From a virus, in IMG/VR virus record IMGVR_UViG_3300042887_002054, positions 1-60,171 of that record: a stretch of DNA of 60,171 bases. One strand, 5' to 3'. Numbering within the stretch: the stretch's first letter is position 1; each line of letters starts with the position of its first letter. This document shows positions 1-60,171 of this stretch, piece by piece. The position numbers and the translations under genes are program-made. Under the pieces are notes generated by a model, which did not search any database, was not told the DNA's origin, and saw only the letters and a program-made list of their open reading frames with translations.

Positions 1-1099
1 TTTTACGAGATGTTTGATCTAACATAGCACGTAACTGTTCTAATAATGCTATTTTTTCTGCTCTAGCGTCAGTTAATAAATCTTGTTGATTTAATGTTAC
101 CTCAGATCCAGGGATAGGAACAGTACTATATTTTCCTCTTACATATGCTAACATTTCTTTAACTAAACATAAAGTGTATTGACGAATCCATTGTCTACCA
201 ATTGAATTTATTTGTACATAAACTGGATTAGTATAAGGTACATTTGATACATTAGTAATTAAACTTCCTGTTGCTTGAGCATTATTTGAAGTTACAGGAT
301 TATTTCTTTCTTCTTGTATAATGTAATGAATAAACATTTTGTCATTATACCCTTCCGTAACTCCAGTTGGAATAGGAAATATTCTAACATGATTATTATG
401 AATATCAAATGAGAAAGCTGCTTTTCTAATTTGATCATTTAATTGAATTGCTTGTACTTTTTGTACATCAAAATATATAGGCATTAACAAGAAGTTAATA
501 CCAGGAGAAAATTGACCAAATCCAAATGTTTCAAGTAATGATTGGATACCAGTACCAGTACCAGCGTATGGATCAAAATAACGAACAATTGCTGGTGGTG
601 ATTCGTAAAATATTTTTTTAATTTCAATAGAACCTGTGATGCCTTGAGCTTTTAATTGTGCAGCAACATCATAATCTTGTACATGGTTTTTTAATGTAAA
701 TGAACCAGTATACCAAGTAGTATAACCACCTGCTCCTGCTTCAGAAGCATATGTTTCAGAAACACGAATTATACTACCAAGATTTGGTGTTATAACTTGA
801 TTATTTAAAGTATAACCAGCAGAACCAGTTGTACTACCTTCTAAATTAAGATAATTTTCACGAACTTTCCATTGGTAAACTTCATTACCGTATGTAGTAA
901 CTGCTTCTTCAAAAGCAGTAAAAAATGAACCTGATTGTAATTCAACTTCAACTAAAGGATAGCCTAAGCGCTGTGCACACCATTGTGCTACATTAACAGC
1001 ATCTGTTCTAAAGACACTGTCATTATCATAAAACTTAAATGGAGTTGAACTACCAGAAACATATGTTGAGGTACCGTTATAAATTGCTATATTTGACAT
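1..1099 (-). CDS. 13: Neck / head-completion protein, gp13-like (3' end outside window)
   Basis: Translating the minus strand from the ATG at 1099 gives an open frame of about 366 codons that runs off the left edge without a stop. The N-terminal part has a wrong-way-in-from-the-end pattern familiar from T4-like neck proteins: an early 'YPLVEVEL' segment followed by 'FFTAFEEAVTTYGNEV'. Near the edge it has 'RQWIRQYTLCLVKEMLAYVRGKYSTV' type residues (about 300-325) followed by a 'P-I-P-G-S-E-V-T-L-N' stretch, typical of gp13. In T4, gp13 binds gp14 and closes the filled head. It follows the PhoH gene and a late-type box at 1122-1130. Assignment is by remembered family pattern; general virion structural identity is surer than the gp13 name. 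Confidence 0.6.
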   Translation of the reverse strand, partial: MSNIAIYNGTSTYVSGSSTPFKFYDNDSVFRTDAVNVAQWCAQRLGYPLVEVELQSGSFFTAFEEAVTTYGNEVYQWKVRENYLNLEGSTTGSAGYTLNNQVITPNLGSIIRVSETYASEAGAGGYTTWYTGSFTLKNHVQDYDVAAQLKAQGITGSIEIKKIFYESPPAIVRYFDPYAGTGTGIQSLLETFGFGQFSPGINFLLMPIYFDVQKVQAIQLNDQIRKAAFSFDIHNNHVRIFPIPTGVTEGYNDKMFIHYIIQEERNNPVTSNNAQATGSLITNVSNVPYTNPVYVQINSIGRQWIRQYTLCLVKEMLAYVRGKYSTVPIPGSEVTLNQQDLLTDARAEKIALLEQLRAMLDQTSRK

Positions 1100-1121
1100 T
1101 ACTTAAGTAGTATTTAACACG

Positions 1122-1130
1122 TATAAATAT
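1122..1130 (-). promoter_or_regulatory. Late-type box ATATTTATA upstream of the neck gene
   Basis: The minus strand reads ATATTTATA with 22 nt between the box and the ATG at 1099. The same nonamer recurs in front of many late genes in this window and is a candidate late promoter. Confidence 0.45.
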
Positions 1131-1132
1131 AA

Positions 1133-1801
1133 CTATTTTCCGTATTCGTATTCAAGTATTTTGCCTACTAAATCAGAACGATGGTTTTCTTTCAATTTAA
1201 TCCACTTAATTTCCTCAATTTTTTTAGATAATTCAATAACGTAGCTTAAGCCGTTTATTTCGCCTGTAGATGATTTGATATCGGTTTGTTCATTATCACC
1301 GTTGATGACAATTTTACCATTTTTACCTAAGCGTGTCAATATGGCTAGCATTTCACCTTTAGTTAGGTTTTGTGCCTCCTCGACTATTAATATATCGTCA
1401 ATTGTTTTACCACGAATAAACTGAACGGGTAAGGCTTTAACTTTACCATCTTCAATCATTTTAGGTACTTCACTTTTGTCTGAGCAGCATTTAATTAGAT
1501 TTTCAACTAATGCCTCCATGTATGGATCAAATTTTTCACTTAAAGCGCCAGGTAAAAATCCTAAACTTCTACCCACCTCAATGGCGGCTCGTGTATTATA
1601 TATACACCCAATTTGTTTTTTTTTAAGGAAATCTAAGGCGGCTTGAGCACATACTAACGATTTACCACTACCTGCTCTACCCGTAACAATAACGATTTGA
1701 TTTTCTACTATTAACCTTTTTGCTTCTTTTTGCTCTTCATTTAATTGCAGAGCGTTTATAGACTTGATTTCACTTTTTCTCTCGCGATTAGGTTCTCTCA
1801 T
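1133..1801 (-). CDS. phoH: PhoH-like P-loop ATPase
   Basis: This 222-residue protein matches the PhoH family, ATPases/helicase-like proteins common in marine and other T4-like phages. Walker A is GRAGSGKS (41-48). Walker B is in DDILIVEEAQ (135-144). A polar VINGDNEQ strand (165-172) and a late basic ENHRSD (205-210) fit the family. I chose the ATG at 1801 over one 63 nt upstream at 1864, because the longer version would read through the terminator hairpin at 1837-1862 and add an unrelated hydrophobic stretch. It lies between the capsid and neck genes. Its cellular role in phages is not established. Confidence 0.9.
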   Translation of the reverse strand: MREPNRERKSEIKSINALQLNEEQKEAKRLIVENQIVIVTGRAGSGKSLVCAQAALDFLKKKQIGCIYNTRAAIEVGRSLGFLPGALSEKFDPYMEALVENLIKCCSDKSEVPKMIEDGKVKALPVQFIRGKTIDDILIVEEAQNLTKGEMLAILTRLGKNGKIVINGDNEQTDIKSSTGEINGLSYVIELSKKIEEIKWIKLKENHRSDLVGKILEYEYGK

Positions 1802-1829
1802 GTATAACGATTTGGTTACGTATACATAT

Positions 1830-1862
1830 AAAAAAAGAGACCCAAGCTTGCGCTTGAGTCTC
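1830..1862 (-). terminator. Strong Rho-independent terminator after the major capsid gene
   Basis: On the minus strand an 11-bp stem (1837-1847 with 1852-1862, one G-U wobble) is capped by GCAA, a GNRA tetraloop, and followed directly by seven T residues (1836-1830). It lies just past the capsid stop at 1898. A shorter hairpin (about 1868-1883) precedes it. The G-U pair only works on the minus strand, which fixes the direction. Confidence 0.9.
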
Positions 1863-1897
1863 AATTTATAGCCTTACGGGGCTAATGTATATTAGGG

Positions 1898-3481
1898 TTA
1901 GATAGTATCTAAACCAGCTACATAGATCTTACCATAGTAATCAGGACGGATCATTTTCTTCGCGTAACGAGTCATAAGACCTTTACGTGGAGTAAATGTA
2001 TTCGGATCGTATAACAATGGAGTCATGATCAATGGAACATATGGAGCAAATACAGCACCACACTCTAAGAATTGAGCACCTTTGTAACCCATTAAGATTA
2101 CGTTCTCAGTCATGTAAGGATTTTTGTAAACCTTATAACGACTGTTTAAAGAACCAACCTTTTGGATACCAAAATTAAATTCCATTTTCTCGCCATCACC
2201 ATCAGAAGCAAATCCTGGGATTGATTCGATGATTGTAGCAACTGTAGGAGAAGTAACTAAGAAATTAGCACCACCTCTTAAAGTTAACTGATGGATAATG
2301 TTAGAAACTTTTTGTAATTTAGTACCTAAAGTTTGGAACCAACCACCTTGTGTGTTGTAGTATCCTAAGTTATTGTTAGCTACACCAGCAGCATTCAAAG
2401 ACTGATTGTTAACTGCAGACCATCTTTCAGTTGTGAAAGCATTTTCAATTAACATATCTAAGATCTCTAAATCAATCTCCATAGAGATGTATTGAGATAA
2501 GATACCAGTTAATTCAGCTTCAGCATCTACTGAATGGTAAGCATTTAAGTCTTGAGCAAATTCTGGAGTCCATTGTGCTTTCAACTTACGAGTTTTAGCA
2601 ACAATTGCTTCAGATTTCAATTGAACATTGATTTCTGGAATAGAAATTGATGTAGCACCGTTTGTTTTAGAAGAACCATCTTCAAAATCACCACGAGTTT
2701 CTGTAGTTGGAGCTACTGAGTAGAACAATAATACGTTAGCTGGTTGGAAGTTAGCTGGAACAACTGAACCAGTAACGATGAACGAAGCAGTGTTATTATT
2801 TACTGTAGTGAATTGTTGGATCATATCTGTAGCAGCAACAGAACCTGTAGAGAATACAAATGATCTAACAGAGTTTTGATCAGCATTAGTTGGCAATGGA
2901 ACTAATACTTTCTTGTAAGAACCAGTTACTACGAAATCTGAGTTAAAGTTAACGTCAGCAAAAGTTACTGATGCAGTTACTGCAGAAATAGAAGCTGAGT
3001 ATTGGTTAAATGAATAACCAAAACGACCAGCACCATATAATGATTGAGAAGCAATGTTAGTTGTGTTATCAACTGTGCTTGCACCATATAATGAATCACC
3101 AGCAGCAAATGGAGACTTAGAAGTACCATATTTGAAATCAAGATAGAATACAAGACCTGAAGGTAAGTTCATTGGTTGTACGCTAACGAATTCTTTAGCA
3201 GCGATTTCACCGAATACACGGCGAACTAATGGTAATGCAACACCATTCCAGCTTTCGCCAGAATATGCACCTGCACCAGAAGCTTGACCACCTGTTTGAG
3301 ATGCTTCTGTAACTAATTGCTTAGCTTGGTTTTCCAATAGCATAGCCATTGTGTTTTTGTCTGTAGTGTTCTTGATACCTTCTAAAAGGCCAGATTTTTC
3401 CCACTTAGCAGACAATTTCTTTGAATCTTCCATTACACTCTTGTATTGGTTTGATGATTCTAATAATTGTTGTACGTTCAT
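1898..3481 (-). CDS. 23: Major capsid protein, gp23-like
   Basis: The 527-residue protein has the T4 gp23 layout. A helical N-terminal propeptide (about 1-59) rich in Lys and Glu ends in LVTE followed by Ala, the expected region for prohead protease cleavage. Then come a Gly/Ser-rich segment and the typical 'SWNGVALPLVRRVFGEIAAKEF' style opening of the mature protein, with 'PSGLVFYLDFKYG' after it. Length agrees with gp23 (521 in T4). It is downstream of the scaffold and followed by a strong terminator, as expected for a highly expressed gene. The cleavage residue E59 is inferred from T4; the P3 residue here is Val rather than Ile/Leu. Confidence 0.95.
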   Translation of the reverse strand: MNVQQLLESSNQYKSVMEDSKKLSAKWEKSGLLEGIKNTTDKNTMAMLLENQAKQLVTEASQTGGQASGAGAYSGESWNGVALPLVRRVFGEIAAKEFVSVQPMNLPSGLVFYLDFKYGTSKSPFAAGDSLYGASTVDNTTNIASQSLYGAGRFGYSFNQYSASISAVTASVTFADVNFNSDFVVTGSYKKVLVPLPTNADQNSVRSFVFSTGSVAATDMIQQFTTVNNNTASFIVTGSVVPANFQPANVLLFYSVAPTTETRGDFEDGSSKTNGATSISIPEINVQLKSEAIVAKTRKLKAQWTPEFAQDLNAYHSVDAEAELTGILSQYISMEIDLEILDMLIENAFTTERWSAVNNQSLNAAGVANNNLGYYNTQGGWFQTLGTKLQKVSNIIHQLTLRGGANFLVTSPTVATIIESIPGFASDGDGEKMEFNFGIQKVGSLNSRYKVYKNPYMTENVILMGYKGAQFLECGAVFAPYVPLIMTPLLYDPNTFTPRKGLMTRYAKKMIRPDYYGKIYVAGLDTI

Positions 3482-3513
3482 TTTAAACGAGTTTTGTTTT
3501 TAAATTAATAATC

Positions 3514-4746
3514 TTATTTGATAATGTTTGCAAGTTTTTGCATACGAGCAATTACATCATTTGATTCAACGATAGTTGATTTTGGAGCAACACCAGCAGC
3601 TTTAGAAGCAAATCCTAAAGATTCTTTAATAGATGACTTCTTAGAAGCACCTAAAGTAGAACTTTGAATAGATTCAAATAATTCTTTAGCTTGTTTTGGT
3701 GTAGTCGCTTTGTCGAATGAAGCAATTACTTTTAATTTTTGAGATTCAGATAAATTCTTAGCTTTGAAGATTTTATTAACATAAAGCAACTTAGCATTTA
3801 ATAAGTTTTGCTCATGTAATTCAGCACGTAATGTTTCGATTGTTTCAATCGCTTCTTTCATTTCGTCTTTTTCTTTTTTAGCTTCTTCCATATCCATTCC
3901 TACTCCTTGTTTTGACATTGAAGTACGAACGTTTTGTAATTTTGAATACAATTCTGGATTCTTTTGTTTTAAAAGATCTTGAGCTTTCATAATAGCAGCG
4001 CCTGTTAATCCCATTCCTGCTACGCCAGCTAATGCTGTTAATACGTCAGCGATTGCAGATTCATTTAAAGATTCAGTTTCTTCAACTTCATCTAAAGCAT
4101 CTAGTTCAGCTAATAATTCTTCTAAGTTTAAATCTTCATCTTCAGCTGGTTCTTCAGTACCCATTTCTAAGCCCATTTCTTCTTCACTATCTACCATTTC
4201 TGCTTCTTCGTCAGCTGGTGTTTCCATTTCTTCAGCTTCTAATTCAGATGAGATAATGTCTCTGATGATGTCTTTTAATGCGTCTACTGTTAAATCAGTG
4301 ATTTTGTCACCTTCTTCAGATTCTTCTTCAGACTCTTCGTCTTCAGTTTCTTCTTCTTCGGTTTCCTCTTCTTCGGTTTCAGCTTCTTCCATTTTTTCTT
4401 CGTCGTAAGCTTCTTCCATTTTTTCTTCTCTTTTTTCGTCTTTTTCAGCATCTAATTCAGCTAAAATTTCAGATAAATCGAAGTCTTCTTCTAATTCTTC
4501 TGTTTCTTCAAGTGCAGCGCCTGTAGCTCTGTACTTGTCTTGAATTTTGTCACTTGTTTCATCAGGATAAAATCCTTCTTTTACTTCCTCGTCATTCTCC
4601 ATTTCCTGCAATTTTGCAGAAATCATAGATTGTAATTGAGGACCAAGAGCTTCTTCAAGAGCAGCCTTTGCATTTACTAATGCAGCTTCGCGTACTTGTT
4701 TAGCGTCAGCAATAGCTTCCTTAAACAAATCTTTGTTTGTACTCAT
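3514..4746 (-). CDS. 22: Prohead core scaffolding protein, gp22-like
   Basis: This 410-residue, very acidic protein lies directly upstream of the capsid gene and downstream of the protease, the T4 gene 21-22-23 order. Residues about 95-225 are nearly all Glu/Asp with Met, Leu and Thr. The C-terminal third (about 285-385) contains a charged coiled coil and 'LLNAKLLYVNKIFKAKNLSE', the recognisable gp22 core. Several (L/I)xE sites suggest destruction by the protease after assembly. At 410 residues it is longer than T4 gp22 (about 270), mainly because of the acidic insert. A good Shine-Dalgarno AAGGAGA lies about 8 nt before the ATG, rare in this window and consistent with high expression. Confidence 0.9.
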   Translation of the reverse strand: MSTNKDLFKEAIADAKQVREAALVNAKAALEEALGPQLQSMISAKLQEMENDEEVKEGFYPDETSDKIQDKYRATGAALEETEELEEDFDLSEILAELDAEKDEKREEKMEEAYDEEKMEEAETEEEETEEEETEDEESEEESEEGDKITDLTVDALKDIIRDIISSELEAEEMETPADEEAEMVDSEEEMGLEMGTEEPAEDEDLNLEELLAELDALDEVEETESLNESAIADVLTALAGVAGMGLTGAAIMKAQDLLKQKNPELYSKLQNVRTSMSKQGVGMDMEEAKKEKDEMKEAIETIETLRAELHEQNLLNAKLLYVNKIFKAKNLSESQKLKVIASFDKATTPKQAKELFESIQSSTLGASKKSSIKESLGFASKAAGVAPKSTIVESNDVIARMQKLANIIK

Positions 4747-4828
4747 TTTGTGTTTCTCCTTAAATTTAATTTTGGAAATAAGCTTATTGTAAAAAGCTTA
4801 ATAGAATTGTTTGTAATACCTGAGTTGC

Positions 4829-4861
4829 AAAAAAATGGGCAACCCATTCTAGGTTACCCAT
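4829..4861 (-). terminator. Rho-independent terminator between protease and scaffold genes
   Basis: On the minus strand a 9-10 bp stem (4835-4844 with 4852-4861, one G-U wobble) with a 7-nt loop is followed by a run of T residues (4835-4829). It would end transcripts leaving the prohead protease gene, leaving the scaffold-capsid pair to a separate promoter. Confidence 0.8.
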
Positions 4862-4895
4862 AAATATATGTAGATACGTTAAAGCGCGATCCTTT

Positions 4896-5504
4896 CTAAC
4901 AAAGAGGACAAGCTCCTGTTGTAGTGCAGATGATTTCTGTAATTAAGCTATTAACTTTACTATAATCTGCGTTAAGTTGTGTTTGTTTACCTTCAGCCAA
5001 TGTCATATATGCATTAGGTGTAGATGGTACTGATACCAAATCCCAACATAATAATTCAAAATCGTCTTGTACTTCAACTGTTTCACCAATTTGTTTAACA
5101 GAACCCATACCACGAGATGATATACCTAATGGAATGCCTGCTAAAATAATTTCTTGAGCAATTTTACCTGATGGTGTATTCAATAATGTTAACATACCCA
5201 TTACATCATTACCTTCCCACCAAACCTTATTAATAACGTGTGATACGTTATTTAAGTTAACAATTGTAGATTCAGGATGATCTAATTCACCCATTGCTGT
5301 ATTTGATTTTACAGGACCATTTGCATAAATTTCTACTTGTTTTTTTAAAACTTCTGGTGGGTAAACACGGCCATTACCGTTTTTTACTCCTGATTCTTGC
5401 AATTTACCTGTAATACGCATTCTACCATCACCTGTGCTTTTAGCTTCAGATAATGTCATTTTAGCAATGTGGAACGGTGTATGATCTATTAATAATTGTT
5501 TCAT
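4896..5504 (-). CDS. 21: Prohead core protease, gp21-like
   Basis: This 202-residue serine protease resembles T4 gp21, which trims scaffold, capsid and internal proteins after (L/I)-x-E. The catalytic His is in GELDHP (H76) and the Ser in GISSRG (S129/S130). The N-terminus carries its own candidate self-cleavage site, LSE (18-20) followed by Ala. Length and position fit the family. The C-terminus ends in a Cys-containing tail, CTTTGACPLC. In this phage it is the presumed processing enzyme for the many leader-bearing proteins encoded at 5.5-29.7 kb and 51.8-52.1 kb. Confidence 0.92.
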   Translation of the reverse strand: MKQLLIDHTPFHIAKMTLSEAKSTGDGRMRITGKLQESGVKNGNGRVYPPEVLKKQVEIYANGPVKSNTAMGELDHPESTIVNLNNVSHVINKVWWEGNDVMGMLTLLNTPSGKIAQEIILAGIPLGISSRGMGSVKQIGETVEVQDDFELLCWDLVSVPSTPNAYMTLAEGKQTQLNADYSKVNSLITEIICTTTGACPLC

Positions 5505-5512
5505 TTTATTAT

Positions 5513-7033
5513 TTAGTTAATTTTGATTAACTTTTCAATTTCAGATTTATAACCTTTTCCAAAAGATTTTAATAATGTAGTATTATTAGTTTCGTTATCT
5601 TTAACCATTCTATTAATTTCCTTAGTTACTTGTTGCAATTCAAAATCATTTTCAGCAGCTTTATCTACTTTAGCTTTGTACATTCTATAGTAATCAATTG
5701 CAAGTCTAGCATCTGCTATATCTTTAATATCTTGATCTACTGTTTTTTCAATTTTTACAGTATCAACTATATCTTTCTTTTGATTAAAATCTAATTGAGT
5801 TGAACCAAGTAAAGATCCAATAATAGCAGCTGTTATAAGTCCTTTTTTAAGATATGATACAAGTTTACCTTTATCAAATATACCTTCTTGTAATGTTTCT
5901 AAAATATCATCTACAATTTTTTGTTCATCAGGTGATAATCCTTCGTTTTTAGCATCTAAATTATCGCGTCCATCATACATTTCTTTCATCATTTCGCGAA
6001 CCATATTTTTTAATTTTTCCATTGAACCACCTAAGTCAACACCTGGTCTAAATTCTGGTTTTCCTGCTTCTAGGCCATCAATATCGATACCAGCGAAGAA
6101 CATTCCCTTATTATATATAGCTTTAACTTTACCTTGGTTTTCTTCGAATTTAACTATTTTAATTTTTTCACCATCGTATGTTGTTGCTTCATCACCTTTT
6201 TGAAATTCAACTCCATCAGCGTTTGTTGCTTTAATGATGTAATTTTTGCTATCTCTTACTATTTTATATTTTTCAGGATCAGCAGGTAAATCTTGAAAGC
6301 GCATTCTTTCTTCTACGTTTTCTTTAATCTTTTTTTTTTCTTCAACCTTAGGCATCTTAACTTTTTTCATACCTCTAGCTGTATCAACTGCAGTTTTTTC
6401 TGTGTAAAACTTCATTTGATGATCTTCTGGTTTTGAAGAATCCATTGTTTGCATTTCAAAATCTCTAATACCAGTTAACTTCATGTTAGTATAGTATTGA
6501 GGATTTTTCTTAATATTTTTATAAACCATATTACGAATAGTTTCATAAGATTCTTGAGGATAGAATAAATGTTCCATTTCAATTCCTGTTAATACTTCTT
6601 GAACGTTTTCGTCAGGTTGAGTTTTTGCTTTTTCTTGTTTTTGAGCTTCAGTAATTTCTTCTAATGGCTCATCTAACACGTCTGATTTAACAGCTGTTTC
6701 ACCAGCCATTTCATCTTCAAGTTGCTTTAACATAGCATCAAACTCAGTATCGCTATCATTTATAGGATCTGCTATATTAGGATCTGTGTCAGCATACATC
6801 ATTTTTTCTTTTTCGTCTCGTGATAATTTTGTAAAATCTTTATCAGCAGCTATTTCTTCATCTATTAATGATTCAGAAATAATGCCCTTATTTTTAAGAA
6901 TTTTAACAGCATCATCAAATGATGTTACATTAGTTATATAATGTGGCATAGTCATACGTAAATTTCTCATAAAATTACCTTGTGACATTTTACCTTCTGT
7001 TAAATTGATGTACTGTTGTTTTATACTTTTCAT
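5513..7033 (-). CDS. Putative capsid-internal protein with leader and C-terminal hydrophobic segment
   Basis: The 506-residue protein is not assigned to a family. It starts MKSIKQQYINLTE then Gly, fitting the (L/I)xE leader pattern seen in many neighbours. The middle (about 50-240) is acidic/lysine-rich and probably partly disordered. Residues about 376-383 contain LQE, followed by a lysine-rich stretch and a hydrophobic segment (398-412, GLITAAIIGSLLGST), then a charged C-terminal domain of about 95 residues starting with a VDTVKIEK motif. A similar 'cleavage site, lysines, hydrophobic segment, VDTIKI' order occurs in the 1002-residue protein at 20527-23535. It is 8 nt from the protease gene. 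Role in head assembly or ejection is inferred only. Confidence 0.7.
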   Translation of the reverse strand: MKSIKQQYINLTEGKMSQGNFMRNLRMTMPHYITNVTSFDDAVKILKNKGIISESLIDEEIAADKDFTKLSRDEKEKMMYADTDPNIADPINDSDTEFDAMLKQLEDEMAGETAVKSDVLDEPLEEITEAQKQEKAKTQPDENVQEVLTGIEMEHLFYPQESYETIRNMVYKNIKKNPQYYTNMKLTGIRDFEMQTMDSSKPEDHQMKFYTEKTAVDTARGMKKVKMPKVEEKKKIKENVEERMRFQDLPADPEKYKIVRDSKNYIIKATNADGVEFQKGDEATTYDGEKIKIVKFEENQGKVKAIYNKGMFFAGIDIDGLEAGKPEFRPGVDLGGSMEKLKNMVREMMKEMYDGRDNLDAKNEGLSPDEQKIVDDILETLQEGIFDKGKLVSYLKKGLITAAIIGSLLGSTQLDFNQKKDIVDTVKIEKTVDQDIKDIADARLAIDYYRMYKAKVDKAAENDFELQQVTKEINRMVKDNETNNTTLLKSFGKGYKSEIEKLIKIN

Positions 7034-7043
7034 TGTCTATATT

Positions 7044-7172
7044 TTATCTTCCTTGCCCTTTGTAAGCTTTTGGCTTTGGAGTATGTTTGTTATAAGATTT
7101 TTTAGCTGATCCGTTTTTGCTTTTACCAAAAGAAACTTTATTAGGGTTTCCTGCTACTTTAGTCTTTGCCAT
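7044..7172 (-). CDS. Small basic protein (42 aa)
   Basis: The ATG at 7172 overlaps the stop of the preceding gene as TAATG. The frame encodes 42 residues, MAKTKVAGNPNKVSFGK at the start and ending KAYKGQGR, with about twelve Lys/Arg and almost no acidic residues. Such a strongly basic peptide in a prohead cluster could bind DNA or the acidic scaffold; this is inferred. No known family was recognised. The tight coupling to the upstream gene and lysine-rich composition make a real gene likely. Confidence 0.7.
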   Translation of the reverse strand: MAKTKVAGNPNKVSFGKSKNGSAKKSYNKHTPKPKAYKGQGR

Positions 7173-8122
7173 TACTGCTTAAGATTATTTATTTTAGTGT
7201 TTAAATGATTTACCATTTCAGAGATTTGAGCAACAGCTTTTTCTGTTCTACCCCAATATTGCACACCATCACCTTCGCTTAATTCTTGTTTCATACGTTG
7301 AGTGTAATCAACAATACGATCAATTTCGTTTATTTTTCTTTTTACTTCACGCATTGCTTTATGCAATTGTTCAGCTTTAGTTCTATGTTTAACTTCTTTT
7401 TTAAATTGTTTATAAGTTGCCTCATTTAACAATTCTTCTTGAATTAATTTTTCTAAATTTTCTTTATACATTTTGTATGATGGTTTTTCAGCTGATTTCC
7501 AAATAGCTTTATAGTCTCTTACTTTGGAATCACTTGGCATTCCTTTAGGTGCTAGTTTCATTCCTTGAGACTTAGCAGTTTTAGTAGCAGCATTTGTTTT
7601 TTGACCTTTAGGAGAAAAAGCATTTGCTGATAAATAACCAGGTACACCAGCTGTAGTAGATTCTTCATCTAACAACTCACGTACTAATGTTTTAATATAT
7701 TCTTTTATATCCATATTTTTATTTTCTTTTACTCCTGCTATTGTTCTACCTTTATATTTGCTTTGCAAAAACCCAACCATTCTAGAATTCATATTAAAAT
7801 CAGATTCTAATGGTTTATCATCTGATTCTGATTCTATTGATTTAGACATAGCTTGCATAAATCCATTTTCAACTGTGTCATCTACAATAGCAGACATTTG
7901 ATCATCTATATCTAATTTATCTAACCAAGTGTTAGTTTTTTTAGCATCTGGTTTTGATATAGCCGCTTTTATAAAATCAAATGTTGTTTTAGCTGCATTA
8001 GCTCCAGGTATTAAACCTATTACTGTATCTAAAGCCACATTTCCTATTTGTTGTCCTTTTTGTTTAAGGGCAATAGATTTGATAATTTTTTTTAAATCAC
8101 CATATGTTTTTAATTCAGCCAC
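7172..8122 (-). CDS. Prohead-cluster protein with repeated internal cleavage-like sites
   Basis: The 316-residue protein has no confident family. The N-terminal part (about 1-75) has the hydrophobic segment VALDTVIGLIPGANAAKTTF and 'SAIVDDTVENGF'. Residues about 135-155 contain an internal leader-like segment, MDIKEYIKTLVRELLDEE, and residues about 225-235 contain LIQEELLNEA, both helical with (L/I)xE ends. The last 80 residues form a charged, probably coiled-coil region. It overlaps its neighbours by one base on each side. The internal leader-like repeats suggest that it is cut into pieces by the prohead protease during maturation, which remains inference. Confidence 0.65.
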   Translation of the reverse strand: MAELKTYGDLKKIIKSIALKQKGQQIGNVALDTVIGLIPGANAAKTTFDFIKAAISKPDAKKTNTWLDKLDIDDQMSAIVDDTVENGFMQAMSKSIESESDDKPLESDFNMNSRMVGFLQSKYKGRTIAGVKENKNMDIKEYIKTLVRELLDEESTTAGVPGYLSANAFSPKGQKTNAATKTAKSQGMKLAPKGMPSDSKVRDYKAIWKSAEKPSYKMYKENLEKLIQEELLNEATYKQFKKEVKHRTKAEQLHKAMREVKRKINEIDRIVDYTQRMKQELSEGDGVQYWGRTEKAVAQISEMVNHLNTKINNLKQ

Positions 8123-8796
8123 TATTTATATCCTAAATTAGTTAATGATTTTTCAACAGCACTACGTATAGCAGATTTACTAATTTTACCAGGTTCAAGC
8201 CCTAATGTACCAAACCAATTTTCAAAAGCACCTGGAAATTCTTGGATATTATTAATCATTTTAGCTTTATTAGCCACAGTTGTTGCTTTTGTTTGAGCTG
8301 TTCCTAAATTTTTAACATCAGAAGGAATACTAGCTATTTCTTGTACTCTTTTTCTATCATTTGAATTTTGAGCTCTATCATACTTGTATGTACTTGTATT
8401 ATATTTTGATCTTTGTTTTTCTTGTTTTAAGTTAAACATTGCTATAAATCCTTTTGAGCCAGGTACACTTCCTACTTTACCTTCTATTTCATTAGATGAA
8501 TATTTTTTAACTAATTCTTCTGCTTCTGCTTCAGAATCAAAACCAACTACATTAATCCATTCTACACTATACCATACCATTAAAGCACCAGCTTCTTTAG
8601 TATCACCAACACTAATAGCTTTTCCTTTATCCGCTAAAGATTGATTTTGAAATTCAAGTCCTACTTTTTTACCTTGTTTTTTAAGGTCTGAATAGATATT
8701 TTTAGCTAGGCTACTTACTATAGAAACATCTAATTCATTTAATTCTGTTGTTTGGCTTTCAATAAGAATACCAGCTAATTGTTGTAATCTGTTCAT
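8122..8796 (-). CDS. Leader-bearing protein of unknown function (224 aa)
   Basis: The protein starts MNRLQQLAGILIES, which closely matches the start of the 87-residue protein at 17472-17735 (MQQLAGVINES). The leader ends LIE (11-13), a candidate gp21 site. The rest is a soluble mixed alpha/beta sequence with a lysine/arginine-rich middle (about 125-150) and no recognised motif. The start is fixed by TAATG overlap with the upstream gene. It sits inside the portal-to-protease cluster, so a capsid-internal location is likely, but its function is unknown. Confidence 0.65.
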   Translation of the reverse strand: MNRLQQLAGILIESQTTELNELDVSIVSSLAKNIYSDLKKQGKKVGLEFQNQSLADKGKAISVGDTKEAGALMVWYSVEWINVVGFDSEAEAEELVKKYSSNEIEGKVGSVPGSKGFIAMFNLKQEKQRSKYNTSTYKYDRAQNSNDRKRVQEIASIPSDVKNLGTAQTKATTVANKAKMINNIQEFPGAFENWFGTLGLEPGKISKSAIRSAVEKSLTNLGYK

Positions 8797-9650
8797 TATT
8801 TTATTGCTTTTAATTCTGCTATTAATTGATGATATTGCAAAAGAGAAATAATATTTTCATCTTTTACATTTTGATTTTTATCTAGTGGATTTAATAACGT
8901 GATAACTTCAGTCAATTTAATTTGAACTGTTCTATCAGCTACTAATGGTGTTAATTCAGTTAATGCTTTTTTAATTGTAGCATATTGTTCATTAACAAAC
9001 TCTCTTAATTTAACAGTATTAGTAACGTTATTAATATATTCTTTTAATACTGATTTTTGTGATTGAGATAATGTAGAATATTTTTCATTAAATTTCTCTA
9101 ATAACATTTTGTATGCTAAGATACGTGTGCCAGTGTCCATTTTACCGTACTCTTCTAACACGCGATCTTTTACTTCTTCAACATTAACTTCTTTACGAGT
9201 AATGTGTTCAAGTAATGTTACTTTATTATCTATAACTTGAGAAGGCTCAATGAATTCTAATGATCCATGAGCTTCGATTAAATTAGATACAGCAGCGTAT
9301 TGTGAATAGTTGCTGATTTTTGCTTTAAAGAATACTTCGATATCATAATGATTACGAATTTCTTTAATAATATTATATTTTTCCTTACGTAAAGCAGTTT
9401 TGTTTAAACGTGAAGAAATTTCAAGCACTGAATTAATTAATGATTCAGCTTTACCTTCGGTCAAAGCTTTACTTGTAATTAACGCTTGATATAACTTATG
9501 TTCTTTTGTCAACTCTGTTTTACCAAAAAACTTTTTAACAATACCGATAGCGGCAGAATCTTTACCAGACACAGTGTCTGATGCAATTTGACGCACTAAT
9601 AATTCGAATAAGATACCAGTATTTTTATATTTGCTGTGTTTAATTTTCAT
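8796..9650 (-). CDS. Conserved T4-like head-cluster protein (284 aa)
   Basis: This all-helical, 284-residue protein starts MKIKHSKYKNTGILFELLVRQIA, a start I associate with uncultured T4-like phages at this location between portal and prohead protease. It lacks the short (L/I)xE leader type. Long heptad-like helices run through the protein. In T4 this position holds the small core proteins gp67 and gp68, but no sequence similarity was recognised and the length is different. A role in head assembly is inferred from position only. A late-type box lies 20 nt upstream of its ATG. Confidence 0.65.
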   Translation of the reverse strand: MKIKHSKYKNTGILFELLVRQIASDTVSGKDSAAIGIVKKFFGKTELTKEHKLYQALITSKALTEGKAESLINSVLEISSRLNKTALRKEKYNIIKEIRNHYDIEVFFKAKISNYSQYAAVSNLIEAHGSLEFIEPSQVIDNKVTLLEHITRKEVNVEEVKDRVLEEYGKMDTGTRILAYKMLLEKFNEKYSTLSQSQKSVLKEYINNVTNTVKLREFVNEQYATIKKALTELTPLVADRTVQIKLTEVITLLNPLDKNQNVKDENIISLLQYHQLIAELKAIK

Positions 9651-9670
9651 AGTGTATAGTATGCACTAAC

Positions 9671-9679
9671 TATAAATAT
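9671..9679 (-). promoter_or_regulatory. Late-type box ATATTTATA upstream of the prohead operon
   Basis: Minus-strand ATATTTATA, 20 nt before the ATG at 9650, in the 33-bp gap after the portal gene. The position fits a late promoter for the prohead proteins and protease. Confidence 0.5.
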
Positions 9680-9683
9680 GTAG

Positions 9684-11582
9684 TTATTGTATGCCCTTGA
9701 TATTATTTTCGTTAAGTAATGATGGTTCCTGATCAGGTCCAAATACGATTTCCTTGCGTAATGATTGTGGAATGGATCCTAATGCACCTTTATTTTTATG
9801 CACCTCAGCAATTGCTAATGGTGAACCACCTTTTGGTGTACCATTTTCATCACCTTGATTGGCAGTATACAAAGTACCATTTTCACCAGTACCTAATCTA
9901 TCTTTACCTAATGCATTATCTTGTGTGTTAATGTTAGATACTTTTTCTTCAGGACGACCAACTGGACGTTTTTCATCATATCCTGATGGTATTGGGGCAT
10001 TAGTACCTTGTCCCATTCTACCTTTACCATATAATGAAGCTAAGTCATGTGGTGTACCATATGATTTACCAGTTTTAGCTGGATCATTACCTTCATTTTC
10101 AATTTGGCCTAAGCGGAATGTACGTTTTTTATCTTCAATAACTAAATCACGGAACTCATCATATTGGTCTTCGCTGAATTGGAAGATTTTATCATATATG
10201 AAATCTGAAGGCATTAAGTTAGTATCTTGCATTTGTTTAGCTAGGTCAACTTTTTCTTTCCACAATGCAATCTTTTCTTGTTCAAATATAATTGATGGAG
10301 TAGTTAAGTTTAACTCAAAGTTAGTTAATGCAGCACCATCATATCCTTGAACGTATAAATGAACCAATGCCATTTTATACAATTCAGATAATGTGATACG
10401 TTGAATACGCTCAACTGTACGAGCGAAACGAATATCTTCAGCAGCTAATGTAGCTTTACCAGTTAAATCTTTTTCAAATCCGAAGAATGCTTTAGGCACC
10501 TTAAGTGCAGCTAACATTTCATCACGTAGGAATACTACGTCATCAATTGCATTATATTCTAATCCTTTAATTGTGTCGATTTTTGTTGATGCTCTATCAC
10601 CACGAGTTGGTAGATAAAAATCTTCCATCATGTTCATCAAGTTATAGCGAAGATTATATTCACCTGTTTGTTGATCAATGTAAGGTGTTTTCTTCATCTT
10701 CTGCATCAAACGTTGCATGTATGCATCTACCTCATTTGGAGGAATATTACCCACGTCAATTGTGAATACGCGTTTTTCCGGGGCACGAGTAACACGATGC
10801 AATAACATCGCATCTTTCATCAACACATACTGCTTATAAGTTTTACGAGCAGGCTCAATAAACGAGCGCCCGTAAGGCAAGTAGTTAGCGTCAGTTAATA
10901 GTCTAAAATGCGCTATTTCATAGTTTTCAAATTTGATTTTACCATCTCTATCTTTAACACGATTAGATACACCACCAGCAGCGATTACCATTGGATCGAT
11001 CTTAAATGTTACTGCAGATGGGTTGTTTGGATCTTGACCTTCTTCACGAACCATGTCGTATACTGACAATGGTATTACAGAATAGATACCAAATTTTTCA
11101 GCAACTTCCATGTGTAAATAGAAATCACCATATTTACACATATTGCGAGTCCATAACCATAAATTAAACTCAATGTTTAATATATCGTAGAATAAGTTGT
11201 ATAATATTTTTTGAATGTTTTCGTCTGCACTTCTAATTTGAAGTATCTCACCCATTTCATTTTTTAGTGTAGATTCATCAGCAATAATATCTAATGCTGA
11301 TGCGATAATTGACTCTGTATCCATTGCTTCATAGTCAGTATATAACTGAATACGAAGTGTTTGATAGTTCATTGTTGGGTTGTACGGCATATTAGCTCCG
11401 TAGCGGTGCAACTTAGTAAATCTATCAATTAATGCATTTGTTTTTACATTTCCGTAAGCTTGTATTCTATCAACGTCTGTAACCTTTAATTGATTTCCTC
11501 CGACATTTCTAATGATTACATCTGTATTGAACAGACGAGTTAATCTAGTAAACAATCCAGGATTATTATTTAATTCAGCCAT
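9684..11582 (-). CDS. 20: Portal vertex protein, gp20-like
   Basis: The 632-residue protein matches the T4-like portal family. Characteristic features are 'RLTRLFNTDVIIRNVGG' near the start, 'YDMVREEGQDP', 'LPYGRSFIEPARKTYKQYVLMKDAMLLHRVTRAPEKRVF' with its long clip/stem helix, and 'GDRASTKIDTIKGLEYNAIDDVVFLRDEMLAALKVPKAFFGFE', which is diagnostic. Twelve copies form the ring through which gp17 pumps DNA. The C-terminal 120 residues are Gly/Pro/Asn-rich and probably extended. It is directly downstream of the terminase gene, a common order, and preceded by a box variant. Confidence 0.95.
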   Translation of the reverse strand: MAELNNNPGLFTRLTRLFNTDVIIRNVGGNQLKVTDVDRIQAYGNVKTNALIDRFTKLHRYGANMPYNPTMNYQTLRIQLYTDYEAMDTESIIASALDIIADESTLKNEMGEILQIRSADENIQKILYNLFYDILNIEFNLWLWTRNMCKYGDFYLHMEVAEKFGIYSVIPLSVYDMVREEGQDPNNPSAVTFKIDPMVIAAGGVSNRVKDRDGKIKFENYEIAHFRLLTDANYLPYGRSFIEPARKTYKQYVLMKDAMLLHRVTRAPEKRVFTIDVGNIPPNEVDAYMQRLMQKMKKTPYIDQQTGEYNLRYNLMNMMEDFYLPTRGDRASTKIDTIKGLEYNAIDDVVFLRDEMLAALKVPKAFFGFEKDLTGKATLAAEDIRFARTVERIQRITLSELYKMALVHLYVQGYDGAALTNFELNLTTPSIIFEQEKIALWKEKVDLAKQMQDTNLMPSDFIYDKIFQFSEDQYDEFRDLVIEDKKRTFRLGQIENEGNDPAKTGKSYGTPHDLASLYGKGRMGQGTNAPIPSGYDEKRPVGRPEEKVSNINTQDNALGKDRLGTGENGTLYTANQGDENGTPKGGSPLAIAEVHKNKGALGSIPQSLRKEIVFGPDQEPSLLNENNIKGIQ

Positions 11583-11601
11583 TTTATGTTTTTATTATAT
11601 C

Positions 11602-11610
11602 AATAAATAT
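11602..11610 (-). promoter_or_regulatory. Variant late-type box before the portal gene
   Basis: Minus-strand ATATTTATT lies 19-20 nt before the portal ATG at 11582, differing from the recurrent box only in its last base. Confidence 0.4.
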
Positions 11611-11613
11611 TTA

Positions 11614-13203
11614 TTAACCTAGCACCCATGTCATATCTTCGAATTGTCCATGTCCATTGTTTATCATGTATGGGTTTTGAGTTCCATCAGGTAATGCAGG
11701 ACCATAATAGGCATCTTCACCACCTGTTCTTGCAATACCATCAACTGCCGCTCTAGCTAAATTCATACCTTGCTCGTAGAATTTCATTGCAGTATCTCTT
11801 ACAAATAATCCCATACCTAATGCCATTACCAAGTCATCATTATATCCACTTTGTGCTTGTGCTTTACCATGCATCCAAATGAATACACGTAATTCTTCTA
11901 ACAAACGTTTTGAATGGAAGGTGAATTGTCTATCTCGAATATACGCCTCCATTTTGGAGATAACAAGTGGTCTTGTCTTAGCTGATGTAGTAAATCCAGG
12001 AACTGTTTGATCAGATTCCATTTTAGCCATCCACTTATCCATTTGCATCTCACCATAAGCACGAGGTGAATAATAAGTGTTAGGGTATCCTTTTTCTATT
12101 ATTGTATTAATAACATCCCATCCAATATTAGCATTCTCTACTACAAGTAAAGCGTTGTTGTACTCAGTAGCAACAGATACCAACATATTTCCATAAGTAC
12201 GGGTATCCACTTGTGATTTGTACTCAGCCACTTGTTCAAGCGATATAGCATCGATAACATGGAATGCTGAATAGTCTGCACCGTCGCCACGAGCAACGTC
12301 AGCGCAAACAACATACTGTTTGCTATAATCAGGATAAGCCCATATCCAAAAATCACCACCCATAAAGCGACGCTCAATAGGATCACTAATAAAAGTTTCT
12401 TCATAAAATGATAATATATCAGGTTCAACAACTGAATTTCCAGATCCTAAAAAGTCACAATCATACTCTTGAGCAAATTCACGAGGTGACATGTTTGCAT
12501 GCTCTGTTTCTTCCCACTTTGCATCTCTATCAGGATGTAAATCCCATTTTAATTTAATTGCTTTAAATTCATTCTTTCCAATTTCAGCATCGGTATACAT
12601 TCTATGGAACCAGTTACCTACACCATTTGGAGATGATAATGCTATAATTCCACCACCCGTTGCAATAGTTGGTTTAATACTCGTATAAATTCTATCAATA
12701 CCTTCAATAAAGGCAGCCTCATCCACAATAAGTAACGAAACGGCGTACGATCTACCTGCATCTGATGCGGCTGATGTAGCGACTATCTGAGAGTTATTGG
12801 CTAGTTTTAGTGATAATTTATTATCTGATATTGGTTTTATATTACCTTTTAACCAAGATGGTAATGAATTGTACATAAACTGTACTTTTTCTACCATTCC
12901 TTTAGCTGTTTCTTGCTTTGTTGCAATACATAACACAGTTTTATCCTTTTGGAATAACATTGTCCATAACGCAAAACCAGCTGATAGTGTTGAGATACCT
13001 AACTGTCTTGATTTGTTTATAATACTAAATCTATTATTTCTAAAATCATTTAATACCTCTTCTTGGAATGGATAAAGATGAAATAGTACTCTACCTTTTA
13101 CAGGGTGAGTAATGTAGCAGTATTTTCTAAAGAAATGTACAGGATCGGTAGCACATTTAATGTATTCCGCCTTGATTATTTCCTTAATATTCGCTTGACT
13201 CAT
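11614..13203 (-). CDS. 17: Terminase large subunit, gp17-like
   Basis: The 529-residue packaging motor has both expected domains. The ATPase has a variant Walker A, KSRQLGIST (64-72), and Walker B LLIVDEAAF with D161/E162. The RNase H-like nuclease starts at VVCADVARGDG (D302 as a metal ligand), with 'ALLVVENANIGWDV' (the second acidic strand) and the C-terminal 'GYNDDLVMALGMGLFVRD' (third acidic cluster). Length fits the core family (T4 gp17 is 610). The small terminase was not identified. A terminator lies upstream of it and the portal downstream. Confidence 0.96.
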   Translation of the reverse strand: MSQANIKEIIKAEYIKCATDPVHFFRKYCYITHPVKGRVLFHLYPFQEEVLNDFRNNRFSIINKSRQLGISTLSAGFALWTMLFQKDKTVLCIATKQETAKGMVEKVQFMYNSLPSWLKGNIKPISDNKLSLKLANNSQIVATSAASDAGRSYAVSLLIVDEAAFIEGIDRIYTSIKPTIATGGGIIALSSPNGVGNWFHRMYTDAEIGKNEFKAIKLKWDLHPDRDAKWEETEHANMSPREFAQEYDCDFLGSGNSVVEPDILSFYEETFISDPIERRFMGGDFWIWAYPDYSKQYVVCADVARGDGADYSAFHVIDAISLEQVAEYKSQVDTRTYGNMLVSVATEYNNALLVVENANIGWDVINTIIEKGYPNTYYSPRAYGEMQMDKWMAKMESDQTVPGFTTSAKTRPLVISKMEAYIRDRQFTFHSKRLLEELRVFIWMHGKAQAQSGYNDDLVMALGMGLFVRDTAMKFYEQGMNLARAAVDGIARTGGEDAYYGPALPDGTQNPYMINNGHGQFEDMTWVLG

Positions 13204-13206
13204 GTA

Positions 13207-13215
13207 TATAAATAT
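13207..13215 (-). promoter_or_regulatory. Late-type box close to the terminase start
   Basis: Minus-strand ATATTTATA occurs only about 3 nt before the terminase ATG. This is too close for an ordinary promoter with a leader, so either the mRNA is leaderless or the element also works in translation initiation. Confidence 0.3.
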
Positions 13216-13217
13216 AT

Positions 13218-13248
13218 AAAAAAAAGCTTAACCTTATGGGGTTAAGCT
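13218..13248 (-). terminator. Rho-independent terminator upstream of the terminase gene
   Basis: A perfect 9-bp stem AGCTTAACC/GGTTAAGCT (13225-13233 with 13240-13248) is followed on the minus strand by eight or more T residues. It ends transcripts arriving from the gene at 13304-13978. Confidence 0.88.
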
Positions 13249-13303
13249 GTGTTAAACATTGGTCTAAGAATGCTTAACGGAGTGAATCCCTAAGGTAGCA
13301 CTA

Positions 13304-13978
13304 CTATTTTGCAACCATTAGATATACTAATCCACCAACTACAATACCAGCTCCAATCTTAGTGATTTTGTTTTTAAATTTAAGCTTTTGGTTAGTTATA
13401 AATAATTGTTGATATTGATTTTTCCAATCTTTAATTTGTACATCTTGATTAAACATAATGTTCTTATATGTACCTTCTTTCTTAATATAAACTGAAATAA
13501 CACTATCTTTACCACTTACTCTTGATTCAGTTAATGCAATAACACTATCTTTAATAGTGATAATTTGTTTAGCACCATCTAATTCAACTAAATCCTTAGC
13601 CGCAGCTACCAATACTGGTTGTGCTACTGGTAATGGGTTAGTTACTGTATCTTTAGGATAACGAGTGTTGAATGAGGTAACTAATTCTTTTTCGCTATAA
13701 GTATCAATTGCTGCTTTAGATGAATCAATAAATTTAGTAACTACTTTTACATGAGATTTAGCATAAGCTAATTTGTCTTGTAATTGTACATCTACTAATA
13801 CCAATGAATCAATTTTAATACTATCTTGTACTAAATCCAATTTCATTGAATCAACAGCTTGTACTAAGCTATCTTGTTTTTGTAAAAATTCTTTTGATAA
13901 ACCAGCATCACTGATTTTATCAAATATAATATAAGCACCTATGATAACGGCTAATATTAATAAAACTGCTTTTTTCAT
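13304..13978 (-). CDS. Coiled-coil protein with two membrane segments (224 aa)
   Basis: The protein begins with Lys-Lys and a hydrophobic helix (about 4-20, AVLLILAVIIGAYIIF) and ends with a second one (about 207-221, IGAGIVVGGLVYLMV). Between them lies a Ser/Asp/Lys-rich region of heptad-like repeats such as KLDLVQDSIKIDSL. This resembles phage envelope-spanning proteins such as spanins, but a spanin usually has one N-terminal membrane helix and short length, so the name is not applied. The function may be in lysis or membrane contact. It is the last gene before a terminator. Confidence 0.65.
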   Translation of the reverse strand: MKKAVLLILAVIIGAYIIFDKISDAGLSKEFLQKQDSLVQAVDSMKLDLVQDSIKIDSLVLVDVQLQDKLAYAKSHVKVVTKFIDSSKAAIDTYSEKELVTSFNTRYPKDTVTNPLPVAQPVLVAAAKDLVELDGAKQIITIKDSVIALTESRVSGKDSVISVYIKKEGTYKNIMFNQDVQIKDWKNQYQQLFITNQKLKFKNKITKIGAGIVVGGLVYLMVAK

Positions 13979-13983
13979 ATATT

Positions 13984-14943
13984 TTATTTTATAATTCCTG
14001 CGTAAAATTTCATTTTGTTAAGATCGTATTGATCAACTTCTTGTATTGGTTCTTCTGTATCTTCTAATTCAATATCATCTACTTCAACACCACTACGTTT
14101 TTGTAAGTATTTTGATCCAGCAACTAAATCAGCTAAACGCTTCTCTAATGTTGTTCTTAAAGCACGTAAACGATCTAATTCTGTAGATGGTTCAGATGAA
14201 AACTCACCACCTGGTTTTGAACGTTTAGTTTTTGCAATATCACTTTTAACTTTAGTAATACGATCTTCTAATGTACTTGCTTGCATAAATGCTTCGTAAT
14301 CTTCATCTGATAATTGACCTGCTACTGGTGCTTTTTCAATTTCACCTGCTTCTGGTTCAATAAAATCTTCAGAACCATCAGCATTTGGTTCACCATCAAA
14401 ATACATTGCTAATGGGTTTTCAGCACCACCTACAAACATATCTTCAGCATCAGTTGCTGCTGGAGCTTGTGCTTGAGTACCTGGTGCTTCTTCCTCACCA
14501 CCTGCACCTAATTTTGTTAATACACCAGCATCCATTAAACCATTAACGATAGCGTTAGCGATTTGAGGGCGAGCAAAATTAAACTGTGTTTGTAATGCTT
14601 TTTTATCTGCACCTGGATTTTCTTTAAAGTAATTGATAACATCAGCTAGTGATGTACCTGAAATTGTTTTAGTAAATCCTGATGTATCAATATCATCATT
14701 TGTTAACTTATATCCTTTAGGGATACGGGCCATTTCATCAATATCATTTTCAGCTATATCTACAGGTTGACCTGATCGTTTTGCTTGTTGAATTGCTTGG
14801 CTCACTATTTGAGGAGTTGTTTTTTCACTTTTAGCAATTTGTCCAATTTCATCTGATTGAGTACCAGGAGTAACTTTAGTTACTTCACTTAATACATCTG
14901 TTATAGCTTCGCGTATAATTTTGCGTAGTTCTTTACTTTTCAT
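13984..14943 (-). CDS. Leader-bearing acidic protein (319 aa)
   Basis: The protein starts MKSKELRKIIREAITDVLSE, an amphipathic basic leader ending in LSE (18-20), a candidate prohead-protease site. It continues with a winged-helix-like region (about 60-140; 'NYFKENPGADKKALQTQFNF ARPQIANAIVNGLMDAGVL'), an acidic, Pro/Ala-rich middle and a coiled coil (about 225-290). I chose the ATG at 14943 over those at 14967-15027. It gives the leader directly, shares the ACAAAATGA context with other leader genes, and avoids overlap with the kinase. No known family is recognised. A capsid-internal protein is inferred. Confidence 0.65.
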   Translation of the reverse strand: MKSKELRKIIREAITDVLSEVTKVTPGTQSDEIGQIAKSEKTTPQIVSQAIQQAKRSGQPVDIAENDIDEMARIPKGYKLTNDDIDTSGFTKTISGTSLADVINYFKENPGADKKALQTQFNFARPQIANAIVNGLMDAGVLTKLGAGGEEEAPGTQAQAPAATDAEDMFVGGAENPLAMYFDGEPNADGSEDFIEPEAGEIEKAPVAGQLSDEDYEAFMQASTLEDRITKVKSDIAKTKRSKPGGEFSSEPSTELDRLRALRTTLEKRLADLVAGSKYLQKRSGVEVDDIELEDTEEPIQEVDQYDLNKMKFYAGIIK

Positions 14944-14969
14944 TTTGTCTGCGTTCGTGTTGTTCATCA

Positions 14970-14978
14970 TATAAATAT
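14970..14978 (-). promoter_or_regulatory. Late-type box upstream of the 319-residue leader protein
   Basis: Minus-strand ATATTTATA lies just after the kinase stop codon and 26 nt before the chosen ATG at 14943, within the spacing seen for other boxes. Confidence 0.4.
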
Positions 14979-15496
14979 TAAATATTTTGTAAGATTGTAG
15001 AAATGCGTTGCTCTGTTGTACCTTCAACCATAATTAATTTTTTAGGTATAAATTCAACTAATGACATTTTAATAACCTCATCTATTTTACGTCTGTAATC
15101 TAAATCAGTAGTTCTAACACCATTATCTTCAACTTCAACACCATTAGGAGAAACATATACTACTAAATCATATTGATTACGCAATGTCATAGCAGCCTCA
15201 ACAAATGAACGCTTATCAAATTGATCAATTGATTGAGCACCTAATGTAAATGCACATACATCCCAAATTGTTCTATCAGTAATAATATTTGGATATAATA
15301 ATTCAGTAGCACGTTCAGCTAAAAATACAAATTGACCTGGTAATGTAGAATCAGTATTTAAAGGAATACCCAAATCACGTAAATATTTACTACGTTCAGT
15401 ATGCACACTATGATCTTTAAATTGATCAATTTCACCTAATGCTTTTGCTAATGTAGTTTTACCTACAGACATTGTACCTGTTAATCCTATTCTCAT
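14978..15496 (-). CDS. P-loop kinase, NadR/AAA_28-like
   Basis: This 172-residue single-domain P-loop protein has Walker A GTMSVGKTT (7-15). It also has 'HTERSKYLRDLGIPLNTDST' and 'ITDRTIWDVCAFTLGA', features of the NadR/ribosylnicotinamide-kinase-like and related small nucleotide kinase group. The substrate could be a nucleoside, nucleotide or ribosylnicotinamide; the sequence does not decide. The ATG overlaps the upstream stop by four bases. It may serve nucleotide or NAD metabolism during infection. Confidence 0.75.
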   Translation of the reverse strand: MRIGLTGTMSVGKTTLAKALGEIDQFKDHSVHTERSKYLRDLGIPLNTDSTLPGQFVFLAERATELLYPNIITDRTIWDVCAFTLGAQSIDQFDKRSFVEAAMTLRNQYDLVVYVSPNGVEVEDNGVRTTDLDYRRKIDEVIKMSLVEFIPKKLIMVEGTTEQRISTILQNI

Positions 15497-15747
15497 TTAT
15501 TTCTTTCGTTTATTTTTTTCATTTGGCGTTCAGCTTTCTTCTCCTGCTTATTATTTTTAGCATTCAATTTAATAGCCTTTTCAGCGCCAACCTTATATTT
15601 AATATCAACATTAATAGGTCCATTTCTAAACTTATCAATATCGAATGTCCACGTTTCAACAGCATATTCATCTTCATAAACACGAGTAAATTTACGTGGA
15701 GCTTCTTCTTGTATTATTGCGGCTGGTCTACCTCTTCTTTCTTCCAT
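15493..15747 (-). CDS. Small conserved-type protein (84 aa)
   Basis: The 84-residue sequence starts MEERRGRPAAIIQEE. It has a central 'YAVETWTFDIDKFRNGPINVDIKY' region and a Lys/Glu-rich C-terminal helix. It overlaps the kinase start by ATGA and is therefore translationally coupled. No family was recognised. A sequence resembling the right-end promoters, TATATTCA followed by CGGTATGG, lies at 15752-15759 immediately before the ATG and could drive a leaderless message. Confidence 0.65.
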   Translation of the reverse strand: MEERRGRPAAIIQEEAPRKFTRVYEDEYAVETWTFDIDKFRNGPINVDIKYKVGAEKAIKLNAKNNKQEKKAERQMKKINERNK

Positions 15748-15774
15748 ACCGTGAATATATAATTTTTATTCTGC

Positions 15775-16011
15775 CTAAGCTCTAGTTCCTGTAGCTTTTG
15801 CTGCTGCTGTTTTATGGAACGGAACACCGTTAACATCTTTCTTTCTTTCTTCCCATTGATCTTTAGTATATTTAAAACCAAATAACCAATACTCAGAGGC
15901 ACGTTTATTGCCTTGTGGCATGTAAGCGGGTCCTTCCCAGCAATGCATCTTACCCATCCATGAGTAGACGACTGAGCCATCTTTTGTTTCTGTTCGTTTT
16001 GTTTCTGCCAT
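15775..16011 (-). CDS. Small phage protein, 'WEGPAY' type (78 aa)
   Basis: This short protein has the arrangement KDGSVVYSWMGKMHCWEGPAYMPQGN followed by 'YWLFGFKYTKDQWEERKK'. Short proteins with this 'G-x-x-H-x-W-E-G-P-A' core followed by an aromatic strand are recurrent in phage genomes, with no known function. It sits 2 nt from the oxidoreductase gene and is probably co-transcribed with it. An alternative frame in the same place (15714-15980) lacks this recognisable pattern and is rejected. Confidence 0.7.
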   Translation of the reverse strand: MAETKRTETKDGSVVYSWMGKMHCWEGPAYMPQGNKRASEYWLFGFKYTKDQWEERKKDVNGVPFHKTAAAKATGTRA

Positions 16012-16013
16012 TT

Positions 16014-17354
16014 TTATTTTATTAAGTTTTCTGCAATATAAATTCCGTGTGCACCCGATACTGTAATACCACGAGCGCTTAATGCGTCACCTGCAAAGTG
16101 TACATTTGGATACTCATTTAATGATAAATCTGTGTAATTAACTAAAGGTTCAGGTGATAAGTACTTTACTTCAGGAATATACATTCCATAATCATCTCCA
16201 AATTCAAATATTTTATTCATATCATTAATAAAGTTTAAAACATAATCAGCATATTCACCAAAGGCTGTTTTAAATATTCTTAAATCTCTAAAAATATATG
16301 TTTTAACAGGAGTACCTTCAGATGTAAATGAAGGTAGTCTTTTAGGTGAATAAAATGTTCCAAATTTTTCACTTACAGGTTCTGTTTTACCTTCAGAAAA
16401 ATGCATATTAATTACTTGGCATGCTTCTACTACTTTTCTACTCCAAGCAAATGGATCTTCAATACCTTTAATTTCCATTAATATACCAAAGTTAGTCATG
16501 TCATTTTTAAATTCATCACCTTTTTTAGCGTGACCATTATAGCTATAAGCACCATATGTTTCTTCTACTGCTACATAAGCAGCATTATTATTAGTACAGA
16601 ATGAACGAATAGATACATTATCAAATTTTTGATATAACTTAAAGTCATAAGACACATCAATTAGTTTCTGAAAGTATTTTTGTGGTGCTTCAAATCTAAC
16701 ACCAATTTGTACTGCTTTAGCTTCAGTTGGTAATTGGTATTTGTCTGATAATGCTTGAGCGAAATCAATACCTGATTTACCCACTGCAAATATTAATTCA
16801 TCATATTCAGTGTGTCTAGATTCTTTTGATTCTGGGTGATTCCAATAATGGTTAACAATATTATTTTCAAAATCAATTTGTTCAACACATTCATTCCACT
16901 TAAAATTAATACCTTTATCTAACAAATAAGAATACCAATTCTTAGCAATTTCATGTAAATAGTTTGAACCAATATGCCACACAAGTGACATACGTAAGTC
17001 GAAATATGGTTTAATAAAGTCAGGTTCTGTCTTAGGATCAGAACAAGAAATTTCGTCTGGTTTAGGATGGAAACGAGTAAAATTAGCTACTACTTCTTCC
17101 ATTAACGACATAGCTTTTTCCTCACCACAATACTTAGCTAATTGACCACCTTGTACTGTTGATACTACTAATTTGCCATCTGACCAACCACCAGCACCTA
17201 GCATACCAGTCATTACCTCTTCAGGTAAGCGATTAATCGGATCATTTCCTTTATCAATAATTGTGATTAGGCTACCATCATAGCCATTATCTACTAATTT
17301 GGTTGCAGCATTAATACCTGCAACACCTGCTCCAATAATTACAATTTTTTTCAT
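16014..17354 (-). CDS. FAD-dependent oxidoreductase
   Basis: The 446-residue flavoprotein begins MKKIVIIGAGVAGINAA, a canonical dinucleotide-binding GxGxxG fold. A GGWSDGK motif lies at about 56-62. It has a mid-protein 'YDELIFAVGKSG' strand and ends with 'VHFAGDALSARGITVSGAHGIYIAENL', where FAD-binding enzymes have G-D-x-x-x-x-x-G-I. It resembles the group of uncharacterised FAD-dependent dehydrogenases (COG2509-like). Substrate is unknown. Full length, no frameshift. It would be an auxiliary metabolic gene in the middle of late genes. The ATG is preceded by AATTTATAGAT. Confidence 0.85.
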   Translation of the reverse strand: MKKIVIIGAGVAGINAATKLVDNGYDGSLITIIDKGNDPINRLPEEVMTGMLGAGGWSDGKLVVSTVQGGQLAKYCGEEKAMSLMEEVVANFTRFHPKPDEISCSDPKTEPDFIKPYFDLRMSLVWHIGSNYLHEIAKNWYSYLLDKGINFKWNECVEQIDFENNIVNHYWNHPESKESRHTEYDELIFAVGKSGIDFAQALSDKYQLPTEAKAVQIGVRFEAPQKYFQKLIDVSYDFKLYQKFDNVSIRSFCTNNNAAYVAVEETYGAYSYNGHAKKGDEFKNDMTNFGILMEIKGIEDPFAWSRKVVEACQVINMHFSEGKTEPVSEKFGTFYSPKRLPSFTSEGTPVKTYIFRDLRIFKTAFGEYADYVLNFINDMNKIFEFGDDYGMYIPEVKYLSPEPLVNYTDLSLNEYPNVHFAGDALSARGITVSGAHGIYIAENLIK

Positions 17355-17356
17355 AT

Positions 17357-17431
17357 CTATAAATTTAAGTTATTATTTTGACATTTCCAAATGTAAGGTG
17401 GCCCACCTTTGAGGGTGCGCCACAGCTGCAT
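17357..17431 (-). CDS. Possible 24-residue leader peptide before the oxidoreductase
   Basis: An ATG at 17431 opens a 24-codon frame (MQLWRTLKGGPPYIWKC at its start) that ends with TAG only 2 nt before the oxidoreductase ATG. It contains the hairpin at 17398-17423. The spacing resembles a leader peptide, but chance is possible with such a short frame. Confidence 0.25.
   Translation of the reverse strand: MQLWRTLKGGPPYIWKCQNNNLNL
17398..17423 (-). other. Hairpin in the leader of the oxidoreductase gene
   Basis: A 10-bp GC-rich stem with one mismatch (17398-17407 with 17414-17423) and a 6-nt loop. It is not followed by a T run, so it is not a classical terminator. A second small inverted repeat (GACAG/CTGTC, about 17441-17464) lies beside it. 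It may be a processing or translation-control structure. Confidence 0.4.
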
Positions 17432-17471
17432 TAATATTTTCGATGCGACAGGCTATGAATCTGTCTATATG

Positions 17472-17735
17472 TTATTTATTTTCCCAAGGATACCATTGGT
17501 TTAACCCCTTTAATACATCTTTACAAACTGCTAATATAGTAGTTGGATTAGATCCTCTTTCAGGTGCTATATCTAAAGATTCAAGAAACTTCTTAAAAGC
17601 TACTTCAAATTCATTATCAGTCATTGTACTACCATCACTATGTCTGATAACTAGTATTTCTTCATTTAATTGAGATTCGTTTATAACGCCAGCTAATTGC
17701 TGCATTCTTTTTGTTTCGTTAATTTGTGTTTTCAT
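17472..17735 (-). CDS. Leader-bearing small protein (87 aa)
   Basis: The protein starts MKTQINETKRMQQLAGVINES. The segment MQQLAGVINE matches the leader of the 224-residue protein at 8122-8796, and ends in INE (18-20), a candidate gp21 site. Translation could also start at the internal ATG at 17705. The remaining 65 residues (with 'VIRHSDGSTMTDNEFEVAFKKFLESL') are not recognised. It ends near the hairpin cluster at 17398-17464. Confidence 0.65.
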   Translation of the reverse strand: MKTQINETKRMQQLAGVINESQLNEEILVIRHSDGSTMTDNEFEVAFKKFLESLDIAPERGSNPTTILAVCKDVLKGLNQWYPWENK

Positions 17736-17738
17736 ATC

Positions 17739-17747
17739 TATAAATAT
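17739..17747 (-). promoter_or_regulatory. Late-type box close to the 87-residue gene start
   Basis: Minus-strand ATATTTATA, 3 nt before the ATG at 17735, or about 33 nt before the internal ATG at 17705. It overlaps the stop of the upstream gene. Confidence 0.3.
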
Positions 17748-18007
17748 TATTGGAAGAATGTTTTAATATTTGCTAACTCAATCATTCTTTTTACTTCGTC
17801 CATTTGTTGATCTTCACTATTACCTGCTACTAAAGTATCATATTCAGCCATTGTTAGTGTCTTTCCAGTTTCGCTTAATGAAATTGCTTTTTCAGCTACG
17901 TTATGTAAATCCATATCGGTTTTAGCGTCTTCGCGAGCGTATTCTAATAAACGAATAAATAATGGTATGTCTAATGTTACTTTATCTGATGGATTAAATG
18001 TTGCCAT
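17747..18007 (-). CDS. Small hypothetical protein (86 aa)
   Basis: An 86-residue helical protein with 'LDIPLFIRLLEYAREDAKTDMDLHNVAEKAISL', a pattern I associate with small conserved phage proteins of unknown role. A second helix near the C-terminus (DEVKRMIELANIKTFF) completes it. It lacks the (L/I)xE leader. It lies 1 nt from the upstream gene, so it belongs to the same transcription unit. Confidence 0.65.
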   Translation of the reverse strand: MATFNPSDKVTLDIPLFIRLLEYAREDAKTDMDLHNVAEKAISLSETGKTLTMAEYDTLVAGNSEDQQMDEVKRMIELANIKTFFQ

Positions 18008-18008
18008 A

Positions 18009-19043
18009 TTATTTGATTTGGGGATTCATATCACTTGATGTGAATGTATTTATTTTTATTAAACGGTTATTTACTACGTCTGCTATTTCATCTGAATTGA
18101 ATAGTACATAATTTCCTTGTTTTGCTTTTGTATCAATATATATCATCTTATCTATTTCTTCTTTAGTAAAATAATTTAATATATAAATTTTATTTAAAGC
18201 TTCTCTAACTTTTGGTTGGCTAATTATTATGTCAGGAGTAAAAAATTGACGAATATCAATATTAGGAAATATATTTTTTAAAAAGTCAATTGAAGCTTCA
18301 TATACTAGTTTATTATCAGCTTCTTCAGCTAAACTTGGTATTAAAATATCCATTCTAACACTATCAATCTCATAATCAATAGCTAATTTAGCTAATTTAC
18401 TACCAGTAAATATTGATGTATTTGTTCCTCTAGTTCCTAAACGAGCATCATATGCCTTTACTTCTATTGACCCTTCAGATGATGTTAAATCACCTTTACC
18501 TTCAGATATTTTTGTATCACCAAAAAATAAAGCTAATAAAATTTCACCTTTACCAATACCTCTACCACCTTCAGTACCTATTAAGTTAAGAATTTGAACA
18601 ATTGAATTTTGAGACACACCTGTATCTGATAGTGTACTTATTATATTTCCTGTTTGTGATAAATTTGAAAATAATTTTGGTGATTTTCTATATTCATTAA
18701 ATTTATCTAAATCATCATTATCAGATAATATTTCAAATATTTGATCACTTAAATCACCTATATATTCAGGTGTTAAATTATGCTTGCTTAAATAATTGTA
18801 AAAACCATCTTCACCTGTTTTTTCAGCAGTTTTAGATGTTGATTTTTTAATAAATTTTAATACTTGGGATTTTGTATCTGCGTTAGCATTTACTAAAGCA
18901 TTTAAAATATCATCATCTAAATCTTCTAAAACTGGTTTTAATATTTCAAATAATATTTTAACTTTTTTAGGATTGTTCAAATCAACAACCCCATCATGGC
19001 ATCGAAATGACCATTCATTTAATATTTTGTCTATAACATTCAT
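18009..19043 (-). CDS. Leader-bearing PD-(D/E)xK-like nuclease
   Basis: The 344-residue protein starts MNVIDKILNE, fitting the leader pattern with LNE (8-10). The middle carries a likely restriction-type nuclease core: GKGE (164-167, first acidic residue E167), GDLTSSEG (D185) and IEVKAYDARLG (E194 and K196), the E...D...ExK order of PD-(D/E)xK enzymes. The N-terminal 130 residues are helical. If packaged in the head and injected, it could attack host or competing DNA, or help phage DNA processing; the target is not known. Nuclease assignment is from motif spacing only. Confidence 0.65.
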   Translation of the reverse strand: MNVIDKILNEWSFRCHDGVVDLNNPKKVKILFEILKPVLEDLDDDILNALVNANADTKSQVLKFIKKSTSKTAEKTGEDGFYNYLSKHNLTPEYIGDLSDQIFEILSDNDDLDKFNEYRKSPKLFSNLSQTGNIISTLSDTGVSQNSIVQILNLIGTEGGRGIGKGEILLALFFGDTKISEGKGDLTSSEGSIEVKAYDARLGTRGTNTSIFTGSKLAKLAIDYEIDSVRMDILIPSLAEEADNKLVYEASIDFLKNIFPNIDIRQFFTPDIIISQPKVREALNKIYILNYFTKEEIDKMIYIDTKAKQGNYVLFNSDEIADVVNNRLIKINTFTSSDMNPQIK

Positions 19044-19597
19044 TATGCTGCTGGTGTTTCAGGTGCAGGAGTTTCTTCAGGAGCTGGAGTTTCTTCAGCG
19101 GCTGATAAATCAGCTGCTAATTCAGCACCTTTAGCTGTTTCTTCAGGAGATGGTTGAGGTGTTGAAATACCACCTCCAGTTTCTGTTGGAGCGGATGCTG
19201 GAGCTGCTTCTTCACCTTCTTTAATTGATGGTGATAAGTCTAATAAGTCAGTAATTGCTTGAGATGCTCTTTCAGACTCACCTAAATTTAATAAGTAATA
19301 TTTTTTACCTGCTATTTTAGCCGAATAAGTATCTTTTTTAAGATATGTGATATTAAAATCGTATCCATTTATTAATATAACCCTAAATGTTGTTGGTTTT
19401 GGTGCTACTAAATCAACACCAATAACAAAACGTCCAAAAGATGGAGACATTAAAGATTCTATTGTTTGTTTCAAACCAGGAAAGCGATATATTAGATACA
19501 TCGCCTTCTCAGCTTTCTTTTGTTGTTCTTCAGCCTCTTGAATAGCTTTTCTAATAGCTACCTTAATATATTTTTCTAATAGAAGTTTTCTATCCAT
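19043..19597 (-). CDS. Leader-bearing protein with Pro/Glu/Ala-rich tail (184 aa)
   Basis: The start MDRKLLLEKYIKVAIRKAIQE is a basic amphipathic helix ending in IQE (19-21). Residues about 33-120 form a small alpha/beta domain. From about 130 to the end the sequence is low complexity, with repeated PAPEETPAPE-type units, likely disordered. The start overlaps the previous stop by 8 bases. Function unknown; a capsid-internal protein is inferred from the leader. Confidence 0.65.
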   Translation of the reverse strand: MDRKLLLEKYIKVAIRKAIQEAEEQQKKAEKAMYLIYRFPGLKQTIESLMSPSFGRFVIGVDLVAPKPTTFRVILINGYDFNITYLKKDTYSAKIAGKKYYLLNLGESERASQAITDLLDLSPSIKEGEEAAPASAPTETGGGISTPQPSPEETAKGAELAADLSAAEETPAPEETPAPETPAA

Positions 19598-20033
19598 TAT
19601 TTTTTAATTCATGAAAACCTTGAGCTGCTTGCTCAATGTAGTTTTCTGCTTTAGCAATGTGGTCTTGAATCCAGCCTGGGATATTACGTTCTGTATTTCC
19701 TAATTTTTGTCTTAATTCAACAATTGCTTCTGCAATAGCTTCTAAGCTAGAAACAGCCATAGCAACTTCATGATCTTCACCTTCTTCAAGGTTAGCAGCA
19801 ATTGCTTTACGACGCTTAGATAAGTATTTATCTGTCTTATCTACTTTACCATCATTGTTGATGTCGTCATCTTCTTTACCTACTGGATCTAGTCCTTCAG
19901 CTTTTGAAGCAGCTATAGCATACATAGCAGGGTCATTCTTTTTAAAATTTCCTGTTTTCTTTAATGCTTTAACTATTTTTTCTTCTTTAGCAGACAGATC
20001 GCGTTCAGATAATAAATCGGATAATTTAATCAT
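19590..20033 (-). CDS. Leader-bearing protein with a Ca-binding loop (147 aa)
   Basis: The protein starts MIKLSDLLSE (LSE at 8-10). Residues 57-68 (DINNDGKVDKTD) match a dockerin/EF-hand-type calcium loop, D-x-N-x-D-G-x-V-x-x-x-D. The stretch 'DKYLSKRRKAI' after it and 'IPGWIQDHIAKAENYI' near the C-terminus are combinations I recall in T4-like phage proteins of unknown function. A head-internal or head-stabilising role is possible. The leader is shared with six other proteins in this window. Confidence 0.7.
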   Translation of the reverse strand: MIKLSDLLSERDLSAKEEKIVKALKKTGNFKKNDPAMYAIAASKAEGLDPVGKEDDDINNDGKVDKTDKYLSKRRKAIAANLEEGEDHEVAMAVSSLEAIAEAIVELRQKLGNTERNIPGWIQDHIAKAENYIEQAAQGFHELKNNG

Positions 20034-20038
20034 TATAA

Positions 20039-20494
20039 TTATTTTTTATCTTCAGCTTTCTTAGGAGCTTCTTTTTCTTCTTTTGGTTCTTCTTTTTCAG
20101 CTTTAGGAGCATCTTTTTTGTCAGCTTTTTTAGCTTTAGGCTCTTTTTTAGCTTTTTCGATTAGACCCATCATTTCTTTAATCTTTTCAGTTTCAGATTT
20201 GATTTTGCTATCAACATCACCGATTTGACTGTCTAACATTTCAGACAATTTAAAGTGTGCTTCTTTGATTTTTTCTAATTCATTCACATATTTTTGCATG
20301 TGAGCGTATTCAGCTACGAATGATTGGTCACCGCCTTCAGCGATTTGCAATTGGCCTAAAGATTCTTTCATTTTCTTTAAACCTTCCATTTCTTTCTTAA
20401 GGTGTACTAATTTTCCACCGCTTTTTGGTAATCCACCTTCTTTAGCTTCAGCTATTACTTGACGAATAACTTCGCGTACTTCTGATAATTTCAT
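20039..20494 (-). CDS. Leader-bearing coiled-coil protein with lysine-rich tail (151 aa)
   Basis: The leader MKLSEVREVIRQVIAE ends in IAE (14-16), very like T4 internal-protein leaders (MKTYQEFIAE). Residues about 30-112 are coiled coil. The tail from about 114 is almost entirely Lys, Glu, Ala and Pro (EPKAKKADKKDAPKAEKEE type), suited to contact with packaged DNA or core. Its own late-type box lies 17 nt upstream of the ATG, and the ATG context ACACAAAATGA equals that of the scaffold gene. This is one of the best internal-protein candidates. Confidence 0.7.
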   Translation of the reverse strand: MKLSEVREVIRQVIAEAKEGGLPKSGGKLVHLKKEMEGLKKMKESLGQLQIAEGGDQSFVAEYAHMQKYVNELEKIKEAHFKLSEMLDSQIGDVDSKIKSETEKIKEMMGLIEKAKKEPKAKKADKKDAPKAEKEEPKEEKEAPKKAEDKK

Positions 20495-20511
20495 TTTGTG
20501 TTGTTTATGTG

Positions 20512-20520
20512 TATAAATAT
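20512..20520 (-). promoter_or_regulatory. Late-type box ATATTTATA before the coiled-coil leader protein
   Basis: Minus-strand ATATTTATA, 17 nt before the ATG at 20494, in the 32-bp gap between two genes. Confidence 0.5.
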
Positions 20521-20526
20521 GTTAAA

Positions 20527-23500
20527 TTACATGTTTCCAATTACTACTACCGCCTCGCATTGGTAGGTCCCATCAGGTAGTTGGTACATCTTAGTGTCTT
20601 TTTCTTCAAATCCAGCTGTTATACGTTGAACTCCCATCTTTTGCATTAAGTCTGCTTTAGCTTTAAGTAAAGCCTGTGTACGAGCAGTTGATTGGTTTGG
20701 TGATGCCGCAAATCCATACCCAGCTCCTTTAAAGTCCTTAAATTTAGCTAACTCTAGAGGTGCATCTTTTTGTATTTTTATCGTATCAACTTTTTGTTGA
20801 GGTTTAAATTTATTTTGTACAGCAGTGATGCCTGCTTTAACTTTATCTTTAAAAGTATTTTGGGCTTGTGCTAGTGATGGGGTACCCATCAAACCTAATG
20901 CTAACGCACCAGTTGCTATTGCTTTTTTAGCACTAATTTCATCTAATTGTTTTGTTAGCATAGTTTTTACTTCGTCTAAATGTTCAGGGTTATTATATAG
21001 ATAATCCTGTACAATATAACGACGAGCTTCTGCCAACCCACGTTGTGTTAACGCTTGTACTAAATCTGATGGAGAATTTAATGACATAGCAACATTACCT
21101 CCTTCATTACCTACTAATAAATAGTTACTATTTCCTGGTTGCACATTAATAGATGCTACAATTCTTGCACCTGGTAGACTAATAAAATAAATTTTGCTAT
21201 TACCTATAGCTATTGTTCTACCTACACGACCTCTAGTTCCTAACAGGTTATTACGACGAGCAACACCTCTATCGCCATTCGGTTCAACACGTCTAGCATC
21301 AGTAACATTTAATCTTCTTATAACGCTTCTTGGTAAACGTAAAAATGCTGTTTCTAATCCTGTATCACTCATTACTTCACGAACGTTAATATCACCGGGA
21401 GCTGCGGGTGCTGCTGCAGGGCGAGGTGTATTTGGTTGACCTGCTGGTCTACCTCTTCTACCTGTTGTTGCTGCTGTTGCTGCTGGAGCAGGTAAACCTA
21501 ACATAGCAGCAGCTTGAGCTGGTGAAATGTTAGCTTTAACTAATTTACCTGAAGCACCAGATACACCAAAACTTTCTCTTGGGTTTTGAGTATTAACTAT
21601 ATATCCAGTACCTTGGTACATTACAGGTTTCATTAAATTACCTTCAACCATTGGAGGGTTAGCTTCAATAATTGCATTAGTTACTCTAGCATTTGAATAA
21701 GATTGACCTGCTGATCTAACAGCATTAATTAATTCGTTATCGTTAAATCTTTTATTTTGAGTGGTTAAATAAGCATAATACGCTCTATATACTTCTGGAT
21801 CTGCTGAATAGCCTCCATTGCTTGGAACTACCCAATCACTATTATCTCCAAATACTGCTGTTTGTTGTAGACTAGCTATGCCTCTATTTGTAGACATTAC
21901 TAAAATCTTATTGTTTTCAGTAGTAATTACAACTGCAGGATTACCTCTCCATTCAACTATTCTTTTATCTAAAGGTATAGCTCTTAATACTGATATGAAT
22001 GAGTTTCTGTCTATATTTTTTGGGATTCTATCACCATATCTTATTAAAGCAAGGGCATTTTGTTGTAATCCTTCATTATTTTTAGCGTCGTCAAAAGCAG
22101 CTTGTACTTCTTCATTATCAAATGGTACAGGTAATATACCACCATCTTTATCAATTTTATAAGAAGCAAATGAATTTGAGTCTAATATAATTTCACCATC
22201 TTCTATTTGTTTAACTATAATAGCAGAGTTAGGATTAGTTTTAGCATCATCAAGTAATTTTGTAACTACATTTTTATCAATAACATCGTCCACAACTAAT
22301 TTCATTAAATTCTTAAATGGAATTTTATCTAATTCAGGATAATCAAGTAAAAATTTAGATGTACGTTTATTTAATTTAACGTTAGGATAATCATCTTCTT
22401 CAGTATACACACTCACACCAATATTATCTCCTAATTTTAATTTAACTATAGCAGATCCATCTTTAGTAACATATATTCTATCATCTGGTGTTATGTCCCA
22501 TTTATTTAAAGAGGTTATTAATTTTTTAACATCCCATGGAAAAATATCTGTTTGTAGATCTTTTAAATTAATTTTGTCTCTTAAATTAGCTGTAATTGAT
22601 CTTCTATCTTGATTAGAAAATTTATCTAGATTTTTTAGTAATTCTTTTGAATCTACAAGACCAGGTGTTACTGCTATAAAATTAGCAATTTGTGGATATT
22701 TAGGAAGATATTTTTCTACAAAAACACTATTACTAATATCACTAAAAAATTGACCTCTTGAACCTCTAACTACTAAATATTGTTTTTTAGTTTCAAATGG
22801 AAAATTAAGCCATTCTCTAATACCAATAGCATCATATGCATATTTTTGAGTAAGTTTTTCTTGACTAGAGATAGGAATATACTTCATAATGTTTTTAACA
22901 TTAGGAATATTACGTAACCAAGGAATTTCACTATTAAGTTGTTCCCAACTCATTGGATTTGATTCGTATGGACTATTTTTTCTATTAGTATAAACGTATC
23001 TTTCACTTTCTCTTTCAACATCTCTAACCTGAATAGCAACAAAGCTTAGTTTATTATCATCAGACAAACTATTATTTTTGGCTAAATAAAATACAGGATA
23101 TCCTCTACCACTTGAGTAGCGGTAGTTACTAAATGAGCCTCTAGTAATACACCATTTTTCTCCAGCACCATATTTAATACAGTTACCTTCTTTAGAACCA
23201 TTCCAAATAATATAAGGTTCTTCATGATATACTACATCAGGTGTATCGTCTTCTTTGTCAGGAGGAGCTTCAGCACCCGCTGATGATGTAACTAATTTAA
23301 TTAATTTTGATAAAGTATATTTACGTAAATCTTTATCTGTAACTTTAGGAGAATTTTTTAAAGCATCAAAACGTATAATGTAAGCTTTTAATTGTTCATC
23401 AGTAATTTCAATACCTAGATCATTAGCTTCTTCTCTAAATTGAGTCATTAATTTATTAATTTCCCCTTCAGAATATTCATTTAAAGGGAATAAATTATGA

Positions 23501-23535
23501 ACTACGTGTAATATAAATTTATCTATTGGTCTCAT
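20527..23535 (-). CDS. Giant multidomain leader-bearing protein (1002 aa)
   Basis: The start MRPIDKFILHVVHNLFPLNE ends in LNE (18-20). Residues 119-170 contain 'CIKYGAGEKWCITRG' and 'PVFYLAKNNSLSDDNKLSFVAIQV', a Cys/Trp pattern that recurs in large phage proteins of unknown role. Residues about 680-710 form a Pro/Ala linker with an AT-hook-like GRRGRPAG, followed by an Arg-rich domain. Near the C-terminus LDE precedes a Lys-containing hydrophobic segment (about 869-892) that ends SLAQAQ, a typical signal-peptidase-like sequence. The last 100 residues resemble small periplasmic LPP20-type domains ('ARTQALLKAKADLMQKMG'). It may be a capsid-internal protein with a periplasm-directed C-terminus; function not known. 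Confidence 0.7.
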   Translation of the reverse strand: MRPIDKFILHVVHNLFPLNEYSEGEINKLMTQFREEANDLGIEITDEQLKAYIIRFDALKNSPKVTDKDLRKYTLSKLIKLVTSSAGAEAPPDKEDDTPDVVYHEEPYIIWNGSKEGNCIKYGAGEKWCITRGSFSNYRYSSGRGYPVFYLAKNNSLSDDNKLSFVAIQVRDVERESERYVYTNRKNSPYESNPMSWEQLNSEIPWLRNIPNVKNIMKYIPISSQEKLTQKYAYDAIGIREWLNFPFETKKQYLVVRGSRGQFFSDISNSVFVEKYLPKYPQIANFIAVTPGLVDSKELLKNLDKFSNQDRRSITANLRDKINLKDLQTDIFPWDVKKLITSLNKWDITPDDRIYVTKDGSAIVKLKLGDNIGVSVYTEEDDYPNVKLNKRTSKFLLDYPELDKIPFKNLMKLVVDDVIDKNVVTKLLDDAKTNPNSAIIVKQIEDGEIILDSNSFASYKIDKDGGILPVPFDNEEVQAAFDDAKNNEGLQQNALALIRYGDRIPKNIDRNSFISVLRAIPLDKRIVEWRGNPAVVITTENNKILVMSTNRGIASLQQTAVFGDNSDWVVPSNGGYSADPEVYRAYYAYLTTQNKRFNDNELINAVRSAGQSYSNARVTNAIIEANPPMVEGNLMKPVMYQGTGYIVNTQNPRESFGVSGASGKLVKANISPAQAAAMLGLPAPAATAATTGRRGRPAGQPNTPRPAAAPAAPGDINVREVMSDTGLETAFLRLPRSVIRRLNVTDARRVEPNGDRGVARRNNLLGTRGRVGRTIAIGNSKIYFISLPGARIVASINVQPGNSNYLLVGNEGGNVAMSLNSPSDLVQALTQRGLAEARRYIVQDYLYNNPEHLDEVKTMLTKQLDEISAKKAIATGALALGLMGTPSLAQAQNTFKDKVKAGITAVQNKFKPQQKVDTIKIQKDAPLELAKFKDFKGAGYGFAASPNQSTARTQALLKAKADLMQKMGVQRITAGFEEKDTKMYQLPDGTYQCEAVVVIGNM

Positions 23536-23957
23536 TATTTATTAAACTTTACTTTTGCTTTATCTGTATTAGGTACAAATTGTTTACCTTTTTTAGATCC
23601 AGCTACTTTTTTACGAGATGTAGCAGCGCGTTCAGCTTTAGTTAAACTATTTGCTTTAGCGCGAGGCAAACAACGAGTTGTTGCTTTACCTTTTTTCATT
23701 GTACCACAAGGACCAGTTATATTACCTGCTGTATCAATACGAACCCAATCTTCTTTTTTAAACCAATCACGAAGTGATTCGTGTAAATCTAAATCGTCTT
23801 CTTCCATTAATCCTTTACACACTTTAACAGCACGACCAGAAAGATAAGCTGATGGTTTTTCACCAGCAGCTCTACGACGATTGTAATAAGCTTTGCCTTT
23901 TTTACAAAGTTTCTTTTCAGTTATTACATCTTGTAATATTTCAGTTAATTTTATCAT
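23535..23957 (-). CDS. Leader plus basic Cys-containing domain (140 aa)
   Basis: I chose the ATG at 23957, just after the upstream stop, giving MIKLTEILQDVITE (ITE at 12-14); an earlier ATG at 24014 would overlap the neighbour by 56 bases. Then follows 'KLCKKGKAYYNRRRAAGEKPSAYLSGRAVKVCKG', a domain found widely in phage proteins and, I believe, catalogued as a domain of unknown function (DUF5872-like). The rest is a second basic Cys-containing segment (GPCGTMKKGKATTRCLPRAKANS). The strong positive charge suggests nucleic-acid contact. It fits a packaged, leader-cleaved protein. Confidence 0.7.
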   Translation of the reverse strand: MIKLTEILQDVITEKKLCKKGKAYYNRRRAAGEKPSAYLSGRAVKVCKGLMEEDDLDLHESLRDWFKKEDWVRIDTAGNITGPCGTMKKGKATTRCLPRAKANSLTKAERAATSRKKVAGSKKGKQFVPNTDKAKVKFNK

Positions 23958-23958
23958 A

Positions 23959-24336
23959 TTACCATTTTCTACAAGACCAGTATCTAGCTTTAGTACGTGG
24001 TCCTGGGTTAGCACAATTATGTCTTGCTCTAAAAGCTCTACGTCTTACAGGATTATTTTTCTTAATATTCATCCCTTTAGCACCAAAGTTAACTTTTACA
24101 ACTTTACCTGTTTTAGGATTTTTAACATATACCTTAAATTTCTTACTATCGCCACGCATTGGTTTACCTAATGGTACAGTACGACCTTGATATTCCGCTT
24201 CAAGTAAACATGGACAATCAGCTTCGTTAAGCTCTTGTTGATATGATTCCATAAACTCGACAAATTCTCTTATGTCTTGTTCATTTTCTACATCATATTC
24301 TTCTATTTCTTCTAGAATTTCTAATAATTTAATCAT
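23959..24336 (-). CDS. Leader plus basic Cys/Trp-ended domain (125 aa)
   Basis: The leader MIKLLEILEE (LEE 8-10) is followed by an acidic helix and then a basic domain (about 52-125) with 'KPMRGDSKKFKVYVKNPKTGKVVKVNFGAKGM' and a C-terminal 'FRARHNC' plus 'KARYWSCRKW'. This C-terminal domain is familiar from proteins near the capsid genes of T4-like phages, including cyanophages, but without a known role. Spaced Cys and His residues may bind metal. It is one of five consecutive leader proteins. Confidence 0.72.
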   Translation of the reverse strand: MIKLLEILEEIEEYDVENEQDIREFVEFMESYQQELNEADCPCLLEAEYQGRTVPLGKPMRGDSKKFKVYVKNPKTGKVVKVNFGAKGMNIKKNNPVRRRAFRARHNCANPGPRTKARYWSCRKW

Positions 24337-24342
24337 AATTTA

Positions 24343-24573
24343 TTATTTTGGAAGCCACCAATTACAACAGTATTCATCAGCAGGGTAAGGTATTTCAGCT
24401 TTACCATCATGCCAAGTCAACCAATATTTACTATTACATTTATTACCTTCAGCAACCCAGAATTTACAGTTAGCACACATTGAACCACCTTTAGTTACAC
24501 GCATTCCTGGTTGGTGATCTGCTGGGTATTCAGCTGGTCCTTCATTTAGTATTAATTCTGATAGTTTAATCAT
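24343..24573 (-). CDS. Leader plus small Cys-rich domain (76 aa)
   Basis: The leader MIKLSELILNE (LNE 9-11) is followed by a compact domain with 'GSMCANCKFWVAEGNKC', 'KYWLTW' and 'IPYPADEYCCNWWLP'. The Cys-x-x-Cys and later Cys pairs suggest a metal or iron-sulfur site, resembling small high-potential-iron-sulfur-like phage proteins. Cleavage would release a roughly 65-residue Cys-rich protein. It overlaps the upstream gene by one base. Confidence 0.7.
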   Translation of the reverse strand: MIKLSELILNEGPAEYPADHQPGMRVTKGGSMCANCKFWVAEGNKCNSKYWLTWHDGKAEIPYPADEYCCNWWLPK

Positions 24574-24845
24574 TACATATTATTTTTTAAATCAGATCCA
24601 TTAGCTGACATTATTGGACTATCTTCACCGCCAAACACACCTGGTGTGTGGTGATCAAATTGATTTTTATCATTTGCAAAAGTAGTGTGTTTCATTATTT
24701 CACCTATACTATCACTAATATCTTTACGGTCATTAGACTTTAAAGCAAAGGTAGCATGTTTAATAATCAATTTTAAATGATCATTAAGATGCATATCAAC
24801 ATCTGTTATTTCACCTTCATTAAGTATATCTAACAATTTTATCAT
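24573..24845 (-). CDS. Leader-bearing small protein (90 aa)
   Basis: The leader MIKLLDILNE (LNE 8-10) is nearly identical to those of the ART-like and kinase proteins. The mature part, about 80 residues, has 'HLNDHLKLIIKHATFALKSNDRKDISDSIGEIMKHTTF', an internal duplication of an 'IKHATFA/MKHTTFA' helix. Function unknown. It starts with ATGA overlap. Confidence 0.65.
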   Translation of the reverse strand: MIKLLDILNEGEITDVDMHLNDHLKLIIKHATFALKSNDRKDISDSIGEIMKHTTFANDKNQFDHHTPGVFGGEDSPIMSANGSDLKNNM

Positions 24846-25120
24846 ATACTCCCAATACGCTTATCAGTTAAATACTTAATTTCGGTACGTAATGCTGCTA
24901 CTTCAGCTACTAAATCTAGTATTTGAGCACGCATTTCATCTTTTTCTTGGGATGATCTTTCTAATAGTGCTTCTAACTTAGAAATACGATCTTTGCAGTC
25001 ATGGCGAATAAATTCATCATCGCGTTCTTTGCGTTGTGCACGCTTTTCGTAATATCTAAAGGCTGATGTACCACTCAAAACCGTAATTGCTGTGATAAGT
25101 ACCGACCAAACGTTGTCCAT
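24842..25120 (-). CDS. Small membrane protein with coiled coil (92 aa)
   Basis: Residues about 4-20 (VWSVLITAITVLSGTSAF) form one membrane helix, followed by a positively charged linker and a long coiled coil (about 45-85; 'ISKLEALLERSSQEKDEMRAQILDLVAEVAALRTEI'). No (L/I)xE leader. The layout is compatible with a spanin-like or membrane-anchored lysis-control protein, but this is not decisive. A late-type box is 28 nt upstream. Confidence 0.65.
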   Translation of the reverse strand: MDNVWSVLITAITVLSGTSAFRYYEKRAQRKERDDEFIRHDCKDRISKLEALLERSSQEKDEMRAQILDLVAEVAALRTEIKYLTDKRIGSI

Positions 25121-25148
25121 TAAAGAAAAATTTATAGTGAGTTATGAC

Positions 25149-25157
25149 TATAAATAT
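25149..25157 (-). promoter_or_regulatory. Late-type box before the small membrane protein gene
   Basis: Minus-strand ATATTTATA, 28 nt before the ATG at 25120 and touching the stop of the upstream gene. Confidence 0.45.
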
Positions 25158-25747
25158 TAGTAGCCTACTATATCTTTTAGACTTTGTATGTATTCTTGTA
25201 GATCTTCGATCATTTGTGTAGTATCTATATTTCCACCACGCCATTCTTCAATATCACCCGCTTCAGTAACAAATGATTCTTTACTTGCGCCTAATGATAA
25301 TTCTAACAATAGATCTTCCATCTCTTTAATATGAGTTTTAATACCAGAATGAACCATGTTACGTTGGTATTCTTCAAATTTACCTATACGCTTTAATTCA
25401 GATTCCATATTAATAACACAATCAAAACATTTACCATGTAATGGCCACATCTTTTTATTTAATAGGTTATTAGCCATTGCCTTACTACAATTAGGACAAA
25501 TAATAGGTAATAATAATGATTTTTTAATACTGTCTAAACGTGTGATTGTTTGTTTAAGGCCATTTTTAATAGTCCAATTTTTACCATTTTCTTCCCAAAC
25601 ATCACCTTCTTTATGTTCAATATGTTGTTTAGTATAACCAGTTTGTGTTGAGGTCTTATCACCATAGTTTTTAGTAATAAGATTACGCATGCGTTGTACA
25701 TCGCGTTGTTTAAAATCTTTTTGTAACCTTGATTCTTTTTCTTCCAT
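25157..25747 (-). CDS. Zinc-ribbon phage protein (196 aa)
   Basis: The 196-residue protein has a helical N-terminus and 'GDVWEENGKNWTIKNGLKQ'. A zinc-binding pair CPNCSKAM and HGKCFDC lies at about 89-114, and the C-terminal part is helical and acidic. Proteins with this 'WEENGKNWTIKNG' plus zinc-ribbon order are, as far as I recall, frequent in uncultured myoviruses and unnamed. It overlaps the HAD phosphatase gene by one base and may work with it. Confidence 0.7.
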   Translation of the reverse strand: MEEKESRLQKDFKQRDVQRMRNLITKNYGDKTSTQTGYTKQHIEHKEGDVWEENGKNWTIKNGLKQTITRLDSIKKSLLLPIICPNCSKAMANNLLNKKMWPLHGKCFDCVINMESELKRIGKFEEYQRNMVHSGIKTHIKEMEDLLLELSLGASKESFVTEAGDIEEWRGGNIDTTQMIEDLQEYIQSLKDIVGY

Positions 25748-26214
25748 TATAACCCTAATTTTTTAAGTTCTTTTATTGTATTAGCCGCTGATGTATGTAA
25801 TATTCCTATACCACCTGCGTTATTCCATTCTTTAATAGTTTGTTCCATATCATCAATTAGTATTTTACCTTCAGCAGCAAATAACATTTTTTGTGCTCTT
25901 GGATATAATAATAATTTTCTATATTCACCCGGTATATGCATTTTAACCCAATCGTCTTTACCTACTCGAGATGAAGGATCCATAGAAGGAGCTGATAAAA
26001 GATATGGTTTATATTTTTTAATATAATTCCACAATGTTTGTCCATCAGACATCCAATCTAAATTAGCCCAAAACGATGCACCAGCATCCGATATTGGTTT
26101 CCAAAACTCTTTTTTGCCATTAAATGATTTAGATGGTTTTGTGTTTGTTAAATCAGCATAACCTTTTTCAAAATCGGCAAGGACTCCGTCCATGTCGCAG
26201 TAAATTGTGTACAT
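25747..26214 (-). CDS. HAD-family 5'-nucleotidase-like phosphatase
   Basis: The 155-residue protein carries the HAD nucleophile motif DMDGVLADF (7-15) and a late acidic pair ILIDDMEQTI. An aromatic, Trp-rich cap region lies between (FWKPISDAGASFWANLDWM). This is the layout of 5'(3')-deoxyribonucleotidases and related phage phosphatases, which dephosphorylate nucleotides. Substrate not certain. It is translationally linked to neighbours on both sides and lacks the leader. Confidence 0.8.
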   Translation of the reverse strand: MYTIYCDMDGVLADFEKGYADLTNTKPSKSFNGKKEFWKPISDAGASFWANLDWMSDGQTLWNYIKKYKPYLLSAPSMDPSSRVGKDDWVKMHIPGEYRKLLLYPRAQKMLFAAEGKILIDDMEQTIKEWNNAGGIGILHTSAANTIKELKKLGL

Positions 26215-26216
26215 AA

Positions 26217-28238
26217 CTATTTTTTATTTTTAAGCATTGCTTTAATTAAGTCAATATGTCCTTCTCCTGCAGTAGCTATTACTTTGTAACCTCTACTTTC
26301 ATATTTCTTTAGTTTTGATAATAAGTTTTCATCTCTAGCTTCGTTAAAAGCATCAGCTACCTTAGCTACTTTTGTATACTTGTCTCCATAATCTGCTGGA
26401 AAAGAAAGTCTATATAAGGTATCGTAGTCTTTAGCTGTTGGTTCGGATAAATTATCTGAAAGTGGTAATTCGGCTTCTTGTGCTGCTGCTTTCAAAAACT
26501 TAATACCTTCTGTACTTAAGTAATCTTCTGGAGCGAAATCTGCTACTGATTGGCCTTGTAAAATATTTTGTCCAACCATACTAGCCCAATTAGCTGCTAA
26601 TATTTTACTACGAGAAAGACCTGTTTTTTCTTTTTGAATTTTGTACAAAAGGGATTGGTCATTCATTACATTTAAATCAGAACCATCCCATGAATCATTA
26701 ACTAGGTTTTTAAAGTAAGAACTTAATTCATCATAAATCATTTCTTGCTCACTACCTGCTACATACTTGTCATTATCATCCCCACCTTCTCCCATAAATG
26801 CTACCTTATCGTCAGGTGAAAAATTTTTCTTAACATAATCTACAACTTGTTTTGCATCTGACTCACTGTAATGCTCAACTCCAAAAATAATAGAATTACC
26901 AATAGGAAGTTGTTGAACTTCCTTTAAAATATTTTTTTTTGTAGCTGTTAGCTTTACCATTTTTTTATGTTCGTAAATACTATTATTTATCTTTCCAAAG
27001 TTTCTTAATAATACACCAGCCATTGCATTTGCTTCATCTTCAATAGGTGAACCAGTTTTACCGCTATTAATATCAAGACGACCATCTTCTTCTTGTTTAC
27101 GATGAATCAGTTCATGTGCCAATGTTCTCAATATGTCAGCCATGTTTCTATTCTTAACATAAACCCAAATCTTATTACTACTTGGATCAAAATAACCAAA
27201 ACTACGTTTTTCTTTTGCTTTGTCGTTATCGTAAGATAAAGTTAAGTTACTTGGAAGATTTTGCAACCCCAAGTTTTTAACTGAATATTTAATAAATTCA
27301 CCAATAGTCGCTGTTTGACTTTCGTTTAATCTACCTTCAGTTAAGTAAAATGCTTTTTCATTAGGCATATCAATTGTAGCCAATAATACTTTAGGTTCTT
27401 GACCTGCTTGTTTATATTTTCTTAATGTATCATTACCTGAAGCTAAGTAATAATTATCTTTATCATAATTCAATACTAATGCAGGATCTGTTGGTAATTC
27501 ACCACTATATTTACCTTTAATATTATATGAATCACTATTTTCTAATTTAGACCAAATATCATCTGATAAAAGGACCATACCACCAGCTGTAAAAGCATAT
27601 TTTAAATCTTCAAGAGGAATATTAAATTTTTCTGCTGTACGTTCAATATTACTTGCTTCTTTAGCTACATAAGCTGTGAAAGTATCATCTGTAGTTTGGT
27701 GATTAATTTCTATTAATGGCTTTTCAAGTACACCTAAAAAATCTTGCACATTAATACCTGTAGGGATAAATTTTTCAACTTCAGTTGGGTTTTTACCTAC
27801 TAATGCTGTTCTTAAACCAGTAGCGTTTACGCCTTCTCCTGCTATACCTGCATCAAATACTTTTACATTAGGAAATTGCAATGCACTTTTAAAACGATCT
27901 ACTTCACCTTTACCTGCAGCTAAAATAAAATTAGTATCAGGATTATCTTTAACAACGTTATAAACTTCTCTAATAGGACTTTCTTCAGTTAATTTTACTT
28001 CAACAGAACCATTCATTATTGTTTTATATAAATTCCATACAGCAACACTTTCATCAGCGTCAACACCATCACGAGTTTTAGGTGATACTAATATCACTAC
28101 TTGGTCTGCTTTATTTAGTAATTGTTGGACTACTTCAAAGTGACCTTTGTGTGGTGGTTTAAATGCACCTGGAAACAAAGCAATTGTTTGTTTGTCTGTT
28201 TCTAATAATACTTCTGCTATATATTGTCCTAAATTCAT
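26217..28238 (-). CDS. Leader + nucleotidyltransferase + HExxH peptidase polyprotein
   Basis: The 673-residue protein starts MNLGQYIAEVLLE. I chose the ATG at 28238 because it forms TAATG with the preceding stop; an ATG 12 nt earlier is possible. Domain 1 (about 18-165) is a cytidylyltransferase-fold nucleotidyltransferase with FPGAFKPPHKGHF (HKGH 30-33). Domain 2 (about 305-425) has LAHELIHRKQ, a zinc metallopeptidase motif (HELIH 375-379), with E-D-E-A-N-A downstream as a possible third ligand. Domain 3 (about 440-673) is unidentified. Leader-like segments lie at both domain borders: YLTEGRLNES (298-307) and MVKLTATKKNILKE (427-440). This suggests that the prohead protease cuts it into separate enzymes. 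Confidence 0.75.
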   Translation of the reverse strand: MNLGQYIAEVLLETDKQTIALFPGAFKPPHKGHFEVVQQLLNKADQVVILVSPKTRDGVDADESVAVWNLYKTIMNGSVEVKLTEESPIREVYNVVKDNPDTNFILAAGKGEVDRFKSALQFPNVKVFDAGIAGEGVNATGLRTALVGKNPTEVEKFIPTGINVQDFLGVLEKPLIEINHQTTDDTFTAYVAKEASNIERTAEKFNIPLEDLKYAFTAGGMVLLSDDIWSKLENSDSYNIKGKYSGELPTDPALVLNYDKDNYYLASGNDTLRKYKQAGQEPKVLLATIDMPNEKAFYLTEGRLNESQTATIGEFIKYSVKNLGLQNLPSNLTLSYDNDKAKEKRSFGYFDPSSNKIWVYVKNRNMADILRTLAHELIHRKQEEDGRLDINSGKTGSPIEDEANAMAGVLLRNFGKINNSIYEHKKMVKLTATKKNILKEVQQLPIGNSIIFGVEHYSESDAKQVVDYVKKNFSPDDKVAFMGEGGDDNDKYVAGSEQEMIYDELSSYFKNLVNDSWDGSDLNVMNDQSLLYKIQKEKTGLSRSKILAANWASMVGQNILQGQSVADFAPEDYLSTEGIKFLKAAAQEAELPLSDNLSEPTAKDYDTLYRLSFPADYGDKYTKVAKVADAFNEARDENLLSKLKKYESRGYKVIATAGEGHIDLIKAMLKNKK

Positions 28239-28909
28239 TATTTCATCCATTTTTTATCTGTGGTGAATTGAAAATTTTTATCTATATTTTCGTCTGTAGG
28301 TTGATAATATTGTTTATCTCCTGCTTTAATTAATTTATATTCTCCTAATTCTTTTTTCAAATAATCAAATAATTCTTGATCATTATTAAAAGTAATTTTT
28401 TGATCTGTTTGAGCTTTACCTCTAATAACAGGATATAATGCCGGTACTTTTTTCCACTGCATTATTTTTCTAAAAGATTGGATCGCGTCTGGATTTAGTA
28501 TATTTAATTCAGATCCACTAATAAGAGCATCTGTACCTTCTTGTCTAAGTTTATCAAATGCTTCTTTACCAATATTATGTAAATCAGATTTATTTATAAC
28601 TTTAGCGTTAGATTTTAATCTCATTTCATACATAAATCCTTCTTTAGCATATTCACTATAAAAGCCTGTATAATTCATGGGACAAAAAGAATCTCTACAT
28701 TCTTTATCTTTACCAAAGTAAATACCAATACCACTTTGAGATCCAGTATTACCTTCACCAGCTGCTTTAGCAGACATAAATTCTTTACCCTTATTTTGCC
28801 TAAATAAAGGATCTAAATCACCTTGATCAATATCAGCAGTTGAACCATGATACCAAATACCACCAACATCTCCATCAATTTCTTTTAATATGTCTAGTAA
28901 TTTAATCAC
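28238..28909 (-). CDS. Leader-bearing ADP-ribosyltransferase-like protein
   Basis: The gene starts with GTG overlapping the previous stop (GTGA). The leader MIKLLDILKE (LKE 8-10) precedes a domain with WYHGSTADI (H21), GIYFGKD (Y64), a series of beta strands ('FMYEMRLKSNAKVINKSDL') and 'ALISGSELNIL' (E134). The H-Y-E order and the strand pattern fit the ADP-ribosyltransferase fold. T4 packages the ART Alt in its head and injects it to modify host RNA polymerase, so this could be a functional counterpart. The domain call rests on motif reading alone, with moderate certainty; sequence similarity to Alt itself was not seen. Confidence 0.6.
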   Translation of the reverse strand: MIKLLDILKEIDGDVGGIWYHGSTADIDQGDLDPLFRQNKGKEFMSAKAAGEGNTGSQSGIGIYFGKDKECRDSFCPMNYTGFYSEYAKEGFMYEMRLKSNAKVINKSDLHNIGKEAFDKLRQEGTDALISGSELNILNPDAIQSFRKIMQWKKVPALYPVIRGKAQTDQKITFNNDQELFDYLKKELGEYKLIKAGDKQYYQPTDENIDKNFQFTTDKKWMK

Positions 28910-29661
28910 TTAAGAAAGCTATTAATTTTAGATTTAGCATCGTCCATAGATGTAAATTCTGGTGTTGATCGTACTAGTTGTTCTATATTAGCATTTAAGT
29001 CTGCTATTTCTTTATCGCGTTTAGCTTTCTCGTCTGGTGTATAAATCTTACCACTACCCTTAACTGTTTTAAAGAATCTTTCTCTAGCAACAGCAGGATC
29101 ATATTCTAATTTACCATTTGGATCATTGTTAATTAAAACAAATTTATCACCAAATGCTTGTTTGTAATTATCTATATTACCATTTACACCAGCCCATGTT
29201 TTAACAACAATAGAAGGTGCTAATGCACGATCACGATTAGCATTGCGCTCTAATGATGTATAAGGTGAAACCCAAATCATGACCATCATTGTATCGTATC
29301 CTAATTCTTCTAATTCTGCTTTTTTCTTTAATAATGGTTTACTAGCAGCACCAGTACCATCTATGATAATATCTTTTTTAGCTCCCGATAATTCCGCGTA
29401 TTTTTCTTTAGTTGCTTTTTGAGCTTGACCCATTAATTTGGCTGCTTGAGACAATTGATCTTGGTTGAAATCTGCGATTTTCATGCCTAAACCTGCTGCT
29501 TTTAACAGTTCCTCATAGGTGTCATCGACATTAATTACAGTCAAATTTTTCGGTATTAACTGCGCAGATACAAACGTTTTACCAGAACCAGCAGGGCCTG
29601 CCATGAATATAGCTTTAGGTTTGCCTTGTGCTTCTTTTAGTAAATCTAGTAACTTAATCAT
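28906..29661 (-). CDS. Leader-bearing zeta-toxin-like P-loop kinase
   Basis: I chose the ATG at 29661, giving MIKLLDLLKE (LKE 8-10), over one at 29700 that lies inside a hairpin. The 251-residue protein has Walker A AGPAGSGKT (21-29), 'VINVDD' (a substrate aspartate region), 'KKDIIIDGTGA' and 'RNANRDRAL', the arrangement of zeta-toxin/PezT and related small-molecule kinases. Zeta toxins phosphorylate UDP-N-acetylglucosamine; whether this one does is unknown. Packaging with the DNA is inferred from the leader and neighbours. Confidence 0.75.
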   Translation of the reverse strand: MIKLLDLLKEAQGKPKAIFMAGPAGSGKTFVSAQLIPKNLTVINVDDTYEELLKAAGLGMKIADFNQDQLSQAAKLMGQAQKATKEKYAELSGAKKDIIIDGTGAASKPLLKKKAELEELGYDTMMVMIWVSPYTSLERNANRDRALAPSIVVKTWAGVNGNIDNYKQAFGDKFVLINNDPNGKLEYDPAVARERFFKTVKGSGKIYTPDEKAKRDKEIADLNANIEQLVRSTPEFTSMDDAKSKINSFLK

Positions 29662-29668
29662 ACGTGAA

Positions 29669-29721
29669 TATAAATAGGTGACCTGGACAAGCCAAGCCAC
29701 CTATAAATATTGTTATTTATA
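29669..29721 (-). promoter_or_regulatory. Control region with boxes and a hairpin before the kinase gene
   Basis: An 11-bp stem (29676-29686 with 29692-29702, two G-U wobbles on the minus strand, 5-nt loop) is flanked by TATTTATA (29669-29676) and ATATTTATA (29702-29710). Minus-strand TATAAATA, identical to the T4 late-promoter octamer, lies at 29714-29721. No T run follows the hairpin, so it may be a leader structure rather than a terminator. Confidence 0.5.
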
Positions 29722-29725
29722 CTGA

Positions 29726-30508
29726 TTATGCTATCTTAACGCTAGTAGGTAACGTTTCGGTTACTGGTTTAAAGTCAGGGTTTTCTAGTGTATATATTTC
29801 ATATATATTTTTAAACATTGAAAAATTCTTTTCAATATCATTTACCACTTTTAATTCCCAACCTTTACCTTGAATTTTACCACCTTTGCCTTCACCGCGT
29901 GTATTTGCTTTAACCCACAAAATACCTGTATGAGTTACTTTCTCATCATGTGTTTCGTTCCAGGCTTGAGCATAAGCAGCTAACTGCAAATCATAACTAG
30001 TATGAAGTGAATTTGATGTTTTAAGATCTAATAACCAAATGTTATCAAACATTCTAACAACTAAATCGGCTGTACCAGCATATTTGTGTTCATCTGAGAA
30101 TAAATGATATTCAGTTGCTATTAATTCTGGTTTATGTGTATTCCAAAAATCAGCAAAGCGTAAAATCATTCTCCAAACATCTAAGTTATACTTAGCGTTT
30201 CCGAATTCATCAATCCAAGTAATTTCTGCTCCATTTAAAAAAGCATCTACAGCGTTGTGTACTTGAGTACCTTCACCTGCTGCTTTAGATGCAATAATAT
30301 CGCTATTATGTCCTACATCTTTTAACCAAGAGTGGAAAAATTGATTTTTAGGGAAATAATTTAAAACTGACGTTACTGAAGGATAATAATTACCTTCTCG
30401 TCTGTAAAATCTACTGTCCAAAACATTAACTTGTTTGTCCCCTTCAGCGTATTCAACGATACGTTTGATTTTAGGGTCTTTAATAATGTTTACGTTTTTT
30501 TCGATCAT
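29726..30508 (-). CDS. RecB/Cas4-like PD-(D/E)xK nuclease
   Basis: The 260-residue protein has an N-terminal 'YYPSVTSVLNYF' and 'GTQVHNAVDAFL' (helical His motif). Its core is 'YAGTADLVVR' (first catalytic Asp) followed by 'WLLDLKTSN', the D-x-K catalytic strand, with a C-terminal QLAAYAQAW helix. This is the Cas4/RecB exonuclease layout (PDDEXK_1-like). Likely role is phage DNA recombination or end processing. It overlaps the primase stop by four bases and forms a small replication cluster. It has no leader. Confidence 0.85.
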   Translation of the reverse strand: MIEKNVNIIKDPKIKRIVEYAEGDKQVNVLDSRFYRREGNYYPSVTSVLNYFPKNQFFHSWLKDVGHNSDIIASKAAGEGTQVHNAVDAFLNGAEITWIDEFGNAKYNLDVWRMILRFADFWNTHKPELIATEYHLFSDEHKYAGTADLVVRMFDNIWLLDLKTSNSLHTSYDLQLAAYAQAWNETHDEKVTHTGILWVKANTRGEGKGGKIQGKGWELKVVNDIEKNFSMFKNIYEIYTLENPDFKPVTETLPTSVKIA

Positions 30509-31443
30509 ATGTTTTGTAATTTTTTCTCAAGCAAGCTTTGAAAAGTCAAAGGTTCTGTATGCTCAAGAGTATTTAAAAATGCCTCAAACCCGATTTCGTT
30601 TGCATCTTTACCTTCTAATTCTACCATATAAACTTCCTTACCATACGACATTAATTTTTCAGCATGTTTAAGGGCATCTTTTTTAGCATCATTATCTAGT
30701 GCAATGTAAATTCTATCGACGCTTGATTTAACTAGTTTTTCCATTAGTTTGTTATGTAATACTTTACCTAATAATGGAATAACGTTTCGTTTAATAGTGA
30801 TTGCATCAAACATACCTTCACAAAGTATGATTGGTGCATCCCAGTTTATGTATAATTCTAAACCTATAACTTCCTTAGATGCTACAGGTGGATTTTTGTA
30901 TTTGCGATCTGATTCTTTATAAGCGCGAGCTACAAAATAATTCAATATTCCGTTTGCATCGTATGAGGGTATAATTATTCGTCCAACATACGGACCTTCT
31001 TTGCAGAAACCAATATTATATTTTAAAATATCATCTTTAGTTACGTTACGTTTTGATAAAAATCGTAATGCATGTTTAGCCTCTATTTGAGCGATCTTAT
31101 CCGAGTAAATACCGTTTAATGCGATATATTCGGCGGGTAAAACGAGTGCCTCAGTAGATACAATGTCTTCCACATTTGTAGGCTGAATAAGCAGATTTAG
31201 GTCAGCAAATTTGTCTGGTGTTGCTTTTGCTTGTTTGAATAGGGTACGTATGGTTTTGCCCTTAGTATCACACACCCAACAATGCCAAAAATTTTCCTTC
31301 TTAGCTGTGGTACGTAATGATACTTCTAGTTTATTTTTGTGGTGAGCACAAAACGGACATTTAAAAGCATAGTTACCTTTGCTTGTTGGTGTGCCTTTAC
31401 CTAAAACAGATTCTACTAATACTAGTAGAGCAGCATTTTCCAT
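30505..31443 (-). CDS. 61: DNA primase, gp61-like
   Basis: The 312-residue protein has an N-terminal zinc-binding domain with C29/C32 (KCPFC) and C55/C58 (CWVC). Its TOPRIM domain has IILCEGMFDAI (E209) and ALDNDAKKD (D250, D252). The size and order fit T4 gp61, which makes RNA primers with the gp41 helicase; the helicase gene is not in this window. It stands with the nucleases among late genes, not in a typical early cluster. Confidence 0.88.
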   Translation of the reverse strand: MENAALLVLVESVLGKGTPTSKGNYAFKCPFCAHHKNKLEVSLRTTAKKENFWHCWVCDTKGKTIRTLFKQAKATPDKFADLNLLIQPTNVEDIVSTEALVLPAEYIALNGIYSDKIAQIEAKHALRFLSKRNVTKDDILKYNIGFCKEGPYVGRIIIPSYDANGILNYFVARAYKESDRKYKNPPVASKEVIGLELYINWDAPIILCEGMFDAITIKRNVIPLLGKVLHNKLMEKLVKSSVDRIYIALDNDAKKDALKHAEKLMSYGKEVYMVELEGKDANEIGFEAFLNTLEHTEPLTFQSLLEKKLQNI

Positions 31444-31461
31444 AACCTTAAATATAAGATT

Positions 31462-31917
31462 TTACTCTGCCGAAATCAAATCTTTTCTATAAAATTTACC
31501 TAGTATATTATCGTTCATGTATCTATCGTCTTCTAGAACGTTGTACTGAAATAAACATTTAGTTTCCCAATATGTTAATTCCTTTTTATTTCTACACAAC
31601 ATTAACACGTAACGTTTCAGTTCGTCCTTTGGTAATGACTTTACTTCAGTGTTTGAGCCGTAGTAAGTTTTCCAATCGCTTTCTTTAACTACTGTTTTTT
31701 TAGATGGTCTTTTACCTCTAGTAACAGGAATTTCAGCTAATTCTTTCTTACCTAACTTCTTTGTTTGTGTGTGTTGGAATGCTTTTTTACCAATGTAGGT
31801 ACGGCCTGTTTTAGCATGAACAGTCATATAAACATACCCGTAGTATTCAGTAAAATCAAATGTAGAATCGTTGATCATATCCTCTACCTCAGTAGCAGGA
31901 CCTAAAATTTGAAACAT
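31462..31917 (-). CDS. GIY-YIG-like nuclease fold protein
   Basis: The 151-residue protein contains 'YGYVYMTVHAKTGRTYIGKKAF' (about 25-46), matching the two-strand GIY-YIG core, then 'YYGS', basic residues, and 'LTYWETKCLF' with the expected late Glu. Similar short proteins occur in many T4-like phages. It could be a homing-type or repair endonuclease. Spacing from the primase is 18 nt. Confidence 0.65.
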   Translation of the reverse strand: MFQILGPATEVEDMINDSTFDFTEYYGYVYMTVHAKTGRTYIGKKAFQHTQTKKLGKKELAEIPVTRGKRPSKKTVVKESDWKTYYGSNTEVKSLPKDELKRYVLMLCRNKKELTYWETKCLFQYNVLEDDRYMNDNILGKFYRKDLISAE

Positions 31918-31933
31918 AACTATTATTTATTTT

Positions 31934-32260
31934 TTAAGTATCGTATTTAACTACAAATGTCATGTCAGTATAAGGTGACATTAAAATTGGTTTACCAAAT
32001 TTAGCTACAGCTAATAATTCATTATTATTATTATATAAACCGATTGCTGTAGCATAAGGAGTAAAGTATGAGCCTGAAGGTAAAGCAGAGCCAGTGGCAA
32101 AATCTTTTAATGATCCACTTTGATAGTTGTTTACTAAAGTAGGATTGTATGATGCATTAAATTCAGTATTTTGAATAACACAACGCACTTCGTTTTCATA
32201 AACAGTATGATTGTTTTTGAAAGAAAGAGAAAATGATCCTGTATGTGTTATTGTTGGCAT
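31934..32260 (-). CDS. Small structural protein related to the C-terminus of the 333-aa tail protein
   Basis: The 108-residue protein matches the C-terminal third of the protein at 40194-41195. Both contain a 'GSF-S/T-L' strand, 'IKNSEYNYTTNPS' / 'IQNTEFNASYNPT', 'YATAIGLYNNNNELLAVAKFGKPI' / 'YITTVGMYNNNNELLAVAKLSKPL', and end in a 'VKYD/VKLDY' strand. This block is, as I recall, common in uncultured phage virion proteins. The two paralogues stand on opposite sides of the adhesin-glycosyltransferase module. Confidence 0.7.
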   Translation of the reverse strand: MPTITHTGSFSLSFKNNHTVYENEVRCVIQNTEFNASYNPTLVNNYQSGSLKDFATGSALPSGSYFTPYATAIGLYNNNNELLAVAKFGKPILMSPYTDMTFVVKYDT

Positions 32261-32265
32261 TATTA

Positions 32266-33072
32266 TTATCGTTGGTTACCTATATAAGTATCTATAACGT
32301 AAGTGTTTCCAAAAGATCCTGATGGATATCCACTACCTCCATATAAAGGAACATTAATAAGTTGAAGTGCTGTACCCAAACCATTTAGAATGTAAGGACT
32401 ACCTGCATCTGGAGTACCATTTACTCTATAGATAATTTCTGATACTTGGTAATCAAAAACTCTTGTTTGTTGAGTAACTGCTACATAGAAGAAGTTTCCT
32501 GTTGGAATAGTAAAGGTTGTTGTACCAGTTGTGAACAATGTTTGTCTTAATCCCAAGGCACCACCATTAGTTAATGGATAGTAAATTTGAGTATATCCTG
32601 AATTACCAGAATCTACAGTTAAGTTAACAGTAACTGTTACGTTAGGTCTAGCAGATATAGTAGGTGTTAAAGTAGGTGTTGCCGTTAATGTAGGAGTAGG
32701 TGTTGATGTTGGTGTTTGTGTACTTGTTAAAGTAGGAGTAGGTGTTGTTGTTAACCCTGGAGTTACAGTTGGTGATGCTGTTAATGTTGGTGTTAAGAAT
32801 GGAGTTAACGTTGCTGTTGGAGTAACTGTTGAAGTTGGAGTTGGTGAAGGAGAAATTGGTAAAAACTCAACATAATTGTTATTACAAGCAGGATTTGAGT
32901 TTACTACTATAATTTTTGTTGGTGTTGGGTCTGGGAGTATATAAGTAATGCCTGTTCTTAAAGCAGCCGCAGGTATATTTTGCTCAATAGGAGGTGTACT
33001 TAAGCTATTAGCATAAATAGTATAAGGTCCTGGTGCGGTACCGCTAGTTAATTGTACAGATATTGTTGCCAT
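32266..33072 (-). CDS. Adhesin-like protein with (Thr-x)n linker (268 aa)
   Basis: Residues about 1-70 form a beta-rich domain. Residues about 72-138 alternate Thr or Ser with Pro, Leu, Ala or Val almost without break. The C-terminal domain (about 140-268) is beta-rich with aromatic residues. This is the layout of a phage surface fibre or decoration protein with a mucin-like stalk. It resembles the larger protein at 38397-40187, with glycosyltransferase genes between them. A late-type box lies 24 nt upstream. Confidence 0.7.
   Translation of the reverse strand: MATISVQLTSGTAPGPYTIYANSLSTPPIEQNIPAAALRTGITYILPDPTPTKIIVVNSNPACNNNYVEFLPISPSPTPTSTVTPTATLTPFLTPTLTASPTVTPGLTTTPTPTLTSTQTPTSTPTPTLTATPTLTPTISARPNVTVTVNLTVDSGNSGYTQIYYPLTNGGALGLRQTLFTTGTTTFTIPTGNFFYVAVTQQTRVFDYQVSEIIYRVNGTPDAGSPYILNGLGTALQLINVPLYGGSGYPSGSFGNTYVIDTYIGNQR
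32657..32855 (-). repeat. Degenerate 6-bp-period repeat encoding (Thr-x)n
   Basis: About 200 bp of short degenerate units (plus strand GTTGGTGTAG-like) encoding alternating Thr. A related longer tract is at 38819-39201. Such tracts can vary in length by slippage or recombination. Confidence 0.75.
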
Positions 33073-33096
33073 TTGTTAATTTACGTCAATGTTATA

Positions 33097-33105
33097 TATA
33101 AATAT
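33097..33105 (-). promoter_or_regulatory. Late-type box before the 268-aa adhesin gene
   Basis: Minus-strand ATATTTATA, 24 nt before the ATG at 33072, immediately after the stop of the methyltransferase-glycosyltransferase gene. Confidence 0.5.
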
Positions 33106-35439
33106 TTAATTTTCACGTCTTTCTTGACCGGGATAATAGTATATTCGGTTATGGTTAATAGGGGACAATAGCAATATAGCAGCATTTATTAAATTATTTT
33201 GTTGCATTTGAAATACATTGCTCATCCACGTTTGTTCCATTGGATGAGCCCACTTAATATCTAAAAATACTTTTTGATTTCCTATTTTACTAAACCATAA
33301 AGGCCAATTACAGTAATGTACTTCACCTTCTATATATGATATATCATCAGATCTTTTAATGTGACTAAACTTAGTTCTAGGAGCATTTGGGTCTAAACCT
33401 TGTACAGGTAACCTTGATTTTTTAGGAAAATATTGTTCTCTAACATTTTGAGGAATGTTATACCAAGACCACTGTGTTGCATTATCACCATATACTTCTG
33501 TAAAATTTAATTTTAAATAATCATAATTTTCATCATGAATTATTTTTAAAGTTTTATCATATAAGTTAGGTACATAGTTTTTAAAACCATTATAACAGTG
33601 ATTATCATTAGATGTATGTAATAACATATCATCCTCAAAGAAAATATAATAATCAGCATCACTTTCATCAAAATGTTCAGCACACCATTGTCTACCACCA
33701 CAAATTCCTATATTATCTTTTTTAGTTTCTTCAAATTCATATTCATTACAAATTTGAGTATACTCATCATCTGTAGTTCTGTCTGTTGAATTATTTAAAA
33801 AATACTTATTAGTTTTAGTTAAGAAATTAGAATCACTATTTTTAAAAGATTCTAATAAATGTCTAAATTGTTTTGGGGAATTAAATCCAACCACATATAA
33901 ATTAGTTTTTAATTTATTAAATGGTTTTTTAGCATCTTTAGGTCTTTCAAAATTTTTCAACATTTCAAAGAAAGGCCATACTAAACCATTTCCTTCAATT
34001 TCAAATGGTTGTATTAATTCTGGAAATTTGTATGTTAAAATTGTGAATAGACATTCATCAGCTCCCATGTATCTATTATTCAACGTGCTATCTAAAATAG
34101 AGTAATACAATGAATTTAATTGATGTATTTGGTCTTTACTACCTCCCCAAAACCCACCTCTAGATATTTTATTTACATACTCTACGCCACAGTATTGGGC
34201 CATTTTAATTCTTTCAAAACCATGTATTTCATCATTACTCTCATATGGGTATGTTATAAAAGTTAATTTTTGAATACTATCACTATATTCTTCTAACTTA
34301 TCTAAAACCTTATCATGTGTGAAATATCCTCTACTTACAGTAGAAGTTAAACCACCATCAATCCAATAAAAATATTCTGAGTTAAATGGATTTGTTATAG
34401 CAGTATCATTCACCATAAACATTTTACACATCATCATTGGGTTATAATATTCCAAGGCTGCTTGAGGTGATTCTGATAGCCAACCTGCAAAGTTATACCA
34501 ATCAGGATTAGTTCTTATTTCTTGTAATTGATTCCAAAACGGGAACCATACTTTAAAATCTTCTAATTCTCTAATGTATATTCGAGTTGGTTTATCACCT
34601 CTAATAGCAAGTACTTCTGCTTCTAAATCACGAGGTATCCAAATAGCCATTTGAGCATCTGTTTCTAATAACTCAAAAAATCTATCTTTGTATTGTTGAA
34701 AATCACGTTTAGCCCACCCATCAATACTACCTCTTCCTAAATCCCACAATCCTGTAACTATTGTAGTATTACTATTAGATGTTTCAATTTGAATTGATTT
34801 TACTTTTCTTTTAATTTTTAAAGCCATAGAAGCCCAACCATCTACCCAACCACAAGTAGCTATAGGTTCCATATCATATTTTGATTCATCAAAACATTCT
34901 GATAAAGATTTTATACTGTGTTCTTCCCAAGATGGTAAACCATATACATCATCTATAACAATAATAGCTTCATCTTCTAAATAGTTAAATATAGTATTTA
35001 AAGCATATCTTGAAGCTGAATATAGATCTAGATCAAGATGTATAAATTTAATTCTTTGATTTTTTTCTTTTAAAAAGTCTAATAAAGTATCTTCTACTTT
35101 ACCTACAATAAAAGTATTTTTATCTGTATCTACGGGAATAGAAGTAGCAAATGCATTTTTATTATATAATACATTTCCACTAGATTCAGCCCAATCTTCA
35201 GGTAATCCTGAAAATGTATCAAACCCATATACTATAGTATTTTCTGTATTCTGGTTTATTAAACTTAAAGTATGTCCAGTAAATACTCCCAATTCCATAA
35301 AAAGGGAATTAGATGAAGCTGATATATCAATATGTTTAAATATATCTTCAAAGTATGTAGGTTGACTTAACCAATTTTTAGGACCATAATCAGGTACCTT
35401 AGATTGATTAATAAGATCTACTATGTCATTAACAGTCAT
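33106..35439 (-). CDS. Three-domain TylF-like methyltransferase / glycosyltransferase fusion
   Basis: The 777-residue protein has three apparent enzymes. Residues 1-210 match macrocin-type (TylF) O-methyltransferases, with the SAM-binding ELGVFTGHT (49-57), HLDLDLYSA (metal ligands D136, D138) and VIDDVYG (163-164). Residues about 220-500 resemble HtrL/YibB-type glycosyltransferases, with 'AIWIPRDLE', 'FYWIDGGLT' and 'GGFWGGSKD'. Residues about 510-777 look like a GT-A glycosyltransferase with YYIFFEDDML as the acidic motif. Likely role is sugar transfer and O-methylation on a phage surface structure. It overlaps the upstream glycosyltransferase gene by one base. Confidence 0.8.
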   Translation of the reverse strand: MTVNDIVDLINQSKVPDYGPKNWLSQPTYFEDIFKHIDISASSNSLFMELGVFTGHTLSLINQNTENTIVYGFDTFSGLPEDWAESSGNVLYNKNAFATSIPVDTDKNTFIVGKVEDTLLDFLKEKNQRIKFIHLDLDLYSASRYALNTIFNYLEDEAIIVIDDVYGLPSWEEHSIKSLSECFDESKYDMEPIATCGWVDGWASMALKIKRKVKSIQIETSNSNTTIVTGLWDLGRGSIDGWAKRDFQQYKDRFFELLETDAQMAIWIPRDLEAEVLAIRGDKPTRIYIRELEDFKVWFPFWNQLQEIRTNPDWYNFAGWLSESPQAALEYYNPMMMCKMFMVNDTAITNPFNSEYFYWIDGGLTSTVSRGYFTHDKVLDKLEEYSDSIQKLTFITYPYESNDEIHGFERIKMAQYCGVEYVNKISRGGFWGGSKDQIHQLNSLYYSILDSTLNNRYMGADECLFTILTYKFPELIQPFEIEGNGLVWPFFEMLKNFERPKDAKKPFNKLKTNLYVVGFNSPKQFRHLLESFKNSDSNFLTKTNKYFLNNSTDRTTDDEYTQICNEYEFEETKKDNIGICGGRQWCAEHFDESDADYYIFFEDDMLLHTSNDNHCYNGFKNYVPNLYDKTLKIIHDENYDYLKLNFTEVYGDNATQWSWYNIPQNVREQYFPKKSRLPVQGLDPNAPRTKFSHIKRSDDISYIEGEVHYCNWPLWFSKIGNQKVFLDIKWAHPMEQTWMSNVFQMQQNNLINAAILLLSPINHNRIYYYPGQERREN

Positions 35440-37079
35440 TATAACTCAAATTTTAAATTTCTATTTTCATCAGCCACAATAATATATTGAATACCATCAA
35501 GTAAAAAATAAATTTCTAACTTTTTTTCAATACCATAATAAGGATCACCACCTATATTATTATCTACTCTTATATCAAATCTTTTATAGTTGTTTGCTTC
35601 TAAATTGTGTTTGATTTGTTCAGTAACATCAACTACTACTCTTTCAGCAAATGCTTTTCCTTCATCTTGTTGTTCTCCTAAAGTACCATAAAATGCTCTA
35701 ACAACTTCTATTTTAGAATCTTTATATTTTTCTTTATTGTATATATCTTGAGGTAAATAGGTAAAATAACCATTAAAATCAAAATGATAAAATTCATATA
35801 CTGATGGGTTTCTGTAATGATTTAACCATGCTTCAAAATACCATCTATCACCATGAGTAGGTTTCGCATTAATTCTTACAAAAGATAAATTAGCCCACCA
35901 AAAATTACCCCACCACCACTTATCATTATTAGTAACACCACATTGCTCGTATTCATCTAGTTTTTGAAGACAATCCTGGAAGTTATCTATTAAAAAATAT
36001 TCCATTATTTCTTTCCACCACCCAATACCTATTTGTTTTCGTTGAGATACTACTTTTGTTTCTAAATTAGCATAAAGATTAGAAACACCTTTAGTATGAA
36101 AATAAAATACTTTTCCTTTATATTGTTGTGAATATTCCCATACTTTATTAATTCCTTCGTATTCGTAATGATTATTAACAAACTTATTTAAAACAGCTTT
36201 GTCTAAATCTTTAACTAATTCATCTATACCCTCAAATTGATCTAAAGTATCAACACAAGTAATTTCTAGCTTATCACACCAATCATATAAACCTGATGTT
36301 TTTAGGCGATTTAGTTGGTGTTTAACTACTTCTAAGTAATTACCTACACAATATATATGGTATACTATTAAATTTATATTTTTCATATCATTATATATTT
36401 CAAACTTTGATCTATATATTATATCTAAAGTTCGATTAGGTGCATAACCATAAGCAAATGCATGAAATATAAAATTACCTTCATTGTAATAGCTATGATT
36501 AAAAGATCTACTGCTTATTATTTTAATATGGTTTTTAACTTCATCATCATTTCTATATAGTAAAGTAATACATGTTTGTTCGTGCCATAAAGCCCATTTA
36601 AAATATCCTGCTTTTTCTAAATTTTCTTCCATGATTTCAAGACCAGAAGGAGCATCTTTTCCTTTATAAGTTTCTCCTGATTCCCACCATGTTTTTAAAA
36701 AGTTTTTAGACCATTCACTATTTTTAACTAAAAATACTCCTGTATTCATAGAACTATGGTAACCGATATCTTCAGCAAAAACCATATCATGGTCATTATC
36801 TATAAAATCTTCAATATTTTGATTAAAATCAGAAATAATAGCATCAGCATCTAAAAATAAGACATAATCAAATTTATCAGTATCTAATAATTCTTGAACT
36901 AATTTTACTTTACCCCAATGGAATGATCTTTCATCACATATACTAGTAATTCTTTCAGTATTCTTTTCACACACATAAGTGTATCCTTTATCTTCACAAT
37001 ATTTTTGGTTTATCATTTCAGAATAAACCCCATAATTTATATTACTAGTGTAAAATTGTAATACTGCTATATTCATCAT
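35439..37079 (-). CDS. Two-domain glycosyltransferase (546 aa)
   Basis: The N-terminal half (about 1-240) resembles galactosyltransferase-type GT-A enzymes (GT34-like). 'YCEDKGYTYVCE' is the nucleotide-sugar region and FDYVLFLDADAII provides the DxD motif (D77, D79); 'SSMNTGVFLVKNSEW' follows as usual for the family. The C-terminal half (about 245-450) has 'KVFYFHTKGVSN' and 'CGVTNNDKWWWGNFWWANLSF', resembling bacterial surface-sugar glycosyltransferases. It stands in a run of three sugar-transfer genes between two (Thr-x)n adhesins. Confidence 0.82.
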   Translation of the reverse strand: MMNIAVLQFYTSNINYGVYSEMINQKYCEDKGYTYVCEKNTERITSICDERSFHWGKVKLVQELLDTDKFDYVLFLDADAIISDFNQNIEDFIDNDHDMVFAEDIGYHSSMNTGVFLVKNSEWSKNFLKTWWESGETYKGKDAPSGLEIMEENLEKAGYFKWALWHEQTCITLLYRNDDEVKNHIKIISSRSFNHSYYNEGNFIFHAFAYGYAPNRTLDIIYRSKFEIYNDMKNINLIVYHIYCVGNYLEVVKHQLNRLKTSGLYDWCDKLEITCVDTLDQFEGIDELVKDLDKAVLNKFVNNHYEYEGINKVWEYSQQYKGKVFYFHTKGVSNLYANLETKVVSQRKQIGIGWWKEIMEYFLIDNFQDCLQKLDEYEQCGVTNNDKWWWGNFWWANLSFVRINAKPTHGDRWYFEAWLNHYRNPSVYEFYHFDFNGYFTYLPQDIYNKEKYKDSKIEVVRAFYGTLGEQQDEGKAFAERVVVDVTEQIKHNLEANNYKRFDIRVDNNIGGDPYYGIEKKLEIYFLLDGIQYIIVADENRNLKFEL

Positions 37080-37086
37080 TTAATTT

Positions 37087-38343
37087 TTATGGTAATATAC
37101 CTTCAAGTCGTTCACACCACCCTTCAGTTATAGAATGTGGCCAAACTATCCATTTTGCTGGTTTAACAGATGTGCTAAATTCTCTCCAAACTTTGTAATA
37201 TCCGTCTCCAAAATCTGCTTTCATTACGTTTATTTCATCTAAAGTAGCATCTCGTCTATGCAATTCATTTCCATCTTTATCTTCAAAAGCAACAACCCAA
37301 AAATCATAATCAACTAAGGGTACTTGGTGTGGGTAAATATCTATACAATGTTTAAATATAGACATAAAAGACATATCGTAATCTACAGGACCTGTAATAA
37401 ATGGGTTAGGTGCAAATAGATTATCTTTAGTATATTGTTGAATAGCTCTATCTCTAAAACGAATACCAGCATAAGCTTCATATTGAAATAAACTTCTTTC
37501 AGTTCCAAAATCATGTGGACCAAATTCTAACCCACATCTACATTCACCATCAACCCCGAATAAAGCTCTATTTTTCTTATGAGCATTAGTATTTTTATTA
37601 ACCCAATCAGGATCATCATCCCATTGTTTAGTTCTACCTTTACGAGTATACTCATGCCAAGCAATTACTTTATGCGGGTGAAATAAATCATATCCCCAAG
37701 TATATGAACGAACAGCTAATGAAATTTCCTCACCATGAAAATAATAATCTGGATCATAAGGTACTTCAACACACCATTGTCCTAAAGTAAAAATAAAGTG
37801 AGCTGATAAGAATCGTGATGGTATTGGAGATTTTAATTTTTTCCAATCTGGAATAGTTGCAGGTAAAAAGAATATAGCACCTTCAGGAATAAATCTATCA
37901 AATGTCATCCACCAAGGTTCTTGAACACGTCCTCCTGGATCATTATCTGGGTCAAATGATGATATATAAGCAGTTAATAGGGGTTTTTTATGACCTTTCT
38001 TTTGTAATTGCTTAATCATTTTAATACACTCAGTATCCCAACCTTTAATAAAACGGTGGTGTGAATCTAATTGTAAATAATAATCTTCCCCACCATATAA
38101 TTTATGGATTTCACTTCTAGCCCAACATGCTCCTTTAGAATCTTTGTAATCAATATTAACAATTCTAAAACGAGTATCGTTTCTAAATTCACTTAAATCA
38201 TCCCAAGTATCTTCTTCAGCATGTTGCCAGGCAATACCAAATACTAAATCTTCAGGATTATCTGCATTGTTGATACAGTCGTGTAATGTAGGCAATAATT
38301 GTGGGTCTCTATAGGATGCTATAGAAATGTAAATTTTACTCAT
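37087..38343 (-). CDS. GlcNAc-type glycosyltransferase (418 aa)
   Basis: The protein starts MSKIYISIASYRDPQLLPTL, with 'CWARSEIHKLYGGEDYYLQLDSHHRF' as the sugar-nucleotide and metal region (LQLDSHHRF) and 'GEEISLAVRSYTWGYDLFHP' further on. This matches the Glycosyltransferase (GlcNAc) family (PF11397-like), whose eukaryotic members add GlcNAc to hydroxyproline of Skp1. The substrate here is unknown, but the neighbours rich in Thr and Pro are plausible targets. It is upstream of the other two glycosyltransferases. Confidence 0.85.
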   Translation of the reverse strand: MSKIYISIASYRDPQLLPTLHDCINNADNPEDLVFGIAWQHAEEDTWDDLSEFRNDTRFRIVNIDYKDSKGACWARSEIHKLYGGEDYYLQLDSHHRFIKGWDTECIKMIKQLQKKGHKKPLLTAYISSFDPDNDPGGRVQEPWWMTFDRFIPEGAIFFLPATIPDWKKLKSPIPSRFLSAHFIFTLGQWCVEVPYDPDYYFHGEEISLAVRSYTWGYDLFHPHKVIAWHEYTRKGRTKQWDDDPDWVNKNTNAHKKNRALFGVDGECRCGLEFGPHDFGTERSLFQYEAYAGIRFRDRAIQQYTKDNLFAPNPFITGPVDYDMSFMSIFKHCIDIYPHQVPLVDYDFWVVAFEDKDGNELHRRDATLDEINVMKADFGDGYYKVWREFSTSVKPAKWIVWPHSITEGWCERLEGILP

Positions 38344-38396
38344 AACTAAAATATAACTAATTTATTTTATAACTCCAAACTTTATATAATATTATA

Positions 38397-40187
38397 CTAA
38401 TGTGTTAAACCACAGTTAACTGTGTAAGATGTATTAGGAGATACTGTAAATTCATAGGAAGCTACTACGTTATTTCCTTGAGAATAAGCAACAGTTGCTA
38501 CTCTACTACCATTAAAATTAACATAAGCATATGTTGTTGTACAAGGAGGATAATCATGTGTATACGCAATACTTCTTATATAAACTACTGAATTACCACG
38601 AACATTTGATTGAGAATATCCTCCAAATGTTTGGAAAGTACCTGTACCACCGGTTCCAGTAAAGCTATTATAAACATAGTTTCCTGAAGAACCCCACGGA
38701 CCTATATAGTTTCCATCTGGGTCAGTTGCTTCAAAGAAACATCCATGATCGACTGAGAAAGAACAGCCATCATATAATTGACCATTATCTTCATACATGA
38801 TGACATTAGCTGGTAATTGTGTAGGAGTAGGAGTAGGTGTTGGTGTAGCTGTAAGTGTTCTTGTTGCTGTTTGAGTAGGGGTGTTTGTTGGGGTTGGTGT
38901 ATTTGTTGATGTTGAAGTATTTGTTGGTGTAGGTGTTGGCGTTAATGTTCTTGTTGCAGTCAACGTTTGAGTAGCAGTTGGAGTAACTGTTCTTGTTGCA
39001 GTCAACGTTTGAGTAGCAGTAGCAGTAACTGTTCTTGTTGCAGTTAATGTTGGAGTTTGTGTAGAAGTTTGAGTTGGAGTATTAGTTGGTGTCGGTGTAT
39101 TTGTTGCAGTTAATGTTTGAGTTGCAGTTGGAGTAACTGTTCTTGTTGCTGTTAATGTTGGAGTACGTGTTGGTGTTGGTGTTGGTGTAGGAGTAGGAGC
39201 AAAGAAAGTAACGTTAATTCCAAATTCACAATCTGGTTCAATAACATTAAATCTTACTAGTGCTTTATTACTAGTTAAAACTGTTCCACAAGTATCATTT
39301 AATAAAGCATCTACAGTATAATAAGCATCATAAGTTCCTGGAGTAAAAAACTTCCAGTTACTAGATGTTATAGGTTGATATGTTACTGGACTGCCTCCAG
39401 GAATAATAACATCAGCATACATTACTACTGATTCACTAAAACTACCTGTTAATTTGATAATATCTAGTTGATCAATACTTCCGGATAACACTACAGAACC
39501 TGTAAGTATTGTTCCTGATCTAGCGATGTCATTAGTTAAAATTACACTTCCTGATTTAGTTAAATCACTTGATCTAACTGTTATAATATTTGCAACTGCT
39601 AAAGGAGGAAGAGGGAACATATTTTGATAATCCTGATTAGTAATTACTGCTAGTCCTTGAGGATAAAATATATTACCAACATGATTACTTCCGGTGTCAA
39701 ATAAATTTCCATTACCATCATCTGTTATATAATAAGCAGAAGATGATAGTTTAAAATTATATGGTAATACTTTTTCACCATATACATCTTGATTAATAGC
39801 TAATACACGAATACCTGCATTAGTACCTGTAGGAAAATTCTTAATTAAATTAGGATTTTCATCATAAATAAAATATGATGAAGTAGCGTATTGTTGAGAG
39901 GCTGATTCATATAAGAATGAATTAGCTAAAGAAGAGGTATCTAAAAAAGAACCACTAAATGAGTGGTAGAATAAATGATTAATTTGATCATAAACTAAAC
40001 GTTCATACTGCCCTTCAGTTACAGGGTCCATGGTAGTGTCAAAGCTACCAGACATGTTAGTACCTTTATAAATCGTTATATGTTCAGAAGAAGTAGGGTA
40101 TGAACAGTAGGATAAATCCCATTGTTTATTTGCTGCATAAGCAACATTCGTAACGTCTGACTTGTTTAGTTGTTTGAATGATGACAT
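38397..40187 (-). CDS. Large adhesin with (Thr-x)n stalk (596 aa)
   Basis: The N-terminal 325 residues are beta-rich and contain Gly/Ser strands such as '[17 protein letters not shown]', probably the virion attachment part. Residues about 329-456 have Thr at almost every second position, with Pro, Ala, Leu, Val, Arg, Gln or Asn between. Longer units such as [14 protein letters not shown] recur. The C-terminal 140 residues have six or more Cys and many Gly/Tyr, a likely receptor-binding tip. Layout is that of a tail or head adhesin with a rigid glycosylatable stalk. Confidence 0.75.
38819..39201 (-). repeat. Tandem repeat tract encoding the (Thr-x)n stalk
   Basis: About 380 bp of near-regular 6-bp units, within which a 42-bp block containing GTTCTTGTTGCAGTCAACG is repeated with small changes at least twice in tandem and again further on. 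Recent duplication is likely, since the copies are almost identical at the DNA level. Confidence 0.8.
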
Positions 40188-40193
40188 ACATGA

Positions 40194-41195
40194 TTAGTAA
40201 TCTAACTTCACTCTAATTAATGCCTCTTTAGTAAAATCTTTTACTAATGGTTTACTTAATTTAGCTACTGCTAATAATTCATTATTGTTATTATACATAC
40301 CTACTGTTGTAATGTATGTTTGAGGATTATTAATTAATGAGGTATATAATAAGTTACCATTAGCATCTATAATAGATGGGTTTGTTGTATAATTGTATTC
40401 ACTATTTTTAATACGAGTAAAGAAATAACGTGCAGAAACAGTTTCAGATGATTTTAAAGTAAAACTACCTGTAGCATTACCTCTAGCAATTGAATCATAT
40501 AAATTTCTATGATTATAAGCTGTTGTGTTACCTAAACTAGAAGTAACAAAATAACCACCACCAATACTAGATGTTAAAGCATTTGCATCTAATACAATGA
40601 TATCTAAATCTGGGAAGAATAAACCATAGTAAGTAGTTGCAGACCCTGTTGTAAAATAAGAACCATTACTTCCACTAATTACATTAAAATATCTATTTTC
40701 ACCAAGAAAACGAGTTAAATTTGTAGTACCACTATCATCTGTTAAGAATAAAGAACTTGTAGCTGTACCTTTCAATACTAAATTTAAAGAACCAGGTAAT
40801 AAAGATTCTTTGTAACGAGCTCTAGAAATATTAATTACATAAATTGAATCTGAAGTAGTACTATTATTATCAAAACTGAAGTTTGTTGTTTCAGTTCCAT
40901 AAACTAAATTTCTGTATTGTCCATAAACAACACGAGATGGACTATAACCAGGAACTGCAACATTAATTGGAGCGGATCCTGAACCATTCAAATTACCATA
41001 TTGAATACTAAATTGAACAGAAGCAGAATTTACTGTTGATGGATTACCATCATACACATCTAAATAATATTCAGTTGGTGTTACTGATGAGGTAAAAAAG
41101 GCTGGTAGAGAATTAGCGTCTCCACTAAATAAACCACGTACCACGGTTTCTGAACTAATTACTGAATCTTCTGGGTTATATATTGTAAATGACAT
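40194..41195 (-). CDS. Virion structural protein (333 aa), paralogue of the 108-aa protein
   Basis: Beta-rich, Ser/Thr/Asn/Tyr-rich protein. The last 110 residues, with 'RIKNSEYNYTTNPSI', 'YITTVGMYNNNNELLAVAKLSKPL' and 'EALIRVKLDY', form the block shared with the protein at 31934-32260. That C-terminal block is frequent in phage tail/virion proteins of marine metagenomes, as far as I recall. It lies between a tail protein gene and the large adhesin and is likely a connector at the tail tip or fibre base. Confidence 0.75.
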   Translation of the reverse strand: MSFTIYNPEDSVISSETVVRGLFSGDANSLPAFFTSSVTPTEYYLDVYDGNPSTVNSASVQFSIQYGNLNGSGSAPINVAVPGYSPSRVVYGQYRNLVYGTETTNFSFDNNSTTSDSIYVINISRARYKESLLPGSLNLVLKGTATSSLFLTDDSGTTNLTRFLGENRYFNVISGSNGSYFTTGSATTYYGLFFPDLDIIVLDANALTSSIGGGYFVTSSLGNTTAYNHRNLYDSIARGNATGSFTLKSSETVSARYFFTRIKNSEYNYTTNPSIIDANGNLLYTSLINNPQTYITTVGMYNNNNELLAVAKLSKPLVKDFTKEALIRVKLDY

Positions 41196-41208
41196 TGTTT
41201 ATATTATT

Positions 41209-41874
41209 TTAAACTGTAGCTACTTTTTGAATGTTTAATGGTATAGTAATTCTAGCACCACTATCTCTACCAATAACGGTAATGGTAGTTGTTAATGTAG
41301 TCAAACTAGATCCAAACAAAGTGTTGATTGTAGTACCTGTTATTGTGAATGAAGTACCAACTTGACTTGTTGATAATACAGCACCTGATGTTGTGTTTAA
41401 ACCTGTGATTCCTGGTGTTGTTACTACAATACCTGTTCCTGCAAATGAAGATAATAATCTTGAATCAGAAACAGTTACAATGTATCCGTTTGCTTCAAAT
41501 GTGCTTGTAGCACCTAAGTAATTAAGTGTTTGTGGAGTTATTGTTAAAGAAGCTCCTTGACGTAATGTTATACTGTTGTATCCAACATTAATAACTGGTA
41601 AACGTGATGTACCACGAGGTAAAGTTACTAATTTGTAACGCATGATTTGTGAATCATCAGGAATAGCCTCAATTACAGGCATATTTTCAATTGCTTCACC
41701 ATAGTAAGCAGATCCTGATGGGTGCAATGGATTATATAAAGTATAATCAATTTCATCATCAGCTAATGAAAATTGTGTAATTTGAAAAGAACCGTCGTTA
41801 CGAGCTAATAATTCACGTCCCTTAGTGGTTAATATTGCGTCTACGGTTACAAATGTAGGATTTAAAATTGCCAT
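41209..41874 (-). CDS. Tail structural protein (221 aa)
   Basis: The N-terminal 100 residues contain 'VDAILTTKGRELLARNDGSFQITQFSLADDEIDYTLYNP', a pattern I associate with tail/baseplate proteins of marine myoviruses. The C-terminal 110 residues look like an Ig-like domain ('TPGITGLNTTSGAVLSTSQVGTSFTITGTT'). It has its own late-type box upstream. Precise location in the tail is not known. Confidence 0.7.
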   Translation of the reverse strand: MAILNPTFVTVDAILTTKGRELLARNDGSFQITQFSLADDEIDYTLYNPLHPSGSAYYGEAIENMPVIEAIPDDSQIMRYKLVTLPRGTSRLPVINVGYNSITLRQGASLTITPQTLNYLGATSTFEANGYIVTVSDSRLLSSFAGTGIVVTTPGITGLNTTSGAVLSTSQVGTSFTITGTTINTLFGSSLTTLTTTITVIGRDSGARITIPLNIQKVATV

Positions 41875-41895
41875 AATTCTTTATGTTGTATATAT

Positions 41896-41904
41896 TATAA
41901 ATAT
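41896..41904 (-). promoter_or_regulatory. Late-type box before the 221-aa tail gene
   Basis: Minus-strand ATATTTATA, 21 nt before the ATG at 41874, in the 46-bp gap after the 1835-residue tail gene. Confidence 0.5.
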
Positions 41905-41920
41905 ATTAAATTGTTAATTT

Positions 41921-44900
41921 TTAAACGGTATTTATTGTTATTCCTGAATTGGTTGATAATAATTTTTGTTTTACTTGTCTAGTTATAGTATCAATATTTC
42001 TTAATAAATCTGGTGATAAATTATCAGGGATTAAAAATCCATATGAAGTTACATCATCGTCTTTATCAAAAGATAAATTAACATTAGTTTCATCAGGTAC
42101 TTTAGATAAAAGTAATACTTTACTTACTGTATTAGATGCATAAGTACCAGCAGATAAATTAGTTACTAAGTTCGGTGTTACACCTATACTATACTTTGTA
42201 CCTGGATTCACACGGCTAATATTTAATTCTTGATATTGTGTATTGTTATTATAATAAAGAAAAATCACATCTCCAACCTTAGGTGAAAACGTATTGTCTA
42301 CATTTCCGTAAGCATTATGTAAACTAACAGAACTAGTAGCAGGTAAATATTGATAATCAATAAAACTTGATAATGATTGATTAAATGTTAAAGTATCAAC
42401 ACCATTAGAGCCTGATATAAATTGTCCTGATCCTGTAGTTGCATTTGGGTTTATACCTGAAAATCCTAATGCATTTTTAAGTCCTGTGTAAACGGTACCA
42501 TCACCTGTACTTAATAAAGATGATGTTAAATTACCTGAAACTCCATACTGTCTTAATTGGAATGTAATTTGGTCTCCAGGAGCAAAATCTCTAAATGAAC
42601 TAGTAACTGTAAAGTTTAAAATACCAGATAAAGAAGCAACAGATGAAGTAAAGACTTGAGTTTGAGTTCCTATAGATGAGCTTGTTGTTGTTCCTGTTGG
42701 ATTATAAAATAAATCAAATTTATAAGTTACTGAAGAGGCAGCAGTTGGAAATTGAACATTTATACCAAAATTAGCTGAAAAGGCCATGTTAGTATTTTGA
42801 GAAATACTATACGTAGGGAAATTATTTGTATAATTAATAGACCCACTTCGCTTTATATTATAATAATAGCTATTACCAATTGAAAAGTTACTGTCTAGAA
42901 TATCAAAAGCAGCAAATATACTACCTGTATTTGGGGCAACAACAGATGATGTAGGATATAAGTTACTAGATCCCCCTGTTATAAAAAATCCACCATTATT
43001 AGCCGCCATTAAAATACCATTACCTTTACCTACATATTGAAAGTATAATTTTGGATCATTACTTCCACTGTAATATAAAATAGGATAATAAGAATAACCA
43101 CTGTCAAATATAGATTTAATACCATCAGTTGTCTTTTGATCTCCATATTGCTGGTTGTCAAATAGAGCAACAGTAGCTTGTCTTCCTAGTTTAAAAGTAT
43201 TTTGAACTTCAGCCCAGTTGCTACCAATACCATTTAATGGTGTTTGACTTAATTCAGTTAAACTACCACTTTCATCAATAAGATATTTTAATGATGTTTG
43301 ATTTCTAAGTGGGAAAAATGAACTACTTATAATTTGAGTAAATAATCCAATTTTTCTAACATAGTGATCTATAACTGCTGTTTTACCATACGAATTATCA
43401 CCAATGTACTCTAATGAAGATGAAGTATATATGTTATATTTAAGACTTGATATTTTTACACCTTTATGTCTTGGTAAAGTATACGAATCTAAAGATAAAT
43501 AAGAATCTTGTAATGACGCAGATAATAATAATGGATATGAACCACTTCCAATAATTCCTGAGCTACCTGATATTTCTAATTTTTGTCTTGAAGTTGAAAA
43601 TAAACTTCTAGAAACATTATTTAACAATATGTTATAGTCAGAACGAATAAAATCATCATAACTTGGCATTTTAGGTAAAGAACTTCCTGGGTAAACTCCA
43701 TATGGGTTTATAGTGAAGAAAATTCCTGAAGCTGATACACTTGATGAGATTTGTTGAAATGAGCTACTATATGGTGCTAAAGATCTACTAAAGTTTAAAG
43801 CAACTGTAATATTTGATAAAGTTCCATTTACTGTTGAACCTGTTGGAACATATATTCTATCAGAAGTATTAGGGAATATTGATGACGTTGCTATAAATAA
43901 AATTCCATTTACATCAAATGATTGACTTGAAGGATTATCAACGGCTCCTGAAAAATTTAAAGTAGTACTTCCTGAAATTACATAGTAGGTATTAGCTACA
44001 GCTGAGCTTACAGCAAGACTTGATGTAAAGATTAAGTTTGAAAATTCATTATTAGCATTAATATATTGTATTGAACTACTATAAGGTGCTAAAGATTTAC
44101 TAAAGTTAAAAGAAGCAGAAATATTATTTACAGTATTATCAAAAGAAGATCCTGTAGAAACATATATAATAGATGGTGTATTAGCAGGTAATGTACTACC
44201 AGTAATAGCAATTATTACCCCATTTACATTAAATGATCCAGATGGTACAAAAGGTACTAATTGTGGTGCATTAAGTGTTAAAGAGGAAGGAGTAGAAACG
44301 AACGATGCTGTAACATCAGATCTAAAAGTATTTGTTAAATCACTAAAATACTGTGTTTTATACCCATATATTGGGAAAGGATTTGAAGAAGATACTTGTG
44401 GAGAGAAAGCGTTTGATGAAGTATATTGCAATCCTCGTATCCAAGGATTAGGATTACTTTCAAAATAACTATTATATATATCTATTTCTGTTCCTGGTAT
44501 TTCACCATTAATATATGATGTTCTACTGCCTGATAAATAAGAATACCAATTATCATATACTGATTCAAATACTGGGGCAACTATACTACCATCTTTTTCA
44601 GCTTCATTTGTTGTATTATTAGGACGAGCATAAGACCATTTATTTCTCTCTAAAACAGGAGAATTAATAGTTACACCTGTTGAAAGACTAGTTCTTGCAG
44701 GAACATAATCTTCTAACATCTTAAACATTGAATTATCAAAGAACTGAATTAAACGAATGAATCCATTGTAATCTAAAAGTGAGCCTGTAAATCCAACATA
44801 TGAGCCAGTTCCATTAACAAAGTAAATTTGTCTTTGATTATCTAAATCACTATATGAACCACTATATAATTGTTGAGGATTACCTATGTAATTATCTATT

Positions 44901-47428
44901 GACCAATTAGTATTAATAGATGAAATAGATTTAGAAACATATGTATCTAACTGTGTTTGAGGTGAAAATGATATATCAACATAATGTTCATCTGCTGTTC
45001 TAAAATTAGACGATGCTGTTGTATACTGTAACACACTTGTAAAAGGTGATAAAACACTGCCTGAAGTACCAGCTACGCTTGCAGTAATATTATTAACAAT
45101 TCTAACTTTATCGTTATTATATCCTGCTAATAATCCTTCTGTAGTTGAACCACCATATTCTTTTACATTTAATACACTGCTTGTTAAAGCACTTCCTGTA
45201 GGGGTATACCAATATGAAGCAGAATTATTAGTATCATAGATTGTATAATAATCTTGGTTAGAAATACCAAATGTAGATAATAATGTTCTTAAACCAGCAA
45301 CAGTACCCTTACGTTGTAATAATAAAGGTAAATTATGGTAAATACGTTTATATGATTCTGCTAAAATATCTTTTTTAGGAATAGTATTTAAAAAAGAACC
45401 TGTTCCTCCAGAAAAATATAATGTAGTACTTCCAGAAATAGCATAGTAGGAATTAGCTAAATCACCATCTAAATTAAAACTTGTTGTAAAATTTAAATTT
45501 GATGAAGAATTTTGAGTGGTAATATATTGTAAAGAAGAACTATAAAAAGAGAATGAACTACTTACGTTAAATGATGCAACAATGTTATTTAAAGTATCAT
45601 TAAATGTAGAACCAGTTGGAATATATATAGTAGTTGGTGTGTTTAATGGACCCGAATATATACTGCTTGAAATACTACCTGTAATATTTAATATAGTTCC
45701 ATTTACAATAAAAGATCCTGTTGGGTTTAATATTGGTGACAAACTAGCACTGCTTATAGATAAAGTAGCTGGGATATTACCTAATGTAAAATTTTCGTTA
45801 AAATTACTACTTCCACTATTTCCTAATAAATAATTAGCAATGTTTTGATTACCAAGACTATTAAATATACTTACTCCTAAAGATTGTAACATGTTGTATA
45901 CAAGATCTTTAGAAATACCAATCTCTAAATTGTTATTAGCTAAATTTATTTCAGGGATTGTTTTAATATATACCCATATATTATCAAAAAACTGACCCAT
46001 CATATTTAAAAAGGTCACATAATTTGCATTATCAGGATCATCTACTATATATCCTGGTACTGAGTATTTAAAGTAATCAACATTATTTGAGTCATAGTCT
46101 TCAGCCTTTAAGGATGAAGATGCATACCAAATACCTGCTACTGATGATGTTGTAGGTAATAAAACATATGGTTTATAGCTTCCTGATTTAGGATAAGGAG
46201 TAATTCCATATTGGTCTGTTGAAAGTAAACTACCTGATTCAAAATATAAATAATTTTCAAATCCATCAAAATTTGAAATAATACTATTAATACTAGAAGA
46301 TAATGTGTTTATTTCTGATTGTAAACTGCTAGAAAAACTGCCTGAAAAACTACCACTTATTAAGTTGTAAGTTGGGTATTGAGCTATAAGATTGTTATAG
46401 TTTTCAATTTGTTGTACTTTAGTATAAAAATTATGTACACGTGATAAAGCAGATCCAAACGTTACAAAACTACCAAATCCACTTTCACCACTTCCATTAC
46501 CACTATAATTTATATTAATATCAATACTTTGAGAATTATTTAATTTAAATAATCCTTCTTGATCATTTGCAAACTGATTTTCATAGGGTCCGTCAGTTGA
46601 ATTTAGACCAAATCTTGATAGGTTACTAAAATTAGGTCCTCTTAATGTACTGCCTGTTGGTGCAGATAATATAGCATCAAGATTAATATCAAAAATATAA
46701 GGTGTTGAAATTTCTTCTACAACCCATAATGATGATTTTTCAGTAATAGAATCATCTAAAGTATTATATAATTTAAATAATATTTCATATCCAGTATCAA
46801 CTCTATTTAAAACAATATTAGTAACAAGTTCTTGTATATTATTACCAAAATTTAAAAGAAAAGGATCGAAAATAGAAGATGTAGTATAAGATTCTATTAA
46901 AGCAAGAGAACCTGTTTCGATTTGATTATCTGTTAGTACTACAGATCCAACTCTAATTTCTGTTCTATCAGGAGAAATTTCTTTAATAAATAATTCTGCT
47001 GAGGGGTAGCTTGAAATTTTATTTCTAAATATATTATATTGAACCTTAAATTCACCTGATGAATAACCTAGATTTTGTAAATCTTGTACAGGATCAATTT
47101 CAATAACAGGATATGTTGAAGAAGTTGTACTTAAATTAGATACACTACCTACTTGAGCACCTGTGGCTGTTTGGTTTGTTGTATTTAAATCAGGGGTTGT
47201 TCCTGGATTTAGAGGTTCATCTGTAGGTAATTTATAACTACGATAATTGTAATTATCTTCTAATGGATTACTAGTAATGTCATAAACATGATATTCTATA
47301 TAATCACTAAAAGGATCAAAATTTTTCTTAATATTTAAAGAAGTAATTAACCTTAAGTCATCTGTTTCATAACGTGAAACTTGACTTGTACTTAGAATAC
47401 TACCTACTATTTTAATATTATCTGCCAT
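41921..47428 (-). CDS. Giant tail/baseplate protein with triplicated domain (1835 aa)
   Basis: The longest gene in the window. The first 150 residues ('LRLITSLNIKKNFDPFSDYIEYHVYDI') look like a baseplate-attaching domain. About 100-residue modules recur at roughly residues 565-690, 1055-1165 and 1165-1230. Each has a 'GSF-x-VNG-x-x-x-x-I-T/A-x-S' opening, 'IY[IV][PS]TGS[TS]', 'N[NS]I[TV][VA][SA][FL]NFS', 'YSSS[LIF]Q' and, in two copies, '[AV]ISGSTTL'. Ser, Gly, Tyr and Asn dominate, as in fibre proteins. By position after gp25 and gp6 it may take the place of T4 gp7 or be a long tail fibre; neither is shown by sequence. Confidence 0.75.
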   Translation of the reverse strand: MADNIKIVGSILSTSQVSRYETDDLRLITSLNIKKNFDPFSDYIEYHVYDITSNPLEDNYNYRSYKLPTDEPLNPGTTPDLNTTNQTATGAQVGSVSNLSTTSSTYPVIEIDPVQDLQNLGYSSGEFKVQYNIFRNKISSYPSAELFIKEISPDRTEIRVGSVVLTDNQIETGSLALIESYTTSSIFDPFLLNFGNNIQELVTNIVLNRVDTGYEILFKLYNTLDDSITEKSSLWVVEEISTPYIFDINLDAILSAPTGSTLRGPNFSNLSRFGLNSTDGPYENQFANDQEGLFKLNNSQSIDININYSGNGSGESGFGSFVTFGSALSRVHNFYTKVQQIENYNNLIAQYPTYNLISGSFSGSFSSSLQSEINTLSSSINSIISNFDGFENYLYFESGSLLSTDQYGITPYPKSGSYKPYVLLPTTSSVAGIWYASSSLKAEDYDSNNVDYFKYSVPGYIVDDPDNANYVTFLNMMGQFFDNIWVYIKTIPEINLANNNLEIGISKDLVYNMLQSLGVSIFNSLGNQNIANYLLGNSGSSNFNENFTLGNIPATLSISSASLSPILNPTGSFIVNGTILNITGSISSSIYSGPLNTPTTIYIPTGSTFNDTLNNIVASFNVSSSFSFYSSSLQYITTQNSSSNLNFTTSFNLDGDLANSYYAISGSTTLYFSGGTGSFLNTIPKKDILAESYKRIYHNLPLLLQRKGTVAGLRTLLSTFGISNQDYYTIYDTNNSASYWYTPTGSALTSSVLNVKEYGGSTTEGLLAGYNNDKVRIVNNITASVAGTSGSVLSPFTSVLQYTTASSNFRTADEHYVDISFSPQTQLDTYVSKSISSINTNWSIDNYIGNPQQLYSGSYSDLDNQRQIYFVNGTGSYVGFTGSLLDYNGFIRLIQFFDNSMFKMLEDYVPARTSLSTGVTINSPVLERNKWSYARPNNTTNEAEKDGSIVAPVFESVYDNWYSYLSGSRTSYINGEIPGTEIDIYNSYFESNPNPWIRGLQYTSSNAFSPQVSSSNPFPIYGYKTQYFSDLTNTFRSDVTASFVSTPSSLTLNAPQLVPFVPSGSFNVNGVIIAITGSTLPANTPSIIYVSTGSSFDNTVNNISASFNFSKSLAPYSSSIQYINANNEFSNLIFTSSLAVSSAVANTYYVISGSTTLNFSGAVDNPSSQSFDVNGILFIATSSIFPNTSDRIYVPTGSTVNGTLSNITVALNFSRSLAPYSSSFQQISSSVSASGIFFTINPYGVYPGSSLPKMPSYDDFIRSDYNILLNNVSRSLFSTSRQKLEISGSSGIIGSGSYPLLLSASLQDSYLSLDSYTLPRHKGVKISSLKYNIYTSSSLEYIGDNSYGKTAVIDHYVRKIGLFTQIISSSFFPLRNQTSLKYLIDESGSLTELSQTPLNGIGSNWAEVQNTFKLGRQATVALFDNQQYGDQKTTDGIKSIFDSGYSYYPILYYSGSNDPKLYFQYVGKGNGILMAANNGGFFITGGSSNLYPTSSVVAPNTGSIFAAFDILDSNFSIGNSYYYNIKRSGSINYTNNFPTYSISQNTNMAFSANFGINVQFPTAASSVTYKFDLFYNPTGTTTSSSIGTQTQVFTSSVASLSGILNFTVTSSFRDFAPGDQITFQLRQYGVSGNLTSSLLSTGDGTVYTGLKNALGFSGINPNATTGSGQFISGSNGVDTLTFNQSLSSFIDYQYLPATSSVSLHNAYGNVDNTFSPKVGDVIFLYYNNNTQYQELNISRVNPGTKYSIGVTPNLVTNLSAGTYASNTVSKVLLLSKVPDETNVNLSFDKDDDVTSYGFLIPDNLSPDLLRNIDTITRQVKQKLLSTNSGITINTV

Positions 47429-47432
47429 TATC

Positions 47433-47780
47433 TTATTGCTGTTGAGAACCCTGTCTTGCAGCGTTCACTGTGGTTTGTATTTCTACTAATTGTTGTCTTA
47501 ATGAAGTAATTTCATCTAACAATGCTTGAATATCTGTATCATCTATTCTTACTCCTAAAGTACCTGCTATTCTTTCTAGCAATTGTCTTAAAATATCTTC
47601 TGGTAGGAAGTCATATAAAGAATTAAATAGTGCTAAAAAATCTTCTATTGTAAAAGATGGGATAGCTGCATCCTGTGCATCTACTTGAACGGCTGGAGGT
47701 AATTGACTAAATTGTCTATTAATTACTTTATCAAAAGCATCTTTATTAAATACTGTTTTCTCTAATGGTATACGAGACAT
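47433..47780 (-). CDS. Small tail-cluster protein (115 aa)
   Basis: A helical protein with 'FTIEDFLALFNSLYDFLPEDILRQLLERIAG' and a C-terminal coiled coil (SLRQQLVEIQTTVNAA). It lies between two tail genes with a one-base overlap to the upstream gene. It may be a chaperone or trimerisation helper for the giant fibre; no family recognised. Confidence 0.65.
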   Translation of the reverse strand: MSRIPLEKTVFNKDAFDKVINRQFSQLPPAVQVDAQDAAIPSFTIEDFLALFNSLYDFLPEDILRQLLERIAGTLGVRIDDTDIQALLDEITSLRQQLVEIQTTVNAARQGSQQQ

Positions 47781-48883
47781 TATCTTATAACTTTAAAATA
47801 GTAATTATTATCAGATATAACTGTTTCACCATCTAAAAGCTCTGTTTTAAACAACAACTTGTAGTAACGTTCAGGTTCTAATCCATTCATATAAACATCA
47901 AAATAATTGCCTTGAGAATCACAACTTATTTTAGTATATGTTCTGTCATAATCTACGACAATTTCTTCGGTATCCAAGTCCTTTATTGACCAATATGAAG
48001 AAGTAGGTAAAGCTTTATTATTTAAATAAAGTGAAGTGGTTGAAAAAGATCTAGATGGAAACTGATCTCTAACATTTACTCTAAAACGTTGAACTGAATC
48101 TTGTTGGTATTCACCCTTGTTATTACCTAAACTAGCTACAAATGTGCTAGATGTAACTTGTGTTAAAGAACTAGTATATGAAAAATCATTCCATCTTATT
48201 TCTAAACAAGGAGGATAAATTGTATGAGTATTTCCTGAGAAATATTTTGTTTCAAATTTAGATTGAGATGTAAATTCTATAGATGAACTATGTTTTAAAA
48301 TAAAACCATCATTAGGTATTGAACTACTATACCAAGCTCTTACAGTATTAGATACTTTTAATTCAATATCCTTAGAAGTTGAATTTGTAAAGGATTGTGT
48401 TGCTTGATAATTTACATTTGAATTCCATGTACCACCACCAGACACTGCTGCACTTCCACTTCTATACGAACCAGTTACACCTGATGGGAATGAATTATTA
48501 ATCCAAGCATTACCACCATTTTGATCTTTGTATTGCCAACTAACTCCATCTGTAGTAATAGGAGAATTACCTAATCTACCAGTACCCATATTCCAACTTC
48601 CTGATAGTGGGTGACACAATAATGTATAGTCTAAAGGTATAGATGAAGCGTTAGCTAAATATAACTTTAAATATGCATCAAAATTATTATTACCTACTTT
48701 ATTAGCAAGTATATCGCTTATTTGAGCAGAAGGGAATTTAATAACAGCACGTGACACTTCATCAGTACCATTAATTGAATAGAAAGTGCTAATCTCTAAT
48801 ATTTCATCTAATCCTGTGTTTAATGTAGGATAGAATGAATACAGAGTAGCACTCTTTTCAGGAAATATTTTATAGATTGCCAT
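47780..48883 (-). CDS. Tail structural protein with DNRLRE-like domain (367 aa)
   Basis: The start AIYKIFPEKSATLYSFYPTLNTGLDEILEIS resembles the DNRLRE-type beta domain seen in surface and phage proteins ('SAVIKF', 'AYLKLYLANAS', 'W..GTGR', 'IELKVSNTVRAWYS'). The last 100 residues form another beta domain ('RFRVNVRDQFPSRSFSTTS'). Together with the 1835-residue protein it probably makes part of the fibre or baseplate periphery. A late-type box precedes it. Confidence 0.72.
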   Translation of the reverse strand: MAIYKIFPEKSATLYSFYPTLNTGLDEILEISTFYSINGTDEVSRAVIKFPSAQISDILANKVGNNNFDAYLKLYLANASSIPLDYTLLCHPLSGSWNMGTGRLGNSPITTDGVSWQYKDQNGGNAWINNSFPSGVTGSYRSGSAAVSGGGTWNSNVNYQATQSFTNSTSKDIELKVSNTVRAWYSSSIPNDGFILKHSSSIEFTSQSKFETKYFSGNTHTIYPPCLEIRWNDFSYTSSLTQVTSSTFVASLGNNKGEYQQDSVQRFRVNVRDQFPSRSFSTTSLYLNNKALPTSSYWSIKDLDTEEIVVDYDRTYTKISCDSQGNYFDVYMNGLEPERYYKLLFKTELLDGETVISDNNYYFKVIR

Positions 48884-48900
48884 AGTTAGTAATTACTACA

Positions 48901-48909
48901 TATAAATAT
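48901..48909 (-). promoter_or_regulatory. Late-type box before the 367-aa tail gene
   Basis: Minus-strand ATATTTATA, 17 nt before the ATG at 48883, in a 44-bp gap after the lysozyme gene. Confidence 0.5.
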
Positions 48910-48927
48910 GGTAACTATCAAACTATT

Positions 48928-49527
48928 TTACGCTAATAATGCGTGATATTCTTTAAAATGTTTGATACGATCAGCTAAACCAATTGTACCACCGTTAACA
49001 CGTTTAGTGATAGATGTAACAACTGCATCAGTAGCACCACCATCTGCCATTTTATGTAAACCATTTTTGTTAAAGAACCAAGCGGCAGACAACAATGCAT
49101 ATTTGTCAGCTACTGCTTGAGGATTAGCTGTCATATCTTCATTAATTGATTTACCAAAGGCAGTGTAGTTATCTTTACCTGTTAGTTGAATATAACCACG
49201 ACCACAGAATTTAGCACCATCGCCACTTGCTTCAGGACCATTACCCATTCTACCACCATATACTTTATTAGCGATTTTTTCTGGTTTGCGTTCGTATTGT
49301 TTAGCTAATGCTTCTGTTGGAAAATATTTTTTAAAAATACCCATTAAACCTTTAGCACTATAATTTAAATTTTCTTTTGTTAAACGGAATCCACCACTTT
49401 CATGACCACATTGTGCTAAGAAGTGTGCTAATCGTAATGGAGTATTAATTTGAAACTTTTCCATCACAGCAGGAATCTGTTCAATAACTTTATCAGGAAC
49501 ATGTCCTTTTAATTTTTGTAAATTCAT
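48928..49527 (-). CDS. GH19 chitinase-like lysozyme / endolysin
   Basis: The 199-residue enzyme has the GH19 core: LAHFLAQCGHESGGF (catalytic E43) and CGRGYIQLTGKDNY (108-121), with 'WFFNKNGL' and 'ITKRVNGG' further on. It hydrolyses peptidoglycan or chitin-type bonds. No signal peptide. It is in the baseplate cluster directly after gp6, so it could be a tail-associated lysozyme rather than the lysis enzyme; no other lysin was seen in the window. Confidence 0.88.
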   Translation of the reverse strand: MNLQKLKGHVPDKVIEQIPAVMEKFQINTPLRLAHFLAQCGHESGGFRLTKENLNYSAKGLMGIFKKYFPTEALAKQYERKPEKIANKVYGGRMGNGPEASGDGAKFCGRGYIQLTGKDNYTAFGKSINEDMTANPQAVADKYALLSAAWFFNKNGLHKMADGGATDAVVTSITKRVNGGTIGLADRIKHFKEYHALLA

Positions 49528-49538
49528 ATTTTTAATTT

Positions 49539-51362
49539 TTAATAAGTAACAACTCTACCTTGAATATCAGTATCAGGATATCTTACTTCAAATATTGAAG
49601 GATCTGCTGAAGGATATACATTACTATTTCTAGTAGCTCCTGATATGTCGTACCCAAGTGTTGAATATAAAGTTCCAGTAATATCTTGTTTGTTTATTAT
49701 TTCTAATTTAACTACAGATTGTACTCCTTTTACTTGTAAAAGAGTAATCATAATTTCTGAAAGGATAATTGGTTGATTTATTTGCCAATTTTCTATATTA
49801 AAATAATTTTTTAAAGCATTAGAACAATCTTGTAATACAAGTTGATTATTAAATCCTCCTACTATAGTAACATCGAAATTAACTCCTATATTAATATAAA
49901 ATGCATCTCTAATATTAATAGCATCAGTTACCATTCTATATTCATTCAAATATGTAGATAAATTTTCTTTTAATGTTGTTGTTGCTTGAGTTAATTGTTT
50001 TTTATCATTATAAGCTAAAACATACATATCTAAAGACAATGGATTGGAAACTGCTGTTGGAGCTACAGTTTGTTGTGGATTAGAATTTAAATCTTGACTA
50101 ACATATACTTTAGATATACTACCATAATCTGAAGGTAGTGATAATGCTCTTACAATGTAATCATTTTTAGTTACAGCACGTAATTGAGATGAATGAGCAT
50201 ATAAAGCATTATTTCTAATTTCTTCTATCTCATCAGCACTTCTACCACCTGAAGATGGATTTGGATTAGTTGATACTACACTATTTCTAATTGTATCATC
50301 TATAAGACCTGATTTAAAATAAACTCCTGAAATATCAATTGTAGTTAAATCATTAGCAGGTACATTTGAAGTTATACCACCTCCTATTAAATAACGTATA
50401 GTTAACGTTGTGTTTGATGGAGCTAAACCATATTCTTGGGTATAAAATATAGATGTTTGATTATAATTATCTAATAAATTAGATACACCTGGTACTAAAC
50501 CTAATTGAATATTATCTGGGGTTGGGATTATATTATTATCAGACTTATTAGAAACACCTGCTCCAAATTCTAATTGTAAACTATTATCAGATAATAATCT
50601 TGAAACAAATCTACGTGGAGCACGTTTTAGTTTTAATAAATAAGGAACTTGATCAGAATTATATGTTGGGTTAGCTAATTTATCATAAATTGTAGATTGA
50701 GCTAAATATGGAACTTCATACCACAAATTACCATCACTATCAGTTACATCTAAAATTTGTAAAATATTAGTATCAGTAATATTAACAGTAGAAAATTTAG
50801 TTGGATTTTCAAAATTAAAAGTAGTTGATTTAATTTCAGCTGATATAACTGGTACTGATTTTTTTATTAAAAAATTACTAGTATCGTAAAAAGTAATAGT
50901 AGCACTTCCTGTATCACTAAAATCTATTTGTTCAGTAGTTAAAAATTTAGTTCCTGTAGATACTGATGTTAATGGTGTATTTGTAGGAATAATTAATCCA
51001 TAATTAATATCAGGAATAACAGCATCATTTATAATTGTAGAAGGCATTAATTGAAAAATATCAACTGTAGTTGATGATGCATATGATGCTTTAGGACGAT
51101 ATCCTAAGACATAAGACATAGCATATAAATTTTCTTTTTCTTTAGCGTATAATAAATAATTTTCTTGTACTTGATTATCAAGATAAAATGACATTACATC
51201 ACCAACATATGAAGCCATTTCAATAAACATAGCTCCTGGGTTGGCATCTGAAAAATCATTATATGCTGTTGGAAAATATGTTTTAGCATAATTTATTAAA
51301 TTAGCTTTAAAAGCACTAAAATCTTTATTTAAATAAGATATATTTTTATCTTGAGTCATCAT
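49539..51362 (-). CDS. 6: Baseplate wedge protein, gp6-like
   Basis: The 607-residue protein is recognisable by its start region 'YLNKDFSAFKANLINYAKTYFP', 'DANPGAMFIEMASYVGDVMSFYLDNQVQENYLLYAKEKENLYAMSYVLGYRP', and the mid-protein 'RNNALYAHSSQLRAVTKNDYIVRALSL'. These are hallmark gp6/gpJ wedge features. Size is close to T4 gp6 (660). gp6 forms the inner baseplate ring with gp7 and gp53. It overlaps gp25 by one base, the T4 order 25-6. Confidence 0.95.
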   Translation of the reverse strand: MMTQDKNISYLNKDFSAFKANLINYAKTYFPTAYNDFSDANPGAMFIEMASYVGDVMSFYLDNQVQENYLLYAKEKENLYAMSYVLGYRPKASYASSTTVDIFQLMPSTIINDAVIPDINYGLIIPTNTPLTSVSTGTKFLTTEQIDFSDTGSATITFYDTSNFLIKKSVPVISAEIKSTTFNFENPTKFSTVNITDTNILQILDVTDSDGNLWYEVPYLAQSTIYDKLANPTYNSDQVPYLLKLKRAPRRFVSRLLSDNSLQLEFGAGVSNKSDNNIIPTPDNIQLGLVPGVSNLLDNYNQTSIFYTQEYGLAPSNTTLTIRYLIGGGITSNVPANDLTTIDISGVYFKSGLIDDTIRNSVVSTNPNPSSGGRSADEIEEIRNNALYAHSSQLRAVTKNDYIVRALSLPSDYGSISKVYVSQDLNSNPQQTVAPTAVSNPLSLDMYVLAYNDKKQLTQATTTLKENLSTYLNEYRMVTDAINIRDAFYINIGVNFDVTIVGGFNNQLVLQDCSNALKNYFNIENWQINQPIILSEIMITLLQVKGVQSVVKLEIINKQDITGTLYSTLGYDISGATRNSNVYPSADPSIFEVRYPDTDIQGRVVTY

Positions 51363-51772
51363 TATATAAATTGTACAGTTACTTGATCGGGTTCGTTTGA
51401 AATCCTTAAACGATAATTTATAGTTACATTTAAAGTATTATAATCAAAATCATTTTTAATATCTACATTACCTAATTCTACTTCAGGAATAAAAATATTA
51501 ATAGCGTCTATTATCTTAATTCTTAATAATTCTGTACTATCACTAGTCATATTTTCAAATAATGATCTTCTTAAATCAGCGCCAAATTCAGGATTCATTA
51601 TTCTCTCGCCTTTATCCGTTAGTAATAAATTGATCAAATTAGATTTAATTTGTTCTTTAGTACTATATGTTTTATTAAATACACCTCTAGCATTAAAGGG
51701 TAATGATACCCCAATTACAATGTTTTTCTGTAAATCTAACGGATTTACTCGTATTGTTTGAGGTATTGGCAT
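51362..51772 (-). CDS. 25: Baseplate wedge protein, gp25-like
   Basis: The 136-residue protein has the gp25 signature: 'FNKTYSTKEQIKSNLINLLLTDKGERIMNPEFGADLRRSLFENM' and a C-terminal 'NVTINYRL' strand. Length equals T4 gp25 (132). It starts sheath assembly at the baseplate. It is translationally coupled to gp6. Confidence 0.95.
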   Translation of the reverse strand: MPIPQTIRVNPLDLQKNIVIGVSLPFNARGVFNKTYSTKEQIKSNLINLLLTDKGERIMNPEFGADLRRSLFENMTSDSTELLRIKIIDAINIFIPEVELGNVDIKNDFDYNTLNVTINYRLRISNEPDQVTVQFI

Positions 51773-51773
51773 A

Positions 51774-52139
51774 TTATCCTAAATTTCTTAATCCTGATCT
51801 ATCTTGAGCGGTCATATTGTTAGCGGCATCATTAATAAAAGCTAAATAAGGATTAACAGGTTCACCTGTAACCTCATCAACGGCATTAATTACTTCTAAT
51901 TTAGGCGCAGATGGTTGGAAACCAAATGCTTCACCCATTTGTGCAGCTAGTTGACTACGTACACCCCCAGGCAATGGATTAGTTGGTACATTAGCACTAG
52001 TAAAACTCATTGTTTTACCTTCACGTAATGCTTTTTTTTCTTGTTTAGCCATATGCTCTTCAAGAATATATGGTAATTCTTCATGAATAGCATCAATTAC
52101 TGCTTCCTTAATTAATTTTTTAAATGCTTTAATGTTCAT
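51774..52139 (-). CDS. Leader-like small protein in the baseplate cluster (121 aa)
   Basis: I chose the ATG at 52139, which yields MNIKAFKKLIKEAVIDAIHE (IHE 18-20), a basic amphipathic leader like those of the internal-protein family. An earlier ATG at 52178 would overlap the neighbour. The remaining residues are Ala/Gly/Pro-rich with 'PLPGGVRSQLAAQMGEAFGF', and a C-terminal helix. It is the only such leader among the baseplate genes. It may be packaged, or the resemblance may be accidental. Confidence 0.6.
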   Translation of the reverse strand: MNIKAFKKLIKEAVIDAIHEELPYILEEHMAKQEKKALREGKTMSFTSANVPTNPLPGGVRSQLAAQMGEAFGFQPSAPKLEVINAVDEVTGEPVNPYLAFINDAANNMTAQDRSGLRNLG

Positions 52140-52142
52140 AAT

Positions 52143-52151
52143 TATAAATAT
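52143..52151 (-). promoter_or_regulatory. Late-type box close to the 121-aa gene start
   Basis: Minus-strand ATATTTATA, 3 nt before the ATG at 52139; short-distance class. Confidence 0.3.
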
Positions 52152-52152
52152 T

Positions 52153-53646
52153 TTATCCTTGTAAATTTTGATTATCAATTTGTAATTTTAATTGACTTAT
52201 CAGTTGTTGTGGGTCTAATGTAAATGAATAATCACTTTTTAATTGTTCTACGCCTTTAGTATTAACTGCTACAGCATAATGGCGTTTATTTCCTTTAACT
52301 ACAAATCTAGGATCATCTTCTTTTTTAAGAACAAATGTAAATCCTTTATAATTTCCAATTATACTATTATTATTACTAGGAACAACTCTATTAACAAGAC
52401 CATTTAATGTTGATAAAGAGGAATTATTAAGAGTATCTTGTAACGAAGTTGTGCTTACTTCTGGATTTTGTTTTGCTAATAGGTTTAATAATGTTGTGGA
52501 ATTACGTAATCTATCAGCATATTCACTATCAGATTCATCTGATCTACGATTAATATCAGATATTGGATTTTCACTGGATGATGTAATTTGTGATATGTAA
52601 TCAAATAATTCATTATCATTTAATAAATCTAATGTTTTATCTTCAATTTTTTGATTAATTTCACGTAATTGTCTTTTTAAATCTTCTAATATAGCAATAG
52701 CAGATGTTAGCATTGGTATTAATATAGAAACTGTTATACCTATACCGTCACGAATTTCTTTAGCATTAGACCATTTAATAGTTGCTGGTTTAGCAAGAAT
52801 ACCTAATGGGGATGGTACGGGAATTATATTTAAAATAGCAGTTAATATTCCAAATATTGTTAATATAACGTTTAATGTTTGTAATACTTTTAATATAGCT
52901 CTTATTCTATTTTCTTGTCTATTTATAGTACTAATAGCTCCATTTCTAGCTATTCTAGCTTGGTTTAATTGAGGTAATGTTACTGCGTTATCAATAATTT
53001 CATTTGTTTTATCTACTAATTCTTGAAGTTCAGCACTATTGGCTATAACTTTAATTAATTCTCCTGTTAATAAAGATGCTGTTATTTGTACTAAACCCTT
53101 AAATACATTTTTTAATAACTGTTGGACTTTTTCAGATTTATATAACTTATATAAAGTTTCTCTATTTAATTTTTTTCCAGCAACTTTTCCTTTAAATTGA
53201 ACATAGTCTGTTTTTATTTTTATAAAAGGATCTAGTAAAATTTTTTGTAATCTATCTTGTAATCCTTTTAAATTTTTATCAATTTTTGCTTTTTCTTTTA
53301 AATAATTTTCATTTTCAAAAGCAACAGCAGCTTGATATTCTTCATCTGATAAAGTAGGTGGATTTTCAATTACTCTTCCAAATTCATATGTTGTTGTACC
53401 TATATTTTGTTTTGATAGTTCAAGTAATTTTTTAATATGATTTTTTTCAAATTCAATTTTTCTTAAAATTGTTTTTTGAATTTCATCTTTTAATTTTTGA
53501 ACAATACCTAATGCAGCATTTATAACCTGTTTTTTAGCATTATCAATTAACTGTTGTCCAAAAGATTGTGGATTTTGGATTATTGATAGCGTGTTTGTTA
53601 CACTACTAGGAACTAAAGATGATATGTTGGATTGTAAATCAGCCAT
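52153..53646 (-). CDS. Hydrophobic tail/baseplate protein (497 aa)
   Basis: The 497-residue protein has long charged helices (about 30-160), then two strongly hydrophobic stretches (about 255-285, 'LNVILTIFGILTAILNIIPVPSPLGIL', and about 300-322, 'IGITVSILIPMLTSAIAIL'), then a soluble C-terminal domain. Coupled by one base to the gp5-like gene. The layout resembles small tape-measure or baseplate-hub proteins that may enter the host membrane on infection, comparable in position to T4 gp29/gp48. Assignment is by context only. Confidence 0.65.
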   Translation of the reverse strand: MADLQSNISSLVPSSVTNTLSIIQNPQSFGQQLIDNAKKQVINAALGIVQKLKDEIQKTILRKIEFEKNHIKKLLELSKQNIGTTTYEFGRVIENPPTLSDEEYQAAVAFENENYLKEKAKIDKNLKGLQDRLQKILLDPFIKIKTDYVQFKGKVAGKKLNRETLYKLYKSEKVQQLLKNVFKGLVQITASLLTGELIKVIANSAELQELVDKTNEIIDNAVTLPQLNQARIARNGAISTINRQENRIRAILKVLQTLNVILTIFGILTAILNIIPVPSPLGILAKPATIKWSNAKEIRDGIGITVSILIPMLTSAIAILEDLKRQLREINQKIEDKTLDLLNDNELFDYISQITSSSENPISDINRRSDESDSEYADRLRNSTTLLNLLAKQNPEVSTTSLQDTLNNSSLSTLNGLVNRVVPSNNNSIIGNYKGFTFVLKKEDDPRFVVKGNKRHYAVAVNTKGVEQLKSDYSFTLDPQQLISQLKLQIDNQNLQG

Positions 53647-54881
53647 TATATTGTAAAGGTTGTATTTGATTTTAAAGTTTCAATCTTATCATAAAGAGGT
53701 TTTAATTGAGCTTGTAGAGCTTCAGCTGATCCTTGAACCTTAGCTAGGGGACTACCGCTAGCATTTGTAGATGTTGCTGTAAGGGAAAGTGCAAATGCAT
53801 CTAATGCTGATATTAATGATAATAAAAAATCACCAGTTTTTCCTCCTAATAGTAAAGGTTCAGATGCTGGTGTATCATCGAAACGAGTTCCTAGGATAAT
53901 TTTAGGATTAGGACCTTTAGGAACAGCATCTCCTTTAACATTAATATAAACTCTTCCACCATTTAAATTGATATAATTATTTGTACTAATTTCAACATTA
54001 GTAGAAGCAAATATCATTACTTCATCAAATTTAGAATTTAATACAACTCTTCCAGCAGTTAATATAGCTTGAGAATTTGAATAATCTCCTACACTTTCAG
54101 GAAGAGTAATTGGATTTAAAGGATCTTTAACTTCTACTTTTAAAGGTATAATTTGATTAGATGTTAAATAAAGTGAAGAAGCATCTTCATTAATTTGTTC
54201 GATATAAAATTCTTTATCCTTACTATATTTGTGACCATTAGAAATAATAGTAATAGGATAACCTTCAAGCCCAATATCAGACCATTCATTTCTGTTTGAA
54301 GCTACTCTTACAGTAGTTCCAAAACGAATAGAATTTCCTTTTCTACCTTGTATTATATGATCACCTTCATAATTTAAAATATTTCTTATATTAGCATCTT
54401 CTAAAAAAGTTTTTCCTAATGGAGATTTTGAATTTGCTGTCTGAGAGTTAACTTGACTATCACTCCATAAATTTATAGAATTTATATAGTATTTTTCTGG
54501 TGCTAAAGGTACTAATTGAGATGATGGAGAAGGTAATTCAATTATATATACTAATTCTCCTAATAAAGGGTAATAACAAAATTGAGGAAATAATGGTTTT
54601 GCAGGAGTACATCTATTTAAGAAAGCATCTACATCTAAACTACTTCCAACTATAGGATCAATATTTTTTGATTTATCATAATCTAAATAAAATATAGTTC
54701 CTGGTGCAGAAAATCCTCCTACTCTTTCAAATTGTCTGGGGGTTGGAGTATTATTAGTAGTAACAACACCCATTACCTTGCCTACTTGTAAAGCGGGTGT
54801 TTGTGGAATAGCTGAGGTATTAGATGACTTACTAACACCTGCTGTTTGATTACTTATACCTGTTCTTATTGATAAAGGCAT
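53646..54881 (-). CDS. 5: Baseplate hub / spike protein, gp5-like
   Basis: The 411-residue protein has an OB-fold-like middle with 'EYITKED' type strands absent but 'YEGDHIIQGRKGNSIRFGTTV' present, which marks gp5/VgrG-like hub proteins of marine T4-like phages. A beta-helix-like region follows ('ILTAGRVVLNSKFDEVMIFASTNVEISTNNYINLNGG', about 280-320), the needle. No lysozyme domain is inserted, unlike T4 gp5, which may explain the separate GH19 gene nearby. Confidence 0.8.
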   Translation of the reverse strand: MPLSIRTGISNQTAGVSKSSNTSAIPQTPALQVGKVMGVVTTNNTPTPRQFERVGGFSAPGTIFYLDYDKSKNIDPIVGSSLDVDAFLNRCTPAKPLFPQFCYYPLLGELVYIIELPSPSSQLVPLAPEKYYINSINLWSDSQVNSQTANSKSPLGKTFLEDANIRNILNYEGDHIIQGRKGNSIRFGTTVRVASNRNEWSDIGLEGYPITIISNGHKYSKDKEFYIEQINEDASSLYLTSNQIIPLKVEVKDPLNPITLPESVGDYSNSQAILTAGRVVLNSKFDEVMIFASTNVEISTNNYINLNGGRVYINVKGDAVPKGPNPKIILGTRFDDTPASEPLLLGGKTGDFLLSLISALDAFALSLTATSTNASGSPLAKVQGSAEALQAQLKPLYDKIETLKSNTTFTI

Positions 54882-55279
54882 TACTTAATAGTTTCGTATT
54901 GTAATTGTTGCTTTTGAGGAGCTTGTTCTAATAATTTCTTACCTTCCTCTTCTATCGCTTTTTGTTCTTCTAATAAAGCAGTTATTTCATCCATATTAAT
55001 TAAATCCTGTCCAGCATTAGCGTTAACAGTTGATGCACGTTGTGCAATAGCTGCCATTTTAATTAATTGTTCATTATTTTTTACATTAACATCAATTAAA
55101 TCTTTAACAGTAGGCATTAACATTACCGCGGAACCCGCGTTAGATGTTGCCATAGGTTTCATAGTATCAATAAATTCACCAATCTGTTTGTCAATATCTT
55201 TATTATTCTTGTGTATTTTCTTAAATAAATCCGATAAGGACATACCGTCAAATACAGTTACATCGTCAAAATTAGCCAT
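54881..55279 (-). CDS. Small conserved baseplate-cluster protein (132 aa)
   Basis: A helical protein, with 'MSLSDLFKKIHKNNKDIDKQIGEFIDTMKPM' and a Glu/Gln-rich C-terminus (LLEEQKAIEEEGKKLLEQ). Similar short proteins occur at this point in T4-like phages, as I recall, between the late sigma factor and gp5. Overlaps gp5 by one base. Function unknown. Confidence 0.65.
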   Translation of the reverse strand: MANFDDVTVFDGMSLSDLFKKIHKNNKDIDKQIGEFIDTMKPMATSNAGSAVMLMPTVKDLIDVNVKNNEQLIKMAAIAQRASTVNANAGQDLINMDEITALLEEQKAIEEEGKKLLEQAPQKQQLQYETIK

Positions 55280-55293
55280 AAAATGCGTTTACG

Positions 55294-55302
55294 TATAAAT
55301 AT
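55294..55302 (-). promoter_or_regulatory. Late-type box at the head of the baseplate operon
   Basis: Minus-strand ATATTTATA, 14 nt before the ATG at 55279. It is between the sigma-factor gene and the baseplate genes, the best place for a late promoter. Confidence 0.5.
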
Positions 55303-55308
55303 AAGTAA

Positions 55309-56094
55309 TTAAATCTTTATATATCCGTGATCATAATACTCATTATATAGTCGAGTACGTAATGTATCCAATTTTTTAATAATCTTAGTAATCTGAGGAG
55401 TGGATACATCTGTCATCTCGCGAATATAGATGTATAGAGCCTTTTTATTAAATATTTCTAGTGTTTCACGCTTACGAAATAATTCAATAATAGCATCTGC
55501 TGTCTGAGCATCGTGTTGTTTTGGAAATAATGTGTGTATATGTTTATCAATATACATTATATACTGGTTAATGAATAGATTTGGTGAATGCATTTCATCA
55601 ATAGCATCCATTGATTCATATAGTTGAGTTTTGTCTTCGTCTATATCTTCAACATCAGCTTTTTCTTGTAACTTTTTGTAATTGTTTTCATTGTAAACAA
55701 TAAGGTAACGTTTAGCAATAGTCCCAAAGTAACTAAATGCTTTACCTTTTTCAGCCTTATATAAGTGTAATTTTTCAAGCAAGAAAGTAATAACTTCATG
55801 CTTTAAATCTTCAATAGTATCCGTATCGGTATAGTAAAACTTAAATGTATGGATAATATTTTCAGCTAATTTATAAAAACCGTACTTAATACGTTCATTA
55901 TAAATGCGATTACGCTCAGCCGTATCTTCAGTAATAAGATATTCGACGATAGCGTCCTCAGTATCTTGAGTAAAATAAATTCTTGGTTCTTTTGGTTTAC
56001 GCTTACGAGGTTTACCGCGTTTAGTTAACGCTATCGTTTCATCATCGTCTCCGAATATATCGTAGTCGTAATCTTCTTCATATGGATATGCCAT
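55309..56094 (-). CDS. 55: Late-transcription sigma factor, gp55-like
   Basis: The 261-residue protein has an acidic N-terminus, a basic stretch (KRGKPRKRKPKEPR) and a sigma region-2-like domain. The marks are 'YNERIKYGFYKLAENIIHTFKFYY', 'TIEDLKHEVITFLLEKLHLYKAEKGKAFSYFGTIAKRYLI' and a C-terminal helix-turn-helix-like region ('YIREMTDVSTPQITKIIKKL'). This matches gp55 family sigma factors of T4-like phages, which direct RNA polymerase to late promoters together with the sliding clamp. T4 gp55 recognises TATAAATA; the target here may be the ATATTTATA box. No box of this type precedes it, as expected for an earlier gene. Confidence 0.85.
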   Translation of the reverse strand: MAYPYEEDYDYDIFGDDDETIALTKRGKPRKRKPKEPRIYFTQDTEDAIVEYLITEDTAERNRIYNERIKYGFYKLAENIIHTFKFYYTDTDTIEDLKHEVITFLLEKLHLYKAEKGKAFSYFGTIAKRYLIVYNENNYKKLQEKADVEDIDEDKTQLYESMDAIDEMHSPNLFINQYIMYIDKHIHTLFPKQHDAQTADAIIELFRKRETLEIFNKKALYIYIREMTDVSTPQITKIIKKLDTLRTRLYNEYYDHGYIKI

Positions 56095-56147
56095 GTTATT
56101 ATCTTAGTTTTAATAACAGTATACGAAAGGAAAGTAACGTAACCAAA

Positions 56148-56426
56148 CTAGTTTTTACGTGTGTTGAATTGACTTACTAAAGTTTGAATTTCTCTTAAGT
56201 TTTGAAAAAACGTTCCAACTTCATCATCCGCTTGGAATGCACCTTGTAAATCTAATTCTTTTAATCTAGCCTCTCCATCAGCAGCAATAATACCGATAGC
56301 ATCAACATATTCTTGTTGTTGGATAAACGCCTTTTCTAAAGCATTATTACGTCTTATAAGTAAAAAAGCACCAATGATAGCTAATTCAATTAAATGAATT
56401 ATTACTACCCATAAAGCTATTATCAT
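56148..56426 (-). CDS. Small membrane protein (92 aa)
   Basis: The N-terminus is a membrane helix (about 2-23, IIALWVVIIHLIELAIIGAFLLI) followed by RRNN and a charged helical domain (25-92). No signal-peptidase site. Function unknown; possibly a membrane-attached host-takeover protein. It lies between the sigma factor and a 67-residue gene and is co-transcribed. Confidence 0.65.
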   Translation of the reverse strand: MIIALWVVIIHLIELAIIGAFLLIRRNNALEKAFIQQQEYVDAIGIIAADGEARLKELDLQGAFQADDEVGTFFQNLREIQTLVSQFNTRKN

Positions 56427-56432
56427 ATTTAA

Positions 56433-56636
56433 TTATCGTTTAGGGGCAAATTGACTTTCAAATTCATCCGGCTCAATAGAAATCATTTCACGGATAGATT
56501 CGATTTGTTCTTTTAATCGTTCAACAGATTCATTCACATCGCTTTGTGAACCTCCTCTATTTACTTGAATTTCAACTCTGTTTACTGTTGTTCCTAGTTG
56601 TACTAATTTATCAAGTACGTTGTTTTTATATCTCAT
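56433..56636 (-). CDS. Small coiled-coil protein (67 aa)
   Basis: A 67-residue protein, with 'LDKLVQLGTTVNRVEIQVNRGG' and 'VNESVERLKEQIESIREMISIE' coiled coil. It lies 6 nt upstream of the membrane protein gene and could form a complex with it. No family recognised. Confidence 0.6.
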   Translation of the reverse strand: MRYKNNVLDKLVQLGTTVNRVEIQVNRGGSQSDVNESVERLKEQIESIREMISIEPDEFESQFAPKR

Positions 56637-56650
56637 AATATATGTTTATA

Positions 56651-56659
56651 TATAAATAT
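56651..56659 (-). promoter_or_regulatory. Late-type box before the 67-aa gene
   Basis: Minus-strand ATATTTATA, 14 nt before the ATG at 56636. Confidence 0.4.
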
Positions 56660-56771
56660 ACGGTAATTCCTGTCCCCACAATCCCTGCTACCCTTCACGT
56701 TTCTTCCCATCCACCCGTTCAAACCAACCGTAGGTGGAAGTTACGAAAGATTTTTTATACCTCCAAAGAAG

Positions 56772-56794
56772 AAGAGTAACTTTTGGTTACTCTT
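56772..56794 (-). terminator. Hairpin terminator overlapping a stop codon
   Basis: A perfect 9-bp stem (AAGAGTAAC with GTTACTCTT, 5-nt loop) overlaps the stop codon of the 85-residue gene and is followed on the minus strand by a pyrimidine run CTTCTTT. The 110 bp between it and the 56651 box hold no gene. Confidence 0.65.
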
Positions 56795-57044
56795 TATTTC
56801 TAAATGCTTTTAATTCTTCTCGAATCATATTTTTTAAATGCTCTTTGACTGAATTAATTTTTGGAGATTGACTTAAAATAGTATTAATAGTTTTAATTGT
56901 GATTGGATCACTAACAGTAAACTCAAATGTATCATCTAGTTTATTATCTTTAATATCAAAACTATCAACTTGAACTCCGACACGTTCTATTTTATTAAGA
57001 AACGCTGCTTTATCTTCTAATTTTATCTTATAATGTTTTTCCAT
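56787..57044 (-). CDS. Small hypothetical protein (85 aa)
   Basis: An 85-residue alpha/beta protein starting MEKHYKIKLEDKAAFLNKIE, with a C-terminal helix (EHLKNMIREELKAFRNKE). No family recognised. The start context AATATTTATAGATATG is the same as for the 87-residue leader gene. Ends in a terminator. Confidence 0.6.
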   Translation of the reverse strand: MEKHYKIKLEDKAAFLNKIERVGVQVDSFDIKDNKLDDTFEFTVSDPITIKTINTILSQSPKINSVKEHLKNMIREELKAFRNKE

Positions 57045-57047
57045 ATC

Positions 57048-57056
57048 TATAAATAT
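57048..57056 (-). promoter_or_regulatory. Late-type box close to the 85-aa gene start
   Basis: Minus-strand ATATTTATA 3 nt before the ATG at 57044; short-distance class, so its role as a promoter is doubtful. Confidence 0.3.
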
Positions 57057-57120
57057 TAACTTTTAAATTTTCTATTCAAGTTGCTTGTACCTCCACTAAT
57101 CCTACTCTTATACGTATATA

Positions 57121-57378
57121 CTATATATCCAAGTTTTTTAGGTCCTCTAACCAATTGTTTTCGGTCCTATTATCCCATCTTACACCTACACCATCAATAT
57201 ATTTGCGAATATAAGTCGGTCCGGTTTGTGTAATATCACGATAATAAGAAATAACATCCCATTTAGGGTCAAGTGGATCGGGAGTGAGAGTATAAGCATG
57301 AGCTTTCTGACAAACGAATGGATCACTTATATCCAGCAATTCATAATTAGATTGATCGTCACGTGTGATATTTTTCAT
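57121..57378 (-). CDS. Small hypothetical protein (85 aa)
   Basis: The 85-residue protein starts MKNITRDDQSNYELLDISD and contains 'WDVISYYRDITQTGPTYIRKYIDGVGVRWDNRTENNW', an aromatic-rich soluble sequence. No family recognised. Codon use and acidic/aromatic composition look like coding sequence. Confidence 0.55.
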   Translation of the reverse strand: MKNITRDDQSNYELLDISDPFVCQKAHAYTLTPDPLDPKWDVISYYRDITQTGPTYIRKYIDGVGVRWDNRTENNWLEDLKNLDI

Positions 57379-57432
57379 AACTTATTGTTTATACTGGGAA
57401 ATATAGGTAAGAGTCGTGCCGTCACCACGCTA

Positions 57433-57612
57433 TTATATTGAACCCGATACGTGATCTTGTACAATACGTTGCACAACGGCCATATCTGCTACGGCTTTGT
57501 CCCACTCTTCAAGTGTCATGCCGTGTTCACGTGCACGTTCCTCACGTAATTGTCGCGCATGTATTTCAAATGCTTCTTTAGTTAATAGTATTTCGCCTGT
57601 GTACTTTTTCAT
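57433..57612 (-). CDS. Small charged protein (59 aa)
   Basis: I chose the ATG at 57612 (MKKYTGEILLTKEAFEIHARQ) over one further upstream, since a late-type box lies 9 nt before it and the upstream extension is hydrophobic. The protein is a charged helix, with 'REERAREHGMTLEEWDKAVADMAVVQRIV'. No family recognised. Confidence 0.6.
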   Translation of the reverse strand: MKKYTGEILLTKEAFEIHARQLREERAREHGMTLEEWDKAVADMAVVQRIVQDHVSGSI

Positions 57613-57930
57613 AGTGGTAAATATAAATATATATTTTTGCCGACGCAAAAAATTGTATTAAAAGAAATTTTGGGATTTTGCAAAGTGGGTGCAAAGGGGT
57701 TATTTTGGAATTTGGGATATGCGTATATACTGTCGGGGTGTAGAGATCGTATTCGTGTTGAGAATATACATAGCTTTGCCTTTTTTTGTGCGCGCCGTCG
57801 ATGGACCGCAATTGGCGTGGGAGCATTCCGCGCACATCCCGCTATCGGGTCGCTATCACCCGCTATCGTCTCGATCTCTACGACCTTTTTGTACAACGCG
57901 CGATGCCGCGCGCCTTTTTGTACGCGCGCA
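57613..57930 (-). other. Palindrome-rich, G+C-rich gap without a convincing gene
   Basis: This 318-bp stretch is visibly richer in G+C (many GCGC runs) than the rest of the window. It holds a perfect 10-bp inverted repeat (57740-57749 with 57872-57881), three copies of CGCTATC (57840, 57851, 57861) and two of CCTTTTTGTAC (57884, 57913). A GTACGCGCGCAC/GTGCGCGTAC pair (57920-57931 with 57952-57961) reaches into the next gene. A TTTTTGC/GCAAAAA hairpin and a late-type box are at its left edge. Frames on both strands look unlike proteins; a 45-codon minus-strand frame (57700-57837) is possible. Candidates are an RNA, a replication origin or a recombination site. Confidence 0.5.
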
Positions 57931-58053
57931 CTACTCGTGCATATTTTTGTCGTGCGCGTACTCCTCGGTCACTACCTCACCAATCCTGTATCCCGCGATG
58001 AATACTATTAATACTAATGTTACTTGTAATACTACTTCAATAATTGCTATCAT
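57931..58053 (-). CDS. Single-span membrane peptide (40 aa)
   Basis: A 40-residue frame starts at the ATG at 58053, 4 nt after the upstream gene. The sequence opens MIAIIEVVLQVTLVLIVFIAG, a clear membrane helix, followed by a charged tail (RIGEVVTEEYAHDKNMHE). Size and charge pattern are typical of small phage membrane proteins. Its end overlaps the palindrome-rich region. Confidence 0.6.
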   Translation of the reverse strand: MIAIIEVVLQVTLVLIVFIAGYRIGEVVTEEYAHDKNMHE

Positions 58054-58057
58054 GTGT

Positions 58058-58270
58058 TTAATTTTTATTATTATCATCACCCATCCCAAATTCCTTCAGT
58101 ATTGCTATTGCTTCAGTTTTAGTCACCCACCCATTACCGTCTACATCTACTAGGTTACCTACATAGTACATGTCGTTCATGTTCATTAATTCGTTTACTT
58201 GTTTAATCACTTTAGCGTCTGCAATTGCGTCTGCTTGTCTATTTAATTCATTGTACTGTCTTGGAGTCAT
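58058..58270 (-). CDS. Small EF-hand protein (70 aa)
   Basis: Residues 42-53 (DVDGNGWVTKTE) match the canonical EF-hand calcium loop, with ligands at loop positions 1, 3, 5 and 12 and Gly at 6. Helices lie on both sides ('KQVNELMNMNDMYYVGNLV' and 'AIAILKEFGMG'). Only one loop is present. It probably binds calcium; the partner is unknown. A TATATTGA-CGGTATAA promoter-like element precedes it. Confidence 0.7.
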   Translation of the reverse strand: MTPRQYNELNRQADAIADAKVIKQVNELMNMNDMYYVGNLVDVDGNGWVTKTEAIAILKEFGMGDDNNKN

Positions 58271-58299
58271 ATCTATTAATTGTTTAATTATTTATACCG

Positions 58300-58327
58300 T
58301 CAATATATGTTTATTATTCAGCCCAAC
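58300..58327 (-). promoter_or_regulatory. Host-type promoter, weak -33, for the EF-hand gene
   Basis: Minus-strand TATATTGA (58307-58300) followed by CGGTATAA, shared with two neighbouring genes. The -33 TTTG is not clear here. Confidence 0.45.
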
Positions 58328-58547
58328 CACTAAATGGATCAACATACTGATGTAATTTATCTGTACTTAATTTCCATTCATCGGTTTTAGTTTTAACCAC
58401 TGCTGTTACCTTATTCATCTTGATTATTATACCGTATTCAGTTCCTGAGTACATACTCATACCTCGATCATTGGTTTCTAAGTAGAATTGAACACGATCA
58501 TTTACTTGAAATATTGGTAATGTTGGTTTTGTAATTTTTTGTTTCAT
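58314..58547 (-). CDS. Small hypothetical protein (77 aa)
   Basis: A 77-residue beta-rich protein with 'FQVNDRVQFYLETNDRGMSMYSGTEYGIIIKMNKVTAVVKT', reminiscent of small SH3-like folds (KOW-type), but not firmly assigned. It follows a promoter-like element with an inverted repeat. Confidence 0.6.
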   Translation of the reverse strand: MKQKITKPTLPIFQVNDRVQFYLETNDRGMSMYSGTEYGIIIKMNKVTAVVKTKTDEWKLSTDKLHQYVDPFSGWAE

Positions 58548-58566
58548 ATCATTTAATTTTATACCG

Positions 58567-58598
58567 TGAATATACGATCATGGCTATGCCATGACACG
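58567..58598 (-). promoter_or_regulatory. Host-type promoter with a palindromic spacer
   Basis: Minus-strand TATATTCA followed by CGGTATAA. The 20-nt spacer contains the perfect palindrome TCATGGC-ATA-GCCATGA (58578-58594). The palindrome overlaps the stop of the 96-residue gene. It may be an operator, a terminator or both. The -33 part (GTG) is weak. Confidence 0.5.
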
Positions 58599-58874
58599 TT
58601 TCGGTGTATATTGGTTATTATATTGTTCGATGATCGGTTTCATGTGTGCATCGATCGCATCAGCGTCCGCTTTGGTCTTGTCGCTGGACCAGTTCAACAC
58701 ACACGTGTCATGTGAGCTGCGATGCCAAGTGATCGTATCGTCTGCACTGGTGTAATCGTGTGGAGCGAATAATACGGTACCATCACCTTCATCGTCATGC
58801 ATTTCATACCCTAATGACTCAGCAAACGCGTACGCTGCTTTATTAATTGCGTTTCTAATTTCTTTCTTGTTCAT
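58584..58874 (-). CDS. Small hypothetical protein (96 aa)
   Basis: A 96-residue acidic protein with 'INKAAYAFAESLGYEMHDDEGDGTVLFAPHDYTSADDTITWHRSSHD', followed by a helix. No family recognised. Higher G+C than the structural genes. Preceded by TTG-N19-TACATTGA. Confidence 0.6.
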   Translation of the reverse strand: MNKKEIRNAINKAAYAFAESLGYEMHDDEGDGTVLFAPHDYTSADDTITWHRSSHDTCVLNWSSDKTKADADAIDAHMKPIIEQYNNQYTPKRVMA

Positions 58875-58887
58875 GTTTTAATTTTTA

Positions 58888-58965
58888 TTATACCGTCAAT
58901 GTACGACCTGAACCGTGCCGTCCAAGCAGCAATTGAGCCGGGTTGAAACCCAGCTCGCTCACCAT
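58888..58965 (-). CDS. Possible 25-residue peptide
   Basis: An ATG at 58965 opens a 25-codon frame starting MVSELGFNPAQLLLGRHGSG, ending just before the 96-residue gene. It contains the hairpin GAGCTGGG/CCCGGCTC. It may be a real peptide or chance; the promoter for the next gene overlaps its end. Confidence 0.3.
   Translation of the reverse strand: MVSELGFNPAQLLLGRHGSGRTLTV
58896..58925 (-). promoter_or_regulatory. Host-type promoter for the 96-aa gene
   Basis: Minus-strand TTG-N19-TACATTGA-CGGTATAA, ending about 16 nt before the ATG at 58874. Fits TTTG/TAnnTTTG with two changes. Confidence 0.55.
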
Positions 58966-58985
58966 TAAAAATTAAAAGTATGAAC

Positions 58986-59381
58986 CTAATTTAGAGCAAT
59001 ATTGCTCAATATATCTACTGGTACTAGCTCCCCAGTGTATTTTAATCTGGAGCATTCCCATTCAAATTCGTTATTATAAATGTACACGTAATCTACACCG
59101 TAATCCTTCCCCACTGCGTCCAGCTCACTGGTATTCACGTCTCTGGGTTCAACCATACCCCATGGTTCTTTTCGATCGCGATGGAACGCTACGCAGCTGG
59201 TTAGTGTTGCGTCCAGAGAGCTCAGATCCCCTAACTCCATCAATTCAAATACTGCGGACGGTGAAGTGTAATTATCCACTAGCAGCTGACCGTTATGCTC
59301 TGGGTAACCGTCCCAGTGGCAATAAATAATCTTAGTGATCCCATTATCTAAATTCATCCCAATTAATGATCTTGTAGCCAT
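58986..59381 (-). CDS. Conserved-type phage protein (131 aa)
   Basis: The protein starts MATRSLIGMNLDNGITKIIYCHWDGYPEHNGQLLVDNYTS and has 'ELMELGDLSSLD'. This 'ATRS.IG ... YCHWDGYPE..G' start is recurrent in phages and plasmids of many hosts; the function is unknown to me. The Cys, His and Trp of the YCHWDGYPE core suggest an active or metal site. Confidence 0.75.
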   Translation of the reverse strand: MATRSLIGMNLDNGITKIIYCHWDGYPEHNGQLLVDNYTSPSAVFELMELGDLSSLDATLTSCVAFHRDRKEPWGMVEPRDVNTSELDAVGKDYGVDYVYIYNNEFEWECSRLKYTGELVPVDILSNIALN

Positions 59382-59411
59382 AACTTTTAATTTAATTTTT
59401 ATTTAATAACG

Positions 59412-59442
59412 TGAAGATAAGGCACTTTTTAGTGCCTACCAA
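59412..59442 (-). promoter_or_regulatory. Host-type promoter with hairpin-forming spacer
   Basis: Minus-strand TTG (59442-59440), a 20-nt spacer with GGCACT-AAAA-AGTGCC (59421-59436), then TATCTTCA (59419-59412). The ATG is 30 nt downstream. It is parallel to the promoter at 59660-59691. Confidence 0.55.
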
Positions 59443-59443
59443 C

Positions 59444-59638
59444 TTAATCTTCAATTTCAATGTCTGAAGCGAAATTTAAATTTTCTCTATCTACATTTTC
59501 AATAAAACAGTTTACCATTTGTTCTTCATCACTTTTGATCGTGTTACAAAACTGGTTAAATTGTTCATCACTTTCGAAATCGTCTTTGGAAAAAATAACT
59601 TTGTAAGTTACAGTTTGTTTCAATACTAGTTCATTCAT
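59444..59638 (-). CDS. Small acidic protein (64 aa)
   Basis: A 64-residue acidic protein beginning MNELVLKQTVTYKVIFSKDDF, with 'DEQFNQFCNTIKSDEEQMVNCFIENVD'. No family recognised. It has its own strong host-type promoter. Confidence 0.6.
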   Translation of the reverse strand: MNELVLKQTVTYKVIFSKDDFESDEQFNQFCNTIKSDEEQMVNCFIENVDRENLNFASDIEIED

Positions 59639-59659
59639 ATTTTAATGTTTTAATTAACA

Positions 59660-59691
59660 CAAAGATAAGGTAGGTACTTTGACCTACCAAA
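59660..59691 (-). promoter_or_regulatory. Strong host-type promoter with palindromic spacer
   Basis: Minus-strand TTTG (59691-59688), a 20-nt spacer and TATCTTTG (59667-59660), an exact match to the Bacteroidetes TAnnTTTG box. The spacer with one flanking base forms GGTAGGT-CAAAGT-ACCTACC. The ATG at 59638 is 21 nt away. Confidence 0.7.
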
Positions 59692-59693
59692 AC

Positions 59694-59957
59694 TTATACA
59701 TCACCTAAGTTAATAATTACTACTTTAGGTCCAATATAAGTTTCTTCACCTGTTTCTTCATCTTCCTCATAACATTCATCCCACTCCATTTCAGAATCAT
59801 CAACCCCAGAATAACCACTATCATCAAACGGTGTATCTAAACTAATAGATTTAATGGGTGATTTGTAAGTGAAGTCTGATGGGTCAGTTGACTGACATAA
59901 AACTTGGGTTTGAGGATCAAATGTGTTTAATTGATCGATTAATTCTTTAACTGTCAT
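59694..59957 (-). CDS. Small acidic protein (87 aa)
   Basis: The protein starts MTVKELIDQLNTFDPQTQVLCQSTD, the 'T-V-x-E-L-I-x-x-L' opening common in small phage proteins of unknown function. It continues as a very acidic loop (DDSEMEWDECYEEDEETGEE) and ends in a beta strand (KVVIINLGDV). Preceded by TTTG-N20-TATATTGA. Confidence 0.7.
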   Translation of the reverse strand: MTVKELIDQLNTFDPQTQVLCQSTDPSDFTYKSPIKSISLDTPFDDSGYSGVDDSEMEWDECYEEDEETGEETYIGPKVVIINLGDV

Positions 59958-59979
59958 ATTTTAATGTTTTAATTATACA

Positions 59980-60011
59980 TCAATATACACATATAATTTT
60001 GACACTACAAA
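59980..60011 (-). promoter_or_regulatory. Host-type promoter for the 87-aa gene
   Basis: Minus-strand TTTG (60011-60008), exactly 20 nt, then TATATTGA (59987-59980), followed by TGTATAA. The ATG at 59957 is 22 nt downstream. The -33 box overlaps the stop of the next upstream frame. Confidence 0.65.
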
Positions 60012-60157
60012 TAAACATGTTGATTTACTTTATGCAGACTACTTACTCTCAACTCACGGTACCAGGCGAATTCGTCTGGGCGATCAGCTGGGTCACTAGT
60101 AGTGAACGATACTCGCGTACCGTACTCCAAGTTGATCGGCTCACCTTGCACTCGCAT
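60005..60157 (-). CDS. Small protein at the right edge (at least 50 aa)
   Basis: A frame ending at TAG (60005-60007) contains MRVQGEPINLEYGTRVS followed by 'RPDEFAWYRELRVSSLHKV'. It remains open to the window edge, so the ATG at 60157 may not be the real start. The aromatic/charged composition looks coding. A TATATTCG sequence just before the ATG resembles the neighbouring -7 boxes. No family recognised. Confidence 0.5.
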   Translation of the reverse strand: MRVQGEPINLEYGTRVSFTTSDPADRPDEFAWYRELRVSSLHKVNQHVYL

Positions 60158-60171
60158 CCCGAATATAAACG

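Follow-up and report, generated by a model that had tools for sequence, protein, structure and literature searches.

Why would a single viral protein that joins several unlike enzymes carry, at the borders of its domains, short segments resembling N-terminal leaders? The protein is encoded in a T4-like viral fragment of 60 kb (60,171 nt, hereafter the window) by a gene located at positions 26217–28250 on the minus strand (677 aa). A sequence-only reading of this locus had seen a nucleotidyltransferase, an HExxH metallopeptidase and a C-terminal domain joined together, and had proposed a past fusion of three leader genes as well as cutting of the product into separate proteins by the prohead protease. 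In phage T4, gp21 cuts after L/I-x-E (PMC9026906), and, as in gp21 substrates with a capsid-targeting sequence (CTS) of the T4 type, the short N-terminal leader of the 677-aa protein ends in L/I-x-E.

The ORF starts four codons upstream of M5 (28238), which the sequence-only reading had taken as the start; its residue numbers are therefore four too low, while the segments that it described are real. All three of its domains are present, and there is also a fourth, middle domain (about residues 190–298) with a border of its own at residue 181. The cytidylyltransferase/NMNAT-like domain (27708–28199, aa 18–181; this and all other parts of the gene are on the minus strand) contains HKGH at aa 34–37 and has a match above the cut-off to Pfam PF01467 (cytidylyltransferase-like; E-value, 8e-5), as well as Foldseek hits to NMNAT/NadM and PPAT structures (E-value, 3e-5). 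The middle domain (27336–27707, aa 182–305), which was aligned in 13 relatives, has no Pfam or PHROG match, and its assignment as ParB-like was dropped after hhalign gave a probability of 0.1 against a ParB_N group from the same phages. The zincin-type metallopeptidase domain (26970–27320, aa 311–427, ending in IYE) carries HELIH at aa 379–383 (27102–27116) and is recognised weakly (Pfam DUF6782, below the cut-off; PHROG metallo-protease, E-value, 6e-4).

The C-terminal alpha/beta domain (26220–26918, aa 445–677), to which the sequence-only reading had given no identity, matches no Pfam family. No sequence match was found in the PDB, and no relative among 84,980 species genomes or phage GenBank records. 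AlphaFold modelled this domain alone with a pLDDT of 81.8 and a pTM of 0.74. Fold comparison of the model gave no secure hit: 8b6h_DQ was found (Z, 10.2; rmsd, 5.0 over 167), and the best Foldseek hits were MINPP1 (E-value, 3e-3) and an uncharacterised Edafosvirus protein (E-value, 2e-5; TM, 0.59). A relationship to Tiki, ChaN or erythromycin esterases was considered, but the likeness in fold is weak: EreC was found at a Z of 5.9, with many other rows at similar Z. NMNAT-like, middle, metallopeptidase and C-terminal domains, which differ biochemically, thus stand on one phage chain, as is characteristic of polyvalent proteins. The closest full-length homologue (locus L018, 3693–5720; fetched loci are given by L numbers) has the same architecture (675 aa, 81% identical).

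The leader MNLGQYIAE/VLLE/ (28200–28238, aa 5–17; slashes mark predicted cuts) includes two [LI]xE sites (E13 and E17). It is also found in L018, L022, L104 and L106, and in L102 and L110 directly before the middle domain. The presence of leader-like segments at domain borders was confirmed in the ORF and in its relatives. At border 1, YLTE/GRLNE/S (27318–27347, aa 302–311; predicted cuts after E305 and E310), the likeness to a leader is confined to its cutting half (YLTE, RLNE), the targeting half MIKL being absent. Border 2 is an embedded leader, MVKLTATKKNILKE (26919–26960, aa 431–444; predicted cut after E444), which is complete and, as the sequence-only reading had noticed, includes a Met start. 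Its equivalents are IIKLKNILKE/AQQL in L018, where the leader is complete except that the start Met has become Ile, and EKIKLRESLYE/VQQL in L002. The third border, PLIE/INHQ (27690–27719; predicted cut after E181), had been overlooked; in L018 it reads PSLQE/MNHQ across an indel, L-x-E alone being retained. Together with the middle domain, this border predicts four products, which makes four more likely than three.

In the AlphaFold model of the whole protein (pLDDT, 83.3; pTM, 0.38), pLDDT falls below 50 at residues 178–187, 297–302, 428–446, 524–531 and 675–677; at border 1 it is below 50 at 297–302 and about 65 up to residue 310. Burial of the border segments would have spoken against the sequence-only reading, and the values below 50 at or next to each of the three borders suggest that these are probably exposed, although low pLDDT is also typical of ordinary linkers. 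In total, [LI]xE occurs 11 times in the 677 residues. The motif is short and is also present within predicted folded parts (E89, E95, E318 and E603), so that some of the sites may stay uncut.

Relatives in which the domains are separate leader genes, sought as a check of the proposed origin, were found for the C-terminal domain, the metallopeptidase, the middle domain plus metallopeptidase, and the transferase. A gene of its own encodes the C-terminal domain in L009 (MIKLSDILKEIALRE/INQLLIGNS; 91% identical to aa 431–673) and L015 (MIKLIDILKEIALRE/VQQLPIGNS; 88% identical to aa 431–673), with the complete leaders MIKLSDILKE and MIKLIDILKE, respectively, and in L159 (MIKLIDILLE/IKK; 46% identical). 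In a different clade, L002 and L010 encode the transferase separately (199 aa, with the leader MIDAKKIGQRIAEAIANE), and in the L002 group the metallopeptidase and C-terminal domain are fused via the EKIKLRESLYE/VQQL segment, with SLYE/V kept. Stand-alone metallopeptidases with leaders are encoded by Synechococcus phage B23 (MNYKQFLRE/S) and L142 (MKKFREYLKE/QE), and a gene of L109 that starts with the middle domain, followed by the metallopeptidase, has a leader-like N-terminus (...LQLAE/TT). A counter-example is provided by S-SRM01, whose stand-alone metallopeptidase has no L/I-x-E leader. An apparent parallel case (L117, L114 and L122; MSIKLGLLKEE) was left out, as the starts lie near contig ends. 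Past fusion of leader genes is strongly supported and close to shown.

As to the C-terminal ends of stand-alone metallopeptidases, those of L139, L140, L147, L166, L167 and L169 (136–140 aa) have a leader-like tail, ESESLKLGNILKE/IKRK, for which a decayed fusion and a C-terminal signal are suggested as alternatives. Many others (L115, L123, L126, L164, L170 and L173) terminate exactly at I-F-E, which may correspond to a cut point in fused copies (IYE427 in the window).

The fused relatives differ from one another by whole units, and domains come and go between sites. In L106, the metallopeptidase follows the transferase and the middle domain is missing; L110, L102 and L035 have no transferase, and their leader adjoins the middle domain; in L022, L029 and L103, different domains follow the metallopeptidase. 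In L034 and L032, a polymerase-beta-type NTase is placed in front, and the internal segment TNLGRYLASLILE corresponds to the start of stand-alone genes, MNLGQYIANTLLE. The same metallopeptidase is found in very long proteins of 1467–1974 aa (L165 2958–8882, the largest at 1974 aa; L113 2823–8123; L181 573–5438; L145 986–5389; L135 2332–6783), in most of which [LI]xE precedes it. The gene next to that of the 677-aa protein (25747–26214) encodes a leaderless 5'(3')-deoxyribonucleotidase; this enzyme is separate and has an MIKL leader in L180, and is fused behind the metallopeptidase in L029, L076 and L159.

The window encodes a gp23-like capsid protein (PF07068; E-value, 1e-77) and a prohead core serine protease (S77, gp21-like; 4896–5504, minus strand; PF03420; E-value, 7e-31), which shares 51% identity with the protease of Flavobacterium phage immuto and is the proposed cutter. 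Many genes of the virus start with M-I-K-L-x-D-I-L-x-E. The window and the fetched loci together have 2041 distinct ORFs, of which 230 carry a strict N-terminal leader. Ten residues is the commonest leader length among them: in 8.2% of these ORFs the Glu of an [LI]xE is residue 10, versus a background of 1.07% in residues 60–200. The complete leader motif is rare inside proteins (13 internal matches in 2313 ORFs, several of them being over-extended starts). An [LI]xE lies within the first 26 residues of 20 of the window's 25 head/cargo genes and of two of its 24 tail-block genes (Fisher p = 4e-7), the two groups having been set by hand from gene order and annotation.

Among the neighbours, a single-domain gene (28238–28909, minus strand) has the leader (V/M)IKLLDILKE/IDG and no Pfam or PHROG match; based on YHGST... 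and GIYFG, it may resemble an ADP-ribosyltransferase. The following gene, for a zeta-toxin/AAA-like kinase (28906–29700, minus strand; PF06414; E-value, 1e-9), has its leader, MIKLLDLLKE/AQG, at an internal Met, so that the start in the ORF list is probably 13 codons too early. Four small genes with MIKL-type leaders (23535–24014, 23959–24336, 24343–24573 and 24573–24845, minus strand) occupy 23535–24845. A leader-like start, MNIKAFKKLIKEAVIDAI, is also seen in gene 51774–52178, inside the tail block. Low-complexity Thr/Pro repeats (TPTPTPT) characterise the products of 32266–33072 and 38397–40187, which are probable tail or fibre proteins.

The 37 residues before the metallopeptidase contain [LI]xE in 31 of 36 non-redundant fused relatives, whereas random windows of the same proteins gave 11.4 ± 2.7 (maximum of 21 in 2000 trials); occurrences are 3.9 times the background. 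Near-variants reached 0.97 ([VF]xE), 0.56 ([AST]xE), 0.73 ([LI]xD), 0.71 ([LI]xQ), 1.07 ([KR]xE) and 0.83 ([LI]E) times the background, and [LI]xxE (1.96), Ex[LI] (1.66) and [LI]xK (1.50) were mildly raised. Junctions of other domain families were defined by a stand-alone leader gene matching the inside of a longer protein. [LI]xE was present at 59 of 81 such non-redundant junctions (3.97-fold) and at 32 of 165 control junctions, where the stand-alone gene has no leader (1.57-fold), related sequences being counted separately and not as independent events, and some junctions in this count belonging to small zinc-ribbon-like proteins instead of enzymes. This stricter count with its no-leader control replaced a first one, in which a tail-protein junction family was noise. 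At domain borders, the protease consensus thus exceeds the background, as in a polyprotein.

The motif ends exactly at the mapped Glu in 21 of 79 junctions. Clear pairs of stand-alone leader and internal junction are MYKLVDILNE/AKQVGTLYHFTS of L124 and GNLLKE/AKQIGTLYHFTS of L130 (89%), MIKLVDILKE/IGEGTKTYSW of L008 and GNVLKE/IGEGTKTYSW of L153 (75%), and MIKLLDILKE/AEEQQYKIYCDMDG of L180 and IFEKLTE/GEEKQYKIYCDMD of L076. Upstream of it, P7 is hydrophobic in 26% of junctions versus 95% of leaders, and P8 is Lys in 19% versus 74%. With L-x-E kept while P7 and P8 decay, the targeting half of the leader is mostly lost and the cutting half stays, as expected if a single N-terminal leader targets the chain and every border is still cut. 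This pattern fits the T4 CTS, the first 10 residues of IPIII, in which residues 4 and 7 serve targeting and residues 8 and 10 processing (PMC9026906).

We consider it likely that the gene encodes a capsid-cargo polyprotein, formed from joined leader genes, packed in the prohead and cut by the gp21-like protease into separate proteins. Genes that each had a short N-terminal prohead-packing leader would have become joined in frame, and the one leader now heading the fused chain would direct all of it to the core of the prohead. Within the head, cleavage by the gp21-like protease would follow the Glu of L/I-x-E, at the leader and at every border (E181, E305/E310, E444 and perhaps E427). Four folded proteins would be freed, namely the NMNAT-like transferase, the middle domain, the metallopeptidase and the alpha/beta domain, and these may be ejected together with the DNA. 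Motif specificity argues well for predicted cutting of the borders by the prohead protease; for delivery into the host with the DNA, it is the leader that is suggestive. Virion proteomics of immuto, of this virus or of its relatives was looked for, and none was found in the literature covered by the search.

It is unlikely that the chain stays whole, with remnants of leaders acting only as the linkers of an ordinary multidomain protein. The fusion in the window and in L018 looks recent enough for mere inheritance of the leader sequence, which could persist unused; however, L/I-x-E is retained where other leader residues have decayed (the L002 group, border 3 and most older junctions), and the enrichment is specific to [LI]xE.

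Besides the uncut chain, the principal rival is processing by the embedded metallopeptidase instead of the prohead protease, to which we assign a low probability. Embedded zincin peptidases have been proposed to free the domains of multidomain, polyvalent proteins (Iyer et al. 2017, PMC5512222), and both this protein and many of its relatives contain an HExxH domain. However, the borders carry the known consensus of gp21, the same motif as in the leaders of genes without a metallopeptidase; stand-alone metallopeptidases bear these leaders themselves; and motif junctions are found in fused proteins outside metallopeptidase-profile matches (LAE/AQQQYK in L042 7255–8490 and LNE/AQQQYK in L040 12639–13970).

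A gene within the gene, with the leader of border 2 as the real N-terminus of a second product, is very improbable: the window does have an ATG and a complete leader at 26960, but translation from this position was rejected since relatives do not conserve the start codon (L018 has ATA and L002 has AAA at this site), and borders without Met would be left unexplained. Chance occurrence in Leu-, Glu- and Lys-rich linkers is hardly credible either, because, common as three-residue motifs are (11 in this protein), at the metallopeptidase border most near-variants of like composition show no enrichment, and control junctions fall well below leader-gene junctions.

The proposed capsid-cargo polyprotein combines traits of several known systems. 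Polyvalent proteins likewise have many enzyme domains per chain, are thought to be delivered with DNA, commonly include a zincin metallopeptidase and were likened to viral polyproteins by their authors (PMC5512222). Release by the embedded peptidase was proposed for them, whereas the signal borne by the borders here belongs to a different enzyme, the capsid-maturation protease, and, unlike in polyvalent proteins, the parts occur elsewhere as single leader genes. T4 IPI–III and Alt, which are processed by gp21, share the ten-residue N-terminal leader ending in L/I-x-E, and the window has an S77 protease as well; the T4 internal proteins have one leader per product, whereas here several folded enzymes, whose release is predicted, stand on one chain (PMC9026906). 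The same source describes N-terminal propeptides, with C-terminal processing too for Alt and gp21, and not multi-enzyme release from one chain. Several prohead-protease cuts in one chain, as proposed here, are known for T4 gp22 and gp67 and for SPN3US propeptides (PMC9026906, PMC10052503). A cultured relative, Flavobacterium phage vB_FspM_immuto_3-5A, encodes a 907-aa fusion (immuto_182, QQO92100.1) in which a polymerase-beta-type NTase and an NMNAT-like domain are joined to a related metallopeptidase and a second segment with HExxH. Its candidate cut sites include LAE/ALDDG at 286 and RLPE/GAEQ at 565. It is annotated as nicotinamide mononucleotide adenylyltransferase only, and differs from the protein of the window in being 26% identical and without a similar C-terminal domain.

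For this group of T4-like viruses as a whole, it seems fairly probable that capsid-targeted chains, up to about 2000 aa long in relatives, are cut by the capsid-maturation protease into a number of folded enzymes serving as injected cargo, and that their domains are swapped as units bounded by L/I-x-E. If so, tailed phages, like many eukaryotic RNA viruses, would be able to deliver several enzymes made as one precursor, which the capsid-maturation protease cuts, and the capsid-targeting leader would be a portable part. This would offer a concrete alternative to the proposal of self-cutting polyvalent proteins, and the cultured Flavobacterium phage immuto makes the polyprotein reading testable. 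L/I-x-E beside predicted disorder would then be a simple rule by which cargo proteins could be recognised, and their true ends placed, in many unannotated phage genes.
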